DNA from: Radicibacter daui
GTDB taxonomy: Bacteria; Pseudomonadota; Alphaproteobacteria; Radicibacterales; Radicibacteraceae
Length of the DNA stretch: 64,000 nucleotides
Assembly: GCA_030657355.1 (NCBI GenBank)
Contig: CP131056.1
Coordinates: 186,001 to 250,000, forward strand
Direction: 5' to 3'
Positions 1 through 64,000 of the stretch are shown piece after piece (the stretch's first letter is position 1; each line of letters begins with the position of its first letter). The notes under the pieces are model-generated. The model saw only the letters and a list, made by a program, of their open reading frames with translations, was not told the DNA's origin and did not search any database. The position numbers and the translations under genes are program-made.

Positions 1-374
1 GCAACACGGCCGGGATGACGCTCGCAGGCGCGGCGCACGAAATCCGGATCGCGCAGGGCAATCGTGCCAAGAATGACGCGGCGGATACCCTTGCCGAGCC
101 AGTAATCCACCGTCTCCATGGTGCGGATACCGCCGCCAAGCTGCACCGGCATATCCACCGAGGCCATGATGCGGTCCACCGCCGCGCCATTCACTGGCTG
201 ACCGGCAAAGGCACCGTTCAGATCAACCACATGCAGCCACTCGAAACCCTGCTGCTCAAAAAGCCGGGCTTGTGCTCCGGCATCGGTGTTGAAGACCGTT
301 GCCTGATCCATCTCCCCGCGCAGAAGCCGCACGCAGGCACCGTCCTTCAGGTCAATCGCGGGGTAGATGATCAT
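1..374 (-). CDS. hisA: Phosphoribosylformimino-5-aminoimidazole carboxamide ribotide isomerase (HisA), 3' end cut by window edge
   Basis: HisA is the cytoplasmic TIM-barrel isomerase that opens the ribose of ProFAR in histidine biosynthesis. The ATG lies at 372-374 and the protein begins [12 protein letters not shown]; Asp8 is the expected catalytic acid at the end of the first beta strand. Further family segments are [10 protein letters not shown] and the phosphate-binding LGGGIR. Only about 124 codons are inside the window, so the second catalytic aspartate and the C-terminal half are missing. It is the last visible gene of a minus-strand his run (hisB, hisH, GNAT, hisA), 15 bases downstream of the acetyltransferase gene. 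hisF would be expected next, outside the window; that is inference. Confidence 0.95.
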
Positions 375-389
375 GTCGGGGGATTTCCT

Positions 390-995
390 TCAGAGGGCCG
401 GGCGAGTCATCGAAAGCGGGTCGAGCCCTGTCAGCAGGGCTGGGTCCAGTGCGGCTTCATCGAGTATCTTCATGTAATAATGGCCAACGACCGGCTTGCC
501 ATCGACCAGCGCATAAAAGGGGTGTGTCGCCCAGCGCACGAAACCGCGGCTTTCATAGATGTGGATGGCAACCATTTGCGTTGCCCGCACATCCAGCATC
601 AGGAGCTTGGCACCAGCTTCGCGTGCTGCGGCAATTGCCATATCGGTAATGCCGCGCGCCACGCCGTGGCCGCGCGCCCAGGGCGCCACGAAATTGCCCA
701 CCAACCAATAGGTGTGGGCCTGCGCCTCATTGGTGCGCGGCGGGCGCACCAGCTGGGCTGCTCCGCACACCACGCCGTCCAGCCGGCCGATAAAGACCTG
801 ACGGTCGGGGATGGCAATCGTACCGGACCAGTAACGCTCCAGCGTCTCCAGCTGCGGGGGGGTTACCCAGCCGAAGCCGCCGCCACTTTCAATGGCATCG
901 ATGGTCGCGTCGCACAGATCATGCAGATCGGACGGCTTCAGCGCCTCTGAGGCCCTTTCGATGGCAATCGTCGGCTTGCGCGTCTCAAGGTTCAT
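390..995 (-). CDS. GNAT-family N-acetyltransferase within the his operon
   Basis: This is a 201-residue GNAT-fold protein expected to transfer an acetyl group from acetyl-CoA to an unknown amine. The acetyl-CoA pyrophosphate loop (motif A) is visible as ARGHGVA at about residues 107-113, after the strand WLVGNFVAP. The later segment LLMLDVRATQMVAIHIYESRGFV matches GNAT motif B, where the chain often reads N-x-x-A-x-x-x-Y-x-x-x-G-F. It lies between hisH and hisA on the same strand with short gaps, so it is probably co-transcribed with histidine genes. Nothing in the protein reveals its substrate. Confidence 0.85.
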   Translation of the reverse strand: MNLETRKPTIAIERASEALKPSDLHDLCDATIDAIESGGGFGWVTPPQLETLERYWSGTIAIPDRQVFIGRLDGVVCGAAQLVRPPRTNEAQAHTYWLVGNFVAPWARGHGVARGITDMAIAAAREAGAKLLMLDVRATQMVAIHIYESRGFVRWATHPFYALVDGKPVVGHYYMKILDEAALDPALLTGLDPLSMTRPAL

Positions 996-1054
996 GGAAC
1001 GGGACTTTCAACTCTCTGGATCAGGCGACTCTCGAAATCAGGCAGCGTTCCGGA

Positions 1055-1699
1055 TCAGGGCGACCAGCCAAGGAAGTTGGCAATGAGCTTGAGACCGGTC
1101 GCCTGGCTCTTTTCCGGATGGAACTGGGTCCCGACCATATTGTCCCGCCCGACGGCCCCCACGACACGTCCCCCGTAGTCGCAGCTGACCAGCAGGTCTT
1201 CTTCCGACTGCGGAACGAAGTGGTAAGAGTGCACCCAATAGGCATGCGCCCCGTGGTCAAGCCCGGCAAAAACCGGATGCGGCCGGTGTAGCTCGAGATT
1301 GTTCCAGCCCATATGCGGCACCTTGAGCGCCGGGTCGGAGGGTTCGATGCGCACAATCTCGCCGCCGATCCAGTCGAGGCCGGCGCGCTCCTCATGCTCA
1401 AGGCCGCGCGTGGCCATCAGCTGCATGCCAACGCAGATACCGAGGAAGGGTTTTCCCTTGCGGCGCACGGCTTCTTCCAGCGCGTCGCGCAGGCCGGCAA
1501 CGGACTGCAGGCCGTTGAGGCAATCGACAAACGCCCCCTGCCCCGGCAGCACGATGCGGTCAGCCGCCAGAACGGCCTCGGGATCGGAGCTGACGATGAC
1601 CTGGTGCCGGCCGGGCACGTCGCCTGCCGCCCGCTCAAGCGCCTTCGCGGCCGACCGGATGTTTCCGGAGCCGTAATCGACCAGAACAATATGGCTCAT
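1055..1699 (-). CDS. hisH: Imidazole glycerol phosphate synthase glutaminase subunit HisH
   Basis: HisH hydrolyses glutamine and passes ammonia to HisF, which makes imidazole glycerol phosphate and AICAR. The 214-residue protein starts MSHIVLVDYGSGN. It carries the class I glutaminase nucleophile in GICVGMQLM (Cys89) and the His/Glu pair in FHPEKS (His194, Glu196), so the triad is complete. Its length is normal for the family. It starts three bases after the hisB stop, which indicates translational coupling, and its partner HisF is presumably beyond the left edge. Confidence 0.96.
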   Translation of the reverse strand: MSHIVLVDYGSGNIRSAAKALERAAGDVPGRHQVIVSSDPEAVLAADRIVLPGQGAFVDCLNGLQSVAGLRDALEEAVRRKGKPFLGICVGMQLMATRGLEHEERAGLDWIGGEIVRIEPSDPALKVPHMGWNNLELHRPHPVFAGLDHGAHAYWVHSYHFVPQSEEDLLVSCDYGGRVVGAVGRDNMVGTQFHPEKSQATGLKLIANFLGWSP

Positions 1700-1702
1700 C
1701 GG

Positions 1703-2302
1703 TCAGAGAACCCCTTTGGTCGAGGGGATGGCGCCGGCCAGATGCGGATCGATGGCAACGGCAACACGCAGCGCGCGGGCAAAGGCCTTGAACACGCTCT
1801 CGACGATATGGTGGTTATTGCTGCCATCGAGCGTGGCGACATTAAGCGTGATACCCGCCGCCTGCGACAACGCCCGGAAGAACTCCTGGAAGAGTTCCGT
1901 ATCCATGCTGCCGAGGCTCTGCTGGGTGAAGCTCGTCTTCCACACCAGGTAGGCACGGCCGGAGATATCCAGCGCCACACGGCTCAGCGCCTCGTCCATC
2001 GGCACATAGGCATGGCCGTAGCGGGTGATGCCCTTCTTGTCGCCAAGCGCCTGGCGGATCGCCTGGCCAAGGGCGATGCCGGTATCTTCCACCGTATGGT
2101 GGGCATCGATATGCAGGTCCCCGTCGCAGCGTACCGTCAGGTCGAACTGGCCATGGCGGGCCAGCTGCTCAAGCATATGATCGAAGAACCCGACGCCGGT
2201 CTTCACATCATAGCGCCCCGTACCGTCGAGAGAGATCTCCACGGCAATGCGGGTTTCGGTGGTATCGCGCGTTACTGACGCGCGTCGGCTGCTGTCGGTC
2301 AT
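1703..2302 (-). CDS. hisB: Imidazoleglycerol-phosphate dehydratase HisB (monofunctional)
   Basis: HisB dehydrates imidazole glycerol phosphate to imidazole acetol phosphate using two manganese ions. The two metal-binding signatures are visible as DAHHTVED in the first half and NNHHIVES in the second. The protein is about 199 residues, so it is the monofunctional form without the histidinol-phosphatase domain. I chose the ATG at 2300-2302 rather than the in-frame ATG nine bases upstream, because the AGAGGA ribosome-binding site is better spaced from the inner one. It begins the minus-strand his run and lies about 100 bases downstream of hemW. Confidence 0.95.
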
Positions 2303-2407
2303 CCCGCGCATATCCTCTTTTGTCAGGCAAAAGGCTGGGTAGACGCTGGCGGTTCTAGCAGACGGTGCAGCACAAGCGAAGGCAAAAGGCGGTGAACCCG
2401 CCCGCTT

Positions 2408-3673
2408 TCAGATCAGGCGCACCAGAAGGGCGTTGAGCAATGGCCGGCCGGCGGGCGTTGCCCTCAACCCTTCGGCATCCAGCTCGATGAAGCCGCCCTC
2501 CACCAGCTCGGCAAGGCCGGCCGGATCGACAACCTCTTCAATCTCGCGGCCAAGCTCGGCGCGTACGCGGGACCGGGGCAAGCCACGCTCCGGCCGCAAC
2601 CCCATCATCAGCAGTTCGAAACGGCGATCCGCCTCCGGCACCGGCTCGTCCTGCGTGGTCGCCTGGCCGTCGCGCTCCACCCGTTCCAGCCAGATTTCCG
2701 GCACCCGGTGCTGACGGGTGGCATGCTTGACCCCTCCCGCGCCGCCAAGCCGCCCATGCGCCCCTGGCCCGATGCCGACATAGTCGCCATAGCGCCAGTA
2801 GGTAAGGTTATGGCGACATTCCTGGCCAGCGACGGCGTGATTGGAAATCTCGTAGGCGGCAAGGCCGGCCTTATCGAGCCGGGCCTGCGTTTCTTCCCAC
2901 AGCGCCGCGCCGGTATCCTGGTCGGGCACCTGCAACCGCCCGCGCCGGTGCAGCGCCTCGAAGGTGGTGCCGGGCTCGATGGTCAGCTGGTAGACGGAAA
3001 GATGCCCGCCGGAAAGGCTGACAGCTTCGTCAAGCTCCCGCCCCCACGCCTCGACGGTCTGGTCCGGGCGTGCATAGATAAGATCGAAACTGTAACGGTC
3101 AAAATGCCGGCGGGCGAGCTCGATGGCGCCGAGCGCCTCCTGCCGGCCATGGGTGCGTCCCAGCTTTGCGAGATCCGCATCATTCAGCGCCTGCACGCCG
3201 AGCGACACCCGTCCCACACCGGCAGTGCGGTAACCGGCAAACCGCCCGGCCTCGACGGAGGTGGGGTTTGCCTCCAGCGTCACTTCCAGCTCGGGCGATA
3301 GCGTCCAGTAGTCGCCAAGCCGGTCCAATACAGCGGCAACGGTTTCAGGCTCCATCAGCGAGGGCGTGCCGCCGCCGAAAAAGATGCTGGTCAGCACCCG
3401 GCCGCGCGTGCGCTCGCCATAATGGGCCAGTTCGCGCACAAGAGCAGCGCGCCAGCGCTCCTGATCCACCCCCTCGCGGACATGGGCGTTGAAATCGCAA
3501 TAGGGACACTTGGAAAGGCAAAACGGCCAATGCACATAAAGGCCGAACCCCGGCGCATCATTGTCGCGCCGGGGAACGGCAACCGCACTGCCGGCAACAG
3601 CCGGAGATACCTCTTCAGACAAAACAGCGCGCCACCAGCTTGCGCCAGGCATCCGCGCGGTGGCTGATGGCAT
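2408..3673 (-). CDS. hemW: Radical SAM heme chaperone HemW (coproporphyrinogen III oxidase-like)
   Basis: HemW is a radical SAM protein of the HemN superfamily thought to deliver heme to respiratory enzymes. The cluster-binding motif CLSKCPYC follows the conserved GLYVHWPF. FFGGGTPSLM, LEANPTS and the HemN C-terminal segment with LTYWRYGDYVGIGPGAHGR are also present. The start is uncertain: the open frame from the ATG at 3673 overlaps rdgB by 59 bases and has no clear ribosome-binding site. Similarity to the family begins only near GFGLYVHWPF, so a downstream start such as the TTG at 3622 is possible. It is in the usual rph-rdgB-hemW order. Confidence 0.92.
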   Translation of the reverse strand: MPSATARMPGASWWRAVLSEEVSPAVAGSAVAVPRRDNDAPGFGLYVHWPFCLSKCPYCDFNAHVREGVDQERWRAALVRELAHYGERTRGRVLTSIFFGGGTPSLMEPETVAAVLDRLGDYWTLSPELEVTLEANPTSVEAGRFAGYRTAGVGRVSLGVQALNDADLAKLGRTHGRQEALGAIELARRHFDRYSFDLIYARPDQTVEAWGRELDEAVSLSGGHLSVYQLTIEPGTTFEALHRRGRLQVPDQDTGAALWEETQARLDKAGLAAYEISNHAVAGQECRHNLTYWRYGDYVGIGPGAHGRLGGAGGVKHATRQHRVPEIWLERVERDGQATTQDEPVPEADRRFELLMMGLRPERGLPRSRVRAELGREIEEVVDPAGLAELVEGGFIELDAEGLRATPAGRPLLNALLVRLI

Positions 3674-4211
3674 CCTTGTCCCGCTGCTCCATCTCGCCGA
3701 AGGTCATCTTGTAGCTCTTGGGGATGAAGATCGGATCGTAACCGAAACCATTGTTGCCGCGCACGCTGTCGGCAATGGTGCCGTGGACGGTGCCTTCCAC
3801 ACTTTCGGTATGGCCGTCCGGCCAGGCGATGGTCAGCGCGCTCACGAACACCGCCGACCGGTCGGCCTTGCCCTGAAGCTCGCCGAGGATGCGCGCCATG
3901 GCGCCGGTAAAGCTCTTGTCCGGCCCGGCCCAGCGGGCGGAGAAGATGCCCGGCGCGCCGTTGAGGGCGGCCACGCTGAGGCCGCTGTCGTCGGAAATCG
4001 AGATCTTGCCGGTATGGCGGGCACAATTGAGCGCCTTGATCTCGGCATTGGCGATAAAGCTGCTGCCGGTCTCGTCCGGCTCGCTCACGCCCAGATCGCC
4101 GGCATAGACGATACGGGGAACACGCGTTGCCAGCAGGGCATGGAGCTCCTTGCTCTTGCCCTTGTTGAAGCTGGCGATGACGATCTCGTTGCCTTCAAAG
4201 CGTCGCAGCAT
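3615..4211 (-). CDS. rdgB: XTP/dITP pyrophosphatase (RdgB/HAM1 family)
   Basis: RdgB removes non-canonical purine triphosphates (XTP, dITP) so they are not incorporated into DNA or RNA. The 198-residue protein shows the family's N-terminal SFNKGKSKEL, the nucleotide-binding DDSGLSVAALNGAPG with the catalytic aspartates, GFGYDPIF, and the C-terminal SHRADAWRKL. It follows rph by 36 bases and its 3' end overlaps the long hemW frame. The ATG at 4209-4211 is preceded by a GGGGAGA ribosome-binding site. Confidence 0.95.
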   Translation of the reverse strand: MLRRFEGNEIVIASFNKGKSKELHALLATRVPRIVYAGDLGVSEPDETGSSFIANAEIKALNCARHTGKISISDDSGLSVAALNGAPGIFSARWAGPDKSFTGAMARILGELQGKADRSAVFVSALTIAWPDGHTESVEGTVHGTIADSVRGNNGFGYDPIFIPKSYKMTFGEMEQRDKDAISHRADAWRKLVARCFV

Positions 4212-4247
4212 GACATCTCCCCGGGGTGGAAACTGGACAGGGCCGGT

Positions 4248-5009
4248 TCAGCCGGCCGCCTTGGCCATAAGCGCCTTCATCTGCAGGGCGCCAAGCTCGC
4301 CGATGCCCTTGCGGGCCAGCCGCATCAGCTCGAGGAACTCTTCTTCCGCAAACGGGCGACCTTCGGCGGTGCCCTGGATTTCGACGATACCGCCCTTGCC
4401 GGTCATGACGAAATTGGCATCGGCCTCGGCCGTCGAATCCTCATCATAATCGAGGTCGAGCACGGCGCGGCCCTTATAAAGACCGCAGGAGATCGCCGCG
4501 ACGCTGTCGATCAGCGGATATTCCTTGAAGGCGCGGATTTCCTGCAGGTGCCGGATGGCGAGATTGAGCGCGACATAGGCACCGGTGATCGACGCCGTGC
4601 GGGTACCGCCGTCAGCCTGGATCACGTCGCAGTCGAGCTTGATGGTCAGCTCACCCAGCTTCTTGAGATCGATGATGGAGCGCAGCGACCGTCCGATGAG
4701 GCGCTGGATTTCCTGGGTGCGGCCGGACTGGTTGCCCTTGACCGCCTCCCGGTCCATGCGGCTGCCGGTAGCGCGCGGCAGCATGCCGTATTCCGCCGTC
4801 ACCCAGCCTTCGCCCGAACCGCGCTTGAAGCCCGGCACCTTGTCCTCAACCGAGGCCGTGCACAGCACATGGGTGTCGCCGAACTTGATGAGGCAGGAGC
4901 CTTCGGCATGTTTGCTGACGTCGGTCTCGATGGTCACGGCGCGCATACGGTCGGTGGCGCGGCCGGAGGGACGGCCCTTGAAGGCGTCCGGGACGGCAGG
5001 CTGGGTCAT
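4248..5009 (-). CDS. rph: Ribonuclease PH
   Basis: RNase PH is the hexameric phosphorolytic 3' exoribonuclease that trims tRNA precursors. The product is about 253 residues and contains [36 protein letters not shown], the arginine-rich [15 protein letters not shown] and the phosphate-binding [11 protein letters not shown], all typical. The frame stays open to 5090. I chose the ATG at 5007-5009 (MTQPAVPD) because it gives the normal family length. It begins the minus-strand block and is divergent from the solute-binding protein gene at 5150. Confidence 0.95.
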
Positions 5010-5149
5010 TTGTTCTGATCTCGCTGGCGGCTGAATTTGGCGCGAGGCTAGCGCCAACTCCGCCGCGGAGCCAGCCTTAAGGCCGGACAATTCACCATCC
5101 TCGCAAGATTCTCCATTATTTCAATGCACTGGCATGATAGGCTGCCTAA

Positions 5150-5980
5150 ATGCATGGGTATGGAGACAGCCTTCGACATCTGCTGAAGCACTGCCTGCCC
5201 CTGCTGGCCCTGGCAATGATGGCGGCCATCCTTGCGCGCCCCGTAGCGGCGCAGGGCGTTACGTCCCCCGTCCGGCTCACCACGGGCACCGACTATGCCC
5301 CCTTTTCCGACCCGACCCTGCCCAATGGCGGGCTGGCGACCACCGTGGTCATCGCCGCGCTCGACTCGCAAAAGCTCGACTGGCGTCTCGTCTACCTGCC
5401 CTGGGCCCGCGGTTATCTGGATCTCTCGCGCGGCACCGTCGATCTGAGTTTCCCCTATATCCGCACGCCGCAGCGCCAGGCCGAGATGCTCTATTCGCGT
5501 CCCCTGTTCGAGGTGGTGCAGCGCCTGCTGATTCGCCGCAAGGATGCCGGTGAGGCGCAATCGCTCGACTGGCTCAAGGCCCGCAATCTGTGCAGCCCGA
5601 TCGGTTATGGACTACCGCCGGAGATCACCGAGCTTCTGGCATCGGGGCAAACGCGGGAAAGCCAGCCCGACGACAGCGCAACCTGCCTCGATATGCTTGC
5701 GCTCGGCCGCACCGATGCGATTCTGGTCAATGAATCCCGGCTTGAAGCAATGCTGAAGCAGCGGCCCGCCGAGCGTGACCTCTTTACCCTTGCCGATTTC
5801 CGCGTCCATTACGACACGCTGCACGTCATCGCCGGGCGCCAGAACCCGCAGGCGGGGGCGCTGATCACCGCCCTAAATCGCGGGCTGGATGCCATCGCCG
5901 AGGATGGCCGCCTTGCGGAGATCGCCGCCCGGTTCGATTTTCCGGCGAAGCTGATCCCGGCCCTCAACCAGCCCAGATGA
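5150..5980 (+). CDS. Periplasmic substrate-binding protein, family 3 (PBPb-like)
   Basis: This is a 276-residue secreted protein of the family 3 solute-binding (amino-acid-binding-like) fold. Residues 1-35 form a Sec signal peptide, with basic residues, a Leu/Ala-rich core and a PVAAQG cleavage region. The mature part begins VRLTTGTDYAPFSDP and has the paired lobes of these proteins, including the hinge-like AILVNESRLEAML segment. No permease or ATPase gene is next to it, so it may be an orphan sensor or binding protein and the ligand is unknown. It is divergent from rph and precedes hrcA. Confidence 0.8.
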   Translation: MHGYGDSLRHLLKHCLPLLALAMMAAILARPVAAQGVTSPVRLTTGTDYAPFSDPTLPNGGLATTVVIAALDSQKLDWRLVYLPWARGYLDLSRGTVDLSFPYIRTPQRQAEMLYSRPLFEVVQRLLIRRKDAGEAQSLDWLKARNLCSPIGYGLPPEITELLASGQTRESQPDDSATCLDMLALGRTDAILVNESRLEAMLKQRPAERDLFTLADFRVHYDTLHVIAGRQNPQAGALITALNRGLDAIAEDGRLAEIAARFDFPAKLIPALNQPR

Positions 5981-6010
5981 AGCTTCCCGGCACTTTAGCA
6001 TGCGCGATGG

Positions 6011-6042
6011 ATTGAAGCGGCGCAGCACGATGCCTAAGTTTG
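6011..6042 (+). promoter_or_regulatory. RpoH-like (sigma-32) promoter candidate for hrcA
   Basis: ATTG at 6011-6014, an 18-base spacer, then CCTAAGTTTG at 6033-6042. The alphaproteobacterial heat-shock promoter consensus is CTTG, 17-18 bases, CYTATNTNNG. There is one mismatch in the -35 element and one or two in the -10, but the spacing and the final G agree. It lies about 90 bases before the hrcA ATG. Confidence 0.45.
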
Positions 6043-6132
6043 GGGACAATCAGCGGCTCTTTCCGCCGCCCGCCCTGCGACCGCCACAGCCGGGAGCCCA
6101 CAGACCCGTTGCCGGACAGTAAAGCTGCCCCA

Positions 6133-7179
6133 ATGACCATCAGGATCTCAGAGCTTAACGAGCGTTCCCGCGAAATCTTCCGCGAGATTGTCGACAACTA
6201 CGTGCAGACCGGCGAGCCGATCGGCTCACGCACGATTGCGCGCCGGCTGGGTGTTACCCTCTCTCCGGCAACCATCCGCAATGTGATGGCCGATCTGGAA
6301 GAGCTCGGTCTCATCGAGGCGCCGCATACCTCCGCCGGCCGCCTGCCGACGGATATTGGCCTGCGGCTATTCGTCGACGGCCTGCTCAAGGTCAGCGAGC
6401 TGAGCCAGCCCGACCGCGAGGACATTGAATCCCGCTGCGGCATGGTGGGGCGCAATTATCAGGAAGTGCTGCAGCAGGCCTCCAGCACGCTTTCCGGCCT
6501 TTCGGCCTGCGCCGGCCTTGTGTTTGCCCCCAAGACAGACCGCTCGCTGAAACATATGGAGTTCGTCCAGCTTGGCACCGGGCGCGTGCTGGTGGTGCTG
6601 GTGACGGAAGACGGCCTCGTTGAAAACCGGGTGCTGGAGCTGCCCGTCGGCATTCCTGCCGGCAGCCTTGTCCAGGCCGGCAATTATCTCAATTCCCGCC
6701 TTGTCGGCCGGACCCTCGCCGAGGTGCGCCAGCTGGTGATGCACGAGATCGAGAACCAGCGCACCGATCTTGACGCACTGACCAGCAACGTCGTGGAACA
6801 GGGGCTCGCAGTCTGGGCCGGCGGAGAAGCCGGCGGCGGAACCCTCATCCTGCGCGGGCAGGCACGGCTGCTGGAGGATGTCACCGCCATCGCCGATCTG
6901 GAGCGTATCCGTACCCTCTTCGAGGCGCTGGAGACACGCGAGACCATGCTGCGGCTGCTTGACGCAACGCATGAGGCGCAGGGAGTGCAGATTTTCATCG
7001 GCCAGCAGAACGGGCTTTTCAGCCATACCGGCTGCTCGATGATCGTGGCACCCTTTGCCAATGCGCGCGAGCAGATCGTCGGCGCCATCGGCGTGATTGG
7101 CCCGACCCGGTTGAACTATGCCCGTATCATCCCCATGGTGGATTACACTGCCAAAGTGGTAAGCCGTCTCATCGGCTAG
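6133..7179 (+). CDS. hrcA: Heat-inducible transcription repressor HrcA
   Basis: HrcA represses groESL (and in some species dnaK) by binding the CIRCE inverted repeat, and GroEL assists its folding. The 348-residue protein has an N-terminal winged helix (ISELNERSREIFREIVDNYV, then SPATIRNVMADLEELG) and the characteristic TSAGRLPTD. The GAF-like middle ends in GAIGVIGPTRLNYARIIPMVDY. The frame extends upstream to a TTG at 6040, but similarity begins at MTIRISEL (ATG 6133). No CIRCE element is visible in this window, so its targets lie elsewhere, presumably at groESL. It is 97 bases upstream of grpE. Confidence 0.96.
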   Translation: MTIRISELNERSREIFREIVDNYVQTGEPIGSRTIARRLGVTLSPATIRNVMADLEELGLIEAPHTSAGRLPTDIGLRLFVDGLLKVSELSQPDREDIESRCGMVGRNYQEVLQQASSTLSGLSACAGLVFAPKTDRSLKHMEFVQLGTGRVLVVLVTEDGLVENRVLELPVGIPAGSLVQAGNYLNSRLVGRTLAEVRQLVMHEIENQRTDLDALTSNVVEQGLAVWAGGEAGGGTLILRGQARLLEDVTAIADLERIRTLFEALETRETMLRLLDATHEAQGVQIFIGQQNGLFSHTGCSMIVAPFANAREQIVGAIGVIGPTRLNYARIIPMVDYTAKVVSRLIG

Positions 7180-7276
7180 CCCTGGGGGCTGACCCTGGGG
7201 ACCTTCCCCGGCCCCAAAAGATCATCTGCCCGCCCGGCATTTTATTATTGTACCGTAACGAAAGAACCAGACAGTC

Positions 7277-7909
7277 ATGAGCGACCAGAAGCCCAACGAA
7301 GCTTCCCCCGGCGAAGAAAACCTGGACGCGGCCGCTGCCACCACTGCCGAAGCCGCTGCTACCGCCGAAACCGAGGCCAGGCCGGCCGAGAACGCCGCTG
7401 CCGGCGAAGATCCGCTCGCCCGCATCAGCGCGCTGGAAGCGGAAATTGCCAAGCTGCGCGACGAACGCCTGCGTGCGCTGGCCGAAGTGGAGAACATCCG
7501 CCGCCGCGGCGAGCGTGATCGCGAGGACGCCGCGAAGTTTGGCATCCAGTCTTTTGCCAAGGATCTGCTCTCCGTCGCCGACAACCTCGGCCGTGCCATC
7601 GACGCCGTGCCGCAGGAAGCGCGCGAACTCGAAGGCGTGCGCACGCTGCTGACCGGCGTGGACATGACCCGCAAGGAGCTGGCCTCCGCCTTTGCCAAGA
7701 ACAAGATCATCGAGGTCGAGGCGCTCGGCAAACAGCTCGACCCCAACCTGCACCAGGCGATGGTCGAGGTAGAGAGCGCCGAGCATCCGGCCGGCATTAT
7801 CGTGCAGGTCTACCAGAGCGGTTACACGCTGCATGGCCGCCTGCTGCGCCCGGCGCTGGTTGGCGTATCCAAGGGTGCCAGCGAAGGCCGCGTCGACACG
7901 ACCGCCTGA
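7277..7909 (+). CDS. grpE: Nucleotide exchange factor GrpE
   Basis: GrpE dimerises and releases ADP from DnaK in the DnaK-DnaJ-GrpE chaperone cycle. In this 210-residue protein a low-complexity Ala/Glu-rich N-terminus (about residues 1-50) leads into a long coiled coil (LARISALEAEIAKLRDERLR). The four-helix and beta-wing region follows, with NIRRRGERDREDA, LLSVADNLGRA, the LDPNLHQAMVEV motif and VYQSGYTLHGRLLRPALVGVSKG. A strong intrinsic terminator follows directly, so grpE and dnaK are not one transcript. Confidence 0.96.
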   Translation: MSDQKPNEASPGEENLDAAAATTAEAAATAETEARPAENAAAGEDPLARISALEAEIAKLRDERLRALAEVENIRRRGERDREDAAKFGIQSFAKDLLSVADNLGRAIDAVPQEARELEGVRTLLTGVDMTRKELASAFAKNKIIEVEALGKQLDPNLHQAMVEVESAEHPAGIIVQVYQSGYTLHGRLLRPALVGVSKGASEGRVDTTA

Positions 7910-7932
7910 CCTTTACCAGCCTTGAACAAGAC

Positions 7933-7962
7933 AAGGCCGGCTCGGCAGGGCCGGCCTTTTTT
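7933..7962 (+). terminator. Intrinsic terminator of grpE
   Basis: A perfect 9-bp stem (AAGGCCGGC / GCCGGCCTT) with an eight-base loop is followed by a run of Ts. It begins 23 bases after the grpE stop codon. Confidence 0.9.
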
Positions 7963-7975
7963 GTTACCGATCGTC

Positions 7976-8929
7976 TTATTTGTCCGGCGGTGCCCGGCGG
8001 AAGGAACCGCGCCGGATGGCGGAGATCAGCTCCGCCGTCGTCGGATGGTGGGCAAATTCGCGCCGAAGGCTGCCCCGCGTCAGGATGGAGCCGTCCGGCA
8101 GGCGGATGCCGCCATCGCGCAGGATGATGACACGGGCGAGGTCGATCCGCAGGTGCCGGAGCGCCGGATGCACCGAGAAGCGGAAATCATGCGGCCGCTT
8201 GCCATTGCCCGTCACCACGCGGCGCACGATGTCCGGCTTGTCGAGCAGGTCGTGGATCAGCCGGTCGCGCCGGTCGACATGCTCATGCTCTTCGTCCGCA
8301 TCGGAAGCCGGGCGGGCCGGCCGGCCTTCCAGCGCCTTGTAGAGCACGTCGAGCCCGTCGCCCCGGCTCTGGCCGGGAGCGATGATGCCCTTGACGCCCA
8401 GATCGACAAGTTCCTGCACCAGCCGGTCTTCCGCCACCGGCACCGCTGCCACCACGGGCACGATGCCGCTGCGGATGGCCCCGATGGCTTTTCCGCTGAA
8501 GGGGAATTCATTGAGCATCCGCACCATGCCGGCGCCATCCAGCGTCTTGGTAAAGCTCATCATCCGCTCTGCCAGCACCTGCAGCGTCGGGTGATAGACA
8601 ACCGGGTCGATCAGTTCCTCGTTATGAGGGTCTTCCTTCAGCAGGCGCTGCACGCGGTCCATCACCGTTTCGATGGTCGTCATGAGCTCGCTCACCGTGT
8701 GCGACAGCGCCCGCACCACCTCCATCTGGCTGTAACTATCCTCCACCAGCACCAGATCGCTGCCCCGCTCGACATAATTGACGAGTTCAAGCGACGAGCG
8801 GGCGACCATCAGGTCGCCGGTAACCCGGATGCGCGAGCCGTCAGGATGCAGCAGGTCACGCAGCGGCCCGAGCGCAAGACGGTGATAGGCGTAGATAACG
8901 GGATTACGGACGGTAAGCGCGGTCGCCAT
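7976..8929 (-). CDS. Uncharacterised protein encoded between grpE and dnaK
   Basis: I do not recognise this 317-residue protein. The codon use matches its neighbours and the frame is clean, so it is very likely a real gene. It starts MATALTVRNPVIYAYHR and has no signal peptide or membrane segment. Residues about 75-95 (LSHTVSELMTTIETVMDRVQRLL) look like an amphipathic helix or coiled coil. The middle (IGAIRSGIVPVVAAVPVAE, LVDLGVKGIIAPG) looks like alternating strands and helices. An acidic/charged linker (DADEEHEHVDRRDR) at about 212-225 separates a basic C-terminal part ending RRGSFRRAPPDK. It is opposite in direction to grpE and dnaK. No catalytic motif can be named. Confidence 0.75.
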   Translation of the reverse strand: MATALTVRNPVIYAYHRLALGPLRDLLHPDGSRIRVTGDLMVARSSLELVNYVERGSDLVLVEDSYSQMEVVRALSHTVSELMTTIETVMDRVQRLLKEDPHNEELIDPVVYHPTLQVLAERMMSFTKTLDGAGMVRMLNEFPFSGKAIGAIRSGIVPVVAAVPVAEDRLVQELVDLGVKGIIAPGQSRGDGLDVLYKALEGRPARPASDADEEHEHVDRRDRLIHDLLDKPDIVRRVVTGNGKRPHDFRFSVHPALRHLRIDLARVIILRDGGIRLPDGSILTRGSLRREFAHHPTTAELISAIRRGSFRRAPPDK

Positions 8930-9418
8930 TATTTGTTATCCGCAAGCAACGGGCCTGTCGCCGCAGCCTGACATCTTGTCGGACCACGCCTCCCCCGAGG
9001 CGGCGAGCCGGCGGGCCCGCCCGATTGTCATATTCTCTATAACGCGTTCTTGTCGCTTGCAAAACCGCTCCCGTACCTCCAGCGCTCCGGGCCACCCTGC
9101 ACACGATGTTATCGAATGCCGGGGACCGGCGACGCACCGGCATCACCATCTTGCCTTTTGCGCATCAAAAGCCGCTGGCGGTGCTTGCAGGGCCGGGGCA
9201 CCATGCCTATATCCAGCAACGAAGCCGGATCATGGCTGCCTGCCCCACCACCCGGAGCCCCTCCGGACGCTGAAAAAGCTGGGGCCGGGCGGTCAGCTGA
9301 TCCATAGTCATCAACAGCTCGTTTTCTCCTGCGGAATGCATGCCGCCGGAGAGCATGGGGGCTGGTGGGGTGCCGGATGACCGGGCCGCCATCAACCTGC
9401 CGAAGAGAGAGGAAAAGC
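8930..9418. other. Intergenic region and long leader of dnaK
   Basis: There are 489 bases without a gene. The right part contains the RpoH-type dnaK promoter (9184-9212) and a roughly 200-base 5' leader. Within the leader, TCTCC-t-GCGG (9325-9334) can pair with CCGC-c-GGAGA (9343-9352). The left part presumably carries the promoter of the minus-strand gene; TTGCAA and TATAGA on the minus strand near 9038-9062 are possible elements but only 15 bases apart. Confidence 0.5.
9184..9212 (+). promoter_or_regulatory. RpoH (sigma-32) heat-shock promoter of dnaK
   Basis: CTTG at 9184-9187, an 18-base spacer, then CCTATAT at 9206-9212. This matches the alphaproteobacterial heat-shock consensus CTTG, 17-18 bases, CYTATNT exactly in the core, with the trailing G one base off. 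Transcription from here would give a leader of about 200 bases before dnaK. Confidence 0.7.
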
Positions 9419-11338
9419 ATGAGCAAGGTTATTGGCATTGACCTCGGTACCACCAATTCCTGCGTCGCCGTCATGGAAGGCGGCAGCTGGCGTGTGATCG
9501 AGAACGCGGAAGGCACCCGGACCACCCCGTCCATGGTCGCCTTCACCAAGAGCGGCGAGCGCCTTGTGGGCAGCCCCGCCAAGCGTCAGGCGGTCACCAA
9601 CCCGGAAAACACCCTCTTCGCCATCAAGCGCCTGATCGGCCGCCGGTTCGATGACCCGACCGCCAAGAAGGACGCCGAAATCGTCCCGTACAAGATCGTC
9701 AAGGGCGACAATGGCGATGCCTGGGTCGAGTGCAATGGCGAGAAGTACAGCCCGAGCCAGGTAAGCGCCTTCATCCTGCAGAAGATGAAGGAAACCGCCG
9801 AGGCGCATCTGGGCGAGAAGGTGACCCAGGCGGTCATCACCGTCCCGGCCTACTTCAATGACAGCCAGCGCCAGGCCACCAAGGATGCCGGCAAGATTGC
9901 CGGTCTTGAAGTGCTGCGCATCATCAACGAGCCGACCGCGGCCGCTCTTGCCTATGGCATGGAGAAGAAGGGCAGCGGCATCGTCGCCGTCTATGACCTT
10001 GGCGGCGGCACCTTCGACGTCTCCATCCTGGAGATCGGCGACGGCGTGTTCGAGGTGAAGTCCACCAACGGCGACACCTTCCTGGGTGGCGAGGACTTCG
10101 ACAACCGCATCATCGACTACCTTGCCGACGAGTTCAAAAAGGAGAACGGGATCGATCTGCGCAAGGATCGTCTCGCCCTGCAGCGTCTCAAGGAAGCCGG
10201 TGAAAAGGCCAAGATCGAGCTGTCGTCCGCCCAGCAGACTGACATCAACCTGCCCTTCATCACCGCCGACCAGAGCGGCCCGAAGCATCTCAACATCACG
10301 CTCTCCCGCGCCAAGCTGGAAGCGCTGGTGGAAGACCTGATCAAGCGCACCATCGACCCCTGCAAGGCAGCCCTCAAGGATGCCGGCGTGAAGGCCAGCG
10401 AGATCGACGAGGTTATCCTCGTCGGCGGCATGACCCGCATGCCCAAGGTCTTCGAGACGGTGAAGTCCTTCTTCGGTCGTGAGCCGCATCGCGGCGTGAA
10501 CCCGGACGAAGTGGTCGCCATCGGCGCTGCCATCCAGGGCGGCGTGCTGAAGGGCGAGGTCAAGGACGTCCTGCTGCTTGACGTGACCCCGCTGTCGCTG
10601 GGCATCGAGACGCTGGGCGGTGTCTTCACCCGCCTGATCGACCGCAACACCACGATCCCGACCAAGAAGAGCCAGGTGTTCTCGACCGCTGACGACAATC
10701 AGACGGCCGTGACCATCCGCGTCTTCCAGGGCGAGCGTGAAATGGCGGCGGACAACAAGCTGCTCGGCCAGTTCGACCTCGTTGGCATTCCGCCGGCCCC
10801 GCGCGGCGTGCCGCAGGTGGAAGTGACCTTCGACATCGATGCCAACGGCATCGTCGCGGTCTCCGCCAAGGACAAGGCGACCGGCAAGGAACAGCAGATC
10901 CGCATCCAGGCTTCCGGCGGCCTGTCGGACGCCGACATCGAGAAGATGGTCAAGGACGCCGAGGCCCACGCTTCGGAAGACAAGAAGCGCCGCGAGCTGA
11001 TCGAGGCCCGCAACCAGGCCGACGGTCTGGTACACCAGACCGAGAAGAGCCTCGGCGAAGTGGGCGAGAAGGTTCCGGCCGCTGACAAGTCGGCGATCGA
11101 AGCCGCGATTGCCGACCTCAAGAAGGCGATGGAAAGCGACGATGTCGAGGACATCAAGGCCAAGACCCAGTCTCTGGCCCAGGTGTCGATGAAGCTCGGC
11201 GAAGCGCTCTACAAGACCGATGACGCTGCCGGCGCGGCTGGTGCCGGTGCTTCCGATGGCGCTTCTGCCGCCGAGGAAGGCGTTGTTGATGCCGACTTCG
11301 AGGAAGTCGACGACGATCGCAAGAGCAAGTCGGCCTGA
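9419..11338 (+). CDS. dnaK: Molecular chaperone DnaK (Hsp70)
   Basis: DnaK is the ATP-driven Hsp70 that binds exposed hydrophobic peptide segments and works with DnaJ and GrpE. The 639 residues start at [15 protein letters not shown] (ATG 9419-9421, preceded by GAGAGAGGAAA). ATPase-domain motifs include [46 protein letters not shown] and [10 protein letters not shown]. The substrate-binding domain starts after the linker [15 protein letters not shown], and the lid ends in the acidic FEEVDDD followed by a short basic RKSKSA tail. It is in the order dnaK-dnaJ with a hairpin between. Confidence 0.98.
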
Positions 11339-11392
11339 TCGGCTGAAGCGGCAAACCAGTGGCCGCGTCGGTCTTGAAGGCTTGAAAGGTAA

Positions 11393-11423
11393 GCTGCCCC
11401 GGACGAGAAATCGCCGGGGCAGC
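11393..11423 (+). terminator. Strong hairpin between dnaK and dnaJ
   Basis: A perfect 10-bp stem (GCTGCCCCGG at 11393-11402, CCGGGGCAGC at 11414-11423) with an 11-base loop and no T run. It could be a partial terminator or an RNA-stabilising or processing site that lowers dnaJ relative to dnaK; this is inference. Confidence 0.55.
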
Positions 11424-11515
11424 ATCCTTGATGGGCAACGCCCGAAAAATTGGGCATAAGAGCCTGAGCCAGGACGCTAGACGGGCCGCGATCCGGCGGG
11501 GAGACAACCGGACCT

Positions 11516-12649
11516 ATGGCAAAGCGTGACTATTACGAGACGCTTGGAGTCGCGAAGGATGCGTCGGCCGATGAGCTGAAGCGGGCCTACCGCAAGCTTG
11601 CCATGCAGTACCACCCGGACCGCAATCCGGGCGACGCCGAAGCGGAAGCCCGCTTCAAGGAACTCAACGAAGCCTATGAAGTCCTGAAGGACGAACAGAA
11701 GCGCGGCGCCTATGACCGCTTCGGCCATGCTGCCTTTGAAAATGGCGGCGGCGGGGCCGGTGGCGGCGGCTTCGGCGGCTTTGGCGGCGGCGGTTTCGCC
11801 GACATCTTCGACGAGATGTTCGGTGATTTCATGGGCGGCGGCCGGGGCGGCCGCGGCAATGCCCGCGGCGCCGACCTTCGTTACAATCTCGAAATCAGCC
11901 TTGAGGATGCCTTTAACGGCAGCCGCACCCAGATAAGGGTGCCGACCTCGGCAACCTGCGATGTGTGCTCGGGTTCGGGCGCAGCCAACGGCGCCGAGCC
12001 GGTGACCTGCCCGACCTGCGGCGGGCACGGCAAGGTGCGTGCGACCCAGGGCTTCTTCACTATCGAGCGCGTCTGCCACAGCTGCCAGGGCGCGGGCCGT
12101 ATCATCAAGGATCCGTGCCGCAAGTGCGGCGGCGAAGGCCGTGTGCGCAGCGAGAAGACACTGGAAGTCAACATTCCGGCCGGCGTGGAAGAAGGCACGC
12201 GCATTCGCCTGACCGGCGAGGGCGAAGCCGGCCGCCAGGGTGCAAGCCCGGGCGACCTCTACATCTTCCTCTCCATCAAGCCGCACCAGATGTTCAAGCG
12301 GGACGGGGCGGACCTGTTCTGCCGCGTGCCCATCCCGATGACGGTTGCCGCCCTTGGCGGCACGGTCGAGGTGCCGACCATCGAAGGCGCACGGGTCAAG
12401 ATCACTGTGCCCGCCGGCACGCAGACGGGCCACCAGATGCGCCTGCGCGGCAAGGGCATGCCCGTGCTGCGCCAGCGTGTGCGCGGCGACATGTATGTGG
12501 ATATCGTGGTGGAAACCCCGGTGAAGCTCACCCGCAAGCAGGAAGAATTGCTGCGGGCCTTTGCCGAGGAAACCACCGGCGAGAGCCATCCGGAATCCGA
12601 AGGCTTCTTCACCCGGGTGAAGGAGTTCTGGGACGAGCTGCGCAGCTGA
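11516..12649 (+). CDS. dnaJ: Chaperone protein DnaJ (Hsp40, type I)
   Basis: DnaJ delivers substrates to DnaK and stimulates its ATPase. The 377-residue type I protein has the J domain with YHPDRNPGD, a Gly/Phe-rich linker (about residues 77-115) and all four zinc-binding repeats: [24 protein letters not shown] and CRKCGGEG. Two C-terminal substrate-binding domains and a dimerisation helix follow. It lies 177 bases after dnaK and is probably partly co-transcribed with it. Confidence 0.98.
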
Positions 12650-12678
12650 CCCCTGCCGGATGCGTGCTGAGTGAAGCA

Positions 12679-12725
12679 GAAGGCCGGCTTGCCTGAAGAA
12701 GGCGCGCCGGCCTTCCTTGTTTTTG
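12679..12725 (+). terminator. Intrinsic terminator of dnaJ
   Basis: A 10-bp stem (GAAGGCCGGC at 12679-12688 with GCCGGCCTTC at 12706-12715) is followed by CTTGTTTTT. It closes the dnaKJ unit before dapB. Confidence 0.85.
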
Positions 12726-12799
12726 CTCGCCGCCCCGGCCCCGGTGTCCTATGCATGCAGCCGGAAGTTTTTACGGCAAGTCAGATACGGGTCCCCGCC

Positions 12800-13603
12800 A
12801 TGAGCATTAAAATCGGTATCGTTGGCGCAGCCGGCCGCATGGGCCGCGCGCTGGTTCGCCAGATCACGGCAACCCCGGGCGCCGAAGTGTTCGGCGCCGT
12901 CGAACGGCCCGGCAGCGATGCAATCGGTAAAGATGCCGGCCTTCTGGCCGGGCTGGAGCCGCTGGGGATCAGCATTGGCGACGACGCCGTTGCACTGTTT
13001 GCCGCCGCTGACGTGGTGATCGACTTCACCTCCCCTGCTGCCACCGTCGAGCACAGCATGCTCGCCGCCCAAGGCAAGACGGCCCATATCGTCGGCACCA
13101 CTGGCCTGACGGCAGAAGATGAAGCCGCGCTGGAACGTGCTGCCCGTCACACACCGGTGGTCTACGCCGCCAATTACAGCCTCGGCGTGAATATTCTCGC
13201 TGCCCTTATCGAGCGCACGGCCGCCATTCTGGGCGATGACTGGGATATCGACATCGTCGAGATGCATCACCGCCACAAGGTCGATGCACCGTCAGGCACC
13301 GCGCTGATGCTCGGCAAGGCGGCAGCCAAAGGTCGTGCCGTCAATTTCGATATCGTAAAGAAATTGAGCCGTGAGGGCCTGACCGGCGCCCGGCCCGCTG
13401 GCGAGATCGGTTTTGCGTCTCTACGCGGCGGCGATGTGGTGGGCGAACACACCACCATCTTCGCGGCTCCGGCCGAGCGTATCGAATTCATCCACAAGGC
13501 GACCGACCGCGCCCTGTTCGCCCGCGGCGCCGTGCGGGCCGCCCTGTGGGCAGCCCGGCAGAAGCCGGGCCTTTATTCCATGACCGACGTGCTGGGGCTC
13601 TGA
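12800..13603 (+). CDS. dapB: 4-hydroxy-tetrahydrodipicolinate reductase DapB
   Basis: DapB performs the NAD(P)H-dependent step from hydroxytetrahydrodipicolinate to tetrahydrodipicolinate in lysine and meso-diaminopimelate synthesis. The 267-residue protein has the Rossmann nucleotide loop GIVGAAGRMGRAL at the N-terminus, DFTSPAATVEH, and the active-site EMHHRHKVDAPSGTAL with the catalytic His-His and Lys. The frame continues upstream, but family similarity starts at ATG 12800 (MSIKIGIVG). It stands alone on its strand after the dnaJ terminator and is convergent with the DNA-repair gene. Confidence 0.96.
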   Translation: MSIKIGIVGAAGRMGRALVRQITATPGAEVFGAVERPGSDAIGKDAGLLAGLEPLGISIGDDAVALFAAADVVIDFTSPAATVEHSMLAAQGKTAHIVGTTGLTAEDEAALERAARHTPVVYAANYSLGVNILAALIERTAAILGDDWDIDIVEMHHRHKVDAPSGTALMLGKAAAKGRAVNFDIVKKLSREGLTGARPAGEIGFASLRGGDVVGEHTTIFAAPAERIEFIHKATDRALFARGAVRAALWAARQKPGLYSMTDVLGL

Positions 13604-13631
13604 GGCCCCGGCACATCGCTAAACGCACATC

Positions 13632-14468
13632 CTAGGAAGCCAGCGCCATCTGCTCGGCGCGCAGCGCCTCGCGGGCCAGGATGGCGCGCTTGCGGTCCTG
13701 CCCCCAGAAAAAGCCGGTAAGCGCACCAGAGGCACCGATCACCCGGTGACAGGGGATGAGGATGCCCACCCGGTTGCGCCCGCAGGCGGCGCCCACTGCG
13801 CGGCTGGCTTCAGGATGGCCGATGGCGGCAGCCACCTCGCCATAGGTGGAAACCCGCCCCTCCGGAATGGCGATAAGCGCGCGCCAGACCTTGAGCTGGA
13901 AGTTGGTGCCCTTGAGCAGCAGCCGCTCGCCGGTCACCGTCCCCTCCTCCATCGCGCGCACCACATGCTCCGTTGCGCTGTCGTCACGAACAAGGCGCGA
14001 GAGAGGAAAACGGGCCTGCAGCACCGATACCGCGGCTTCATCACCACTGTCGGTAAATTCCAGCGCACAGATGCCGAGCGGCGCCATGCCGACAATGGCA
14101 CGGCCATAGACACTGTCATGCAGGCCGTAGCGGATGATCATTTCCGCGCCCTGCGCCTTGTACTGGCCGGGGGTCATGCCCTCGACCGCCACAAACAGAT
14201 CATGCAGGCGTGACGGGCCGGAAAGCCCGACCTCAAAGCTGGTATCGAGCAGGTTGATGCGCCGGTCGAGCAGCGCCTTGGCATGATCGACCGTGAGTGC
14301 CTGCAGGAAACGCTTGGGGCTTACCCCCGCCCAGCGCTGGAACAGGCGCTGCAGATGAAAGGGGCTGAGCTCGACGGCATCAGCCACGGCTTCAAGCTCG
14401 GGCTGATCCTGCCAGTTGTTCTCGATGAAACGGATAGCGCGGCCAATGCGCTCATAGTCGCGGTCCAT
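13632..14468 (-). CDS. AraC-type HTH / O6-methylguanine-DNA methyltransferase fusion (Ada-like)
   Basis: This 278-residue protein combines an N-terminal AraC-family DNA-binding region (about residues 1-100, two helix-turn-helix motifs, PFHLQRLFQRWAGVSPKRFLQ) with a C-terminal MGMT domain (about 190-270). The MGMT active-site PCHRVIG is present (Cys240), preceded by GRVSTYGEVAAAIGHPEASRAVGAA. It repairs O6-methylguanine by irreversible transfer of the methyl group to Cys240. The zinc-binding N-terminal methylphosphotriester domain of full Ada is absent, so methyl-sensing for transcription is doubtful. The usual GFAGGLxRK segment reads GFFWGQDRK here. Confidence 0.92.
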   Translation of the reverse strand: MDRDYERIGRAIRFIENNWQDQPELEAVADAVELSPFHLQRLFQRWAGVSPKRFLQALTVDHAKALLDRRINLLDTSFEVGLSGPSRLHDLFVAVEGMTPGQYKAQGAEMIIRYGLHDSVYGRAIVGMAPLGICALEFTDSGDEAAVSVLQARFPLSRLVRDDSATEHVVRAMEEGTVTGERLLLKGTNFQLKVWRALIAIPEGRVSTYGEVAAAIGHPEASRAVGAACGRNRVGILIPCHRVIGASGALTGFFWGQDRKRAILAREALRAEQMALAS

Positions 14469-14556
14469 GGAAGGGCTCCGATGCGAAAGGCGAATTTGTC
14501 CTGACTATGAGCAGCCCGCGTTTCAGTCTCCACCCGGTTCTTGCGAGGCCGGAAGG

Positions 14557-15090
14557 TCAGTTCTCCGGCCGATCTGGCCGGCGCATTTGTTCCAGTGCAC
14601 GGCGCAGGGCGCGGGCAAAATCCAGCCGCTGTTCGGGTGCCAGAAAACTGCCGACGGTGAGGCGCCGCCCGTGGCTCGCCAGCACCACCTGGCTTTCATG
14701 CTGTGCCGGATCATCCATCTCGACCCGCAGCCAGTAAGGCTGGAAGAACCAGCGGCCGAACTGCCCCTGCTTCGGGCCATGACGTTCGACGGTCAGCTCA
14801 CTCTCCGTCAGCCGTACGCTCTCCCAATGCCGCTCTGCGCGGGCATAGGAGCGGCGCATGGCGACATAGACCAGCAGGATATCGAGGCCGTAGAAGCCGA
14901 AGATCGGCCAGGCGCCGATGGAGAGAAAAAAGGCTCCGGAGCCGAGCGCCAGCGCCGCCAGAATGCCGATCAGGATGTAGAAGCTCTGGCGCGGCATGCT
15001 GCAATAGGGCCTGAGCTCCGCATCAAAGAGAAGCGGAGCGGCCCCTCCGGCGCCCTGACCGAAAGCAGCATTGTTGGCGATACTTTCCAT
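14557..15090 (-). CDS. DUF2244 membrane protein
   Basis: This is a 177-residue protein of the DUF2244 family, common next to nth or cytochrome oxidase genes in alphaproteobacteria. Two membrane helices are evident in the region SFYILIGILAALALGSGAFF and GAWPIFGFYGLDILLVYVAM. The cytoplasmic C-terminal domain carries HGPKQGQFGRWFFQPYW and the ending RLDFARALRRAL. The frame stays open far upstream across the nth start; I chose the ATG at 15090 (MESIANN). Its 5' end does not reach the chosen nth start at 15152. Function unknown. Confidence 0.85.
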   Translation of the reverse strand: MESIANNAAFGQGAGGAAPLLFDAELRPYCSMPRQSFYILIGILAALALGSGAFFLSIGAWPIFGFYGLDILLVYVAMRRSYARAERHWESVRLTESELTVERHGPKQGQFGRWFFQPYWLRVEMDDPAQHESQVVLASHGRRLTVGSFLAPEQRLDFARALRRALEQMRRPDRPEN

Positions 15091-15151
15091 GCCGGTTAGT
15101 CTAGGCCCCGCGCCGGAACCCCGGCAAGCGCTCCCCTCACAAGAAGCCCAG

Positions 15152-15886
15152 ATGCCTGCCGCAAAACCCGCCCCGAAAGCTGCCGCCCGGCCCGCCGCAA
15201 AACCCCAAAAGGCGGCGGGCGCAAAGACGCCGAAGCAGCCCCGCATGACGACGGCCGAGATCGAGGCGTTTTTCGCCGAGCTTGCCGCCCGCGACGCGGC
15301 ACCGACCAGCGAGCTGCACTGGAGCAATCCCTATACGCTGGTCGTCGCCGTTGCCCTCTCCGCCCAGGCCACGGATGTAGGGGTCAACAAGGCGACAGGA
15401 CAGCTCTTTGCCGTGGCCGATACGCCGGAAAAGATGCTGGCGCTCGGCGAAGACCGGCTGCGCGACTACATCAAGACCATCGGGCTCTACAAAACCAAGG
15501 CCAAGAACGTCATCGGCCTGTCGCAGATGCTGATCGACCGGCATGGCGGCAAGGTACCGCAGACACGCGAAGCGTTGCAGGAGCTGCCGGGCGTGGGCCG
15601 CAAGACGGCCAACGTGGTGCTCAATGTCGCCTTCGGCCAGCCGACCATCGCCGTCGATACCCATATCTTCCGCGTCGCCAACCGCACCGGCATGGGCCCG
15701 GGCAAGACGCCCGACCATGTCGAGCTGGAGCTTGAAAAGGTGGTGCCGGAAAAATGGCGCCTGCACGCCCACCACTGGCTCATCCTGCACGGGCGCTATA
15801 TCTGCAAGGCCCGGCGGCCGAACTGCCCGGTCTGCCCGGTCAGGGATTTCTGCCATTTCGGGGAGAAGACCGAGATCGCAGCGTGA
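15152..15886 (+). CDS. nth: Endonuclease III (Nth), DNA glycosylase/AP lyase
   Basis: Endonuclease III excises oxidised pyrimidines and cleaves the abasic site in base excision repair. The helix-hairpin-helix with catalytic Lys is LPGVGRKTANVVL, followed by the catalytic Asp in AVDTHIFRVANR. The iron-sulfur cluster ligands are intact (C-x6-C-x2-C-x5-C in CKARRPNCPVCPVRDFC). The first 30 or so residues from this start are an Ala/Lys/Pro-rich extension; a start at 15245 (MTTAEIEAFF) would give the classical N-terminus. Confidence 0.95.
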   Translation: MPAAKPAPKAAARPAAKPQKAAGAKTPKQPRMTTAEIEAFFAELAARDAAPTSELHWSNPYTLVVAVALSAQATDVGVNKATGQLFAVADTPEKMLALGEDRLRDYIKTIGLYKTKAKNVIGLSQMLIDRHGGKVPQTREALQELPGVGRKTANVVLNVAFGQPTIAVDTHIFRVANRTGMGPGKTPDHVELELEKVVPEKWRLHAHHWLILHGRYICKARRPNCPVCPVRDFCHFGEKTEIAA

Positions 15887-15986
15887 TGCCGCTATCATCC
15901 TGCCCCTACTATTCCGCCCCCCTCATTGAAGCGGGCTCCTCCATACGCTACATGAAGAACAGCGACCAACCGGAGAGTTACCCCTA

Positions 15987-16598
15987 ATGGCCATGAGCGA
16001 ATTCATCCGCCTCGACGATGAAGACGAGACGCCCAAGGATGGGGCCGCGCGCACGCCCGATTTCATCGACCAGAAGCTGTTCAGCGCCCGCCATCTCGTC
16101 CTCACCGGGACGATCACCATGGAAGTGGCCAAGCGCATCACCGAACGCCTTCTGGCGCTGGCCGGCGAAAGCAAGGACCCGATCCATCTCATCATCAATT
16201 CGCCCGGCGGCCATGTGGAGAGCGGTTACACCATCTTCGACATGATCCGCTTCGTGGATTGCGAGGTTAAGGTCATCGGCACCGGCTGGGTCGGTTCTGC
16301 CGCCGCCCTCATCTATCTGGCCGCGAAGAAGGAAAACCGCTACTCGCTGCCGAACACGCGCTACCTGCTGCACCAGCCGAGCGGTGGTGCCGGCGGCACG
16401 GCCGTGGATATCGCCATCCAGGCGAAGGAAATCATCAAGGCCCGCCAGCGCATCAACGAGATCATCGCCAAGGAAACCGGTCAAACGCTGGAGAAAGTCC
16501 AGCGCGATACCGAACGCGATTTCTGGATGTCGGCGGAAGAAGCCATCGAGTACGGCATGGTGAGCAAGGTCATTTCGAATCTGAAAGAAATTGCCTGA
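15987..16598 (+). CDS. ClpP-family serine protease (ATP-dependent Clp protease proteolytic subunit paralogue)
   Basis: This 203-residue protein has the ClpP fold: IINSPGGHVESGYTIFDMIRF forms the substrate groove. The triad is present as Ser104 (WVGSAAA), His129 (LLHQPSGG) and Asp178 (RDFWM). It differs from canonical ClpP, whose serine motif is GMAASMG, and there is no clpX next to it. It probably forms a second ClpP ring type whose ATPase partner is unknown. It follows nth by 100 bases and ends at a bidirectional terminator. Confidence 0.88.
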   Translation: MAMSEFIRLDDEDETPKDGAARTPDFIDQKLFSARHLVLTGTITMEVAKRITERLLALAGESKDPIHLIINSPGGHVESGYTIFDMIRFVDCEVKVIGTGWVGSAAALIYLAAKKENRYSLPNTRYLLHQPSGGAGGTAVDIAIQAKEIIKARQRINEIIAKETGQTLEKVQRDTERDFWMSAEEAIEYGMVSKVISNLKEIA

Positions 16599-16640
16599 GG
16601 CTCGGATACCTGCCGCCGGCACTGCCGGAAGCAAAAAGAA

Positions 16641-16668
16641 AAACCCCGCCGGATGGCGGGGTTTTTTG
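16641..16668. terminator. Bidirectional intrinsic terminator between clpP paralogue and ECF41 gene
   Basis: A short perfect stem AACCCCGCC / GGCGGGGTT is flanked by As on the left and Ts on the right. It serves the convergent genes ending at 16598 and 16673. Confidence 0.9.
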
Positions 16669-16672
16669 TTGG

Positions 16673-17620
16673 TCAGGCCGTGCCGGCAGGCGGCGCCATA
16701 TCCATGAACTGGCTGAGTTTTTCCGGATTGCGCACGATATAGACCGTGCCGATATGGCCCGCGGATATCTCCAGCATGGTAACCTGCGGGATACCGTCGG
16801 ATTCGATGGATAGATAGCCCGGCAGGCCGTTGAAGAGACCGTAGCGCACCACCTGCCGCTCCTGCCGGCCGTGTTTGCGCACCAGCCCGGCAAAGAACCG
16901 GCAGATACGATCCATTCCGAAGATGGGATTGATGGCCGACGGGCGGATGCCGCCACCATCGGTCATCAGCGTGGCATTGGCGGCCAGCAGGCTCTTGAGC
17001 TCAGAAACATCGCCCGCCCGGGAGGCGGCTTCGAAGGCACGGGCTATCGCCTCCCCTTCCGCCGGCGCCACATCGAAACGCGGTTTCTGGTCCGCCACAT
17101 GGCGGCGGGCACGGCTTGCCAGCTGACGCACTGCGGCTTCATCGCGCCCCAGCGTCTCCGCCACCTCGCGAAAATCGAGGTCGAACACATCATGCAGCAG
17201 AAAAGCCGCCCGTTCGAGCGGCGAGAGCCGCTCCAGCGCCAGCAGCAGCGCCACCGACAGATCGCTGGCAAGTTCCGCCGCACTTTCTTCCGGCACAAAA
17301 ATCTGGCTGTCCGCCAGCGGTTCCGGCAGCCAGGCGCCCACATAGGATTCCCGGCGGGCCCGCGCCGAGCGCAACTGGTCGACGCACAGGCGCGTCACCA
17401 CGCGGGCAAGCCAGGCCCGGGGATTGGCAATGGCTGACCGGTCAGCATCCACCCAGCGCAACCATGCGTCCTGCACCGCATCCTCGGCTTCGGAAAGCGA
17501 GCCGAGCATGCGGTAGGCAAGGCCGGTCAAATATCGCCGGTACTGCTCGAAATCGAGGCCGGCGGCATGTTGGCCGCCGGCTTCTTCATCCTCTGCCATG
17601 ACCATTTCCTTGCGGGCCAT
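16673..17620 (-). CDS. ECF41-type RNA polymerase sigma factor with C-terminal SnoaL-like extension
   Basis: This is a 315-residue extracytoplasmic-function sigma factor. Sigma-2 (YRMLGSLSEAEDAVQDAWLRW) and sigma-4 (LSPLERAAFLLHDVFDLDFREVAETLGRDEAAVRQLASRARRH, a helix-turn-helix) are clear. The linker contains WLPEPL, the C-terminal SnoaL-like domain contains DGGG, and the end has NPEKL. These are the hallmarks of ECF41, where the C-terminal domain acts in place of a separate anti-sigma factor. I chose the ATG at 17620 because a GAGGG ribosome-binding site precedes it. It directly follows an AhpD-like gene, the usual ECF41 partner. Confidence 0.93.
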   Translation of the reverse strand: MARKEMVMAEDEEAGGQHAAGLDFEQYRRYLTGLAYRMLGSLSEAEDAVQDAWLRWVDADRSAIANPRAWLARVVTRLCVDQLRSARARRESYVGAWLPEPLADSQIFVPEESAAELASDLSVALLLALERLSPLERAAFLLHDVFDLDFREVAETLGRDEAAVRQLASRARRHVADQKPRFDVAPAEGEAIARAFEAASRAGDVSELKSLLAANATLMTDGGGIRPSAINPIFGMDRICRFFAGLVRKHGRQERQVVRYGLFNGLPGYLSIESDGIPQVTMLEISAGHIGTVYIVRNPEKLSQFMDMAPPAGTA

Positions 17621-17631
17621 GTTTACCACCC

Positions 17632-18075
17632 TCAGACCGGATGAACCGCGCGCATGCCGATGGCAAGACGATTCCAGCTGTTGATGGCGCCGATGAGCAT
17701 GGTGAGCTTCACCTGCTCGGCCTCGGTGAACTGGGCGGCAAGCTGCTCGTAGGCGGCATCGGGGGCATGGGTTTCAGCCACCAGCGTCAGCGCTTCACAC
17801 CAGGCAAGGGCGGCACGCTCGCGGTCGCTGTAGAGCGGGGATTCGTGCCAGGCGTTCAGGAGATAGAGCCGCGCTTCGGTCTCGCCATTGGCGCGGGCAT
17901 CCTTGCTGTGCATGTCGAGGCAGAAGGCGCAGCCATTGATCTGCGAGGCACGCATCTTCACGAGCTCGATAAGGCTCTTTTCGAGGCCGCTGTTCGTCAC
18001 CGCCTTTTCAAAGGCCAGCATGCCGTTGATCACGTCGGGAGCGGCCTTGTGATAGTTGGCGATACGGGGGGTCAT
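17632..18075 (-). CDS. AhpD-like carboxymuconolactone decarboxylase-family protein (ECF41 target)
   Basis: This 147-residue protein of the carboxymuconolactone decarboxylase/AhpD family has the redox motif INGCAFCLDMHSKDA (Cys49, Cys52, His56), typical of alkylhydroperoxidase-like proteins. The redox function is inferred from the CxxC-x3-H motif; the substrate is unknown. It lies immediately upstream of the ECF41 sigma gene, which overlaps its stop region with a ribosome-binding site. It sits downstream of a promoter matching the ECF41 consensus, so the pair is probably a self-regulated operon. Confidence 0.9.
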   Translation of the reverse strand: MTPRIANYHKAAPDVINGMLAFEKAVTNSGLEKSLIELVKMRASQINGCAFCLDMHSKDARANGETEARLYLLNAWHESPLYSDRERAALAWCEALTLVAETHAPDAAYEQLAAQFTEAEQVKLTMLIGAINSWNRLAIGMRAVHPV

Positions 18076-18127
18076 GTTGTCTTCTCCATCAGGTCAAGGC
18101 GCCCCTTCGGCGCCCTTATGCGAGAAA

Positions 18128-18154
18128 GACGAGACAGCCCCGGCGGCTGTGACA
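18128..18154 (-). promoter_or_regulatory. ECF41 promoter
   Basis: On the minus strand TGTCACA (18154-18148), exactly 16 bases, then CGTC (18131-18128). This is the published ECF41 target motif (TGTCACA, N16, CGTC). It lies about 50 bases before the AhpD-like gene. Confidence 0.85.
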
Positions 18155-18237
18155 TGAGCTGGGAAAAATCTGCAAATTACGTTAGGCCGTCAGCACTCAA
18201 GGTCGCAGAGACTCGCGCTCGGGCCGGATTGAACCGA

Positions 18238-18759
18238 TCAAGGATAATGGTCATACGCAAGCCACCAACCGCCTTCCAGCTCCCGTTTGTAGGACGCTAT
18301 TTGGGCTCCAAGTTTTAGGCCATAAAGACTTTTAACAATTATATCTAATTTATTAGGTTCTTCATGTATAAATTTCTTGTAATCCCCTCCCCCAGCGAGC
18401 CCCTCAGACCAATATTCTACCCAAATTTTACAATGATCCTCGGACACGCTTAACTGGATACCTTTTGCATTAATCTTCCGAAATATTGCATAATATTTTT
18501 GAACAATATCGTTGCTGACCTCCGGTCTGGACCAAGAAGGATCCATCATTACTGTTAGATATTTGGAGCCTCCAGCCTCTTCCCCAATTTCCAGAGCCAG
18601 CTCGCAAGCGTCGCGCCTAATTTCCTCGAAAACATTTCTGTTATTCCGGAAATTGAGAATCATAACCTCATCCGACGGAGCTGGGTCTGGTTCTCCGCAT
18701 CCGGTAAGGACACTCAGCACTGGAACAAAAAGCGAGACTGTGAAATTGCGGATACCCAT
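18238..18759 (-). CDS. Putative lipoprotein of atypical base composition
   Basis: I do not recognise this 173-residue protein. It has a signal peptide with a lipobox, VLSVLTGC, giving a lipidated Cys21. The mature part is mixed and charged, with DACELALEIGEEAGGSKYLTV and HCKIWVEYWSEG as notable stretches and no further membrane segment. The coding sequence is clearly more AT-rich than its neighbours, with many AAT, ATT and TTT codons. This suggests recent acquisition. It stands alone between the ECF41 operon and ppa. Confidence 0.75.
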   Translation of the reverse strand: MGIRNFTVSLFVPVLSVLTGCGEPDPAPSDEVMILNFRNNRNVFEEIRRDACELALEIGEEAGGSKYLTVMMDPSWSRPEVSNDIVQKYYAIFRKINAKGIQLSVSEDHCKIWVEYWSEGLAGGGDYKKFIHEEPNKLDIIVKSLYGLKLGAQIASYKRELEGGWWLAYDHYP

Positions 18760-18805
18760 CGTTTCTCCATGGCCGGGACGTTTGGCTGTCCATCAAACAT
18801 CTAGA

Positions 18806-18837
18806 AACAAAAAAGGGAGAGCAGAAGCCCTCCCTTT
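18806..18837 (-). terminator. Intrinsic terminator of ppa
   Basis: On the minus strand AAAGGGAG pairs with CTCCCTTT and is followed by a T run (the A run at 18809-18814 on the plus strand). It lies 42 bases after the ppa stop. Confidence 0.85.
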
Positions 18838-18878
18838 CTCTTCCAAAAGTGGCTGTTTTAAGCCAGCCTTATGAAGGC

Positions 18879-19406
18879 TTACTTCGCAGCCGCCACGCCT
18901 TTTTCGATGATCGCAGCGGCATCAGCAGAGCCCTTCCAGCCGCCGATCTTGACCCACTTGCCCGGCTCCAGATCCTTGTAGCGGGTGAAGAAATGCTCGA
19001 TCTGCTCACGCAGGATCTCGGGCAGGTCGGTATATTCGGCCACGTCCTTGTAGTACGGGTTCAGCTTGGTGACCGGCACGGCCAGCAGCTTCTCGTCCTG
19101 GCCGCCATCATCTTCCATCATCAAGACGCCGATGGGGCGCACACGCACCACGGCGCCCGGCATGATCGGCGTATCGCCGACCACCAGCACGTCGAGGGGG
19201 TCGCCATCGCCGCCCAGCGTATTGGGGATGAAGCCGTAATTGCACGGGTAGAACATCGGGGTGTGGAGGAAACGGTCGACGAAGAGTGCGCCGGATTCCT
19301 TGTCCATCTCATACTTGATCGGGGCATTGCTGCGCATCGGCACTTCGATGACGACATTCACATCCCACGGCACACTCTTGCCGGCGGCGATCTTGCTCAC
19401 ATCCAT
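18879..19406 (-). CDS. ppa: Inorganic pyrophosphatase (family I)
   Basis: This family I soluble pyrophosphatase hydrolyses PPi and pulls biosynthetic reactions forward. The 175-residue protein includes [27 protein letters not shown], and the magnesium-binding signature [26 protein letters not shown] also matches the family. It lies alone between terminators. Confidence 0.97.
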
Positions 19407-19564
19407 GGTGGCTCGGCCTTTTCTTTGAATTCAAGGTCTGGCGAACGGCAGCAACCCTCATGAAAAGGCCGCCGCCGTCGCGGATGGCGGCACTTTAGGA
19501 TAAAGCCCGGTGCCGTCAACAGGCCCTCCTGTCGCTCGCGGCGGATTTTCGACAGCGGCGGATA

Positions 19565-19600
19565 AAACAAAACCCCGCCGCCGGGAACGGCAGCGGGGTC
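19565..19600 (-). terminator. Intrinsic terminator of the amino-acid ABC operon
   Basis: ACCCCGC (19572-19578) pairs with GCGGGGT (19593-19599). On the minus strand it is followed by TTTTGTTTT. It lies just after the binding-protein gene, which is last in the operon. Confidence 0.85.
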
Positions 19601-19642
19601 CTGCTGAATCGCTTTACTCCTCAAAAAGAGGAAGCGGCGCGA

Positions 19643-20500
19643 TCAGTACGGGGTCACGTCGAAGCCAAACCACTTCTCGGAAAGCTCTTTGGTGGTGCCG
19701 TCCGCCTTGGCGGAGTTGATGGCGGCATCGAACAGGGCCTTGAGGTCGGTATCTTCCTTGCGCAGGCCGACGGAGCTGCCGGCACCAAGGAAACCGCCCT
19801 GGAAGCGCGGGCCGACGATGACCATGTCCTCGTTGCCCGGCTTGGTGATGGCCGTGCTGAGATAGCCCATCGAGGCCATGATGAGGTCGACACGGCCGGA
19901 GATCAGGTCGAGGTCGTGCTCCTCGGTCTGCTTGTATTCGCGCTTCTCGACGATGCCGTTCATGTACTCGTCGACAAAGCGGGACGAGGTGGAGGCGGTC
20001 TGCACACCGATGACCTTGCCGTCCAGCATCGGCTTCAGCTCGGTGATCGCCTTGTGGGCGCCTTCGTCATTGGTGGTGAGCGAATAGAGCTCGCCCTTCA
20101 GCGGCAGGCTGGCGAGCGGGCTCGACTTCAGCGTGGCGAAGGCCTGGCCTGTGCTGCCGTAGGAAACCGAGAAATCGATGATCTGCTTGCGCTTTTCCGT
20201 CGCCGACATGCCGGACATGATGGCGTCGAACTTGCCGGCCTGCAGCGCCGGAATGATGCCGTCGAAGGACTGGGTCACGAAGGTGCATTCCACCTTCATG
20301 CGCTCGCACAGCACCTTGGCGAGGTCGATCTCGTAACCGGCGAGCGTGCCGTCCGGCTTGGTGAGGTTATAGGGCGGGAAGGCACCTTCGGTGGCGATGG
20401 TGATGTGCTTCCATTCTTTAGCCTGGGCGGCCTGTACGCCGCCCACAAGGGCCACGACAGCGACGCAGGCCGCTGCCAGAAGAGTGCCGATACGCTTCAT
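19643..20500 (-). CDS. Amino-acid ABC transporter substrate-binding protein (HisJ/ArgT/OccT type)
   Basis: This is a periplasmic binding protein of 285 residues with a signal peptide (residues 1-29, ending VQAAQA). The mature sequence starts KEWKHITIATEGAFPPYNL and includes AGYEIDLAKVLCERM and KFDAIMSGMSATEKRKQIIDFS, which are typical of the polar amino acid/opine family. The frame is open upstream to 20665, but the signal peptide fixes the start at ATG 20500. It is the last gene of a minus-strand operon with an ATPase, two permeases and an M20 hydrolase. The ligand is likely basic or acylated amino acids; this is inference. Confidence 0.92.
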   Translation of the reverse strand: MKRIGTLLAAACVAVVALVGGVQAAQAKEWKHITIATEGAFPPYNLTKPDGTLAGYEIDLAKVLCERMKVECTFVTQSFDGIIPALQAGKFDAIMSGMSATEKRKQIIDFSVSYGSTGQAFATLKSSPLASLPLKGELYSLTTNDEGAHKAITELKPMLDGKVIGVQTASTSSRFVDEYMNGIVEKREYKQTEEHDLDLISGRVDLIMASMGYLSTAITKPGNEDMVIVGPRFQGGFLGAGSSVGLRKEDTDLKALFDAAINSAKADGTTKELSEKWFGFDVTPY

Positions 20501-20540
20501 TTTTGTTTCCCTGTTCGTTGCATTATCGTGATGAAAACTC

Positions 20541-21338
20541 TCAGGCGCTGAGGAATTGCCTGAGGCGGGGAGAACGGGCGCCGGTGAAGAGATCGGCCGG
20601 TGTGCCCTCCTCCTCCACCTGGCCCTGATGCAGGAAGACGACGCGGCTGGAGACGTCACGGGCAAAACCCATCTCGTGGGTCACCACCAGCATGGTGCGG
20701 CCTTCATCAGCCAGGCCACGCATGACCTTCAGCACCTCGCCCACCAGCTCGGGATCGAGGGCGGAGGTCGGCTCGTCGAACAGCATCACCTGCGGCTGCA
20801 TGGCGAGCGCCCGGGCAATCGCCGCGCGCTGCTGCTGGCCGCCGGAGAGATGGGCCGGATAGGCATGGCGCTTGTCGGCGATGCCGACCTTGGCCAGCAG
20901 CGCCTCGGCCTCCTCCTCGCACTCGCGGCGGGGACGGCCCAGCACATGCACCGGCGCCTCGATGACATTCTCGAGGATGGTGCGGTGGGACCAGAGGTTG
21001 AAGCTCTGGAACACCATGCCGAGGCGGGAGCGGATACGCTCGACCTGGCGGATGTCCGCGGCATCGCTGCGCCCGTCGCGCCGGCGGCGCAGCGCTACAG
21101 TCTCGCCGGCAACAATCACCTCGCCCGCATCGGGCACCTCAAGCAGGTTGAGGCAGCGCAGCAGGGTGGACTTGCCGGAGCCGGAGGAGCCGAGGATGGA
21201 GACCACCTCCCCCGCCCGGGCATCCAGCGTCACGCCTTTCAATACTTCAACGCCGCCGAAGCGCTTGTGGAGATTGCGCCCGCTGAGAGCGGCAAGGGGA
21301 GCATCCACCGGCAAGGTGGCAGCAATGCTGTCAGGCAT
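20541..21338 (-). CDS. Amino-acid ABC transporter ATP-binding protein (HisP/GlnQ type)
   Basis: This 265-residue ATPase energises the polar amino-acid importer. Walker A is [11 protein letters not shown], the signature [15 protein letters not shown], Walker [15 protein letters not shown], and the switch histidine lies in VVTHEMGF. The ATG at 21338 overlaps the stop of the upstream permease by a few bases (translational coupling). Confidence 0.95.
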
Positions 21339-22081
21339 CAGGCATCTCCGGTGGAAGCAGGGGTCGCGGCAGCGATCGGGACGGCGGCAGACGCCGGGCG
21401 GCGCTTGTCCGGGCTCAGCGCACGCTCGGCCCACAGCACAAGGCGGCTCAGCGTGAAATTGAGCGCCAGATAGATAGCGCCGGCGACGACGAAGACCTCG
21501 ATGACACGGTAAGTCTCGGAGATGATGCGGGCGGCAACGCCGGTCACCTCCATGAGGGTGATGATCGAGGCAAGGGAAGTTGCCTTCACCATCGACATCA
21601 TTTCGTTTCCGTAAGCAGGAAGCGCCTGGCGGATGGCGAGGGGCAGGATCACCCGCCGCAGAATCATGAGACGCGGCATGCCCACAGCCCGGGCCGCCTC
21701 GACCTGCCCCGGCGGTACCGAGAGCAGGCCGCCACGGATGATCTCACTGGAATAGGCCGCCGTGTTGAGCATCAGGGACAGCACGGCGCAGGCATAAGGC
21801 TCGCGCAGCAGCGGCCACAGGAAGCTGTGGCGTACGGCCGGAAACTGGCCGAGCCCGTAATAGATGAGGAAGATCTGTACCAGGAGCGGCGTGCCGCGGA
21901 AAACGAAGACATAGAAGCGCGCCAGCAGGGCAAGCGGCAGGATGCCGCTGAGGCGCATCATGGCGAGCCCGAAAGCCACGAAGGCGCCGAGGAAGATGGC
22001 GCTGACAGCAAGCTGGATGGTGAGCGGGACGGCGCCGACCAGCGCCATGAAAGTTTCGAAAGCGAAATCGATATCCATCAC
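21338..22081 (-). CDS. Amino-acid ABC transporter permease (HisM type)
   Basis: This 247-residue inner-membrane permease has about five hydrophobic segments. It carries the EAA loop [33 protein letters not shown] that docks the ATPase. It overlaps the previous permease gene by four bases and the ATPase gene by one, so the operon is tightly coupled. Confidence 0.94.
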
Positions 22082-22800
22082 GGCCTCCGCGCCGAACGCG
22101 AGAACCGGCGCTCGGCCACATAGAGCACGAGGCCGGAAACGCTGGAGATGGCGAGGAACAGCACCGCGGCGATCATGAAAAAGTCAAAGGGGAGCCGGGT
22201 GGAACCGGCGGCGATCTGCGTCTGGCGCAGCAGCTCGACCACGCCGGTTACCGACACCAGCGCCGATTCCTTGAGCACCACCTGCCAGACATTGCCGAGG
22301 CCCGGCAGCGCATGGCGCAGGGTGAGCGGGGCAATGATGCGGCGAAGGCGCACCCAGCGGTTCATGCCGCACGCATGCGCCGCCTCGATCTCTCCCGGCG
22401 AAACGGCACCGAAGGCACCGCGAAAGACTTCCGTGTGCTGCGCGCCGGAGGTCACGCCCACCGCCATTGCGCCGGCCAGCACACCCGGCAGGCCGACGAA
22501 GCCTTCAACGCCAAGCAGGCGGGCAGTGGCGGTGATCAGCATGCTGCCACCGAAATAGAAGAGATAGATGACGAGCAGATCGGGCACGCCGCGCAGGATG
22601 GTGGTGTACCCGTCCGCCAGCGCGCGTACCCAGCGATTGCCCTTGATCTTGGCCCATGCCCCCAGCACGCCGATAACGGCGCCGATGAGAAAACCCGAGG
22701 AGGCGATGACAAGCGTCATCCCCGCGCCGGTAATCAGCGCCGCGCCCCAGCCTTCCGGCCCGAAGCCGATGAGCTGGAAAAGATCAGGCCGCGCGCTCAA
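22078..22800 (-). CDS. Amino-acid ABC transporter permease (HisQ type)
   Basis: This is a 240-residue permease with an EAA loop (EAAHACGMNRWVRLRRIIAPLTLRHALPGLGN) and several membrane helices. The reading begins with TTG at 22800-22798, overlapping the TGA of the M20 gene (TTGA). It pairs with the HisM-type permease as a heterodimer. Confidence 0.92.
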   Translation of the reverse strand: MSARPDLFQLIGFGPEGWGAALITGAGMTLVIASSGFLIGAVIGVLGAWAKIKGNRWVRALADGYTTILRGVPDLLVIYLFYFGGSMLITATARLLGVEGFVGLPGVLAGAMAVGVTSGAQHTEVFRGAFGAVSPGEIEAAHACGMNRWVRLRRIIAPLTLRHALPGLGNVWQVVLKESALVSVTGVVELLRQTQIAAGSTRLPFDFFMIAAVLFLAISSVSGLVLYVAERRFSRSARRP

Positions 22801-24221
22801 GCCGCCTGCCCTCCCGGCAGCGGCGGCTCGACATCGTCAGGGATGGGATTGACGAAAGGTGTGCCGGCCAGACGTTCGGCATGGTCTGCCTTTGCCCGGC
22901 CGATCAGCTCCGGATCGGCCAGCAGGCGGGTTGCCGTGGCCGCCATGGCCTTGGCGGCATGTTCCATGCCCTTGTGCGCTGCCGGCAGCTTGCCCTGCGC
23001 CACCAGCTGCCAGGAATGGCCGGGCGTGCCGATGGCGTAGGTGGCGCCGCGCATCTGCACGGTAGGCACCACCCAGCTGACGGTGCCGACATCGGTGGAG
23101 CCGACAATGCTGCTGTCCTGCAAGCCGCGCTGGTAGATGCCGTCGGCAAGCGACAGGCCGCTGCGCGGCTTGACGCCAAAGCGGCGGAAGGAGGTGGCGA
23201 TATCGGCCGGGCTGAAGGTGGCCTGGAACTGCCGCGCCGTCTCGCGATCCGCCTCGTCAAAGAGCGGCGGGCCCAGACGCTCCAGCTCCGCCTGCATCAG
23301 GTCTTCCAGCGGCGTGTTGCCGACAAGATTGGCATCGCCGGAGATCACTTCGCTGCGCATGGAGGTGCCGGTCATCAGCGCGGCACCTTCCGCCACCTTC
23401 TTTACCCGCTCCACCAGCTCGATCAGGTCCGGCAGGCTGCTGGCGCGCACGAGATAACGCACCGTGGCGCGCGCCTGCACCACATTGGGGGCATGACCGC
23501 CGGCATCGGTAATGGCGTAGTGCACGCGGGCGGAAGACGGCATGTGCTCGCGCAGATAATTGACGCCCACATTCATCAGCTCGACAGCATCAAGCGCGCT
23601 GCGCCCGAGATGCGGCGAGGCGGAAGCGTGGGAAGCACGGCCGCTGAAGTGGAAATTGATCTCGTTACAGGCAAGCGAGACCGGGTTATTGACGCCCACG
23701 AAAGGCGCCGGATGCCAGCACAGGGCGATATCGACATCGTCGAACACGCCGGCCCGCACCATGAAACCCTTGGAAGAACCGCCCTCTTCCGCCGGGCAAC
23801 CGTAATAGCGCACGCGGCCCTTGAGGCCGCTGCGGGCGAGATAGTCCTTCACGGCCGCTGCCGCCATCATCGAGCCGGCGCCGAGCAGATTGTGCCCGCA
23901 GCCATGGCCATTGCCGCCGGTTTCCATCGGCTTTTCTTCGGCAAGGCCGGCTTGCTGGCTGAGGCCGGGCAGTGCGTCAAATTCGCCGAGAATGGCGATA
24001 ACGGGACCACCCTCCCCGGCTTCGCCCATCACGGCGGTGGGCAGGCCGGCAATGCCGCGCTCGACCCGAAAGCCCTCTTCTTCCAGCACACGGACATGCT
24101 CGGCCGATGAACGAAATTCCTCATAATTGGTCTCGGGCGTATCCCAGACGCGGTCGCTCAGCTCATAAAAGCGCGCCCGCTTTTCCTCGACGATGTCCCA
24201 GACCTGGTCGGAATTTTTCAT
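22797..24221 (-). CDS. M20-family amidohydrolase (AbgB-like)
   Basis: This is a 474-residue zinc aminoacylase/amidohydrolase of the M20D type, close in layout to AbgB (p-aminobenzoyl-glutamate hydrolase subunit). Metal and catalytic motifs are ILGEFDALPG, GNGHGCGHNLLGA and CPAEEGGSSKG. The dimerisation insert starts near FHFSGRASHASASPHLGRSAL. It lacks a signal peptide, so it acts in the cytoplasm. It is the first gene of the ABC operon and probably removes an acyl or amide group from the imported compound. The substrate is not identifiable from sequence. Confidence 0.9.
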   Translation of the reverse strand: MKNSDQVWDIVEEKRARFYELSDRVWDTPETNYEEFRSSAEHVRVLEEEGFRVERGIAGLPTAVMGEAGEGGPVIAILGEFDALPGLSQQAGLAEEKPMETGGNGHGCGHNLLGAGSMMAAAAVKDYLARSGLKGRVRYYGCPAEEGGSSKGFMVRAGVFDDVDIALCWHPAPFVGVNNPVSLACNEINFHFSGRASHASASPHLGRSALDAVELMNVGVNYLREHMPSSARVHYAITDAGGHAPNVVQARATVRYLVRASSLPDLIELVERVKKVAEGAALMTGTSMRSEVISGDANLVGNTPLEDLMQAELERLGPPLFDEADRETARQFQATFSPADIATSFRRFGVKPRSGLSLADGIYQRGLQDSSIVGSTDVGTVSWVVPTVQMRGATYAIGTPGHSWQLVAQGKLPAAHKGMEHAAKAMAATATRLLADPELIGRAKADHAERLAGTPFVNPIPDDVEPPLPGGQAA

Positions 24222-24253
24222 GGGGAGCCGCAATACCAATCTTAATGGAACCA

Positions 24254-24289
24254 AAATTGGCGCCAATTTAGGGCAACAATCTTTGTTGC
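24254..24289. promoter_or_regulatory. Two perfect inverted repeats between the M20/ABC operon and gntR gene
   Basis: AAATTGGCGCCAATTT (24254-24269) is a perfect 16-base palindrome. Three bases after it comes GCAACAA-tct-TTGTTGC (24273-24289), a perfect 7-3-7 repeat. They lie in the divergent promoter region and are the best candidates for binding sites of the neighbouring GntR protein; this is inference. Confidence 0.6.
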
Positions 24290-24407
24290 ACAATGGGGCC
24301 GGGTGATTATTTTCCGCACCCCATGGTTGCCGGGCCGCGCTAGACTCCTGCCCGGCAGGGTCCGCCGCCCGCAAGAACGCGCCGTTTGAAAAGAGCGAGA
24401 ACAGCAG

Positions 24408-25067
24408 ATGACGGTCATGACCGCTGACAGAACGCAAGCTGCGGGCGCCGGCGATGAGGCAGTGACCCCGACCCCCGGCGACGTCACCGAGCTCATCCTC
24501 CAGGACATCATGGCCGGCATCCTTGCTCCGGGAAGCTGGCTGAAGCAGATCGACCTCGAGCGCCGTTACGGCTGCACCCGGCAGGAGGTGCGCCGGGCGC
24601 TGGACAGGCTGGCGCAAAAGCGCCTTGTCCAGCATGTGCCCAACCGCGGATACCATGTGCATGCTCCCGATGGCCGGCAGGCCAGCGAGATTGCGGAGAT
24701 CCGGCTGATCCTTGAAATCGGCGTCGCCGGCCGCATCGTCCTCAATGCCGGGGCCCCGGATGTCGCGCAGCTGCGCCATCTGGCCAACGAGTTCGACCGG
24801 CTGGTGCTGGAAGGCACGCTGATGGAACTTTATGAGGCGAACCTTGCCTTCCACAGCGCCTTGCTGGCGCTTGCCGGCAACCGGGAGCTGGTCGAGCTGG
24901 TAACCGATATCCGCCGCCGTACCTCCTCCGCCCCGGTTTCGCAGTGGCGCACCCGTGCCCGTATCGAGCAATCGGGCCGAGAGCATCACCAGATGATCGC
25001 GGCCATCGAGAGGCGCGACGGCGACGCGCTGAAGGATGCGATCACCCACCATATCCTGCAGCGATGA
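24408..25067 (+). CDS. GntR-family transcriptional regulator (FCD subfamily)
   Basis: This 219-residue protein has an N-terminal winged helix (LILQDIMAGILAPGSWLKQIDLERRYGCTRQEVRRALDRLAQKRLVQHVPNRGYHVH) and a C-terminal all-helical FCD ligand domain. The metal-type residues of FCD proteins (E/D-x-x-x-x-H, FHSALLALAGN, REHHQMIAAIERRD) are present. It is divergent from the M20/ABC operon across a 186-base region with two palindromes, so it probably controls that operon in response to the imported compound. Its stop overlaps the mmcB start (ATGA). Confidence 0.92.
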   Translation: MTVMTADRTQAAGAGDEAVTPTPGDVTELILQDIMAGILAPGSWLKQIDLERRYGCTRQEVRRALDRLAQKRLVQHVPNRGYHVHAPDGRQASEIAEIRLILEIGVAGRIVLNAGAPDVAQLRHLANEFDRLVLEGTLMELYEANLAFHSALLALAGNRELVELVTDIRRRTSSAPVSQWRTRARIEQSGREHHQMIAAIERRDGDALKDAITHHILQR

Positions 25068-25552
25068 GCGAAACCCCGGCAGAAAGCGGCGCCCCGCAGC
25101 CGATCGATGCCGCCGGCCGCATCCGCCGCGGCGTACGCCGGCACCTCTACCAGCAGGGCTGGGCCAGCCTGCCGGAATTCACCCTGGCCACCGGACGCCG
25201 TGCCGATCTCTTTGCCCTGGCGCCCGATGGCACCGCGCTGGTCGTGGAAATCAAATCCGGCCTTGCCGATTATCGCGCGGATGCCAAATGGCATGAGTAC
25301 CGCGATTATTGCGACCGATTTTATTTCGCTATCGATGCGAATTTCCCGAGTGAGATCATCCCGGCAGAATGCGGCCTCATCATTGCCGATGCCTGGGGAG
25401 CGGAGATTGTACGGGAGAGCAGCGAAATCAGGCTGGCCCCGGCTCGCCGCAAGGCACTGACTCTCGCTTTTGCGCGCCTTGCCGCCGACCGCACGCTCTT
25501 GATCGAGGATCCGGGCCTGCCCGCCAGCCTGCGTGCCGGCAGGCCGGTCTGA
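25064..25552 (+). CDS. mmcB: MmcB-family DNA repair protein
   Basis: MmcB is a small nuclease-like protein linked to SOS-induced damage repair in Caulobacter. The 162-residue product carries the PD-(D/E)XK-like core seen as RRADLFALAPDG, VVEIKSGLADYRADAKWHEYRDYCDRFYFAI. It overlaps the gntR stop by four bases and ends seven bases before the convergent ubiB stop. Confidence 0.88.
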   Translation: MSETPAESGAPQPIDAAGRIRRGVRRHLYQQGWASLPEFTLATGRRADLFALAPDGTALVVEIKSGLADYRADAKWHEYRDYCDRFYFAIDANFPSEIIPAECGLIIADAWGAEIVRESSEIRLAPARRKALTLAFARLAADRTLLIEDPGLPASLRAGRPV

Positions 25553-25558
25553 GGGTTA

Positions 25559-27097
25559 TCAGCCGCGCAGCTTCCAGACCAAGACTGCCGCGAGCGCCGC
25601 AGCGGCAATCCAGCCGGTCCAGGCAAGCGCACCGCCGCCCCGTTTGGCACGCAGGGCGGCAATGGTGCTGTCGTCAAGGCTGATGCGCCCGCTTGCCAGC
25701 ACCTCGGCCGCCTTTTCCATCTGCTTGAGCAGGCCGGGCAACCGCCGCATGACCTGCAAGCCGGAATCGATGCCATGGGCGAGACGGGCCTCGGGCCCGC
25801 GATGCTCACGCATCCATTCCTCGATCAGCGGCCGGGCCACTTCCCACATATTGACGTTGGGATTGAGCGTGCGGCTCACCCCTTCGGCCGTCAGCATGGA
25901 TTTTTGCAGCAGCAGCAAGCGCGGCTGCGCTTCCATCTGGAACTGTTCGGTGGTGTGGAACAGCTGGCCCAGCAGACGGCCCAGCGAAATGTCGCTGAGC
26001 GGGCGGTTCGCCACCGGCTCGCCAATCGCCCGGCAGGCCTGGGTAAAGTGATCGAGCGACTGGTCGGCAGGAACAAATCCGGCTTCGAAATGAACTTCCG
26101 CGGCCCGCCTGTAATCCCCGTTCAGGAAAGCCAGCAGCATGTCGGCAAGGAAATAGCGCGTCTGCCAGTCGATGCGGCCCATGATGCCGAAATCGACCGC
26201 GGTGATGTTGCCATCAAAGGTGACGAAGAGATTACCCGGATGCAGGTCGGCGTGGAAATAACCATCGCGGAAGGCCATGCGGAAGAAGGCCGTCGCCGCC
26301 TTGACCAGCACGGCATCGGGATCGATGCCATGCTCGCGCATGCGCTCCACATCGCCGACGGGAATGCCCTCTACCCGCGCCTGCGTCATCACGCGCTGCG
26401 CCGTACGGTCCCAGTCGATAACCGGCACGTTGAAGGTGGGATCGCCGGCAAAGTTCCCTGCCAGCTCACCCGCTGCCGCGGCTTCCATGCGCAGGTCCAT
26501 CTCCAGCGCGACGGACTGGGCGAAGGTTTCCACCGTCTCGCGCGGCTTCAGGCGGCGCAGGGCCGGAAAACGCCGGTAACCGATATCGGCAAGCCAGCGC
26601 AGCATATCGATATCGCGCTGGAACGCCTCTTCGATACGCGGCCGCAATATTTTTACCGCCACCGGCTTGCCGTCGATGGTTATGGCAAAATGCACCTGCG
26701 CGATGGACGCGGCGGCAACCGGCGCTTCCTCGAAGCTCTGGAACAGCGCTTCCAGCGGTTGGCCGAATTCGGTCTCGATGGTGGCGCGCACAGCGGCAAA
26801 GCTGAAAGCCGGCAGGCGATCCTGCAGTTCGGCCAGATCCTCGGCCGTCGGCTCACCCACCAGATCGGCGCGGGTGGAAAGCGCTTGCCCGGCCTTGATG
26901 AAGGTGGGGCCAAGCGCCGTCATGGCGCGGGCAAGGCGCTGGCCGGGACGGCCAGTGGCCTTGCGGGAAATAAGGCGCAGGGCAAAACCGGCCAGCGGTT
27001 GCTGGATGGCAACCCGGCGATGAAACAGCGCGTCTTCCCGCCCCAGCACCCAGAGGATGCGCAGCAGGCGCAGCAGATTGCGCAGGGTCTTGATCAC
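25559..27097 (-). CDS. ubiB: Ubiquinone biosynthesis protein UbiB (atypical kinase/ATPase)
   Basis: UbiB is a membrane-bound ADCK-family ATPase needed for ubiquinone synthesis. The 512-residue protein has the KxGQ signature ([15 protein letters not shown]), the Ala-rich nucleotide loop ([10 protein letters not shown]), [11 protein letters not shown], and the catalytic DLHPGNLFV and [11 protein letters not shown]. Two C-terminal membrane helices flanking the end ([18 protein letters not shown]) anchor it. It overlaps ubiE by four bases. Confidence 0.96.
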
Positions 27098-27867
27098 AGG
27101 CGCCAGCCCGAATGCAGCGCGGCGATGCCGCCAGAGAAATTGCGGTAACTCACCTGCTCGAAGCCGACCTTCTTCATCCGGCTGACCAGCTCATCCTGCG
27201 GCGGGAAACGGCGGATGCTCTCGGCCAGATAAAGATAACTCTCCGCATCACCGGCAAAACGCGAGCCGAGCTTCGGCAGCACGTTGAAGGAATATTTGTC
27301 GTAGATTTCCTTGAAGCCCGGGATGACCACGGCGGAAAATTCGAGGCAGAGGAAACGCCCGCCCGGCCGCAGCACACGCCGCGCCTCGGCCAGCGCCTCA
27401 TCGATACGCGTCACGTTCCGCAGGCCGAAGGCAATGGTGTAGGCATCCACCGACTTGTCGGGCAGCGGCAGCTTCTGCGCATCGGCCGTCACCCAGCCAA
27501 GGCCGCTCAGCATGCCGCGATCGGCGGCGCGGGCGCGGCCCACCTTGAGCATTTCAAGATTGATGTCGGCGACGGTGACGTCGGCCTTGCGGCCGGTGCG
27601 CTCATAGATGCGGAAAGCGATGTCACCGGTACCGCCGGCCACATCGAGATAGGCGCGGTCCGGGCGCGGGCCCAGCGCATCGACCATCGCGTCCTTCCAC
27701 AGCCGGTGCACGCCGCCGGACATCAGGTCGTTCATAAGGTCGTAGCGGGAGGCAACGCTGTCGAAAACCTGGCGCACCATGCCGGCCTTTTCGGCTTCGC
27801 GGACCGTCTTGAAGCCGAAATGGGTGGTATCGTCACCACCGGCTGCCTGACCCTGCGCTATCGCCAT
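27094..27867 (-). CDS. ubiE: Ubiquinone/menaquinone methyltransferase UbiE
   Basis: UbiE is the SAM-dependent C-methyltransferase of ubiquinone (and menaquinone) synthesis. The 257-residue protein has [22 protein letters not shown], the SAM-binding [12 protein letters not shown], and [12 protein letters not shown]. Family length is normal. It is directly followed by ubiB, the usual pair in alphaproteobacteria. Confidence 0.96.
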
Positions 27868-28292
27868 TCCCGGCCTCGTATTTCCGACAAGAAACGGGAG
27901 CCAAAACTCCCCGCAGGTTGGCTAGACCGCCCCGCCACCCCTGTCAACGCCGCCGGGTGGCGCGGAGATGCAGCACGCGGGAGAATCATGCCTTCCGGCC
28001 CCTGTCGGAGGGGGACTCAGAAACGGAATACCGTTCCCGACTTCGCAAGATCACACGTGCCGCAGTAGCCGAAATATAGATAAAGTTATACTGACTATCG
28101 TTAAATATAAATAATAGTGATTATCCCGGATCAATTAAATGCCGGCCAATGCCAACACATACTTTTGTACATGCCGGAAAATCTGGGTCGCTGAATAGAA
28201 TTCGGCACCAAAGGTACAGCCCCGGAGCCGGTTCACTGCTACTTGATGCGCCGGAGACCGGGACGAACATCGGCCAATCGGGGATTCATGAC
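27868..28292. other. Intergenic region between ubiE and a chemoreceptor gene, with an AT-rich block
   Basis: There are 425 bases without a gene. CCACCC and GGGTGG at 27935-27960 form an imperfect inverted repeat near the ubiE start. 28070-28150 is strikingly AT-rich compared with the genome and contains ACTAT and AATAGT in opposite orientation. It is probably the chemoreceptor promoter region. No RNA gene is recognisable. Confidence 0.5.
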
Positions 28293-30287
28293 ATGAGCAT
28301 TTCACAACGCATTCTGACGGGCTTTGGCATCGTACTGCTCATCGCCCTGGTCCTCGGCCTTTCCAGCCTGTGGTTTCTCAACAACGGCAAGACGGCCGTT
28401 ACCAACCTGACGCGACGCGCCGATGTCGCCATGGATGCCGGCAAGGTGAGCGTGGGCGTCAATGCCGCGTTACTCGCCGCCCGCGATTACATCGCGACAC
28501 GCAGCGATGACAGTGTGGATCGGATGAATGCCGCGCTGGCGGAGGTCGAAAAGTCAGCCGCTGTCGCCGCTGCCGTTACTGTAAGCGCCGAACGCAAGGC
28601 CGCCCTTGAGCGAATCATCGCCATTCGCGGCCAGATGCAGGCCGATTTCGAAAAACTGACTGCCCTGATGAAAGAGCGTGACTCGCTGCTGAACGACACG
28701 CTCAATACCCTTGGCAAGGAAATGCGCGAAGAGACAACAGCCGCCCGCGAAATGGCCAAGCTCGCCGGCAATACCGATCTCGCGATCAACCTTGGAGAGC
28801 AGCAGGAGCACCTGATGCTGTCGCGGCTCTATGTCGTCAAATACATGCTCGACAACCATGCCGACGACGCCAGGCGTGCCTTCTCCGAAATGGATGCCGC
28901 GCTCTCCCTCTTCGCCAGCCAGAAACCCGGCATCGTGACGATTGCCGGCGATGAGGCTGCCCAAAAGCTTGAAGGGCAGATGCATGACTACCAGCAGGCC
29001 TTCACCCGGATGGAAGCGCTGCTGGCCGAACGCAACCAGGTCCGCGACCATCTGTTCGTGACCCTCGGCGACGAGACGAAGGAACTGGCAAATACAGTTT
29101 CGTCCGGCGCAACTGTACTGGCGCGTGAAACCGCAGCAACCGCGGCCAGGGACGCGTCCATCGCGATGATGATCGCCATTGCCCTGGTGGCAGTTGCCAC
29201 CGGCGCCGGCATTGCGGTGGCACTGCTGATCGCCCGCTCCATTACCAGGCCGGTCAACGCCATGACCGGTGCGATGGAGCAGCTCTCCAAAGGCCAGAAG
29301 CAGACGGAAATCCCCGCCACCGAGCGCAAGGACGAAATCGGCGTGATGGCCAGGGCCGTGCTGGTGTTCCGCGACGCCCTGATTGAGGCCGACCGCCTGC
29401 AGGCCGAAGCCGTCCGCACGCAGGAAGAACGCAACCGCCGCGCGGAGAAGGTGGCGGAGATCACCGCCAGCTTCGAACAGGCCGTGGAGGCCATGGTCTC
29501 CGCCGTTGCTTCCGCCGCCACCGAGCTGCAATCCACAGCCGAGGGGCTCAGCGCCACGGCAACGCAGACCAGCCATCAGGCATCCAACGTCGCCACTGCT
29601 TCCGGCCAGGCTTCCGGCAATGTGCAGACCGTCGCGGCCGCCACGGAAGAATTGAGCAGCTCCATCCGTGAGATCAGCCGTCAGGTGGCCCACCAGTCGG
29701 GTGTTGCCAGTTCCGCCGCCGGTGCCGCCCGCTCGTCCGACGAACGCGTCCAGCGCCTGCATGCCGATACCCAGGCCATCGGCGAGGTGGTGCAGCTCAT
29801 CACTTCCATTGCCGAGCAAACCAACCTGCTGGCGCTCAACGCCACCATCGAGGCAGCCCGCGCCGGTGAAGCCGGCAAGGGCTTTGCCGTCGTGGCACAG
29901 GAGGTCAAAAGCCTCGCCACCCAGACGGCGCGGGCGACCGAACAGATCTCGGACCGCATTACGGGTGTACAATCACAGACCAGCGCCACCGTCGAATCGA
30001 TTGCGGAAATCGCCGGCCGTGTCCGCGAGATGAGCGAGATCGCCTCTGCCGTGGCTGCCGCAGTGGAACAGCAGAACGCCGCGACGGCGGAAATTACCCG
30101 CAACGTTCAGGAGGCAGCCCGCGGCACCGAACAGGTTAACGACAACATCAGCGGGGTGACCGAGGCCGCTGCAGAGACTGGCACCGCGGCCGGCGACGTG
30201 CTGAACGCCGCCAGCTCGCTTTCCCGTCAGGCTGAACAGCTGCGCGGAGAGGTCAACCGCTTCCTCACCGACGTACGCGCTGCCTGA
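28293..30287 (+). CDS. Methyl-accepting chemotaxis protein
   Basis: This 664-residue chemoreceptor has membrane helix 1 at about residues 8-30, a helical periplasmic sensor region to about 290 and a second helix ending [18 protein letters not shown] domain with [18 protein letters not shown] follows, then a long cytoplasmic coiled coil. The conserved hairpin tip [35 protein letters not shown] binds CheA/CheW. No CheR-binding pentapeptide is at the end. The frame is open upstream to 28149, but the N-terminal helix puts the start at ATG 28293. The ligand is unknown. Confidence 0.94.
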
Positions 30288-30309
30288 TCCACGTCGCGCC
30301 CGAACCATC

Positions 30310-30343
30310 AGCCCTCCGCTTCATCTGCAGCGGAGGGCTTTTT
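30310..30343 (+). terminator. Intrinsic terminator of the chemoreceptor gene
   Basis: A 10-bp stem, AGCCCTCCGC with GCGGAGGGCT, is followed by TTTTG. It starts 22 bases after the stop codon. Confidence 0.85.
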
Positions 30344-30438
30344 GTAGCCGAAAGGACAGATATTGGCGAAAGCGGCCGGGTGCCAGAATGGGCGCCTTGC
30401 GGATTTTCCCGCCCTGATTGCCGAGCGTAGAATCCCTC

Positions 30439-31014
30439 ATGACCGACATGACCGACCGTCCCGTTTCGCCCCAGGGTTACGCTGCAATCCAGAAAGGGCT
30501 TCACTGGCTGGTGGCTCTCCTGGTGCTGGTCGTTTACGGCATCACCTATCTTGAGGACCTCTACCCGCATGGCGACCCAAGGCAGGACGGGGTCTGGTGG
30601 CTGCACATCTCCTTCGGGGTCCTGCTGCTGCTTGCGGTCATGACCCGTGTTGTTGTTCGCCTGGTGTTGAAGGCGCCGCCACTGACGGACCATATGCGTT
30701 CGATAGAGAAACTGGGCGCCCATCTGGCCCATTACGGGCTCTACGCGCTGCTGATCGCCACACCGCTGCTCGGCATGATGACGGCCTGGTACCGCGGCGA
30801 TACGGTCACGTTCTTCAGCCTCTTTACAGTTCCGCCGGTGGTGGCGGCCGACCATGCCATGGGCCGTACGCTCAAGGACATCCATGGCCTTTGTGCCAAT
30901 GCCATACTGATTGTTGCCGGCCTGCATATGGCTGCGGCGCTGTGGCACCATTTCGTGCGTCGCGACGATACGCTGCTGCGGATGCTGCCCGGCAAGCGCA
31001 AAAGCCGCCAATAA
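30439..31014 (+). CDS. Cytochrome b561-type membrane protein
   Basis: This 191-residue integral membrane protein has four helices. Candidate heme-b ligands sit within or beside them: GLHWLVALL, WWLHISFG, GLHMAAALWHHF. This matches bacterial cytochrome b561 proteins that pass electrons to or from quinone. A partner redox enzyme is not next to it. It lies downstream of the chemoreceptor terminator and ends before the leu leader region. Confidence 0.9.
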   Translation: MTDMTDRPVSPQGYAAIQKGLHWLVALLVLVVYGITYLEDLYPHGDPRQDGVWWLHISFGVLLLLAVMTRVVVRLVLKAPPLTDHMRSIEKLGAHLAHYGLYALLIATPLLGMMTAWYRGDTVTFFSLFTVPPVVAADHAMGRTLKDIHGLCANAILIVAGLHMAAALWHHFVRRDDTLLRMLPGKRKSRQ

Positions 31015-33153
<2,139 letters not shown>

Positions 33154-33173
33154 GCGGCTTTCCGCCCCAAAAG

Positions 33174-33206
33174 AAAAGGCCCGGGTCACCGCCCGGGCCT
33201 TTTTTC
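33174..33206. terminator. Terminator between leuA and the glyoxalase gene
   Basis: A perfect stem, AAGGCCCGGG (33176-33185) and CCCGGGCCTT, is followed by TTTTT. A run of As precedes it, so it can serve the convergent minus-strand glyoxalase gene as well. Confidence 0.9.
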
Positions 33207-33223
33207 ATTCCGTAATCAAAATG

Positions 33224-33673
33224 TTACCAGCTGCCGGTGTTCGGCATCGAAGCCCATGGCTCCTGCGGCGCCAGTGCCTTGCCCTTCTGCAAAAGCTCGA
33301 TGGAAATACCGTCGGGCGAACGGATGAAGGCCATATGGCCATCACGCGGCGGGCGATTGATGGTGATGCCGGCCTTCTGCAGTTTGTCGCAGAGGGCATA
33401 GATGTCATCCACAGCATAGGCCAGATGCCCGAAGCTGCGGCCGCCGGTATAGGTCTCGGGGTCCCAGTTATAGGTAAGCTCAAGCTCGGGCGACCGGCGC
33501 TCGGCAACGATCCCCTCATCATCCGGGGCGGCAAGATAGATCAGCGTGAAACGGCCTTTTTCGCTTTCATGGCGGCGCGTTTCCTTGAGGCCGAGCTTGT
33601 TGCAGTAAAAATCGAGCGAGGCGTCGATGTCGGTGACACGCACCATGGTGTGGAGAAACTGCATGGGGTCCAT
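33224..33673 (-). CDS. gloA: Lactoylglutathione lyase (glyoxalase I)
   Basis: Glyoxalase I isomerises the methylglyoxal-glutathione hemithioacetal to S-lactoylglutathione. The 149-residue protein has the paired beta-alpha-beta-beta-beta modules with metal ligands in FLHTMVRV (His), ELELTYN (Glu), FGHLAY (His) and ISIELLQKG (Glu). An internal ATG at 33664 gives the usual MQFLHTM start and is a reasonable alternative. Confidence 0.93.
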
Positions 33674-33807
33674 CCCGCTTTCTTGATCGGTTCTGTCGGC
33701 AGGGGCAAATCCCGCGCGCCTGGCGCTGCGGACCCGGCCGACCGCAAGGACCGTCTCAGAAAACGGCCCGCCCCCTGTCTAGACCAGCAGACCCCAAACG
33801 GAAAGTC

Positions 33808-34758
33808 TCAGGCGGTCTTCTGCGCTTCTGCGGGCTGCTGCTTGGTGGTGCGTCCAGCCCGGCGATCAAGGAACTCCAGCTTGTCCAGCATGATCTGGGT
33901 CAGCGTGTTTTCCTTGTCATCATGGCCAAGGAACCAGGCAAGGCCCGCCGGCGGGAAATAGTCCATGAAGGACAGGAGCTCGGCCTTCGGCACATGACCG
34001 ATCAGCACGCAAATCTGCAGATAACCAATGATCTCGAACAGCGCGAGTTCGTGCTGCTGATATTCCGTCTCTACCGCGCTCGGCGGTGAATCCTGGAACA
34101 GCAGTTCCTTCTTCTTCTGCCGGATGCGGCGGGATTCGCGTGCCTGCTGCTGCAAGGTGCGCAAGGCCTGGGGCTTGGGCAGCTTCTTTAAAAGATCATG
34201 TGCCTTTTCAGCAAAATGGTCAGGCTTGCAGGCCTTGCCATAGTGGGCCTGGTACTTCTCGCGATAGTTTTCGGCGATCTTGACGAAGCACTGCTCCATG
34301 TAGCGCATCTCGGGCGTCAGCAGCCGTCCGATCTCGCGCCGCAGCTGATCCGCCTGTTTGGGATCGCGCAACGTTCCGGGCTCGAAAGGTTTTTCCACCA
34401 ATAGCGTGCGGAACAGATACCAAGCGTATTCAATGATTTGCTGGAAGCTGTCGAGCGGCATGGCGGCGCCATAACCGAAGAAGCGCATCAGCCGCTCGAC
34501 CATGGCCTGTTCGTCGATCTTGCGCTGTTCAAACGCGGAGACGGAGGCGAAGCGCCGTTTGAGGAAGCCCGGCATGAAAGACAGTTCGCGCAGCCAGATG
34601 CGCCGGCGCAGCGAGGCGGAAAGCGCGGGCACCGGAATGCGCGGCAGGGTCGGATTCGACAAAAGCGACCTTCGCCCCGCGGAGTTCTGCACTCCTTGCG
34701 AGGAGACATAGGCACCTTGAATAGGTCCTACATCGCCCTTCCTGGCCTCGTCAGCCAC
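33808..34758 (-). CDS. Conserved-looking protein of unknown function (316 aa)
   Basis: I do not recognise this protein. It has no signal peptide or membrane helix and is predominantly helical by composition. The N-terminal 50 residues are variable in character. The centre has MERLMRFFGY-like helices, EIGRLLTPEMRYMEQCFVKIAENYREKYQ, and a strongly basic coil ESRRIRQKKKELLFQ at about residues 205-220. The C-terminal third (LFEIIGYLQICVLIGHVPKAELLSFMDYF) looks like packed helices. It lies between glyoxalase and a tRNA gene, on its own. Confidence 0.75.
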   Translation of the reverse strand: MADEARKGDVGPIQGAYVSSQGVQNSAGRRSLLSNPTLPRIPVPALSASLRRRIWLRELSFMPGFLKRRFASVSAFEQRKIDEQAMVERLMRFFGYGAAMPLDSFQQIIEYAWYLFRTLLVEKPFEPGTLRDPKQADQLRREIGRLLTPEMRYMEQCFVKIAENYREKYQAHYGKACKPDHFAEKAHDLLKKLPKPQALRTLQQQARESRRIRQKKKELLFQDSPPSAVETEYQQHELALFEIIGYLQICVLIGHVPKAELLSFMDYFPPAGLAWFLGHDDKENTLTQIMLDKLEFLDRRAGRTTKQQPAEAQKTA

Positions 34759-34862
34759 GGTCGTCCTCCGGCCACGGCACTTTAGTCGTGGGGAGTCATT
34801 TTAAACCCAAGGCTGTTATGAACCTAAGCATTTTTAAGGGCTTGGAATCCACGCCGGCAAAA

Positions 34863-34939
34863 TGGCGGTCCCGACAGGATTCGAACCTGTGGCCTCTGCC
34901 TTCGGAGGGCAGCGCTCTATCCATCTGAGCTACGGGACC
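34863..34939 (-). tRNA. tRNA-Arg (anticodon CCG)
   Basis: The minus strand folds as a 77-base tRNA. The acceptor stem is GGTCCCG / CGGGACC with discriminator G and an encoded CCA. The D arm is GCTCAGATGGATAGAGC, the anticodon loop CTCCGAA (anticodon CCG, reading CGG), and the T arm CAGGTTCGAATCCTG. It sits between the 316-residue protein gene and the ABC ATPase gene. Confidence 0.97.
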
Positions 34940-35046
34940 GCGGAGCCCGGCTATGGCGCCGGACAAGGGCGCTTCGCGAGAACGGCGCGACCATAGGGCA
35001 AAGCCCGAAAGCCCGCAATCCTCTTGATGTCACCCGCCGGAAGGCC

Positions 35047-36000
35047 TCAGGCAGCCTTGCTGCTGTCGCGCGTGATCTGCAGGAAGATATCCTCCAGATC
35101 GGACTGTTCGGTAGTGATGTCGGCGATCTCGAGGCCGCTTTGCTGGATGGCGGTGATGAGCGCCCCCATCTGCGTCTTGGAAGGCTGATAGCGCACCACC
35201 AGCTGGTTCGGTTCGGCCAGTTCCGCACCCCAGGCCACCAGCGAGGCCGGCACGGTGCCGGCCGGCGAAGAAAGCGACACGCGCAGCGCCTTGGCATCCA
35301 CCCGCCGCATCAGCTCGGTTTTGGGCTCGCATGCCACCACCTGGCCATGGTTGATGATGGCGATGGTGTCGCACAGCTCCTCGGCTTCCTCGAGATAGTG
35401 CGTGGTGAGCAGAATGGTGATGCCGCGGCGGTTCAGCTCGCGCACATGGCTCCACAGCTGCTGGCGCAGCTCGACATCCACGCCGGCGGTCGGCTCGTCA
35501 AGAACCAGCACCGGCGGGTTGTGCACCATGGCCTTGGCGACCATCAGGCGCCGGCGCATACCGCCCGACAGGGTGCGGGCATAGGCCCTGGCCTTGTCCT
35601 TGAGGCCAACGGCCTCCAGCAGCTCGTCGGTCCGGCGCTCGGATTTCGGCACGCCATAAAGGCCGGCATTGATCTCCAGGATCTCGCGCGGGGTGAAGAA
35701 CGGGTCGATATTAAGTTCCTGCGGCACCACGCCAATGGCCGCCCGCGCAGCGCGCGGATCGGAGTCGACGTCGATATCCCAGATACGGGCGCTGCCCGCA
35801 CTCTTCACCACGAGGCCGGCGAGGATATTGATGAAGGTTGATTTGCCGGCACCGTTCGGCCCCAGCAGCGCGAACATGCTGCCACGCGGGATCTGCAGGT
35901 CGATGCCCTTCAGCGCATGCTTGGCCGGTGCCCGGCCTTGGGCGGCATAGGTTTTTTCCAGGCCACGCACATCGACGGCGAATTCAGGCAGGGCGGACAT
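35047..36000 (-). CDS. ABC-2-type exporter ATP-binding protein (orphan)
   Basis: This 317-residue ATPase of the DRR/NodI-like export class has Walker A GPNGAGKSTF, signature LSGGMRRRLMVAKAM, Walker B VLVLDEPTAGVD and the D-loop/H-switch TILLTTHYLEEAEELCD. About 90 C-terminal residues follow the nucleotide domain. ABC-2 exporters normally have the permease next to the ATPase, but a tRNA lies downstream here and a zinc-finger gene is divergent upstream. The permease must therefore be elsewhere or absent. The start is fixed at ATG 36000 by the domain boundary. Confidence 0.9.
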   Translation of the reverse strand: MSALPEFAVDVRGLEKTYAAQGRAPAKHALKGIDLQIPRGSMFALLGPNGAGKSTFINILAGLVVKSAGSARIWDIDVDSDPRAARAAIGVVPQELNIDPFFTPREILEINAGLYGVPKSERRTDELLEAVGLKDKARAYARTLSGGMRRRLMVAKAMVHNPPVLVLDEPTAGVDVELRQQLWSHVRELNRRGITILLTTHYLEEAEELCDTIAIINHGQVVACEPKTELMRRVDAKALRVSLSSPAGTVPASLVAWGAELAEPNQLVVRYQPSKTQMGALITAIQQSGLEIADITTEQSDLEDIFLQITRDSSKAA

Positions 36001-36265
36001 CGGAGCATTCCATTCATCGGAGGCGCCCAATGGAGGGCAGGTGCGGCAAACCGCCCGGGGCGCCGGACGTGACAGGCAGGAGATAATCCCCGCCCTGCCC
36101 GATGACAAGGGAGCGGGCCACAGTTCACCCGGCGACGGCGGCAAGAGGGCACCGATTACCCGGCAATGGCATGCAAGGCTCAATGCCGGTTGATCCGCCC
36201 CGCTCTTGGAGTATCATCGGGCTCGTTTTTGACCCCTTTCCGGTACGATCAGGGAACCCGTTTTG

Positions 36266-36451
36266 ATGCAGCCTGCCGAGACCATTACTGTTGAAGAGCT
36301 TCGTTTCAGCTGCGATGGCGGCGATGGTGCTCTCGGTCATCCGCGCATTTTCCTGACCATCCCGCCGGCCGTTGGCGCCGTTGACTGCCCCTATTGCGGC
36401 CGTCACTTCGTGCTGAAGCCGGGCGCCGCCACCCACGGCCACGATCATTGA
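36266..36451 (+). CDS. Small zinc-finger protein (zf-CHCC family)
   Basis: This 61-residue protein resembles the C-terminal domain of mitochondrial complex I subunit NDUFS6. Zinc ligands are placed as Cys in FSCDGG, His in LGHPRIF, and CPYCGRHF. It ends in a His-rich tail. Homologues are widespread single-domain proteins in alphaproteobacteria. The ATG at 36266 follows a TTG that is also in frame. Confidence 0.85.
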   Translation: MQPAETITVEELRFSCDGGDGALGHPRIFLTIPPAVGAVDCPYCGRHFVLKPGAATHGHDH

Positions 36452-36608
36452 GGAGAACGGGCGGGCTGCCGGCAATCCGGTGGTCCCCGCCCGTCCCGGC
36501 GTGGTCTCTGCCATATTCTCCCCCCGTTATGGCTGGTAAAACCCCGCGCGTAAGCCCTGAAGGCCCCGCGTCCGGGCCGGCAAGGGTGCCGGCCAGACCC
36601 AGAAAGCC

Positions 36609-37397
36609 ATGATGGAAAAGCAGCCGTCCGAACAAAACCGGGATATCGAGCCCGGAACGCACGAACCCACGACCGTCGCTACCGGCGTGGAGCCCGAGAT
36701 GCCGGCCGCCGGCAAGAGCGAAGTGCGTCACAACCCGCCGCTGCTCCTCAATCTCGGCATCAATGTTGCCCTGCCGGCCATCATCATGGGCCAGCTCAGC
36801 AGCGAGCACCGGCTGGGGCCGGTTGTTGCCCTGATCATCGCCCTGTCGCTGCCGCTGGGGTATGGCCTGTGGGAACTGGCGCGCCACCGGCGCTTCAACG
36901 CCTTTTCCATCATCGGCCTCGTCTCGCTGGTACTGACCGGCGGGGTCAGCCTGCTGCATCTGCCGCTGGAATGGGTGGTGGTGAAGGAAGCCGGCGTTCC
37001 GCTGCTGATCGGGCTGGTGCTGACCGGCTCGGAGCTCACGCGCTGGCCGCTCGCTACGCTCTTTCTTGGCCAGTTCATCGACCTTGCCCGCATCGAGGCC
37101 GGTTTTGCCGGCAAGGGCAAGGAAAGGCTGTTCCACCGGACTTTCCGCGGCGCCGCCATGGCCTTTGGCGCCAGCTTCTTCATCTCGGCGGCGCTGAACT
37201 ATATCCTCGCCACCACCATGCTGAAGAGCGAGCCCGGTACTGCGGCCTTCGTCAGCGAGCTTGGCCGCATGACGGCCTTCAGCCTGCCGGCGATCATGGT
37301 GCCGATGTTTATCGTCACCTTCTCGATCTTTTTCTTCCTCATCTGGTCGATCCAGCGCCACACCGACCTCAAGGTCGAAGACGCCTTCCGCAGCTGA
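36609..37397 (+). CDS. VC0807-family integral membrane protein
   Basis: This 262-residue protein has a hydrophilic N-terminus of about 40 residues followed by six hydrophobic segments. Two lie between PPLLLNLGINVALPAII and LGPVVALIIALSLPLGYGLW, then FSIIGLVSLVLTGGVSLL and others. The layout and motifs resemble the poorly characterised VC0807 family. It ends close to a large hairpin. Confidence 0.7.
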   Translation: MMEKQPSEQNRDIEPGTHEPTTVATGVEPEMPAAGKSEVRHNPPLLLNLGINVALPAIIMGQLSSEHRLGPVVALIIALSLPLGYGLWELARHRRFNAFSIIGLVSLVLTGGVSLLHLPLEWVVVKEAGVPLLIGLVLTGSELTRWPLATLFLGQFIDLARIEAGFAGKGKERLFHRTFRGAAMAFGASFFISAALNYILATTMLKSEPGTAAFVSELGRMTAFSLPAIMVPMFIVTFSIFFFLIWSIQRHTDLKVEDAFRS

Positions 37398-37441
37398 GGG
37401 CGGCCGGCCTCATGGGCAAGGGGCTATCTCCAGGAATGACA

Positions 37442-37516
37442 AAGGGGGCCTCCGGACGGGATACCGGCCCCAGGCATTTGCCTGGACCGGACCCCCGTAA
37501 ACCGGAAAGCCCCCTT
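37442..37516. terminator. Long nested hairpin between VC0807-like gene and glnK
   Basis: A 75-base, nearly complete hairpin. AAGGGGGC pairs with GCCCCCTT, TCCGG with CCGGA, ACGGG with CCCGT, CCGG with CCGG, and CAGGC with GCCTG around a four-base loop. It lies between two convergent genes, with short T stretches after either side, so it is probably a bidirectional terminator. Its size is unusual. Confidence 0.65.
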
Positions 37517-37572
37517 GTTCTGACGGCCACACCACCCGACCGGGCGGCGGGCCCTCTCACGTGACGGGTCTC

Positions 37573-38352
<780 letters not shown>

Positions 38353-39615
38353 ATGAGTGCAGCAGCCCTCACCTGCGAGATCGTGATCATCGGCGGCGGC
38401 CTTGCCGGCATGACGATGGCGGCGGCCCTGGGCAGCGCCGGTATCAGCACGGTGCTGGTTGACCGCGATACGGCGGAAACCCGCCTTGCTCCCGCTTTTG
38501 ATGGCCGTACCACCGCCCTCGCCTTCGGCGCCAGGCGATTGATGCAGGCGATCGGGGCGTGGGACGCCATGGCGGCGGAGGCGCAGCCGATCCTGGACAT
38601 CCGGGTGGCCGACGATAATTCCCCCCTCTTCCTTCACTATGATCACAGCGAGGTCGGTGACGATCCGCTCGGCTGGATCGTCGAGAACCGCCATATCCGC
38701 TGGGGCCTGCTGCAACGCCTCGGCGCGCTTTCAGGAACCGTCACCCACCTGTGTCCGGTCATGGCGAACCATGTGGAAAGGGCGCCGGCCGGTGTGACCG
38801 TTACCCTTTCCGACGGACGCGAGATCACGGCCCGCCTCGCCATCGCCGCCGACGGCCGCGCCAGCCCCCTGCGCCAGCAGGCCGGCATCGCCACCGACCG
38901 CTGGGGTTATGGCCAGCAAGCCATCGTCTGCACCGTGGCGCATGAGGATCCGCATAACGGCGTTGCCATCGAGCACTTCATGCCATCGGGGCCGTTCGCC
39001 ATTCTGCCGATGACCGATGATGCCGAGGGACGCCATCGCTCCTCCATAGTCTGGACGGAAAAGGAACGGCTCGTTCCTTATTACATGCAGATGGACAGTG
39101 CCGGCTTCGAACTGGCGCTGCGCCGCAAGTTCGGAGACTTCTGGGGTCGCGTCAGTGTGCTTCCCTCCGCCGGCGCCGCCAGCGGCAACGAGCGCTTCAC
39201 CTATCCGCTCGGCCTTATGCTTGCCCGCCACTATGCCGGGGAGCGGCTGGCGCTTATCGGCGAAGCCGCGCATGTCGTGCATCCCATTGCCGGCCAGGGC
39301 TTCAATCTTTCGGTGCGCGATATCGCCGCGCTGGCCGAAGCGATCAGCGATGCGCGGGCGCTGGGGCAGGATGCGGGCGGGGCGGAGGTGCTGGCTCGTT
39401 ATGAGCGCTGGCGCCGTTTCGATGTCGCAACGCTTGCCGGTACCACCGATGTGTTGAACCGCCTGTTCTCCAATACCGAACCGGTGCTGAAGCTGGCGCG
39501 CGATCTCGGGCTTGCCGCTGTCGGCAAGGTGCCGCCGCTCAAGCGGTTTTTCATGCGCCATGCGATGGGAACGGTGGGCGAACTGCCGCGCCTGATGCGT
39601 GGCGAGCCGCTCTAG
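38353..39615 (+). CDS. UbiH/UbiF/COQ6-family FAD-dependent monooxygenase
   Basis: This 420-residue flavoprotein hydroxylase is of the ubiquinone-biosynthesis class. The FAD Rossmann motif is IVIIGGGLAGMTMAAALG. The DG motif lies in AIAADGRASPLRQQAG, and the second FAD-binding motif is LIGEAAHVVHPIAGQGFNLSVRD. It probably hydroxylates the quinone ring, but sequence alone does not separate UbiH, UbiF and UbiI roles. A hairpin lies after the stop. Confidence 0.92.
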   Translation: MSAAALTCEIVIIGGGLAGMTMAAALGSAGISTVLVDRDTAETRLAPAFDGRTTALAFGARRLMQAIGAWDAMAAEAQPILDIRVADDNSPLFLHYDHSEVGDDPLGWIVENRHIRWGLLQRLGALSGTVTHLCPVMANHVERAPAGVTVTLSDGREITARLAIAADGRASPLRQQAGIATDRWGYGQQAIVCTVAHEDPHNGVAIEHFMPSGPFAILPMTDDAEGRHRSSIVWTEKERLVPYYMQMDSAGFELALRRKFGDFWGRVSVLPSAGAASGNERFTYPLGLMLARHYAGERLALIGEAAHVVHPIAGQGFNLSVRDIAALAEAISDARALGQDAGGAEVLARYERWRRFDVATLAGTTDVLNRLFSNTEPVLKLARDLGLAAVGKVPPLKRFFMRHAMGTVGELPRLMRGEPL

Positions 39616-39660
39616 GAATTCTGCCCCCAGGAAGGGACGGCCGGCATCGGCACCCTTGCA

Positions 39661-39699
39661 GCCGGGCCGCCGCCTTGCCACATCAAGGCCACGCCCGGC
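39661..39699 (+). terminator. Inverted repeat between ubiH-type gene and hslV
   Basis: GCCGGGC pairs with GCCCGGC (39661-39667 and 39693-39699), with an inner CCTTG / CAAGG pair. There is no T run, so a rho-independent function is doubtful. Confidence 0.45.
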
Positions 39700-39742
39700 G
39701 GCTCAGATACCCACGGGCCCCATTTCGTAAAGACAGGACCTC

Positions 39743-40300
39743 ATGAGCGATAACGATCCCATCGGCTGGCACGGCACAACCATTCTCAGCGTCCGCAAGA
39801 ACGGGCGTGTGGTGATTGCCGGCGACGGCCAGGTGTCGATGGGCCAGACGGTGATGAAGGGCAATGCCCGCAAGGTGCGCCGGCTGACGACCAAGGGCGA
39901 TTATCATGTGATTGCCGGATTTGCCGGCGCGACCGCCGATGCCCTGACGCTGTTCGAGCGGCTGGAAGCCAAGCTGGAGCAGCATCCCGGCCAGCTGGCC
40001 CGTGCCTGCGTGGAGTTGGCCAAGGACTGGCGGACGGACCGGTATCTGCGGCGCCTTGAGGCGCTGATGGCCGTGGCCGACCGTGAAACCAGCCTGATCC
40101 TTACCGGCAATGGCGACGTGCTGGAGCCGGAAGATGGCCTTATCGGCATCGGCTCCGGCGGTTCCTACGCCCTTGCTGCCGCCCGTGCGCTGATCGACCG
40201 CGACGACATGGATGCCGAGGCGATTGCCCGCAAGGCGATGAGCATTGCCGGCGATATCTGCGTCTACACCAATCACAATGTGACGCTGGAAGCCCTTTAA
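39743..40300 (+). CDS. hslV: ATP-dependent protease subunit HslV
   Basis: HslV (ClpQ) is the proteasome-like dodecameric peptidase of the HslUV protease. The 185-residue precursor [15 protein letters not shown] is processed to expose Thr12 as the N-terminal nucleophile. The family motifs [15 protein letters not shown] and [14 protein letters not shown] are present. It is 36 bases upstream of hslU in the usual order. Confidence 0.97.
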
Positions 40301-40336
40301 GGGCAACCGGCGCACCCTCAAGCCCGTTCGAGTGCC

Positions 40337-41650
40337 ATGACCACAGCCTTTACCCCGCGCGAGATCGTCTCCGAACTCGACCGCTTCATCGTTGGCCAGC
40401 ATGACGCCAAGCGCGCGGTCGCCATCGCCCTGCGCAACCGCTGGCGCCGTCAGCAGCTCACGGGGCAGATGCGCGAGGAGGTTCTGCCCAAGAACATCCT
40501 CATGATCGGCCCCACTGGCGTCGGCAAGACCGAGATCGCCCGCCGCCTTGCCAAACTGGCGCAGGCCCCCTTCATCAAGGTGGAGGCAACCAAGTTTACC
40601 GAGGTCGGTTATGTCGGCCGCGATGTCGAGCAGATCGTGCGCGACCTCGTGGAAGCCGCCGTTGCCATGACGCGCGAGCGCCTGCGCGAGGATGTAACGG
40701 CCAAGGCCGAGCTTGCCGCCGAAGAGCGCGTGCTTGATGCGCTGTGCGGCAGCGACGCGCGCGAGGCTACCCGCCAGCATTTCCGCAAGCTGCTGCGCGA
40801 AAACAGCCTCAACGACAAGGAAATCGAGATCGAGGTGCAGGAGAGCGGCAACCCCACCCTGCCCACCTTCGATATTCCCGGCATGCCCGGCGCGCAGATG
40901 GGTGCCATCAATCTGGGCGACATGCTGGGCAAGGCCTTCGGCCAGCGCACCAAGCGCCGCAAGATGACGGTCGGCACCAGCTACGAACTGCTGGTGCGCG
41001 AAGAAGCCGACAAGCTGCTGGACCAGGAAACCGTGGTCACCGAGGCGGTCAGGTCGGTGGAAAACAACGGCATCGTCTTCCTCGACGAGATCGACAAGAT
41101 CACCGCCCGCTCCGAACGCCAGGGGGCGGATGTGAGCCGCGAAGGCGTGCAGCGTGACCTGCTGCCGCTGATCGAAGGCACGACCGTCTCGACCAAATAC
41201 GGACCGGTAAAGACGGATCACATCCTCTTCATCGCCTCCGGCGCTTTCCATGTCGCCAAACCGTCGGATCTGTTGCCGGAGCTGCAAGGCCGCCTGCCCA
41301 TCCGCGTCGAGCTGTCGCCGCTGAGCCGCGAGGATCTGCGCCGCATCCTGACCGATCCGGAGACCAGCCTGATCAAACAATCCGTTGCGCTGATGGCTAC
41401 GGAGCAGGTGACGCTGGAATTCACCGACGATGCCATCGATGCCCTCGCCGAACTGGCGGAGGAGATCAACCGCAGCGTCGAGAATATCGGCGCGCGCCGG
41501 CTGCACACCGTCATCGAGCATGTGCTGGACGATATCTCCTTCACCGCCAGCGAAAAGCAGGGCAGCCAGATAACCATTGACGGCGCGCAGATCCGCGACA
41601 AGCTGCAAGGGCTCGTCAAGAGCACCGACCTGTCGCGCTTCATTCTTTGA
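40337..41650 (+). CDS. hslU: ATP-dependent protease ATPase subunit HslU
   Basis: HslU (ClpY) is the AAA+ unfoldase that feeds substrates to HslV. The 437-residue protein has Walker [16 protein letters not shown], the pore motif GYVGRD, Walker [11 protein letters not shown], and the intermediate domain (about residues 110-240). It ends in LSRFIL, the C-terminal tail that inserts into HslV. A strong terminator follows. Confidence 0.98.
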
Positions 41651-41662
41651 CAGCAGCCAGCC

Positions 41663-41705
41663 AACAAAAAGCCCCGCCATCGAGAGATGTGCGGGGCTTT
41701 TTGTT
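41663..41705. terminator. Bidirectional intrinsic terminator after hslU
   Basis: AACAAAAAGCCCCGC pairs with GCGGGGCTTTTTGTT, giving A and T runs on both sides. It serves hslU and the convergent lipoprotein gene. Confidence 0.92.
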
Positions 41706-41734
41706 GTGCCGCAGGAAGCGGCGAGCGCTTGCGG

Positions 41735-42238
41735 TCAGGCCCCTTGCGGCGGCGCAACCGTCGACCGGGCGAGTTCGCCGACAATCGGCGCGCAGCTGTC
41801 GGAGCTGACACCGTCCTTGCGCGAGCGCACCTCGACATAGGTGACCCTGGCGTTGGCCTGGTCACCCACCATCACCATTTCCAGAACACAGGCAGCCTTG
41901 CGGTACTGCCAGATTTCCGCCGTCGGTTCGCGCAGCTTGAGATGCGGCGCGCCATAAAGGCCGACGATCTCCTTGATGCTCTTGCCCATCAGCGAAGCCG
42001 TGGTCAGCGGAAACACCATCTGCGGAGCGGGCGGTGCCGCACTGGCAGCTGCCTGGACACCCGGAAGGGCCGTCGCCGGCTGGCTTGACGTCGTCAGACC
42101 GGCTTGCCTGGTCGTTCCGGCACCACAGGCCGCCAGCAGCAGGCAGCAGAGCAGCGTCACCGCTCCCCGGACCCGTCGGGGACCCGGGATGTGCCGCCCG
42201 TGCGGCGCAAACTCGGCAGGCGCACTGGCCAGGAACAT
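41735..42238 (-). CDS. Putative lipoprotein following a bactofilin gene
   Basis: This 167-residue product has an arginine-rich start, then a hydrophobic core and lipobox VTLLCCLLLAACG. A Pro/Ala-rich linker leads to a small domain (about residues 80-150) with MGKSIKEIVGLYGAP, AEIWQYRKAACVLEMVMVGD and TYVEVRSRKDG, reminiscent of SmpA/OmlA-like folds. The ATG is one base after the bactofilin stop (TGATATG), so the two are translationally coupled. Function unknown. Confidence 0.75.
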   Translation of the reverse strand: MFLASAPAEFAPHGRHIPGPRRVRGAVTLLCCLLLAACGAGTTRQAGLTTSSQPATALPGVQAAASAAPPAPQMVFPLTTASLMGKSIKEIVGLYGAPHLKLREPTAEIWQYRKAACVLEMVMVGDQANARVTYVEVRSRKDGVSSDSCAPIVGELARSTVAPPQGA

Positions 42239-42239
42239 A

Positions 42240-42956
42240 TCAGGCCTTGCTTTCTTCACCGGAGAAAGAGAGTTCACCTCTGGGCTGGGACGGAGCGGCG
42301 ACGGCCGCCGGCGCGGCAACTTCGTCGCCGGCGCCCTGCTTCAGGCTGCCTTCGATACGGCCGCCAGCCTCGATCTCCAGTTCGCCATAGATCACCGTGC
42401 CGGTGATGAGGCCGGTGGAGGTCATGCTCAGGCGGCCGCGCACCACGATCTTGCCGTCGAAATGACCGCCGATCAGCGCGCTGTCTACCGTGGCCGTGCC
42501 CTTGAACAGGCCGCCCTCGCTCACTTCCACGCTGCGGCCATCGCTGAGCGTGGCATCCACCCGGCCTTCAACCACCAGATGGTCGCAGGTGGTGATATCG
42601 CCGGAGAAGGAAATTTCCTTGCCAACCACCAGACGCCGGCGCTCGTCACCATCACGCTGGCTCTCGGGGCGCCGGACAAAACCACCCGTCGTCGCACCGG
42701 CCGGTTCGGCAGCACGCGTGGGCGTCTTGAAGCCCAGCGGAGCGGGCCTGGAAGGAGCGAGCGGCATGGAGCTTCCTTTGCTGGAATTGGCAGGGGGAGC
42801 CGGCGGCAGGGGGCGGGCAGCAGGCGGGACGACCGCGGCGGCGGTTTCCGCCTCGGCCGGCGCGGGCCGTTCATCAAGCACAGGTTCTAACGATTCGCGT
42901 GTTTCACTGCTGAGCCCCGAAGAGGAACCCGATTTACGCCGGAAAATCACCGCCAC
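42240..42956 (-). CDS. Bactofilin (DUF583 cytoskeletal protein)
   Basis: Bactofilins form nucleotide-free filaments that place cell-wall or envelope enzymes. In this 238-residue protein the beta-helical core spans about residues 105-210, with repeats such as ISFSGDITTCDHLVVEGRVDATL, VSEGGLFKGTATVDSALIGG and LITGTVIYGELEIEAGGRIEG. A long disordered N-terminal tail is rich in Pro, Ala and Ser. Translation starts at GTG 42956 preceded by an AGGGG-like site. It is coupled to the downstream lipoprotein. Confidence 0.92.
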   Translation of the reverse strand: MAVIFRRKSGSSSGLSSETRESLEPVLDERPAPAEAETAAAVVPPAARPLPPAPPANSSKGSSMPLAPSRPAPLGFKTPTRAAEPAGATTGGFVRRPESQRDGDERRRLVVGKEISFSGDITTCDHLVVEGRVDATLSDGRSVEVSEGGLFKGTATVDSALIGGHFDGKIVVRGRLSMTSTGLITGTVIYGELEIEAGGRIEGSLKQGAGDEVAAPAAVAAPSQPRGELSFSGEESKA

Positions 42957-43072
42957 CCTAGCCCCTGTGCAAATGATACCATACGAATCACTGTAGCGCC
43001 CTTTGCCGTGCCCGTCACCGGGATCATGTCACTTGCGGCATGTTTTTTTGCGAGAGCGAGATCACGCCCAGG

Positions 43073-43759
43073 CTACGGCGCCACCGGCCGGCCAAGGCCG
43101 CCAATACGGTTGACGCGGTGGGTCATGAGCGCCACGCCAACCAGCGGCGCGACAAGATTGAGCACCGGAACGAACAGCAGCGCCGTAACCAGTACCCCGC
43201 AGGCCCAGACCATCAGCCCGTGGCCGAGCCTGAGGGCCCGCGCCTCCTCCACAGGCAGGCGCCGCAGCGCCACGAGCTCGAAATATTCGCGCCCGATGAG
43301 GTATCCATTCACGGCGAAATAAATGACGAGATTGAGGCCGGGCAGCAGCAAATAGACCGGCAACACCAGAATATTGACGATGAGCGTTGCCGCCAGAAGC
43401 CGCAGGGAAGCTGCCATCTGGCTGGAAAAGGCTATGTCGCGCGCCGGCGGCAGTGCCGGGTAATACCGGTCCTCGACATGTTCGACAACGCGGTCGACAT
43501 AAAAGCCCATGACGGCGATGACCGTGCCGGGAAAGAGCAGCCAGGCAACCACGACGGCCCCGGCCTCCCCCAGCACCGACATCACCCGGTTGAGCCAGGA
43601 CCAGCTGCCATCGAAGAGCTGCAACGCATCAATGCCGATCCAGGCCAGCACCAGCAGGGCGGCATAACTGGCAAACGCCAGCAGGATGGAGCGCCACAAC
43701 AGCGCGCGTGAGCGGCTGTCCGACAGCTGGCCAAATGCGCGGAACAGATCCCCGATCAT
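43073..43759 (-). CDS. EI24/CysZ-like integral membrane protein
   Basis: This is a 228-residue protein with four or five hydrophobic segments (SILLAFASYAALLVLAWIGI, AVVVAWLLFPGTVIAVMGFYV, LLAATLIVNILVLPVYLLLPGLNLVIYFAVNGYLIG, VWACGVLVTALLFVPVLNLVAPLVGV). The segment NGYLIGREYFELVALRRL is characteristic of the EI24/CysZ family, some members of which carry sulfate. No sulfate-assimilation gene is nearby, so the substrate is uncertain. Confidence 0.85.
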   Translation of the reverse strand: MIGDLFRAFGQLSDSRSRALLWRSILLAFASYAALLVLAWIGIDALQLFDGSWSWLNRVMSVLGEAGAVVVAWLLFPGTVIAVMGFYVDRVVEHVEDRYYPALPPARDIAFSSQMAASLRLLAATLIVNILVLPVYLLLPGLNLVIYFAVNGYLIGREYFELVALRRLPVEEARALRLGHGLMVWACGVLVTALLFVPVLNLVAPLVGVALMTHRVNRIGGLGRPVAP

Positions 43760-44026
43760 TGTCTCTCCCCTCCTGCTGCCGACGGCATCGGCCGGCGTCT
43801 CGCGCCACGGTTCACCAAATATCCTGTCCGCTCAAGGATGAGCCCCTTGTACGGGACAGGAAGAACCAATCGTTGCGGCAAATGTGCGCTGCACGATAGG
43901 TTGCCTTCCTCGATCCTTCATCTGGCCACACCAAGGCAAGGATTGAAGGCAGCCAATAGCCCTGCCCTCGTCCCGCCCGGTTGACGCCGTTTCATACCCG
44001 ACCCGAATACCAAGGGAACTGCCTTT

Positions 44027-45022
44027 ATGACCGAAGCCCGGTTTGACGTACTGTGTATGGGAAACGCCATCGTTGACGTGCTGACAACCGTTCCGGATAC
44101 GTTTCTTTCGCAGAACGGGCTCAACAAGGGGGCGATGACCCTTATCGACGCCAACCGCGCCGAGGAGCTTTACGGGCTCATGGGGCCGGCCATCGAGCGC
44201 TCGGGCGGCTCCGTTGCCAATTCGGCCGCCGGCGTCGGCGCTCTTGGCGGGCGCTGCGCCTATGTCGGCAAGGTCGCCAATGACCAGCTCGGCGAGATCT
44301 TCCGCCATGACGTGCAGTCGCTCGGCATCCATTTCGAGACCGGCCCGCTGCTGGGCGGCGCGCCGACCGCGCGGTCCTTTATCTTCGTGACACCCGATGC
44401 CGAGCGCACCATGCAGACCTTCCTGGGCGCCTGCACCGAGCTGACGCCGGAGGATGTGCCCGAAGACCTGCCGGCAAGCGCCAAATTCTCCTATCTGGAG
44501 GGGTATCTCTGGGACAAGCCGCAGGCCAAGGCCGCGCTCAGCAAGGCTGCACGCATTGCCCGCGCCGCCGGCCGGGAAGTTGCCCTCTCCCTCTCCGACC
44601 AGTTCTGCGTCGATCGCCACCGCGATGAGTTCCGCACCCTCATCAACGACCATATCACCGTGCTCATCGGCAATGAGGACGAGGTGAAGTCGCTGGTCGA
44701 GGTGGACAGCATCGAAGCGGCCCTGCCGCTGCTGCGCCCGATGGCCGGCATGATCGCCATCACCCGCAGTGACCGCCCGACGCTGGTGCTGCGCGGCGAG
44801 GAGACCGTCGAGGTGCCGGTTCCGGCAGTGGCGAAGGTGGTGGACACCACCGGTGCCGGCGACATGTTTGCCGCCGGTTTCCTTTGGGGGCTTACGAACG
44901 ATCTACCCCTTGCCAAATGCGCCCGCGCAGGACAGGTCTGTGCAGGAGAGGTCATTTCCCACATCGGACCGCGCCCGGACGCCGACATCCGCGCCATGGT
45001 GCGTGCAGAACGTGGCCTCTGA
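44027..45022 (+). CDS. PfkB-family kinase (adenosine kinase-like)
   Basis: This 331-residue ribokinase-fold kinase shows the first signature GGSVANSAAGVGALGGRCAYVGKVANDQLG and the C-terminal catalytic DTTGAGDMFAAGFLWGL with the base Asp. The layout MGNAIVDVL near the start and SDQFCVDRHR in the middle resemble adenosine kinases rather than ribokinase. It phosphorylates a ribose 5'-hydroxyl; adenosine is the most likely substrate. It is 62 bases upstream of the receiver-domain gene. Confidence 0.9.
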   Translation: MTEARFDVLCMGNAIVDVLTTVPDTFLSQNGLNKGAMTLIDANRAEELYGLMGPAIERSGGSVANSAAGVGALGGRCAYVGKVANDQLGEIFRHDVQSLGIHFETGPLLGGAPTARSFIFVTPDAERTMQTFLGACTELTPEDVPEDLPASAKFSYLEGYLWDKPQAKAALSKAARIARAAGREVALSLSDQFCVDRHRDEFRTLINDHITVLIGNEDEVKSLVEVDSIEAALPLLRPMAGMIAITRSDRPTLVLRGEETVEVPVPAVAKVVDTTGAGDMFAAGFLWGLTNDLPLAKCARAGQVCAGEVISHIGPRPDADIRAMVRAERGL

Positions 45023-45084
45023 TCTGAACCAGAACGAACAAGGGCGGGCGGCCCCGGGCCGCCCCCTGCAGGGACCAGGCCTTC

Positions 45085-46098
45085 ATGGACAGTAAAGAGC
45101 GGGCACGACGGGCGGAAATCGTGATCCTGTTCGGTGAGGTGCAGGTCGGCGCGCGCATGGCGCTGCGCCAGGCCCTGCTGCGCGAAGGCTTCGAGAAGAT
45201 CTGGGACTTCCAGAGCCTTCCCGAGCTGGAAGAACATCTGAACGCCGCCTATCCGGATCTGGTTTTCGTCGACACCCTGCTCGGCCAGGAGACTACCGAC
45301 CTTACCCGGGCGATGCCGTCCAGCGGCGGCAAGGTAAGCGAGATTATCCGCTCTATCCGGTATGGCGATGTGGGAGCCAACCCGTTCGTGCCGATCATCG
45401 CCACCACCTGGGATCCTTCCTCGGCGCTGGTAAGCGATATCCTCAATGCCGGTGCCGACGATCTGCTGGTCAAGCCGCTGTCGGGCGCAACGCTGATGGA
45501 CCGCATCATGGCGCTCATCAACCGGCGCAAGAGTTTTGTGGTGACTGCCGACTATATCGGCCCCGACCGCCGGCGCGATTCCGCGCGCAAGGAAACGCCG
45601 GGCTCCATGCAGGTACCGCTGCTGGCACCGCCCAATCCGCTGGCGGCAAAAATGCGCGGCGAGGGTTCCACACTGGCCAGCCTGCGCGGCCAGATCAACG
45701 ACATGAAACATCAGGTCAACGAGCAGCGCCTGAAACGCAGTGCCTTCCAGGCGGCGTTCCTTGCCGTCGAGATCGCCGGGGCGGTGGAAAGCGGCAATGC
45801 TGCAAGCCTGCGCGAGAATTCGCAGCGCCTGTGCGATGTCGCGCGGGACCTGCGCGGCCGCGTGGCCGGCAGCAGCGTTGAAAAGGCACGGGAGTTCAGC
45901 CAGCGCCTGCAGGAGGTGGCCACCGCCATCGCCACCGGCGAAAAGCTGCCGAACAACGCCGATCTGACGAGGCTGGACACGGCCTGCCGCGACCTTTCCG
46001 AGGCGTTCCATCCGGAAGTGAGCTCGGGCGAACTCAGGGCCCAGGTTATCGACGCGGTAAACCGGGCGCATGCCCGCAAGCAGCAGGCCAGCGCCTGA
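45085..46098 (+). CDS. Response-regulator receiver protein with helical C-terminal domain
   Basis: This 337-residue protein has an N-terminal receiver domain (about 1-150). The phospho-acceptor Asp63 is in PDLVFVDTLLGQ, the switch threonine in PIIATTWDP and the conserved lysine in DDLLVKPLSG. The usual acidic pair after the first strand is reduced to Gly-Glu (ILFGEVQ). A linker of about 50 residues leads to a largely helical domain (residues 200-330), with no DNA-binding or enzymatic motif I can name. It may act through protein contacts. No histidine kinase lies beside it. Confidence 0.85.
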   Translation: MDSKERARRAEIVILFGEVQVGARMALRQALLREGFEKIWDFQSLPELEEHLNAAYPDLVFVDTLLGQETTDLTRAMPSSGGKVSEIIRSIRYGDVGANPFVPIIATTWDPSSALVSDILNAGADDLLVKPLSGATLMDRIMALINRRKSFVVTADYIGPDRRRDSARKETPGSMQVPLLAPPNPLAAKMRGEGSTLASLRGQINDMKHQVNEQRLKRSAFQAAFLAVEIAGAVESGNAASLRENSQRLCDVARDLRGRVAGSSVEKAREFSQRLQEVATAIATGEKLPNNADLTRLDTACRDLSEAFHPEVSSGELRAQVIDAVNRAHARKQQASA

Positions 46099-46105
46099 GG
46101 GCCTG

Positions 46106-46134
46106 AAAAAGGGCAGCCCCCGAAGCGGTTGCCC
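46106..46134 (-). terminator. Hairpin terminator after maeB
   Basis: GGGCA-g-CC pairs with GG-t-TGCCC around a short loop. On the minus strand it is followed by a TTTTT run, matching the end of maeB. Confidence 0.7.
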
Positions 46135-46151
46135 TCACCTTGCCCTTCAGC

Positions 46152-48419
46152 TCAACAGACCGCTTCGTGCGCAGCCAGCACGGCCATGGTCAGAATATCG
46201 TTGACGCTGGCCCCCATCTGGACGATCTGCGCCGGCTTGCCCATGCCGAGCAGCAGCGGCCCCACAGCGGTTTCGCCGCCCAGTTTCTGCAGCATCTTGG
46301 CCGAGATGTTGGCCGCATGGAGCGCCGGCATCACCAGTACATTGGCAGGCCCGGTCAGGCGGCTGAAAGGATAGAGGCGCCGCATCAGGTCGTAGTCGAG
46401 TGCCACTTCAGCACTCATTTCGCCATCGTATTCAAAATCGACCTGCCGGCCGTCCATCACCTTCACCGCGTCGCGGACCCGCGCCGCCAGCGGCCGCCAA
46501 GGCTGGCCGAAATTGGAGAAGGACAGGAACGCCACGCGCGGCGTGTGGCCAAAGGACCGCACGGCAGCAGCAGCCTGCACCGCGATGTCGGCCAGTTCCT
46601 CCGGCTCCGGACGCTCCGCCACGGTGGTGTCGGCAATAAAAACGGTGTGCCCGCGCGACATCAGCATGGTCATGCCCAGAACCCGGGCACCTGGCTTGGG
46701 GTCGATGACGGCGGCAATATCATCAAAGCTGATGGCAAAGGGTCGTGTTGCACCGGTCACAAGCGCATCGGCATCGCCCATGGCCACCATAAGGGCGGCC
46801 AGCGTGTTGCGGCGCTGGTTCACCTGGCGCTGGCAATCACGATAGAGCGTGCCGCGCCGCTGCAGGCGCTCGTAGAGAAAGTCCGCATATTCCTTGCGGC
46901 GCTCGGCCGGGTAGACGCGGGAATTGACCACTTGCAGCTCGTCAGGCTCATGACCGAGCGCCTTCAGCTGCTCAGCCACCACATGCTCATGAGCAATCAG
47001 GACCGGTTCGCCAAAACCGCCGGCCTTGAAGGCCAGCGCCGCGCGCACGACACGTTCTTCCTCGCCTTCCGCAAACACCACGCGCTTGGGAGCGCTGCGG
47101 GCCTGGGCGAAGATGGACGCAAGGCGATCCGATGTCGGGTCGAGGCGGGCACGCAGCTGGGCGCGGTAGGCATCGAGGTCGGCAATGGGCTTGCGCGCCA
47201 CGCCGGTTTCCATCGCTGCCCTGGCAACGGCTACAGGAATGGTCGTGATGAGGCGCGGGTCGAAGGGTACCGGAATAATGTAGTCGGGTCCGAACTGCAG
47301 GCGGCGCCCGGCATAGGCCGCATCCACCTCGTCCGGCACATCCTCGCGCGCCAGATCGGCCAGCGCCTCGGCGGCGGCGATCTTCATCGCCTCGTTGATG
47401 GTGGTGGCTCGCACATCAAGTGCGCCGCGGAAGATGTAGGGAAAACCGAGGACATTGTTGACCTGGTTGGCGTAGTCGCTGCGACCCGTCGCCACGATGG
47501 CATCGGCGACCGCCTCGCGGGCCTCCTCCGGCGTGATTTCCGGATCGGGGTTGGCCATGGCGAAGATGATCGGCCGCGGCGCCATGCGCTTCACCATCTC
47601 CTGCGTCAGCGCTCCGCGCACGGAAAGGCCGAGGAAGACGTCCGCCCCCACCAGCGCCTCTTCCAGCGTGCGGGCATCGGTGGTCACCGCATGTGCGGAT
47701 TTCCACTGGTTCATACCCTTCTCGCGACCCTTGTAGATGACGCCGCTGGTATCGCAAAGCAGCACATTCTCGTGCCGCACACCCATGGATTTCACCAGTT
47801 CGGTACAGGCCACACCCGCCGCCCCGGCGCCATTGACGACAACCTTCACTTCGTCCAGCGCACGGCCGGTGAGCCGGCAGGCATTGATGAGACCCGCCGC
47901 CGCAATGATGGCGGTTCCATGCTGGTCGTCATGGAAAACCGGGATATCCATGAGCTCGCGCAGACGCTGCTCGATGATGAAGCAGTCCGGCGCCTTGATA
48001 TCTTCCAGATTGATGCCGCCCCAGCTGGGCCCGAGATAGCGCACGGCATTGACGAAAGCGTCGATATCCTGCGTATCGACCTCGATATCGATGCCGTCGA
48101 TATCGGCAAAGCGCTTGAAAAGCACAGCCTTGCCTTCCATCACCGGCTTGGAGGCAAGCGCCCCAAGATTGCCGAGGCCCAGGATGGCCGTGCCGTTGGA
48201 GATGACGGCAACGGTGTTGGACTTGGCCGTATAGTCATAGGCCCGGTCGGGATCTTCGGCGATGGCGCGCACCGGCGCGGCCACACCGGGAGAATAGGCA
48301 AGCGAGAGATCGCGCTGGGTGGTGAGCGGCTTGGTGGCAACGATTTCCAGTTTGCCGGGACGCCCGCTCGCGTGCATTTCCAGCGCTTCGGCGTCCGTTA
48401 CGCGCTTGGTCTCTTCCAT
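46152..48419 (-). CDS. maeB: NADP-dependent malic enzyme with phosphotransacetylase-like domain (MaeB)
   Basis: This 755-residue enzyme has an N-terminal malic enzyme (about 1-430) and a C-terminal PTA-like domain that regulates activity. The malic part shows LAYSPGVAAPV, KSNTVAVISNGTAILGLGNLGALASKPVMEGKAVLFK, VFHDDQHGTAIIAAAGLINA and the NADP site VVNGAGAAGVACTEL. It decarboxylates malate to pyruvate to supply NADPH. The C-terminal domain resembles phosphate acetyltransferase (MLMSRGHTVFIADTTVAE) but is normally regulatory. Long antisense frames here are shadows. Confidence 0.96.
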   Translation of the reverse strand: MEETKRVTDAEALEMHASGRPGKLEIVATKPLTTQRDLSLAYSPGVAAPVRAIAEDPDRAYDYTAKSNTVAVISNGTAILGLGNLGALASKPVMEGKAVLFKRFADIDGIDIEVDTQDIDAFVNAVRYLGPSWGGINLEDIKAPDCFIIEQRLRELMDIPVFHDDQHGTAIIAAAGLINACRLTGRALDEVKVVVNGAGAAGVACTELVKSMGVRHENVLLCDTSGVIYKGREKGMNQWKSAHAVTTDARTLEEALVGADVFLGLSVRGALTQEMVKRMAPRPIIFAMANPDPEITPEEAREAVADAIVATGRSDYANQVNNVLGFPYIFRGALDVRATTINEAMKIAAAEALADLAREDVPDEVDAAYAGRRLQFGPDYIIPVPFDPRLITTIPVAVARAAMETGVARKPIADLDAYRAQLRARLDPTSDRLASIFAQARSAPKRVVFAEGEEERVVRAALAFKAGGFGEPVLIAHEHVVAEQLKALGHEPDELQVVNSRVYPAERRKEYADFLYERLQRRGTLYRDCQRQVNQRRNTLAALMVAMGDADALVTGATRPFAISFDDIAAVIDPKPGARVLGMTMLMSRGHTVFIADTTVAERPEPEELADIAVQAAAAVRSFGHTPRVAFLSFSNFGQPWRPLAARVRDAVKVMDGRQVDFEYDGEMSAEVALDYDLMRRLYPFSRLTGPANVLVMPALHAANISAKMLQKLGGETAVGPLLLGMGKPAQIVQMGASVNDILTMAVLAAHEAVC

Positions 48420-48523
48420 ATCGAGTGCCTCTCCCTGTTCACCTTATCGCCGCCTGCATGGGCGGCATTATTCCTCCGGGGCAGAAGAGACTGCCCGCCT
48501 CTGCCCGTCTCCCGCAAGAGCGG

Positions 48524-49513
48524 CTAGAGCCTGACGAGACGAAAACCGATGCGCGGATCGCGCAGATCGGCAGGGCGCTCCTGCCGCCAGGCCGGCCGGC
48601 AGGTACCGCAGCCGCGGTCATTCCAGCTGCCGGCGCCCTTGATGATGATGGTCCCGAATTCCAGGCCGGCATCGTCGGTCCATTCATAAACCTGCCCGGC
48701 CGCATCCAGCATGCCATAGGGGCTGGCACCGCGTTTGTAGAGCCCGACCGGCTGGGTATCGAGCGGGCCGGAATCAGCGCTGTCGAGGCGGCTCGCATCA
48801 AAAATCTCGCCCCAGGGGAAGGGCCGTCCATCATCCCCGCGGGCGGCCTTTTCCCATTCCAGCTCGTGCGGCAGGCGCCAGACGTCGCCGGTACGCAGGC
48901 TGAGCCATTCGGCATAAGCGCGGGCATCATCCTGCGAAACCAGCACGACCGGATGATCCTCCCGCCCCTTCGGCGCCATCGGACCGGTCCAGGCCGCCCG
49001 CTGCGACGCATCGGCAAGCGGGTCGGCCACGGCACGGATAAAGCCCTGGGACGCTTCGAAGGACGGGACACGATGACCTGTTTCGATAACGAAACGGGCA
49101 TACTGGGCGTTGGTTACCGGGGTGCGGCAGATACGGAAGGCGCCGGTCGAGCGTTCGGCGCGGTCATCTTCATTTTCGTACTGGCGCCGTGTGCGGCTCA
49201 GCTTCTGGCCATAGGCCAGCTCATCAAGATCATAGGCGCGGTCGCGTTCGGCACGGTCGGAACCGGCGATGAAAGAGCCTTGTGGCACGGAAACAGTGGC
49301 CGGAGGCGTGATAACAGGCCGGGCGACAGGTGCGGGCACGGTGCCCAGCGGCGAAACCGGCGCCGGCGGCGTCGGGGCAAAACCGCTCGGCTCCAGGATC
49401 CTGGGCGGGGGCGGCATCGCGCAGGCTGCCGGCATGAAAGCGGCGGCGGCCAGGAAGAGGCGGCGCTGGATCACACGGGGTCGGGACAGGGTCGGCTCGC
49501 TCGGCAAGGGCAT
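48524..49513 (-). CDS. SUMF1/formylglycine-generating-enzyme-family protein with a Tat-like signal
   Basis: This 329-residue protein has an N-terminal segment with twin arginines followed by a hydrophobic core (IQRRLFLAAAAFMPAACA), matching a Tat signal. A Pro-rich linker leads to a SUMF1 domain (about residues 75-329), with VSVPQGSFIAGSD, CRTPVTNAQYARFV, VVLVSQDDARAYAEWLS, and WRLPHELEWEKAARG. The end reads GAGSWNDRGCGTCRPAWR and IGFRLVRL. The pair of reactive cysteines of true formylglycine-generating enzymes is not aligned convincingly, so it is more likely a binding or other SUMF1 protein. The target is unknown. Confidence 0.85.
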   Translation of the reverse strand: MPLPSEPTLSRPRVIQRRLFLAAAAFMPAACAMPPPPRILEPSGFAPTPPAPVSPLGTVPAPVARPVITPPATVSVPQGSFIAGSDRAERDRAYDLDELAYGQKLSRTRRQYENEDDRAERSTGAFRICRTPVTNAQYARFVIETGHRVPSFEASQGFIRAVADPLADASQRAAWTGPMAPKGREDHPVVLVSQDDARAYAEWLSLRTGDVWRLPHELEWEKAARGDDGRPFPWGEIFDASRLDSADSGPLDTQPVGLYKRGASPYGMLDAAGQVYEWTDDAGLEFGTIIIKGAGSWNDRGCGTCRPAWRQERPADLRDPRIGFRLVRL

Positions 49514-49659
49514 GGCTGGACGATATTGCCAGCATCCAAAGGTACGCGCGAGGGGCGCTATTCAGGCGCAGAGTGAAGTTATGCCTATTAAACAACCGGG
49601 TATGCCATCAGCAGGGAGGGCCGCCCGACAAGCGGCCCTTCCCCTTTTGGCTCCGGTTT

Positions 49660-49857
49660 TTACATGTCGAGCCCGATGTCGCGGCGCAGATGGGGGCTCA
49701 ACCCGTCAATCTCTGGCCGCCGCCGCGTGGGGCCTCTGGGCAAGGGGGGCGGTAACAGGCGGCTCAGCGCCCGGGTGAGCAGACTGCCCACAGAGCCATC
49801 GGCCATGGACCTGGTCGGAGTATCGCCGGAGTCGCGGTTGTAACGTACGGATATCAT
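49660..49857 (-). CDS. DUF1127 small protein
   Basis: This 65-residue basic protein ends in the DUF1127 motif LSPHLRRDIGLDM. The ATG at 49855-49857 follows AAAGGAAA as a ribosome-binding site. DUF1127 proteins in alphaproteobacteria are often small RNA-binding or stress-induced proteins; here an Arg/Pro-rich middle (PPPLPRGPTRRRPE) precedes the motif. It lies downstream of a noncoding region that also holds a small ORF. Confidence 0.88.
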   Translation of the reverse strand: MISVRYNRDSGDTPTRSMADGSVGSLLTRALSRLLPPPLPRGPTRRRPEIDGLSPHLRRDIGLDM

Positions 49858-50150
49858 GATCTTTTTCCTTTGGTAGATCACAGGTGGAAATATCCCGCCA
49901 TCGTCCGCAAGGACACAGAACGGGAGAGGATGGCGCCCGCCAGGCGGGCACCAATTCTGAAAGTGGGGGAAACGGACGTTCAGGCCGGAATCAGGATGGA
50001 AAGCGGACGCGCCGGAGGCCGCAAACGGTCTTTGAGAAGGCCGAAGGCGGAGTCGGGGCCAGCAAGCCCGCTGCATGCAGCCCAAAGGCTACAGCTCAGC
50101 GTGCAATAAAATCCTGATGTCGGAAGAACGGGTGAACCGCAGGGGCGTCG
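49858..50150. other. Intergenic region between DUF1127 gene and a small ORF
   Basis: There are 293 bases with no recognisable gene. GCCCGCC and GGCGGGC-type pairs occur at 49935-49955. I see no coding signal with a ribosome-binding site on either strand. It presumably carries the DUF1127 promoter. Confidence 0.4.
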
Positions 50151-50240
50151 TCAGTTGCAACGCGGCTGGCGGTGATGCTCCACGGCGTAACGGAAGCCAC
50201 GACGGGTAGCGGTGCGAAGAGTGGATCGCGAACCGGTCAT
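50151..50240 (-). CDS. Small Arg-rich ORF (29 aa) with strong ribosome-binding site
   Basis: A 29-codon ORF on the minus strand starts at ATG 50238-50240. It is preceded by GGAAGGAGG with an ideal six-base spacing, better than most annotated genes in this window. The peptide is strongly basic (MTGSRSTLRTATRRGFRYAV at the start, ending in HHRQPRCN) with six Arg and two His. No family is recognised. It follows a 54-base stem-loop. It could be a leader, an RNA- or membrane-interacting microprotein, or a chance ORF; the ribosome-binding site argues that it is translated. Confidence 0.55.
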   Translation of the reverse strand: MTGSRSTLRTATRRGFRYAVEHHRQPRCN

Positions 50241-50258
50241 ATGTGGCCTCCTTCCATT

Positions 50259-50312
50259 GTTATTCGCCGGAGAGAACTCCCCTGACGGGGACTCCGTTGT
50301 CCGGCGAGTAAC
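50259..50312 (-). promoter_or_regulatory. Stem-loop in the leader of the 29-aa ORF
   Basis: GTTATTCGCCGGA (50259-50271) pairs with TCCGGCGAGTAAC (50300-50312), 13 bp with one G-U pair. Inside the loop CTCCCC-tgac-GGGG forms a second short stem. It ends about 8 bases before the GGAAGGAGG site. Such placement suits control of translation. Confidence 0.5.
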
Positions 50313-50376
50313 GCCGAGAAATCCGCGCCGGGCAATATTGTTTCCCGGAACGCGATATATTTGAGAGCGTGTCTGT

Positions 50377-50404
50377 GGCATCCGGGCAACGCCTGCCGGA
50401 TGCC
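50377..50404 (-). terminator. Inverted repeat after mutS
   Basis: A perfect 9-bp stem, GGCATCCGG with CCGGATGCC, begins right after the mutS stop. It has no T run. Probable transcript end of mutS. Confidence 0.6.
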
Positions 50405-50410
50405 GTCAGG

Positions 50411-53089
50411 TCAGGTGGCGCCCGACATTTCCTTCAGCCGGTACAGCAGATCGAGCGCCTCGCGCGGAGTCAGCCGGTCGGGATCGGCGGTATCGAGCGC
50501 GTCCAGCACAGCGGCGCCTTGCGGCGGCAGGGCTGCCACCTTCGGTTCCGCCCGGACGGCGGCAAAGAGCGGCAGATCCTCGGCAAGACGCTCGACCGAC
50601 CGGGCCTGGTCGCCATTTTCCAGATGCGACAGCACCAGCTCCGCGCGGGAGACGACGGCCGAGGGCAACCCGGCGAGCCGGGCGACATGAATGCCGTAAG
50701 AGCGATCGGCCGTTCCCGGCGCTACCTCGTGCAGGAAGACCACCTGCCCCTGCCACTCCCGGATCTTCATGGTATGGCAGGACAGGCTGGAGAGCTTGCC
50801 GGCGAGCTGGGTCAGCTCGTGATAATGCGTGGCAAAGAGCCCGCGGCAACCAATACCCTCATGCAGATGCTCGACCGTGGCCCAGGCGATGGAAAGCCCG
50901 TCGAAGGTGGCCGTGCCACGGCCGATCTCGTCCAGGATGACCAGCGAGCGGGCACTGGCGCGGTTGAGGATCGCTGCCGTCTCGACCATCTCGACCATGA
51001 AGGTGGAGCGCCCGCGCGCCAGATCGTCCGCTGCCCCCACGCGGCTGAACAGCCGGTCGACGATGCCGATATGGGCGCTGTCGGCCGGTACGTAACTGCC
51101 GGCCTGCGCCATCAGGGCGATCAGGGCGTTCTGGCGCAGGAAGGTGGATTTACCGGCCATGTTGGGGCCGGTGATGAGCCACAGGCGCTGCTCTGCCGAC
51201 AGGTCACAGTCATTGGCGACAAAGGGAGTTTCTCCCCCCGCCTTCAGTGCCGGCTCCACCACCGGATGGCGCCCGCGCACGATGGTGAAGGCAAGACTGT
51301 CCTCCACCTGAGGGCGGCAGTAACCCTGCTCTTCGGCCAGTTCGGCGAGGGCGGAGACGGTGTCGGCCAGCGCCAGCGCCTGGGCCGCCGACATCAGCGC
51401 GCCGCGCTCATTGGCAACCAGATCCACCAGCTCGGCAAAAAGCTGCAACTCCAGCCCCAACGCCTTGCCGGCCGCCTCGGAGATGTTGCGTTCCAGATCG
51501 GCCAGTTCGGTAGTGGTAAAGCGCACCGCGCCGGCCATGGTCTGGCGGTGGATGAAGCGCTCGCGCATTTCCGGCTGCAACAGCCGGTCGCCATGCGCCT
51601 GCCCGACCTCGATGAAATAGCCGATGACGTTGTTATGCTTGATCTTGAGCGTGGAGATACCGGTCTCGCCGGCATAGGAAGCCTGCAACCCGGCAATCAC
51701 CCGGCGGGATTCGTCGCGCAGCTGGCGCAGCTCATCAAGGGCGCCGTTGTAACCGCTGGCGATAAAACCACCGTCCCTCGCCAGAAAGGGGGGCTCGGGT
51801 ACCAGAGCTTCTTCCAGCCGGCCCACCAGCGCCTCGAACCCGCCCAGCGCCGCAGCGGCGCCGGCCAGACCTTCAGGCAGCGGTGTCAAGCCAGCATCGG
51901 CGAGCAGCTCATTTCGAAGTTGCAACGCTATGTCGAGCGCCCGGCGAACACTCAGAAGATCATGCGGACCACCACGCCCGAGAGCCAGTCGCGAAAGCGC
52001 GCGCTCAAGGTCGGGCGCGCGCGACAGCAAGCTGCGCGCCGCCTCGCGGCGATGGGTCTCTTGGTAAAAATAACCCACCATGTCGAGCCGGGCATTGATC
52101 GCCGTAGCATCGGTAAGCGGGGCGGTTATCCAGCCGGACAGCAGGCGGGCACCGGCACCGGTACGGGTGCGGTCAATAGCGGAGAGCAGCGAGCCCTTGC
52201 GCTCACCGGAGAGCGTGCGGGTCAGCTCCAGATTACGCCGGGTCGCCGCGTCGATGTCCATCGAAGCGCCGCCTTCCGGTCGGCGCGGCGGCATCAGCGG
52301 CGGACGCTCCTGCCGCTGAGTCAGCGCCACGTAATCGGCAAGGGCTGACGCCGCCGCGATCTCTCCGCGGGAAAAATCACCAAAGGCATCGAGCGTGCCG
52401 ACGCCATAAATCGCGGCAAGCCGTTTGGCCCCGCCGACACTGTCGAAACGGGAGGGCGGCAGCACAGTGAGCGCCTGCTTCCATTCCGCTATCGCATCGA
52501 TAATTTCGTCCCGTTCGGCCAGCCGCTCGGAGATCAGCAGTTCCTGCGGCTCCAGCGCCGCAAGGGCGGCGGCCAACCGCTCGCGTGAATGGGCTTCGAG
52601 CAGGAAAGCGCCGGTGGAAAGATCGGTCCAGGCCAGCGCCAGCTCACCGCCGGCTTCCGCCAGCGCGACCAGATGATTGAAGCTGCGGGCATTAAGCAGG
52701 GAATCCTCGGTCAGTGTCCCCTGCGTGACGACCCGTACGACATCGCGCTTCACCACCGATTTGGAACCGCGCTTGCGCGCTTCGGCAGGGTCTTCCATCT
52801 GCTCGCACAGCGCGACGCGGAACCCCTGGCGGATCAGACGGGCAAGATATTGCTCATGGCTGTGCCAGGGCACACCGCACATCGGGATATCTTCGCCCAG
52901 ATGCTGGCCACGTTTGGTCAGCGCGATATCGAGCGCACCGGCCGCCTTGACCGCATCTTCGAAGAAGAGCTCGTAAAAATCGCCCATGCGGTAGAAGAGC
53001 AGGCAGTCGGGATACTGCTCCTTGATGCCGAGATATTGCTGCATCACCGGCGTTGCCTGCCGGAAACCTTCTGCCGCCTGCTCTGCCAT
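50411..53089 (-). CDS. mutS: DNA mismatch repair protein MutS
   Basis: MutS recognises mismatches and recruits MutL. The 892-residue protein has the mismatch-binding N-terminus with [11 protein letters not shown] (the Phe-x-Glu pair), connector and lever helices, and the ABC-type ATPase domain (about 610-800). That domain has Walker [14 protein letters not shown], the MutS signature and Walker [17 protein letters not shown], and [13 protein letters not shown]-type segment. The frame extends upstream to 53176, but [20 protein letters not shown] at ATG 53089 is the normal start. Confidence 0.97.
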
Positions 53090-53235
53090 ACCCTGCCCTG
53101 TGCCCCTCATCCCTTGCCGCGCCGCTCCGCTTCGCGGATCGGCCCCTGGAGCGCCCCCTAGCGCCGGGAGAGCCATGGTTATCAGGGGCGGCCCGGCAAG
53201 GTAAAGCCGGCTGAGGGCACGAGCGGGAGAAGCAG

Positions 53236-53287
53236 CAAAAGAAAAGGCCCGCCTGCCGGCACGGGAGCCGGCGGACGGGCCTTCAAA
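53236..53287 (-). terminator. Intrinsic terminator of the SlyD-like gene
   Basis: AAGGCCCG-CCT-GCCGGC pairs with GCCGGC-GGA-CGGGCCTT. On the minus strand it is followed by TTTTCTTTT. It separates the slyD-like gene from mutS. Confidence 0.85.
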
Positions 53288-53316
53288 TCAGCGGCCCTGG
53301 TAAGACCGCCCGGCCT

Positions 53317-53745
53317 TCAACCGATGCTGACGATCTCGAGCGCGAAGGTCAGGTCTTCGCCGGCGAGCGGATGATTGGCATCCATCGTCACCGTCTCGTC
53401 GTCGAACTCGATGATGGTCAGCACCATCAGCTGGCCGTCTTCGGTTTCGGCCTGGACCTGCATACCTTCTTCAACCGGCATATCGTCCGGCAGCTGGTCG
53501 CGCGGCACGACCTGGACCATGGCCTCATTATGCTCGCCATAAGCCTCATCGGCCGGAATGGTCACAGTCTTCTTTTCGCCAACGGCCATGCCGGTGACGG
53601 CGGCATCGAAGCCGGGGATGACCTGGCCGGCGCCGACCTTGAAGGACAGCGGGCTGCCGCCAACGCTGCTGTCGAACTCGCTGCCGTCATTGAGGGTGCC
53701 GGTGTAGTGCAGGGAAACGGTGTCCCCGGTCTTCACGGTCGCCAT
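53317..53745 (-). CDS. FKBP-type peptidyl-prolyl isomerase, SlyD-like
   Basis: This 142-residue FKBP has the isomerase domain (VSLHYTGTLNDGSEFDSS, PLSFKVGAGQVIPGFDAAVTGM) interrupted by the insert-in-flap domain (DEAYGEHNEAMVQVVPRDQLP) typical of SlyD. It lacks the Cys/His-rich metal-binding tail of E. coli SlyD. It acts as a cytoplasmic folding helper. Start ATG 53745 (MATVKTGDTV); the longer frame to 53919 is not supported. Confidence 0.92.
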   Translation of the reverse strand: MATVKTGDTVSLHYTGTLNDGSEFDSSVGGSPLSFKVGAGQVIPGFDAAVTGMAVGEKKTVTIPADEAYGEHNEAMVQVVPRDQLPDDMPVEEGMQVQAETEDGQLMVLTIIEFDDETVTMDANHPLAGEDLTFALEIVSIG

Positions 53746-54024
53746 GGAAATATCCTTGAAATTCTTGGGTGAAAGGAGCCTCCCGACAGTCATGTCCGAA
53801 AGCTGCCTGCTGGGATTGAGGCCCCGCCCGGGACACGGGCAGGTGCAAAAGCGCCCCTGATCCGGGTTGGTTGCTGCCGGCGGGGCTAGCACGCCTCGGG
53901 GGCTGCGGTCACGGCCCAAATTTTGAGGCCCTGGTTAAGGATGGGGCTGATGGCGGTGCTTTCAACCACTTGCCGGAGAGCTGGCAGGGGCTTGACCGCC
54001 GGCTTTCACCGCTTCTAATCTGCC

Positions 54025-54090
54025 GGTGGTGCCGATTTGGGCCGACCGGCTTGCGGGGCACCCTGTTTGAAACATACCGCTAAAAGGTCG
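54025..54090 (+). ncRNA. SAM-II riboswitch (metA motif)
   Basis: GGTGCC (54028-54033) pairs with GGCACC (54057-54062). Between them is GATTTGGGCCGACCGGCTTGC and downstream CCGCTAAAAGG, the conserved SAM-II pattern (GATTTG, CCG..CGGCTTGC, GCTAAAAGG) that forms a pseudoknot. SAM-II riboswitches control methionine genes in alphaproteobacteria by binding S-adenosylmethionine. Here it lies about 125 bases before metZ. Confidence 0.88.
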
Positions 54091-54162
54091 GAGTCGCGTA
54101 AGCCACGCTCCCTCACCCGAGCCCGACTTTCCGTGACCCTGACCGGCCTTTGCCGCGGGTTT

Positions 54163-54197
54163 GGTCGCCCATAGCCCCGTGGGGCTACTCAAGGCGA
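54163..54197 (+). promoter_or_regulatory. Hairpin next to the metZ ribosome-binding site
   Basis: GTCGCC (54163-54168) pairs with GGCGAC, and TAGCCCC with GGGGCTA around GT inside it. It ends one or two bases before AGGAGAGAAGAAGG. It could be the expression platform of the riboswitch; no T run follows. Confidence 0.55.
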
Positions 54198-54215
54198 CAG
54201 GAGAGAAGAAGGATC

Positions 54216-55412
54216 ATGGCACGCGACAAGAAGCTTCCCGGCAATCTCGATCCCCGCACGCTGATGGTGCATGGCGGCACCCAGCGTTCCGGTTTTGACG
54301 AGACCAGCGAAGCCCTGTTCATGACCTCCGGCTATGTCTACGGCACAGCCGAGGAGGCCGAGGAAGCCTTCAAGACCGACGGCCTGCGCTACGTCTATTC
54401 GCGCTACCGCAACCCCACCGTCTCCATGTTCGAGGACCGGCTGGCTCTGCTGGAAGGCGCCAGCGGCTGCCAGGGTGCGGCAAGCGGCATGGCGGCGATG
54501 ACGCTGGCGCTGTTCGGCCTGACCAGGGCCGGTTCGCGCGTGGTGGCAAGCCGGGCGCTCTTTGGCTCCTGCCTTTATCTTATCACCGACATGCTGCCGC
54601 GTTACGGTGTCGAAACAGTTCTGGTCGACCCGGATGACCTCAATCAGTGGGCGGATGCCTTCAAGAAGCCGACCGATGTCGCCTTCCTTGAAACCCCGTC
54701 CAACCCGGGCCTTGTGCTGGCCGACCTGCCGGCGATCGCCAAACTTGCCCATGCCGCCGGTGCCAAGGTGGTGGTCGATAACGCCTTCGCCTCTCCGGTG
54801 CTGCAGAAGCCCCTGTCGATGGGCGCCGATGTGGTCGCCTACTCCACCACCAAGCATATCGATGGCCAGGGCCGCGCCATGGGCGGCGCCGTACTCTCCA
54901 ACGATCCGGAATTCTTCAAGGCGATCCAGCCCTTCGTGCGCCACACCGGCCCGTCGCTCTCGCCTTTCAATGCCTGGCTCATGCTGAAGGGGCTGGAGAC
55001 GCTCGACCTGCGCGTCAACGCCATGGCCGACAGCGCGCTTGAGGTTGCCACCTATCTGGAAAGCCACCCCAAGCTGCGCAAGGTCATGTATCCGGGTCTT
55101 GCCTCCCACCCGCAGCATGCCCTCGCCAAGGCACAGATGAAGAAGGGCGGCACCATGGTGGCGCTGCATCTGGAGGGCGGCAAGGAAGAGGCTTTCCGCC
55201 TGCTGAACGCCCTGAACGTCATCCCGATTTCCAACAATCTGGGTGATTCCAAGTCGTTGGCCACTCACCCGGCCACGACCACCCACCAACGCCTCAGCGA
55301 CGAGGAACGGGCGGCAGCCGGCATCCATCCGGGCACCATCCGCCTGTCCGTCGGTCTGGAAGCGGCTTCCGACCTCATCGCCGACCTCGATCAGGCGCTG
55401 AAGAAGGTCTGA
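54216..55412 (+). CDS. metZ: O-succinylhomoserine sulfhydrylase MetZ
   Basis: MetZ makes homocysteine from O-succinylhomoserine and sulfide in methionine synthesis, using PLP. The 398-residue Cys/Met-metabolism enzyme has SRYRNPTVSMFEDRLALLEG, the PLP-lysine AYSTTKHIDGQGRAMGG, and SNNLGDSKSLATHPATTTHQRL. The ATG at 54216 follows GGAGAGAAGAAGG; the frame is open upstream to 54150. Methionine regulation through the SAM-II riboswitch supports this call over cystathionine gamma-synthase. Confidence 0.93.
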   Translation: MARDKKLPGNLDPRTLMVHGGTQRSGFDETSEALFMTSGYVYGTAEEAEEAFKTDGLRYVYSRYRNPTVSMFEDRLALLEGASGCQGAASGMAAMTLALFGLTRAGSRVVASRALFGSCLYLITDMLPRYGVETVLVDPDDLNQWADAFKKPTDVAFLETPSNPGLVLADLPAIAKLAHAAGAKVVVDNAFASPVLQKPLSMGADVVAYSTTKHIDGQGRAMGGAVLSNDPEFFKAIQPFVRHTGPSLSPFNAWLMLKGLETLDLRVNAMADSALEVATYLESHPKLRKVMYPGLASHPQHALAKAQMKKGGTMVALHLEGGKEEAFRLLNALNVIPISNNLGDSKSLATHPATTTHQRLSDEERAAAGIHPGTIRLSVGLEAASDLIADLDQALKKV

Positions 55413-55428
55413 AAAAACAGCGGGACCG

Positions 55429-55492
55429 CTCACGTCCCGCAGGGCATGGCCCGTCCGGAGATATGATTGTAACATTTGTTTCTCTGGACGGG
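55429..55492 (+). promoter_or_regulatory. Hairpin and large inverted repeat between metZ and phoR
   Basis: GCGGGAC pairs with GTCCCGC just after the metZ stop (55429-55449). Further on, CCCGTCCGGAGA (55450-55461) pairs with TCTCTGGACGGG (55481-55492) around a 19-base AT-rich loop; one pair is G-U. Neither is followed by a T run. They may end metZ transcription or act on phoR expression; this is inference. Confidence 0.45.
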
Positions 55493-55559
55493 TCCCGGAC
55501 CCTCAAGCACAACACCGAGTTAATCCGGAGCACTGCAGCAGGAGCCGGGAGAAACCGGC

Positions 55560-57062
55560 ATGAGCACCCAGGACGTGGACGAAACAGACAGAACGGCAAA
55601 AGCCCCTGAGGGCTCGACTGGTCAGGTCCTGCCCTGGCTGCGTTTTGTCGTCGGTTCAGCCCTGTTGCTGCTGCCCACGCTGGTCATCCTTATCGTGGTT
55701 GCCCGGCTCGGACAGATTTCCACCACCGCGCTGACCGCCATGGCCGGCATCAGCATTGTCACCAGCATCGGGCTTGGCTGGCTCAACCTGCGCGATTTCC
55801 GCACGATGGGCCGTTATCTCGACGCCGTCTCGCTGGCCAAGGACGCCGTGCCGGTGCCTGAAGAAGGCAGCGAGGCTGCCCGCGCCATCAATCTGCGCGT
55901 CGCCCGCCTGCATCGCAGCTGGCGCCGGCGACTGGAGCGCCAGCGCGCCCAGTCCAAAATCAGCCGGGACATGCTGGAGGCGGTGACCGACCCCTATCTT
56001 CAGCTGGACGAAAACGCCATCGTGGTGAGCGCCAACGCCGCCGCGCGCGAGCTGTTCGGCACCCGGCTCCTGGGACGCGATATCGCTACCCTCGCCCGCC
56101 ATCCGGATCTGCTGGGCGCCGTTTCCGAAGTGCTGGCCGGCGGCGAGCGCCGCCGGGTGGAATTTACCCTGCGCGGGCCGGTGGAGCGCATCCTCGAGGC
56201 GCGGGTCACCCCGTTCGGCGATCCCGGCGCCAATGGCAGCCGGCCGATCATCCTTTCCTTCTATGACATCACCACGCTGAAGCGGACCGACCAGATGCGG
56301 GCCGACTTCATTGCCAATGCCAGCCACGAGCTGCGCACACCGCTCTCCTCGCTCATCGGTTATCTGGAGACGCTACGCGGACCCGCCAAGGACGATGTCG
56401 AGGCGCATGACCGCTTCCTTGCCATCATGCAGGAGCAGGCGCTGCGCATGGGCCGGCTGGTCAACGATCTGATGTCGCTCTCGCGCATCGAACTGGTGGA
56501 GCACACCCGCCCGACCGAGCCGGTATCGCTGCGCGGCGTTGCCAGCCACGTCATTGATGCCCTTGCCCTCAAGGCCGAAAGCCGGCGCATCAAGCTGGTG
56601 TTGAACGGTCCGCCCGGTGACATGCCGGTGATCGGTGACAGTGACCAGTTGACGCAGCTGGTGCAGAACCTCGTCGACAACGCCATCAAATATGGCGCCA
56701 CCGACAGCGAGGTCACCATTTCGCTCTCCACCGTCGATGCGCGCGCCGCCGGCCTTGGCGAGACGGAAGGCAGTGGGCGGGCTGTTGCCCTTTCCGTGCG
56801 TGACCGCGGCGCCGGCATTCCGCGCGAGCACCTGCCCCGCCTTACTGAACGTTTCTACCGTGTAGACCCGGCGCGCAGCCGCGCCGTTGGCGGTACCGGG
56901 CTCGGCCTTGCCCTCGTCAAGCACATTACCAACCGCCATCGTGGCCGCCTTGCCATCGATAGCGAGGAAGGGCGCGGCAGCACCTTTACCGTCTACCTGC
57001 CGCTGCAGGAGATTGCCCTTTCCGGCAAGCAGCCGGGCCATCGCGGCAGCAGCGCAGCATAA
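55560..57062 (+). CDS. phoR: Phosphate-sensing histidine kinase PhoR
   Basis: PhoR phosphorylates PhoB when phosphate is low. The 500-residue protein has two membrane helices at about residues 28-75, a PAS-like region (about 130-230), and the kinase core: H box FIANASHELRTPLSSLIGYL, N box NLVDNAIKYG, and G boxes DRGAGIPREHL and GGTGLGLALVKHI. It precedes pstSCAB-phoU-phoB, forming the whole phosphate module. The long cytoplasmic PAS region between membrane and kinase fits PhoR. Confidence 0.93.
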   Translation: MSTQDVDETDRTAKAPEGSTGQVLPWLRFVVGSALLLLPTLVILIVVARLGQISTTALTAMAGISIVTSIGLGWLNLRDFRTMGRYLDAVSLAKDAVPVPEEGSEAARAINLRVARLHRSWRRRLERQRAQSKISRDMLEAVTDPYLQLDENAIVVSANAAARELFGTRLLGRDIATLARHPDLLGAVSEVLAGGERRRVEFTLRGPVERILEARVTPFGDPGANGSRPIILSFYDITTLKRTDQMRADFIANASHELRTPLSSLIGYLETLRGPAKDDVEAHDRFLAIMQEQALRMGRLVNDLMSLSRIELVEHTRPTEPVSLRGVASHVIDALALKAESRRIKLVLNGPPGDMPVIGDSDQLTQLVQNLVDNAIKYGATDSEVTISLSTVDARAAGLGETEGSGRAVALSVRDRGAGIPREHLPRLTERFYRVDPARSRAVGGTGLGLALVKHITNRHRGRLAIDSEEGRGSTFTVYLPLQEIALSGKQPGHRGSSAA

Positions 57063-57283
57063 TTCTTTTATATCAAATAATTAGCAGTCCGTATTTTCCT
57101 GTATGACAGTTCATTGGCCGCTGTCATCAAACAGAAACATAACTGTCGTAATTATCGCCCCCGACGCTGGCTAGCTTGGCCGCGGTGGCCGGATTCCTGC
57201 TGTTTTACGCCTCCACCGGATAAGAGGCGGGATCGGTTGCCGGCAATGGAAGACCATGCCGAACCCGATCCGGAGGAGATCAG
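57063..57283 (+). promoter_or_regulatory. Promoter region of pstS with Pho box
   Basis: Three seven-base elements spaced by 11 bases, CTGTCAT (57121-57127), CAGAAAC (57132-57138) and CTGTCGT (57143-57149), form a Pho box for PhoB. An inverted ATGACAG lies at 57104-57110. Upstream 57063-57100 is AT-rich. A small hairpin CGCCTC/GAGGCG is nearer pstS. PhoB encoded downstream is the expected activator. Confidence 0.75.
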
Positions 57284-58288
57284 ATGAAAAAGACGTTCGC
57301 TCTCGCCGCGCTTGCCACGCTGGCGCTGGCCGGGACCGCCGAGGCGCGTGACCAGATCCGGATCGTCGGATCGTCGACCGTCTTCCCTTTCTCCTCCGCC
57401 GTTGCCGAGCAGTTCGGCCAGAAGACCAGCTTTCCCTCCCCGGTGGTTGAATCCACCGGCACCGGCGGCGGCATGAAGCTGTTCTGTGCCGGCGTGGGCA
57501 CCGAACACCCGGACCTCACCGGCGCCTCGCGCCAGATCAAGAAGTCCGAATTTGCCGACTGCCAGGCCAATGGCGTCACCGACATCGTCCAGCTGCGTAT
57601 CGGCAAGGACGGCATCGCCTTTGCCAGTTCCAAATCCGGACCCGACCTCAACGTTACCCGGGCCCAGCTCTTTCTGGCGCTCGCCAAGCAGGTACCCGTC
57701 AAGGGCAAGCTGGTCGACAACCCGAACAAGAACTGGTCGGACATCGACCGCGGACTGCCGGATGAGGAGATTGAGGTTCTGGGTCCCCCTCCCACCTCCG
57801 GAACCCGCGATGCGTGGGTTGAGCTGGTGATGACCGAGGGCTGCAAGGAACTGGATTACTTCAAGTCCCACAGTACGGATGTCTGCGGCGCGATGCGCGA
57901 GGATGGCGCCTTCATCGAGGCCGGCGAGAATGACAATCTGATCGTCCAGAAGCTGGAGGCCAACCCGGTCGCCTTCGGAATCTTTGGCTTTTCCTTCCTC
58001 GATCAGAACAGTGACAAGTTGCAGGGGGCCCGGATCGAAGGGGTCGCCCCCACGTTCGACACCATTACCGATGGCAGCTACGAAGCTTCCCGGCCGCTCT
58101 TCCTCTATGTGAAGAAGGCCCATGTCGGGGTCATCCCCGGCATCAGCGAGTACCTCTCCGAACTCACCTCGGAAAACGCGCTCGGCGACTATGGGTATCT
58201 GGTGGAAAAGGGGCTGATCCCGCTGCCGCCTGAAGATCGTGACACGCTGCGGGCCGCAGCGACGGCACTAACCCCTTTCAGCATGTAA
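57284..58288 (+). CDS. pstS: Phosphate-binding protein PstS
   Basis: PstS captures phosphate in the periplasm for the PstCAB importer. The 334-residue protein has a signal peptide ending AGTAEA and the characteristic start IRIVGSSTVFPFSSAVAEQFG. Its phosphate-binding loops include STGTGGGMKLFCAGVG and GPPPTSGTRDAWVEL. It is followed by a strong hairpin before pstC, which may keep pstS mRNA more abundant. Confidence 0.95.
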   Translation: MKKTFALAALATLALAGTAEARDQIRIVGSSTVFPFSSAVAEQFGQKTSFPSPVVESTGTGGGMKLFCAGVGTEHPDLTGASRQIKKSEFADCQANGVTDIVQLRIGKDGIAFASSKSGPDLNVTRAQLFLALAKQVPVKGKLVDNPNKNWSDIDRGLPDEEIEVLGPPPTSGTRDAWVELVMTEGCKELDYFKSHSTDVCGAMREDGAFIEAGENDNLIVQKLEANPVAFGIFGFSFLDQNSDKLQGARIEGVAPTFDTITDGSYEASRPLFLYVKKAHVGVIPGISEYLSELTSENALGDYGYLVEKGLIPLPPEDRDTLRAAATALTPFSM

Positions 58289-58315
58289 GGCGCACGGGGT
58301 CGCGCCACCGGTTCC

Positions 58316-58345
58316 GGCGCCGCCCGGCAAAAGGGCGGCGCCTTT
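58316..58345 (+). terminator. Perfect hairpin between pstS and pstC
   Basis: GGCGCCGCCC pairs with GGGCGGCGCC (10 bp, seven-base loop) followed by TTTGG. It is a partial terminator or mRNA-stabilising site; binding-protein genes are commonly expressed above the permease genes in this way. Confidence 0.65.
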
Positions 58346-58379
58346 GGCATAACTTAACGGGTACTGGAGTTCCGGCAGC

Positions 58380-59762
58380 ATGCCGCTGTCCCTTGTTCTT
58401 GTCGTGATCGTGCTGCTGGCGGCCCTGGGCTACGCCATGGGCCGCTCCCGTGCGCTGGCGGCCGGCGGCGGCAGTGCCCGCACGCTCAATTCCGTGCCCC
58501 GCTATTACGGCTCCTATGTCGCGCTGTGGGCCGGCCTGCCCTCTCTGGTGCTGCTGTTCATCTGGAACGCCGCCGACGGCGCGATCATCCGCGGCATGGT
58601 GATTGATCGCATCGCCATGGCCACCAGCGTCACCGCCCCGGCCGCGCTCAATCTGGCTTTTGCCAATGTCGTCAATCTGGCAAACGGTGCCCTCAATAGT
58701 GACGGCGCAGACCCCAATCTGCTGGCCGCCGCCGGTTACTACAATCACCTGCAGGACCTCTCCGGCCAGATTGCCGGTGCGCTGGTTCTGGTGCTGGCGC
58801 TTTGTGGCCTTGCCTATGCCTTGCGCCGCGTGCGGCCGGCACTGCGGGCCCGCAATGCGGTTGAGCGGGTGGTGCACACCCTGCTCATGTTGTCCTCGCT
58901 GCTGGCGATCCTCACCACGGTCGGCATCGTCCTGTCGCTGATCTTTGAATCGATCCGCTTCTTCACCCATGTCGCGCCGTGGGATTTTCTCTTTGGCCTG
59001 CAATGGAGCCCGCAAACTGCGCTGCGCGCGGACCAGGTCGGCAGCTCCAGCGCCTTCGGCGCGGTGCCGCTCTTTGCCGGCACCCTGCTGATCGCCACCA
59101 TCGCCATGCTGGTGGCGGTGCCCGTCGGGCTCATGTCGGCCATCTATCTCAGCGAATATGCCAGCCGCCGGACCCGCGCGGTGGTGAAGCCGCTGCTGGA
59201 GGTGCTGGCCGGTATTCCAACCGTGGTCTACGGCTTTTTTGCCGCGCTTACCGTAGCACCCTTCTTCCGGTCTCTCGGTCAGATGGCCGGCCTTGATGTC
59301 AGTTCGGAAAGCGCCCTCGCCGCCGGCATCGTCATGGGCATCATGATCGTGCCCTTCGTCAGCTCGCTCTCCGACGACGTGATCAACGCCGTGCCGCAAT
59401 CGCTGCGCGATGGTTCCTACGGCATGGGCGCCACCCGATCGGAGACCATTCGCCAGGTCGTGCTGCCGGCGGCGTTGCCGGGCATCGTCGGTGCCTTCCT
59501 GCTCGCCGTCAGCCGCGCTGTCGGCGAGACGATGATCGTGGTGATGGCCGCCGGCCTTGCCGCCAACCTGACCTTCAACCCGCTGGAAGCGGTGACCACG
59601 GTTACCGTGCAGATCGCCACCTTGCTGGTGGGCGATCAGGAGTTTGACAGCCCAAAGACGCTGTCGGTCTTCGCCCTCGGCCTCACCCTCTTTCTGGTGA
59701 CGCTCTGCCTCAACGTGATCGCCCTGCGCATCGTGCAGAAATATCGGGAAAAATATGACTGA
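58380..59762 (+). CDS. pstC: Phosphate ABC transporter permease PstC
   Basis: This 460-residue inner-membrane permease is longer than E. coli PstC because of an N-terminal extension with one or more helices and a central loop. The permease core is clear: FLFGLQWSPQTA, LEVLAGIPTVVYGFFAALTVAPF, and the EAA loop SYGMGATRSETIRQVVLPAALPGIVGAFLLA. It overlaps pstA by eight bases. Confidence 0.94.
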   Translation: MPLSLVLVVIVLLAALGYAMGRSRALAAGGGSARTLNSVPRYYGSYVALWAGLPSLVLLFIWNAADGAIIRGMVIDRIAMATSVTAPAALNLAFANVVNLANGALNSDGADPNLLAAAGYYNHLQDLSGQIAGALVLVLALCGLAYALRRVRPALRARNAVERVVHTLLMLSSLLAILTTVGIVLSLIFESIRFFTHVAPWDFLFGLQWSPQTALRADQVGSSSAFGAVPLFAGTLLIATIAMLVAVPVGLMSAIYLSEYASRRTRAVVKPLLEVLAGIPTVVYGFFAALTVAPFFRSLGQMAGLDVSSESALAAGIVMGIMIVPFVSSLSDDVINAVPQSLRDGSYGMGATRSETIRQVVLPAALPGIVGAFLLAVSRAVGETMIVVMAAGLAANLTFNPLEAVTTVTVQIATLLVGDQEFDSPKTLSVFALGLTLFLVTLCLNVIALRIVQKYREKYD

Positions 59763-61104
59763 GCGCCCACCGGCCCTTCCCGCCGGCCCGGCCGGCACAC
59801 AAACCGCAGGCGCGCAGGGCAAATCCCCGGCGCTGACCTCGCGGCACATGAGCGATGCCTCGCGCGCCCGCCTTAAAAAGCGCTATGCCGCCGAAGCGCG
59901 CTTTCGCTTCTATGGCGTGGCGGCCATCACGCTGGCGCTGGCGATGCTGGTGCTACTCATCGGCTCCATTGCCTGGCGCGGCGCCGGTGCGCTTGTCGAA
60001 ACCTGGGTCAGCTTCGATGTCTATGTCGACCCGGCGGTGGTCAGCGCCGACGATCCGGCCAATCCGCAGACCAACTACCGCAAGCTCGTCTATGAGGGCT
60101 TCTACCAGCAATTCACTCCGGCGCTCTCCCGCTCCGACCAGCGGGTGGCGGGCAGCCTGATCAGCTCCGGGGCCGACCGCTTCCTGCGCAACATGGTGGT
60201 AAGCGACCCCGCCCTTATCGGGACGACTGTGCGGCTTCGGACCCCGGCGGGCGACGATATCGACCAGATGCGCAAGGGCAGGATCGACCGTTCGTTGCCG
60301 CAGGCCGAGCGCAAGATCACCGATCGCCAGCTTGCGCTCTACGACCAGCTGGTTGCCGACGGCGATATCGGTCTTGGCTTCAACTCCGTTCTCTTCACCA
60401 GCACCGATTCCAACGAACCTGAACTGGCCGGTATTTTCGGCGCGCTGATCGGCTCGCTGATGACGCTCGGCGTCTGCCTCGTCTGCGCCGTGCCCGTCGG
60501 TGTGGCGGCAGCGATCTATCTCGAGGAATTCGCGCCGAAGAACCGCATCACCGATTTCATCGAGGTCAACATCAACAACCTCGCGGCAGTGCCTTCCATT
60601 GTCTTCGGCCTTCTGGGTCTCACCGTCTTCTTGCAGTTCTTCGGCCTGCCCCGGTCGGCCCCGCTGGTGGGAGGGCTCGTGCTAGCCCTGATGACCCTGC
60701 CCACCGTGATCATTGCCTCGCGGGCGGCCATCAAGTCCGTGCCGCCCTCGATCCGCGATGCCGCCCTCGGGCTCGGCGCTTCCCGGCTGCAGGCGGTCTT
60801 TCACCATGTGCTGCCGCTGGCCATGCCCGGCATGCTGACCGGCTCGATCATCGGCATGGCGCACGCGCTGGGAGAGACCGCCCCGCTGCTGATGGTGGGC
60901 ATGGTTGCCTTCATCACCAGCGTCCCCTCCAGCCTGACCGACGCCGCCACCATCCTGCCGGTGCAGATCTATCTCTGGGCCGACCGGCCCGAGCGCATGT
61001 TCATCGAGCGCACCTCGGCCGCCATCATGGTGCTGCTGCTCTTCCTTGTCGTCATGAACTCCGCGGCCATCCTGCTGCGCAAGAAATTCGAACGTCGGTG
61101 GTAA
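59755..61104 (+). CDS. pstA: Phosphate ABC transporter permease PstA (with DUF3333-type N-terminal region)
   Basis: This 449-residue permease has a long N-terminal region (about 1-225, one membrane helix and a periplasmic domain) of the DUF3333 type found in alphaproteobacterial PstA. The permease domain follows: [25 protein letters not shown] loop [26 protein letters not shown] and a final helix. It is followed five bases later by pstB. Confidence 0.94.
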
Positions 61105-61109
61105 CTGCC

Positions 61110-61925
61110 ATGATCAACCTGCGTATTCCCGCATCCCCTGCTGCCGACGATACCGTTGCTGCCGGCCAGAACGTGAAGTTCGCTGCCCGTGACGTAAATG
61201 TGCATTACGGCAACAAGCACGCCATTCGCGGCATCGACATCGATATCCTCGAAAACGAGGTAGTGGCCTTCATCGGCCCCTCCGGCTGCGGCAAATCCAC
61301 CTTCCTGCGCTGCCTCAACCGCATGAACGACACGCTGGATGGCTGCAAGGTGAGCGGCGACATCCGCCTTGATGGCGAGGATATCTATTCGCCCAGCGTC
61401 GATGTCGTTCATCTGCGCGCCCGCGTCGGCATGGTGTTCCAGAAGCCGAACCCGTTTCCCAAATCCATCTATGACAACGTCGCCTACGGGCCACGCATCC
61501 ATGGGCTATGCGCCTCGCAGGACGAGCTGGATGCCACCGTCGAGCGTTCCCTGCGCGGTGCTGGCCTGTGGAACGAGGTAAAGGACCGCCTTGCCGATCC
61601 CGGCAATGGACTTTCCGGCGGCCAGCAGCAGCGCCTGTGCATCGCCCGCGCCATTGCCGTGGAACCGGAAGTCATCCTGATGGACGAGCCCTGCTCGGCG
61701 CTCGACCCCATCGCCACCGGCCTTGTCGAACAGCTGATCGACGAGCTGCGCCGGCGCTACACCATCGTCATCGTCACCCACAACATGCAGCAGGCTGCCC
61801 GCGTCTCGCAGAAAACCGCCTTCTTCCATCTGGGAGATCTGGCGGAGTTCGGCGAGACCGAAGCCATCTTCACCAACCCCCGCGACGAACGCACCCAGGG
61901 TTACATCACCGGCCGTTACGGCTGA
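61110..61925 (+). CDS. pstB: Phosphate ABC transporter ATP-binding protein PstB
   Basis: PstB energises phosphate uptake. The 271-residue ATPase has Walker [20 protein letters not shown], signature [33 protein letters not shown] (signature and Walker B adjacent) and [17 protein letters not shown] used the ATG at 61110; the frame is open from a GTG at 61098 that overlaps pstA. Confidence 0.97.
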
Positions 61926-61971
61926 GCCCCGCCATCCCCCGACGCGACACACCGCCAGCGGAGACCATCAG

Positions 61972-62736
61972 GTGAACCAGGAGCATACGGTCAAAAGTTT
62001 CGACGCCGCGCTCGCCAAGCTCGACCGCGCGCTTGCCCGCATGGGCGGCGCGGTGGAGAGCCAGCTCGCCGATGCGCTGGAAGCGCTGGATCGCCGCGAT
62101 CCGCAGCTGGCGGGCGGCATTGCCGAGCGCGACAGCGAGATCGACCGTGACGAGCAGTCGATCAACCTCGACTGCGTGCGCCTCCTGGCCCTGCGCCAGC
62201 CGATGGCAACTGACCTGCGCACCATCATGTCCGTCTACAAGACGACCGGCCATCTGGAGCGCATGGGTGACCACGCCGCCGGCTTTGCCCGGCGCGCGCA
62301 GGAGATCATCACCCGCCCGCCGCTGGCGGAGACCGCCGGCGTCCTGCATCTGGGCAAGATGGCGCAGGAGGCCGTGCGCCAGGCGCTTGACGCCTTCATC
62401 GACCGCGACTGCGACAAGGCCGAGGCCGTGCACCGCCGGGATGACGAGGTGGATGCCCTCTATAACCAGCTTTTCCGCGACATCACCGCTGCCATGTCGC
62501 GGGAGCCTTCGGCAATTGCCGTGGCAACACCGCTTCTGTTCATGGCCAAGAGCCTGGAACGCATCGCCGACCAGGCCGCCGATATCGCCCAGACCGTCCT
62601 TTTCATGGTCCGGGGGGAAATGCCGGGTGTGAACCCGGTAAAGCTCGCAAATAACAACTTTTCCGTCATTTCAACGAAGAATCAGCCGTCTTCACCTGCG
62701 ACAGACGGCGTGATCGGCCAGGAGTCCGATGAATGA
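61972..62736 (+). CDS. phoU: Phosphate signalling protein PhoU
   Basis: PhoU bridges the Pst transporter and PhoR to repress the regulon when phosphate is plentiful. The 254-residue all-helical protein has the repeated PhoU bundle with the metal-binding patterns ERDSEIDRDE and the matching DEVDALYNQLFRD. Translation starts at GTG 61972. It overlaps phoB by four bases (ATGA). Confidence 0.94.
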   Translation: MNQEHTVKSFDAALAKLDRALARMGGAVESQLADALEALDRRDPQLAGGIAERDSEIDRDEQSINLDCVRLLALRQPMATDLRTIMSVYKTTGHLERMGDHAAGFARRAQEIITRPPLAETAGVLHLGKMAQEAVRQALDAFIDRDCDKAEAVHRRDDEVDALYNQLFRDITAAMSREPSAIAVATPLLFMAKSLERIADQAADIAQTVLFMVRGEMPGVNPVKLANNNFSVISTKNQPSSPATDGVIGQESDE

Positions 62737-63437
62737 ACACCGCGATTCAGCCCCTGATTCTCATCGTCGAGGACGAACCCGACCTGGTGCCGCTCCTGAC
62801 TTATAATCTGGAGCGCGAGGGTTTCCGTACCATTGTCGCCCGCGACGGCGAAGAAGCACTGCTGACAGCCAAGGAACAGCTGCCCAACCTCATCCTGCTC
62901 GACTGGATGTTGCCACTGGTCTCCGGCCTTGAGGTCTGCCGCCAGCTGCGCCGCAATCCCGGCACGCGGGAAACCCCGATTATCATGCTGACCGCCAAGG
63001 GCGAAGAGGATGACCGGGTGCGCGGGCTCAATTCCGGCGCCGACGATTACATCACCAAACCCTTCTCCCCGGCCGAACTGCTGGCCCGAGTCCGCGCTGT
63101 CATGCGCCGCGCCACGCCGGGGGTCAGCGAAGAGACGCTGCGCTGCGGCGAACTGGTGATGGACCTTGCCGCCCATCGCGTAAAGCGCAGCGGTCGCGAA
63201 ATCCATCTCGGCCCGACCGAATTCCGCCTGCTGCGCCATTTCATGCAGCACCCGGGACGCGTCTTCAGCCGCGAGCAGCTGCTCGACATGGTGTGGGGCC
63301 GCGATGTCTATATCGAGCCGCGCACGGTGGACGTGCATATCCGCCGCCTGCGCAAGGCCATCAACGAGAATGACGACCAGGATCTGATCCGCACCGTGCG
63401 TTCTGCCGGTTATGCGCTGGAGACCGTGCCCGCCTGA
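62733..63437 (+). CDS. phoB: Phosphate regulon response regulator PhoB
   Basis: PhoB is the OmpR-type activator that binds Pho boxes. The 234-residue protein has the receiver domain with acidic pair VEDEPD, phospho-acceptor Asp57 (LLDWMLPLVSG), and DDYITKPFSP. The winged-helix C-terminal DNA-binding domain carries FRLLRHFMQHPGRVFSREQLLDMVWG and VDVHIRRLRKAIN. Its Pho box lies before pstS. The gene is coupled to phoU. Confidence 0.97.
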   Translation: MNTAIQPLILIVEDEPDLVPLLTYNLEREGFRTIVARDGEEALLTAKEQLPNLILLDWMLPLVSGLEVCRQLRRNPGTRETPIIMLTAKGEEDDRVRGLNSGADDYITKPFSPAELLARVRAVMRRATPGVSEETLRCGELVMDLAAHRVKRSGREIHLGPTEFRLLRHFMQHPGRVFSREQLLDMVWGRDVYIEPRTVDVHIRRLRKAINENDDQDLIRTVRSAGYALETVPA

Positions 63438-63551
63438 GGCGGCACGGGCACTCCCGCCGCCCGGCGGCAGAAAGAGGGAATGGCGCCGGGCGGAAACGCC
63501 CGCCCTCACAGCATGATTTCATCCGGCCGGGGAATGCTCTAAAAGCCAGCC

Positions 63552-64000
63552 ATGGCTTCCCCGAAAAACACCAGACCTGCCGCCTCCCGTCCGGCCGCTT
63601 CCAGAAGCGGCCGCGCGCCGGCGCTCCCTGTCGATGCACGCGCCGTCGCCGTCGAGGCGCTGCTTGCCGTCCTCACCAGCCGCCACGGTCTGGAAGAGAC
63701 GCTCGACAATTCCACCGGCTATGCCGCGCTGGAGCTGCGTGACCGCGCCTTCGCCCGCCTTATCGCCAGCACCACGCTGCGCCATCTGGGCGAAATCGAC
63801 GCGCTGCTGGCGCACTGCCTTGAAAAGCCGCTGCCGGATCATCTCCAGCGCGAGAAGATGGCCCTGCGCTCAGGCATAGCCCAGCTCATCTTCCTTGAAA
63901 CACCGCCCCATGCCGCTGTCTCGGCCACGGTGGAGAGCATGCCGCCCAAACTGCGTGGCCTTGCCAACGCGGTGCTGCGCCGGATCGACCGCGAACGCAC
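63552..64000 (+). CDS. rsmB: 16S rRNA (cytosine(967)-C(5))-methyltransferase RsmB, N-terminal part
   Basis: The visible 149 residues form the NusB-like RNA-binding domain that precedes the methyltransferase domain of RsmB (Sun/Fmu). Motifs are RDRAFARLIASTTLRHLGEIDALL, LRSGIAQLIFLETPPHAAVSATVES and LANAVLRRIDRER. The N-terminal 25 residues are basic and low-complexity. The catalytic half is beyond the window. ATG 63552-63554; the gene follows phoB on the same strand after 114 bases. Confidence 0.9.
   Translation, partial: MASPKNTRPAASRPAASRSGRAPALPVDARAVAVEALLAVLTSRHGLEETLDNSTGYAALELRDRAFARLIASTTLRHLGEIDALLAHCLEKPLPDHLQREKMALRSGIAQLIFLETPPHAAVSATVESMPPKLRGLANAVLRRIDRER

What the first reader, a model, noticed from the sequence alone, without database searches (positions are those of the whole stretch)
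50151..50313. A 29-residue Arg-rich ORF with a near-ideal ribosome-binding site behind a 13-bp stem-loop
The ORF is far below normal gene-calling length but has GGAAGGAGG at six bases from ATG, and a GTTATTCGCCGGA / TCCGGCGAGTAAC stem ends just upstream of that site. The stem holds a second inner hairpin. The placement resembles a structured 5' leader controlling a microprotein, or the reverse, a leader peptide. No known family comes to mind.
Basis: partly seen in the sequence, partly recalled or inferred. Interest (0 to 1): 0.6.

Follow-up and report, generated by a model that had tools for sequence, protein, structure and literature searches.

The report
Highly translated 29-residue ORF before DUF1127-like gene
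A tiny bacterial gene (29 amino acids), too short for ordinary gene finders, looks genuinely and strongly translated and probably acts either as a translation-sensing switch for the small gene behind it or as an abundant mini-protein; it is interesting but of a kind already known.

Summary
The ORF, Shine-Dalgarno (SD) and stem-loop exist as described, all on the minus strand: ORF 50240-50151, SD 50255-50247, stem 50312-50300/50271-50259. The SD alone is not beyond chance: about 3 ATGs per window would have one as good. The codon usage is: the ORF is written in ribosomal-protein codons exactly between its ATG and stop. It ranks first of 630 comparable frames, and none of 20,000 composition-only recodings reached it. 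I take it as a real, efficiently translated gene (about 0.85). No homologue was found in about 460 alphaproteobacterial genomes, but no relative from the same order is held, so conservation could not be tested. The stem is very stable (z = -5.6), but its link to the ORF is unproven; it could be a mutS terminator. The next ORF on that strand is a 65-aa DUF1127-like gene, 293 nt downstream across a C-rich, G-poor, rut-like gap with a terminator-like hairpin. This matches, in size and layout but not in tested function, the 29-aa uORF that attenuates duf1127_1 in Sinorhizobium meliloti. Best mechanism: a uORF sensing translation (about 0.4), nearly tied with an independent abundant Arg-rich microprotein (about 0.38).

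The parts
50151..50240 (-). 29-aa ORF MTGSRSTLRTATRRGFRYAVEHHRQPRCN (7 Arg of 29 residues)
   Evidence: Sequence; ribosomal-protein-like codons only inside the ORF: +0.32 per codon over base composition vs -0.88 upstream and -0.61 downstream in the same frame; first of 630 frames by the ribosomal-over-average measure
50247..50255 (-). Shine-Dalgarno GGAAGGAGG, 6-nt spacer
   Evidence: Sequence; 7-nt core AAGGAGG, not significant by itself
50259..50312 (-). Stem-loop directly before the SD: arms 50312-50300 and 50271-50259, inner hairpin, C.A mismatch in sense RNA
   Evidence: Fold -32.2 kcal/mol, z -5.55
50377..50404 (-). Hairpin just after the mutS stop, likely mutS terminator (no U tract)
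   Evidence: Fold, z -3.83
49858..50150 (-). Untranslated gap, C-rich and G-poor, rut-like
   Evidence: Peak C-minus-G fraction 0.218 over 78 nt, top 0.5% of the window; first 45 nt after the stop 36% C, 20% G
49931..49953 (-). 10-bp terminator-like hairpin followed by a pyrimidine-rich tail, between the 29-aa ORF and the DUF1127-like ORF
   Evidence: Fold -20 kcal/mol, z -3.78
49660..49857 (-). 65-aa ORF with a DUF1127-like C-terminus (LSPHLRRDIGLDM), SD AAGGA
   Evidence: Pfam PF06568 11.5 bits, E 0.27, below the 23.3-bit cut-off; codon usage close to that of the least codon-adapted DUF1127 paralogues of this genome
49614..49644 (-). Strong hairpin after the DUF1127-like ORF, probable end of the unit
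50411..53176 (-). mutS, upstream neighbour on the same strand
   Evidence: Pfam MutS I-V

Best explanation
The 29-aa ORF is a real, efficiently translated small ORF (about 0.85 for this step alone). Most likely it is the upstream ORF (uORF) of the DUF1127-like gene. Ribosomes that initiate and move quickly through the optimally coded ORF leave a C-rich stretch of the ORF and the C-rich, G-poor gap behind it free, so that transcription ends before the DUF1127-like gene, through Rho or at the 10-bp hairpin. When initiation is slow or ribosomes are scarce, the RNA is covered or folded differently and transcription reads through. The 5' stem-loop would insulate the strong SD and protect the mRNA 5' end. 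Shown: ORF, SD, stem, codon usage, gap composition, hairpins, gene order. Inferred: translation itself, one common transcript, termination in the gap, any regulation, any role of the stem.
For: Codon usage matches ribosomal proteins only inside the ORF. The downstream ORF carries a DUF1127-like C-terminus. The gap is in the top 0.5% for C over G, and the first 45 nt after the stop are 36% C, 20% G, against 38% C, 18% G in the functional element of S. meliloti. A terminator-like hairpin lies in the gap. Published analogue: S. meliloti duf1127_1 is attenuated through a 29-aa, strongly translated uORF whose RBS can pair with its early codons (PMC12218461). In the predicted fold here the SD core pairs with codons 14-17 once about 16 codons are transcribed.
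Against: The DUF1127 match is below the curated threshold. SD-to-codon pairing is matched by 8% of random synonymous recodings and lies later in the ORF than in S. meliloti. Optimised codons suit a protein needed in quantity at least as well as a cis-acting uORF. No conservation data. No promoter found. None of the other DUF1127 loci examined, in this genome or in named relatives, showed a convincing similar uORF. Twenty-three other stretches of the window have larger C-over-G bubbles.
Confidence: 0.4

Rival explanations
1. An independent, abundant, lineage-restricted Arg-rich microprotein with its own structured leader, acting in trans (for example on RNA or ribosomes). The hairpin in the gap ends its mRNA.
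For: Ribosomal-protein-like codons, 7 Arg of 29 residues, strong SD, stem immediately upstream, terminator-like hairpin downstream. Two DUF1127 paralogues of this genome are also highly codon-adapted, so the strain probably does make abundant small basic proteins.
Against: No homologue in 385 class genomes or in the 82 genomes of the nearest order found, no family match, no solved relative. No close relatives are held, so a young or fast-changing protein cannot be excluded.
Confidence: 0.38
2. The stem-loop is a second terminator hairpin of mutS and has nothing to do with the 29-aa ORF just behind it. (This concerns the stem only and can be true together with either reading of the ORF.)
For: It ends about 150 nt after the mutS stop; hairpins this stable are frequent within 120 nt after genes in this window (16 of 56). 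There is a first hairpin right after mutS.
Against: No U tract; it ends 3 nt before the SD; no corresponding 60-nt stretch before 55 other window ORFs is as stable. It does not explain the codon usage of the ORF.
Confidence: 0.3
3. The ORF is spurious: a chance ATG with a chance SD in intergenic DNA.
For: ATGs with a 7-nt SD are expected about 3 times per window; no homologues.
Against: 0 of 20,000 composition-only recodings reach its codon score; all other frames and both flanks in frame score negative. Most other frames that score as high are in-frame tails of ribosomal or other genes.
Confidence: 0.12

Closest known systems
Sinorhizobium meliloti sORF26 / duf1127_1 uORF attenuator (PMC12218461; sORF26 first listed in PMC10117765)
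   Same: 29-aa uORF, strongly translated, upstream of a DUF1127 gene on the same strand; a C-rich, G-poor stretch after the stop (38% C/18% G there, 36%/20% here); predicted pairing of the SD with uORF codons.
   Different: Published uORF residues C11, A15, T17 are A11, G15, R17 here; gap 293 nt vs about 159 nt; a large stem-loop precedes the SD here; the DUF1127 match here is sub-threshold; no expression data.
CruR / bp2923 uORF of Bordetella pertussis (DUF2946; PMC9426467)
   Same: uORF with a rut site and Rho-dependent termination before the next gene.
   Different: 145 aa with CXXC and RAPP motifs, senses copper; this peptide has neither motif (one Cys only).
CcaF1 and other small Arg-rich DUF1127 proteins of Alphaproteobacteria (PMC10253847, PMC12501420)
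   Same: Very small, basic, Arg-rich protein; a DUF1127-like ORF is next door.
   Different: The 29-aa peptide itself has no DUF1127 match.

Membership tests
uORF-controlled DUF1127 attenuator (S. meliloti duf1127_1 type) | Translated uORF of about 29 codons upstream on the same strand | tested here: met
   29 codons, ribosomal-protein-like codon usage; translation itself is inferred
uORF-controlled DUF1127 attenuator (S. meliloti duf1127_1 type) | Downstream gene is DUF1127 | tested here: inconclusive
   PF06568 11.5 bits, cut-off 23.3
uORF-controlled DUF1127 attenuator (S. meliloti duf1127_1 type) | C-rich, G-poor (rut-like) element after the uORF | tested here: met
   Top 0.5% of 78-nt windows; composition only, function untested
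uORF-controlled DUF1127 attenuator (S. [quoted passage not shown]
   Predicted pairing is with codons 14-17 and matched by 8% of synonymous variants
uORF-controlled DUF1127 attenuator (S. meliloti duf1127_1 type) | Termination in the gap, relieved by translation inhibitors | not testable with these tools
   Needs RNA data
DUF1127 protein family (the 29-aa peptide itself) | Match to PF06568 | tested here: not met
   No Pfam match at E 0.1
CruR / DUF2946 uORF | CXXC and RAPP motifs | tested here: not met
   Peptide sequence
Known Rfam leader or riboswitch | Covariance-model match over 50151-50313 | tested here: not met
   No gathering-level match; only Atu_C7 at 14.6 bits vs 45 required, mostly downstream of the ORF

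The most novel reading that the evidence does not exclude
A lineage-restricted, very abundant 29-residue Arg-rich protein with its own stem-loop leader, working in trans on ribosomes or RNA, in an alphaproteobacterial order with no other genome held here.
Probability: 0.3. Interest if true: 0.5.

Novelty: new member of a known kind. Interest (0 to 1): 0.36.

Why it matters
Genes this short escape gene callers and databases. Here codon usage alone argues for strong translation of a 29-codon ORF. If it is a uORF, translation-sensing control of DUF1127-type genes would reach beyond Rhizobiales with a different peptide and leader, suggesting that the wiring rather than the sequence is kept. If it is a free microprotein, it is an abundant orphan.

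Tried and rejected
Peptide homology: own genome, 58 and 385 class genomes, the 82 genomes of the nearest order found, plasmids, phages, PDB, a degenerate DNA pattern in viral contigs: nothing beyond chance hits that lack a matching start or contain stops. Stem arm as a dispersed genomic repeat: the count equals the reversed-pattern control; the 281-nt region has no second copy. Covariance model of the leader from the single sequence: only itself, plus two short terminator-like hairpins in one genome that share the inner CCCCGUCAGGGG. A conserved small ORF downstream of mutS in relatives: none. SD sequestration by codons 14-17: not significant. Atu_C7 sRNA: far below threshold. Homologues of the 65-aa DUF1127-like ORF: only weak hits, mostly with internal stops. 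Amino-acid attenuator for Arg: the seven Arg codons are mostly the preferred CGT/CGC, scattered, and no Arg gene follows. I could not obtain the S. meliloti sORF26 sequence.

Full report
OBSERVATION. The ORF, SD and stem are all present on the minus strand. The ORF runs from ATG 50240 to TGA 50151. GGAAGGAGG is at 50255-50247. The stem arms are 50312-50300 and 50271-50259. In the sense RNA the fifth pair is C.A, so the outer helix is 4+8 bp with an inner 3+5 bp hairpin. The 60-nt element folds at -32.2 kcal/mol, z -5.55, 0 of 200 shuffles as stable. The longer 106-nt leader, including the start region, is only z -2.15.

IS THE ORF REAL? An SD as good as this stands before about 3 chance ATGs per 64 kb, and three are found, so the SD alone proves nothing. 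I built codon tables from twelve ribosomal-protein genes of the same genome and from the long ORFs of the window. Per codon, the log ratio of ribosomal-protein usage over base composition is +0.32 in the ORF; over average-gene usage it is +0.23. Among 630 ATG frames of 22-45 codons in 96 kb, the ORF ranks first for the second measure and sixth for the first. Most of the others that score as high are in-frame tails of ribosomal or other genes. In the same frame the score is -0.88 upstream of the ATG and -0.61 downstream of the stop, and all other frames are negative. None of 20,000 composition-only recodings reaches it; average-gene recoding reaches the second measure in 0.02%. The coding signal therefore begins at this ATG and ends at this stop, and it is of the highly expressed type. 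This is the strongest result here. Translation itself remains inferred.

CONSERVATION. The peptide was found only in its own genome, not in 58 or 385 genomes of the class, nor in the 82 genomes of the order that is nearest by MutS. At E <= 0.01 per genome one chance hit with an internal stop appeared in the 385 genomes, no more than chance predicts. The own order has no other genome held, and the nearest MutS relatives are at 66% identity, with unrelated DNA downstream of mutS. The finding's refuting test, loss in close relatives, thus cannot be run. A covariance model of the leader finds only itself and two terminator-like hairpins in one genome that share the inner loop.

SURROUNDINGS. Upstream on the same strand is mutS, with a hairpin right behind its stop. 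Downstream, after a gap of 293 nt, lies a 65-aa ORF that ends in LSPHLRRDIGLDM, a DUF1127-like C-terminus. Pfam gives 11.5 bits, E 0.27, below the 23.3 cut-off. Its codon usage is poor, but some true DUF1127 paralogues in this genome are nearly as poor. A strong hairpin follows it, then a sulfatase-modifying-factor-like gene. The gap is rich in C and poor in G: its best 78-nt stretch is in the top 0.5% of the window on both strands, although 23 other regions of the window have a larger bubble. It contains a 10-bp hairpin with a pyrimidine-rich tail at 49953-49931, z -3.78.

MECHANISM. In S. meliloti the DUF1127 gene most induced by tetracycline is preceded by a 29-aa, strongly translated uORF. 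Translation of its first half leads to premature termination between uORF and gene, probably by Rho, and needs a 45-nt element of 38% C and 18% G behind the uORF. Blocking initiation relieves termination, and the RNA rather than the peptide matters (PMC12218461). The locus here has the same order, the same uORF length and a similar composition behind the stop (36% C, 20% G). It differs in the peptide, the longer gap, the stem before the SD, and the absence of significant SD pairing with early codons. I therefore say it probably works like that system, at 0.4, without filing it as a member: one feature was tested and not met and one was inconclusive. The close rival is an independent abundant microprotein (0.38), which explains the optimised codons more directly. 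The rival that the stem is a mutS terminator concerns the stem only and does not exclude the others.

THE STEM. No corresponding 60-nt stretch before 55 other window ORFs is as stable, but such hairpins are common behind genes. Its position, 3 nt before the SD, favours a leader; the C.A mismatch in the sense strand and the nearby mutS end do not. No promoter was recognised, so whether the stem is in the ORF's mRNA is open.

VERDICT. A real, probably strongly translated sORF that gene callers would miss, of a known kind (uORF or microprotein). The idea that the stem controls it is untested.

Noticed in passing
54019-54103 (+): SAM-alpha riboswitch (Rfam RF00521, 37.8 bits, gathering 36) before a methionine-biosynthesis-type PLP gene at 54150-55412 (identified from its translation only).
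   Followed up: no
L203 (own genome C1:2840800-2842900): Two tandem, nearly identical 73-aa DUF1127 genes with AAGGAG SDs and ribosomal-protein-like codon usage, so probably abundant proteins.
   Followed up: partly
37269 (+), 42 codons: Small ORF MTAFSLPAIMVPMFIVTFSIFFFLIWSIQRHTDLKVEDAFRS with gene-like codon usage: a possible small membrane protein, or the tail of a longer one.
   Followed up: no
upstream of DUF1127 genes in L179, L187, L191, L193, L214, L216: A conserved stretch AGAAACATTCGTTGGACTGATCAAT roughly 130-180 nt before the DUF1127 start in Rhizobiales-type genomes; looks like a shared promoter or operator.
   Followed up: no
L145, 13-91 and 198-270: A stretch repeated about 185 nt apart, containing an AAAAAAGTCCCCGTCAGGGGATTTTTTT terminator-like hairpin.
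   Followed up: no
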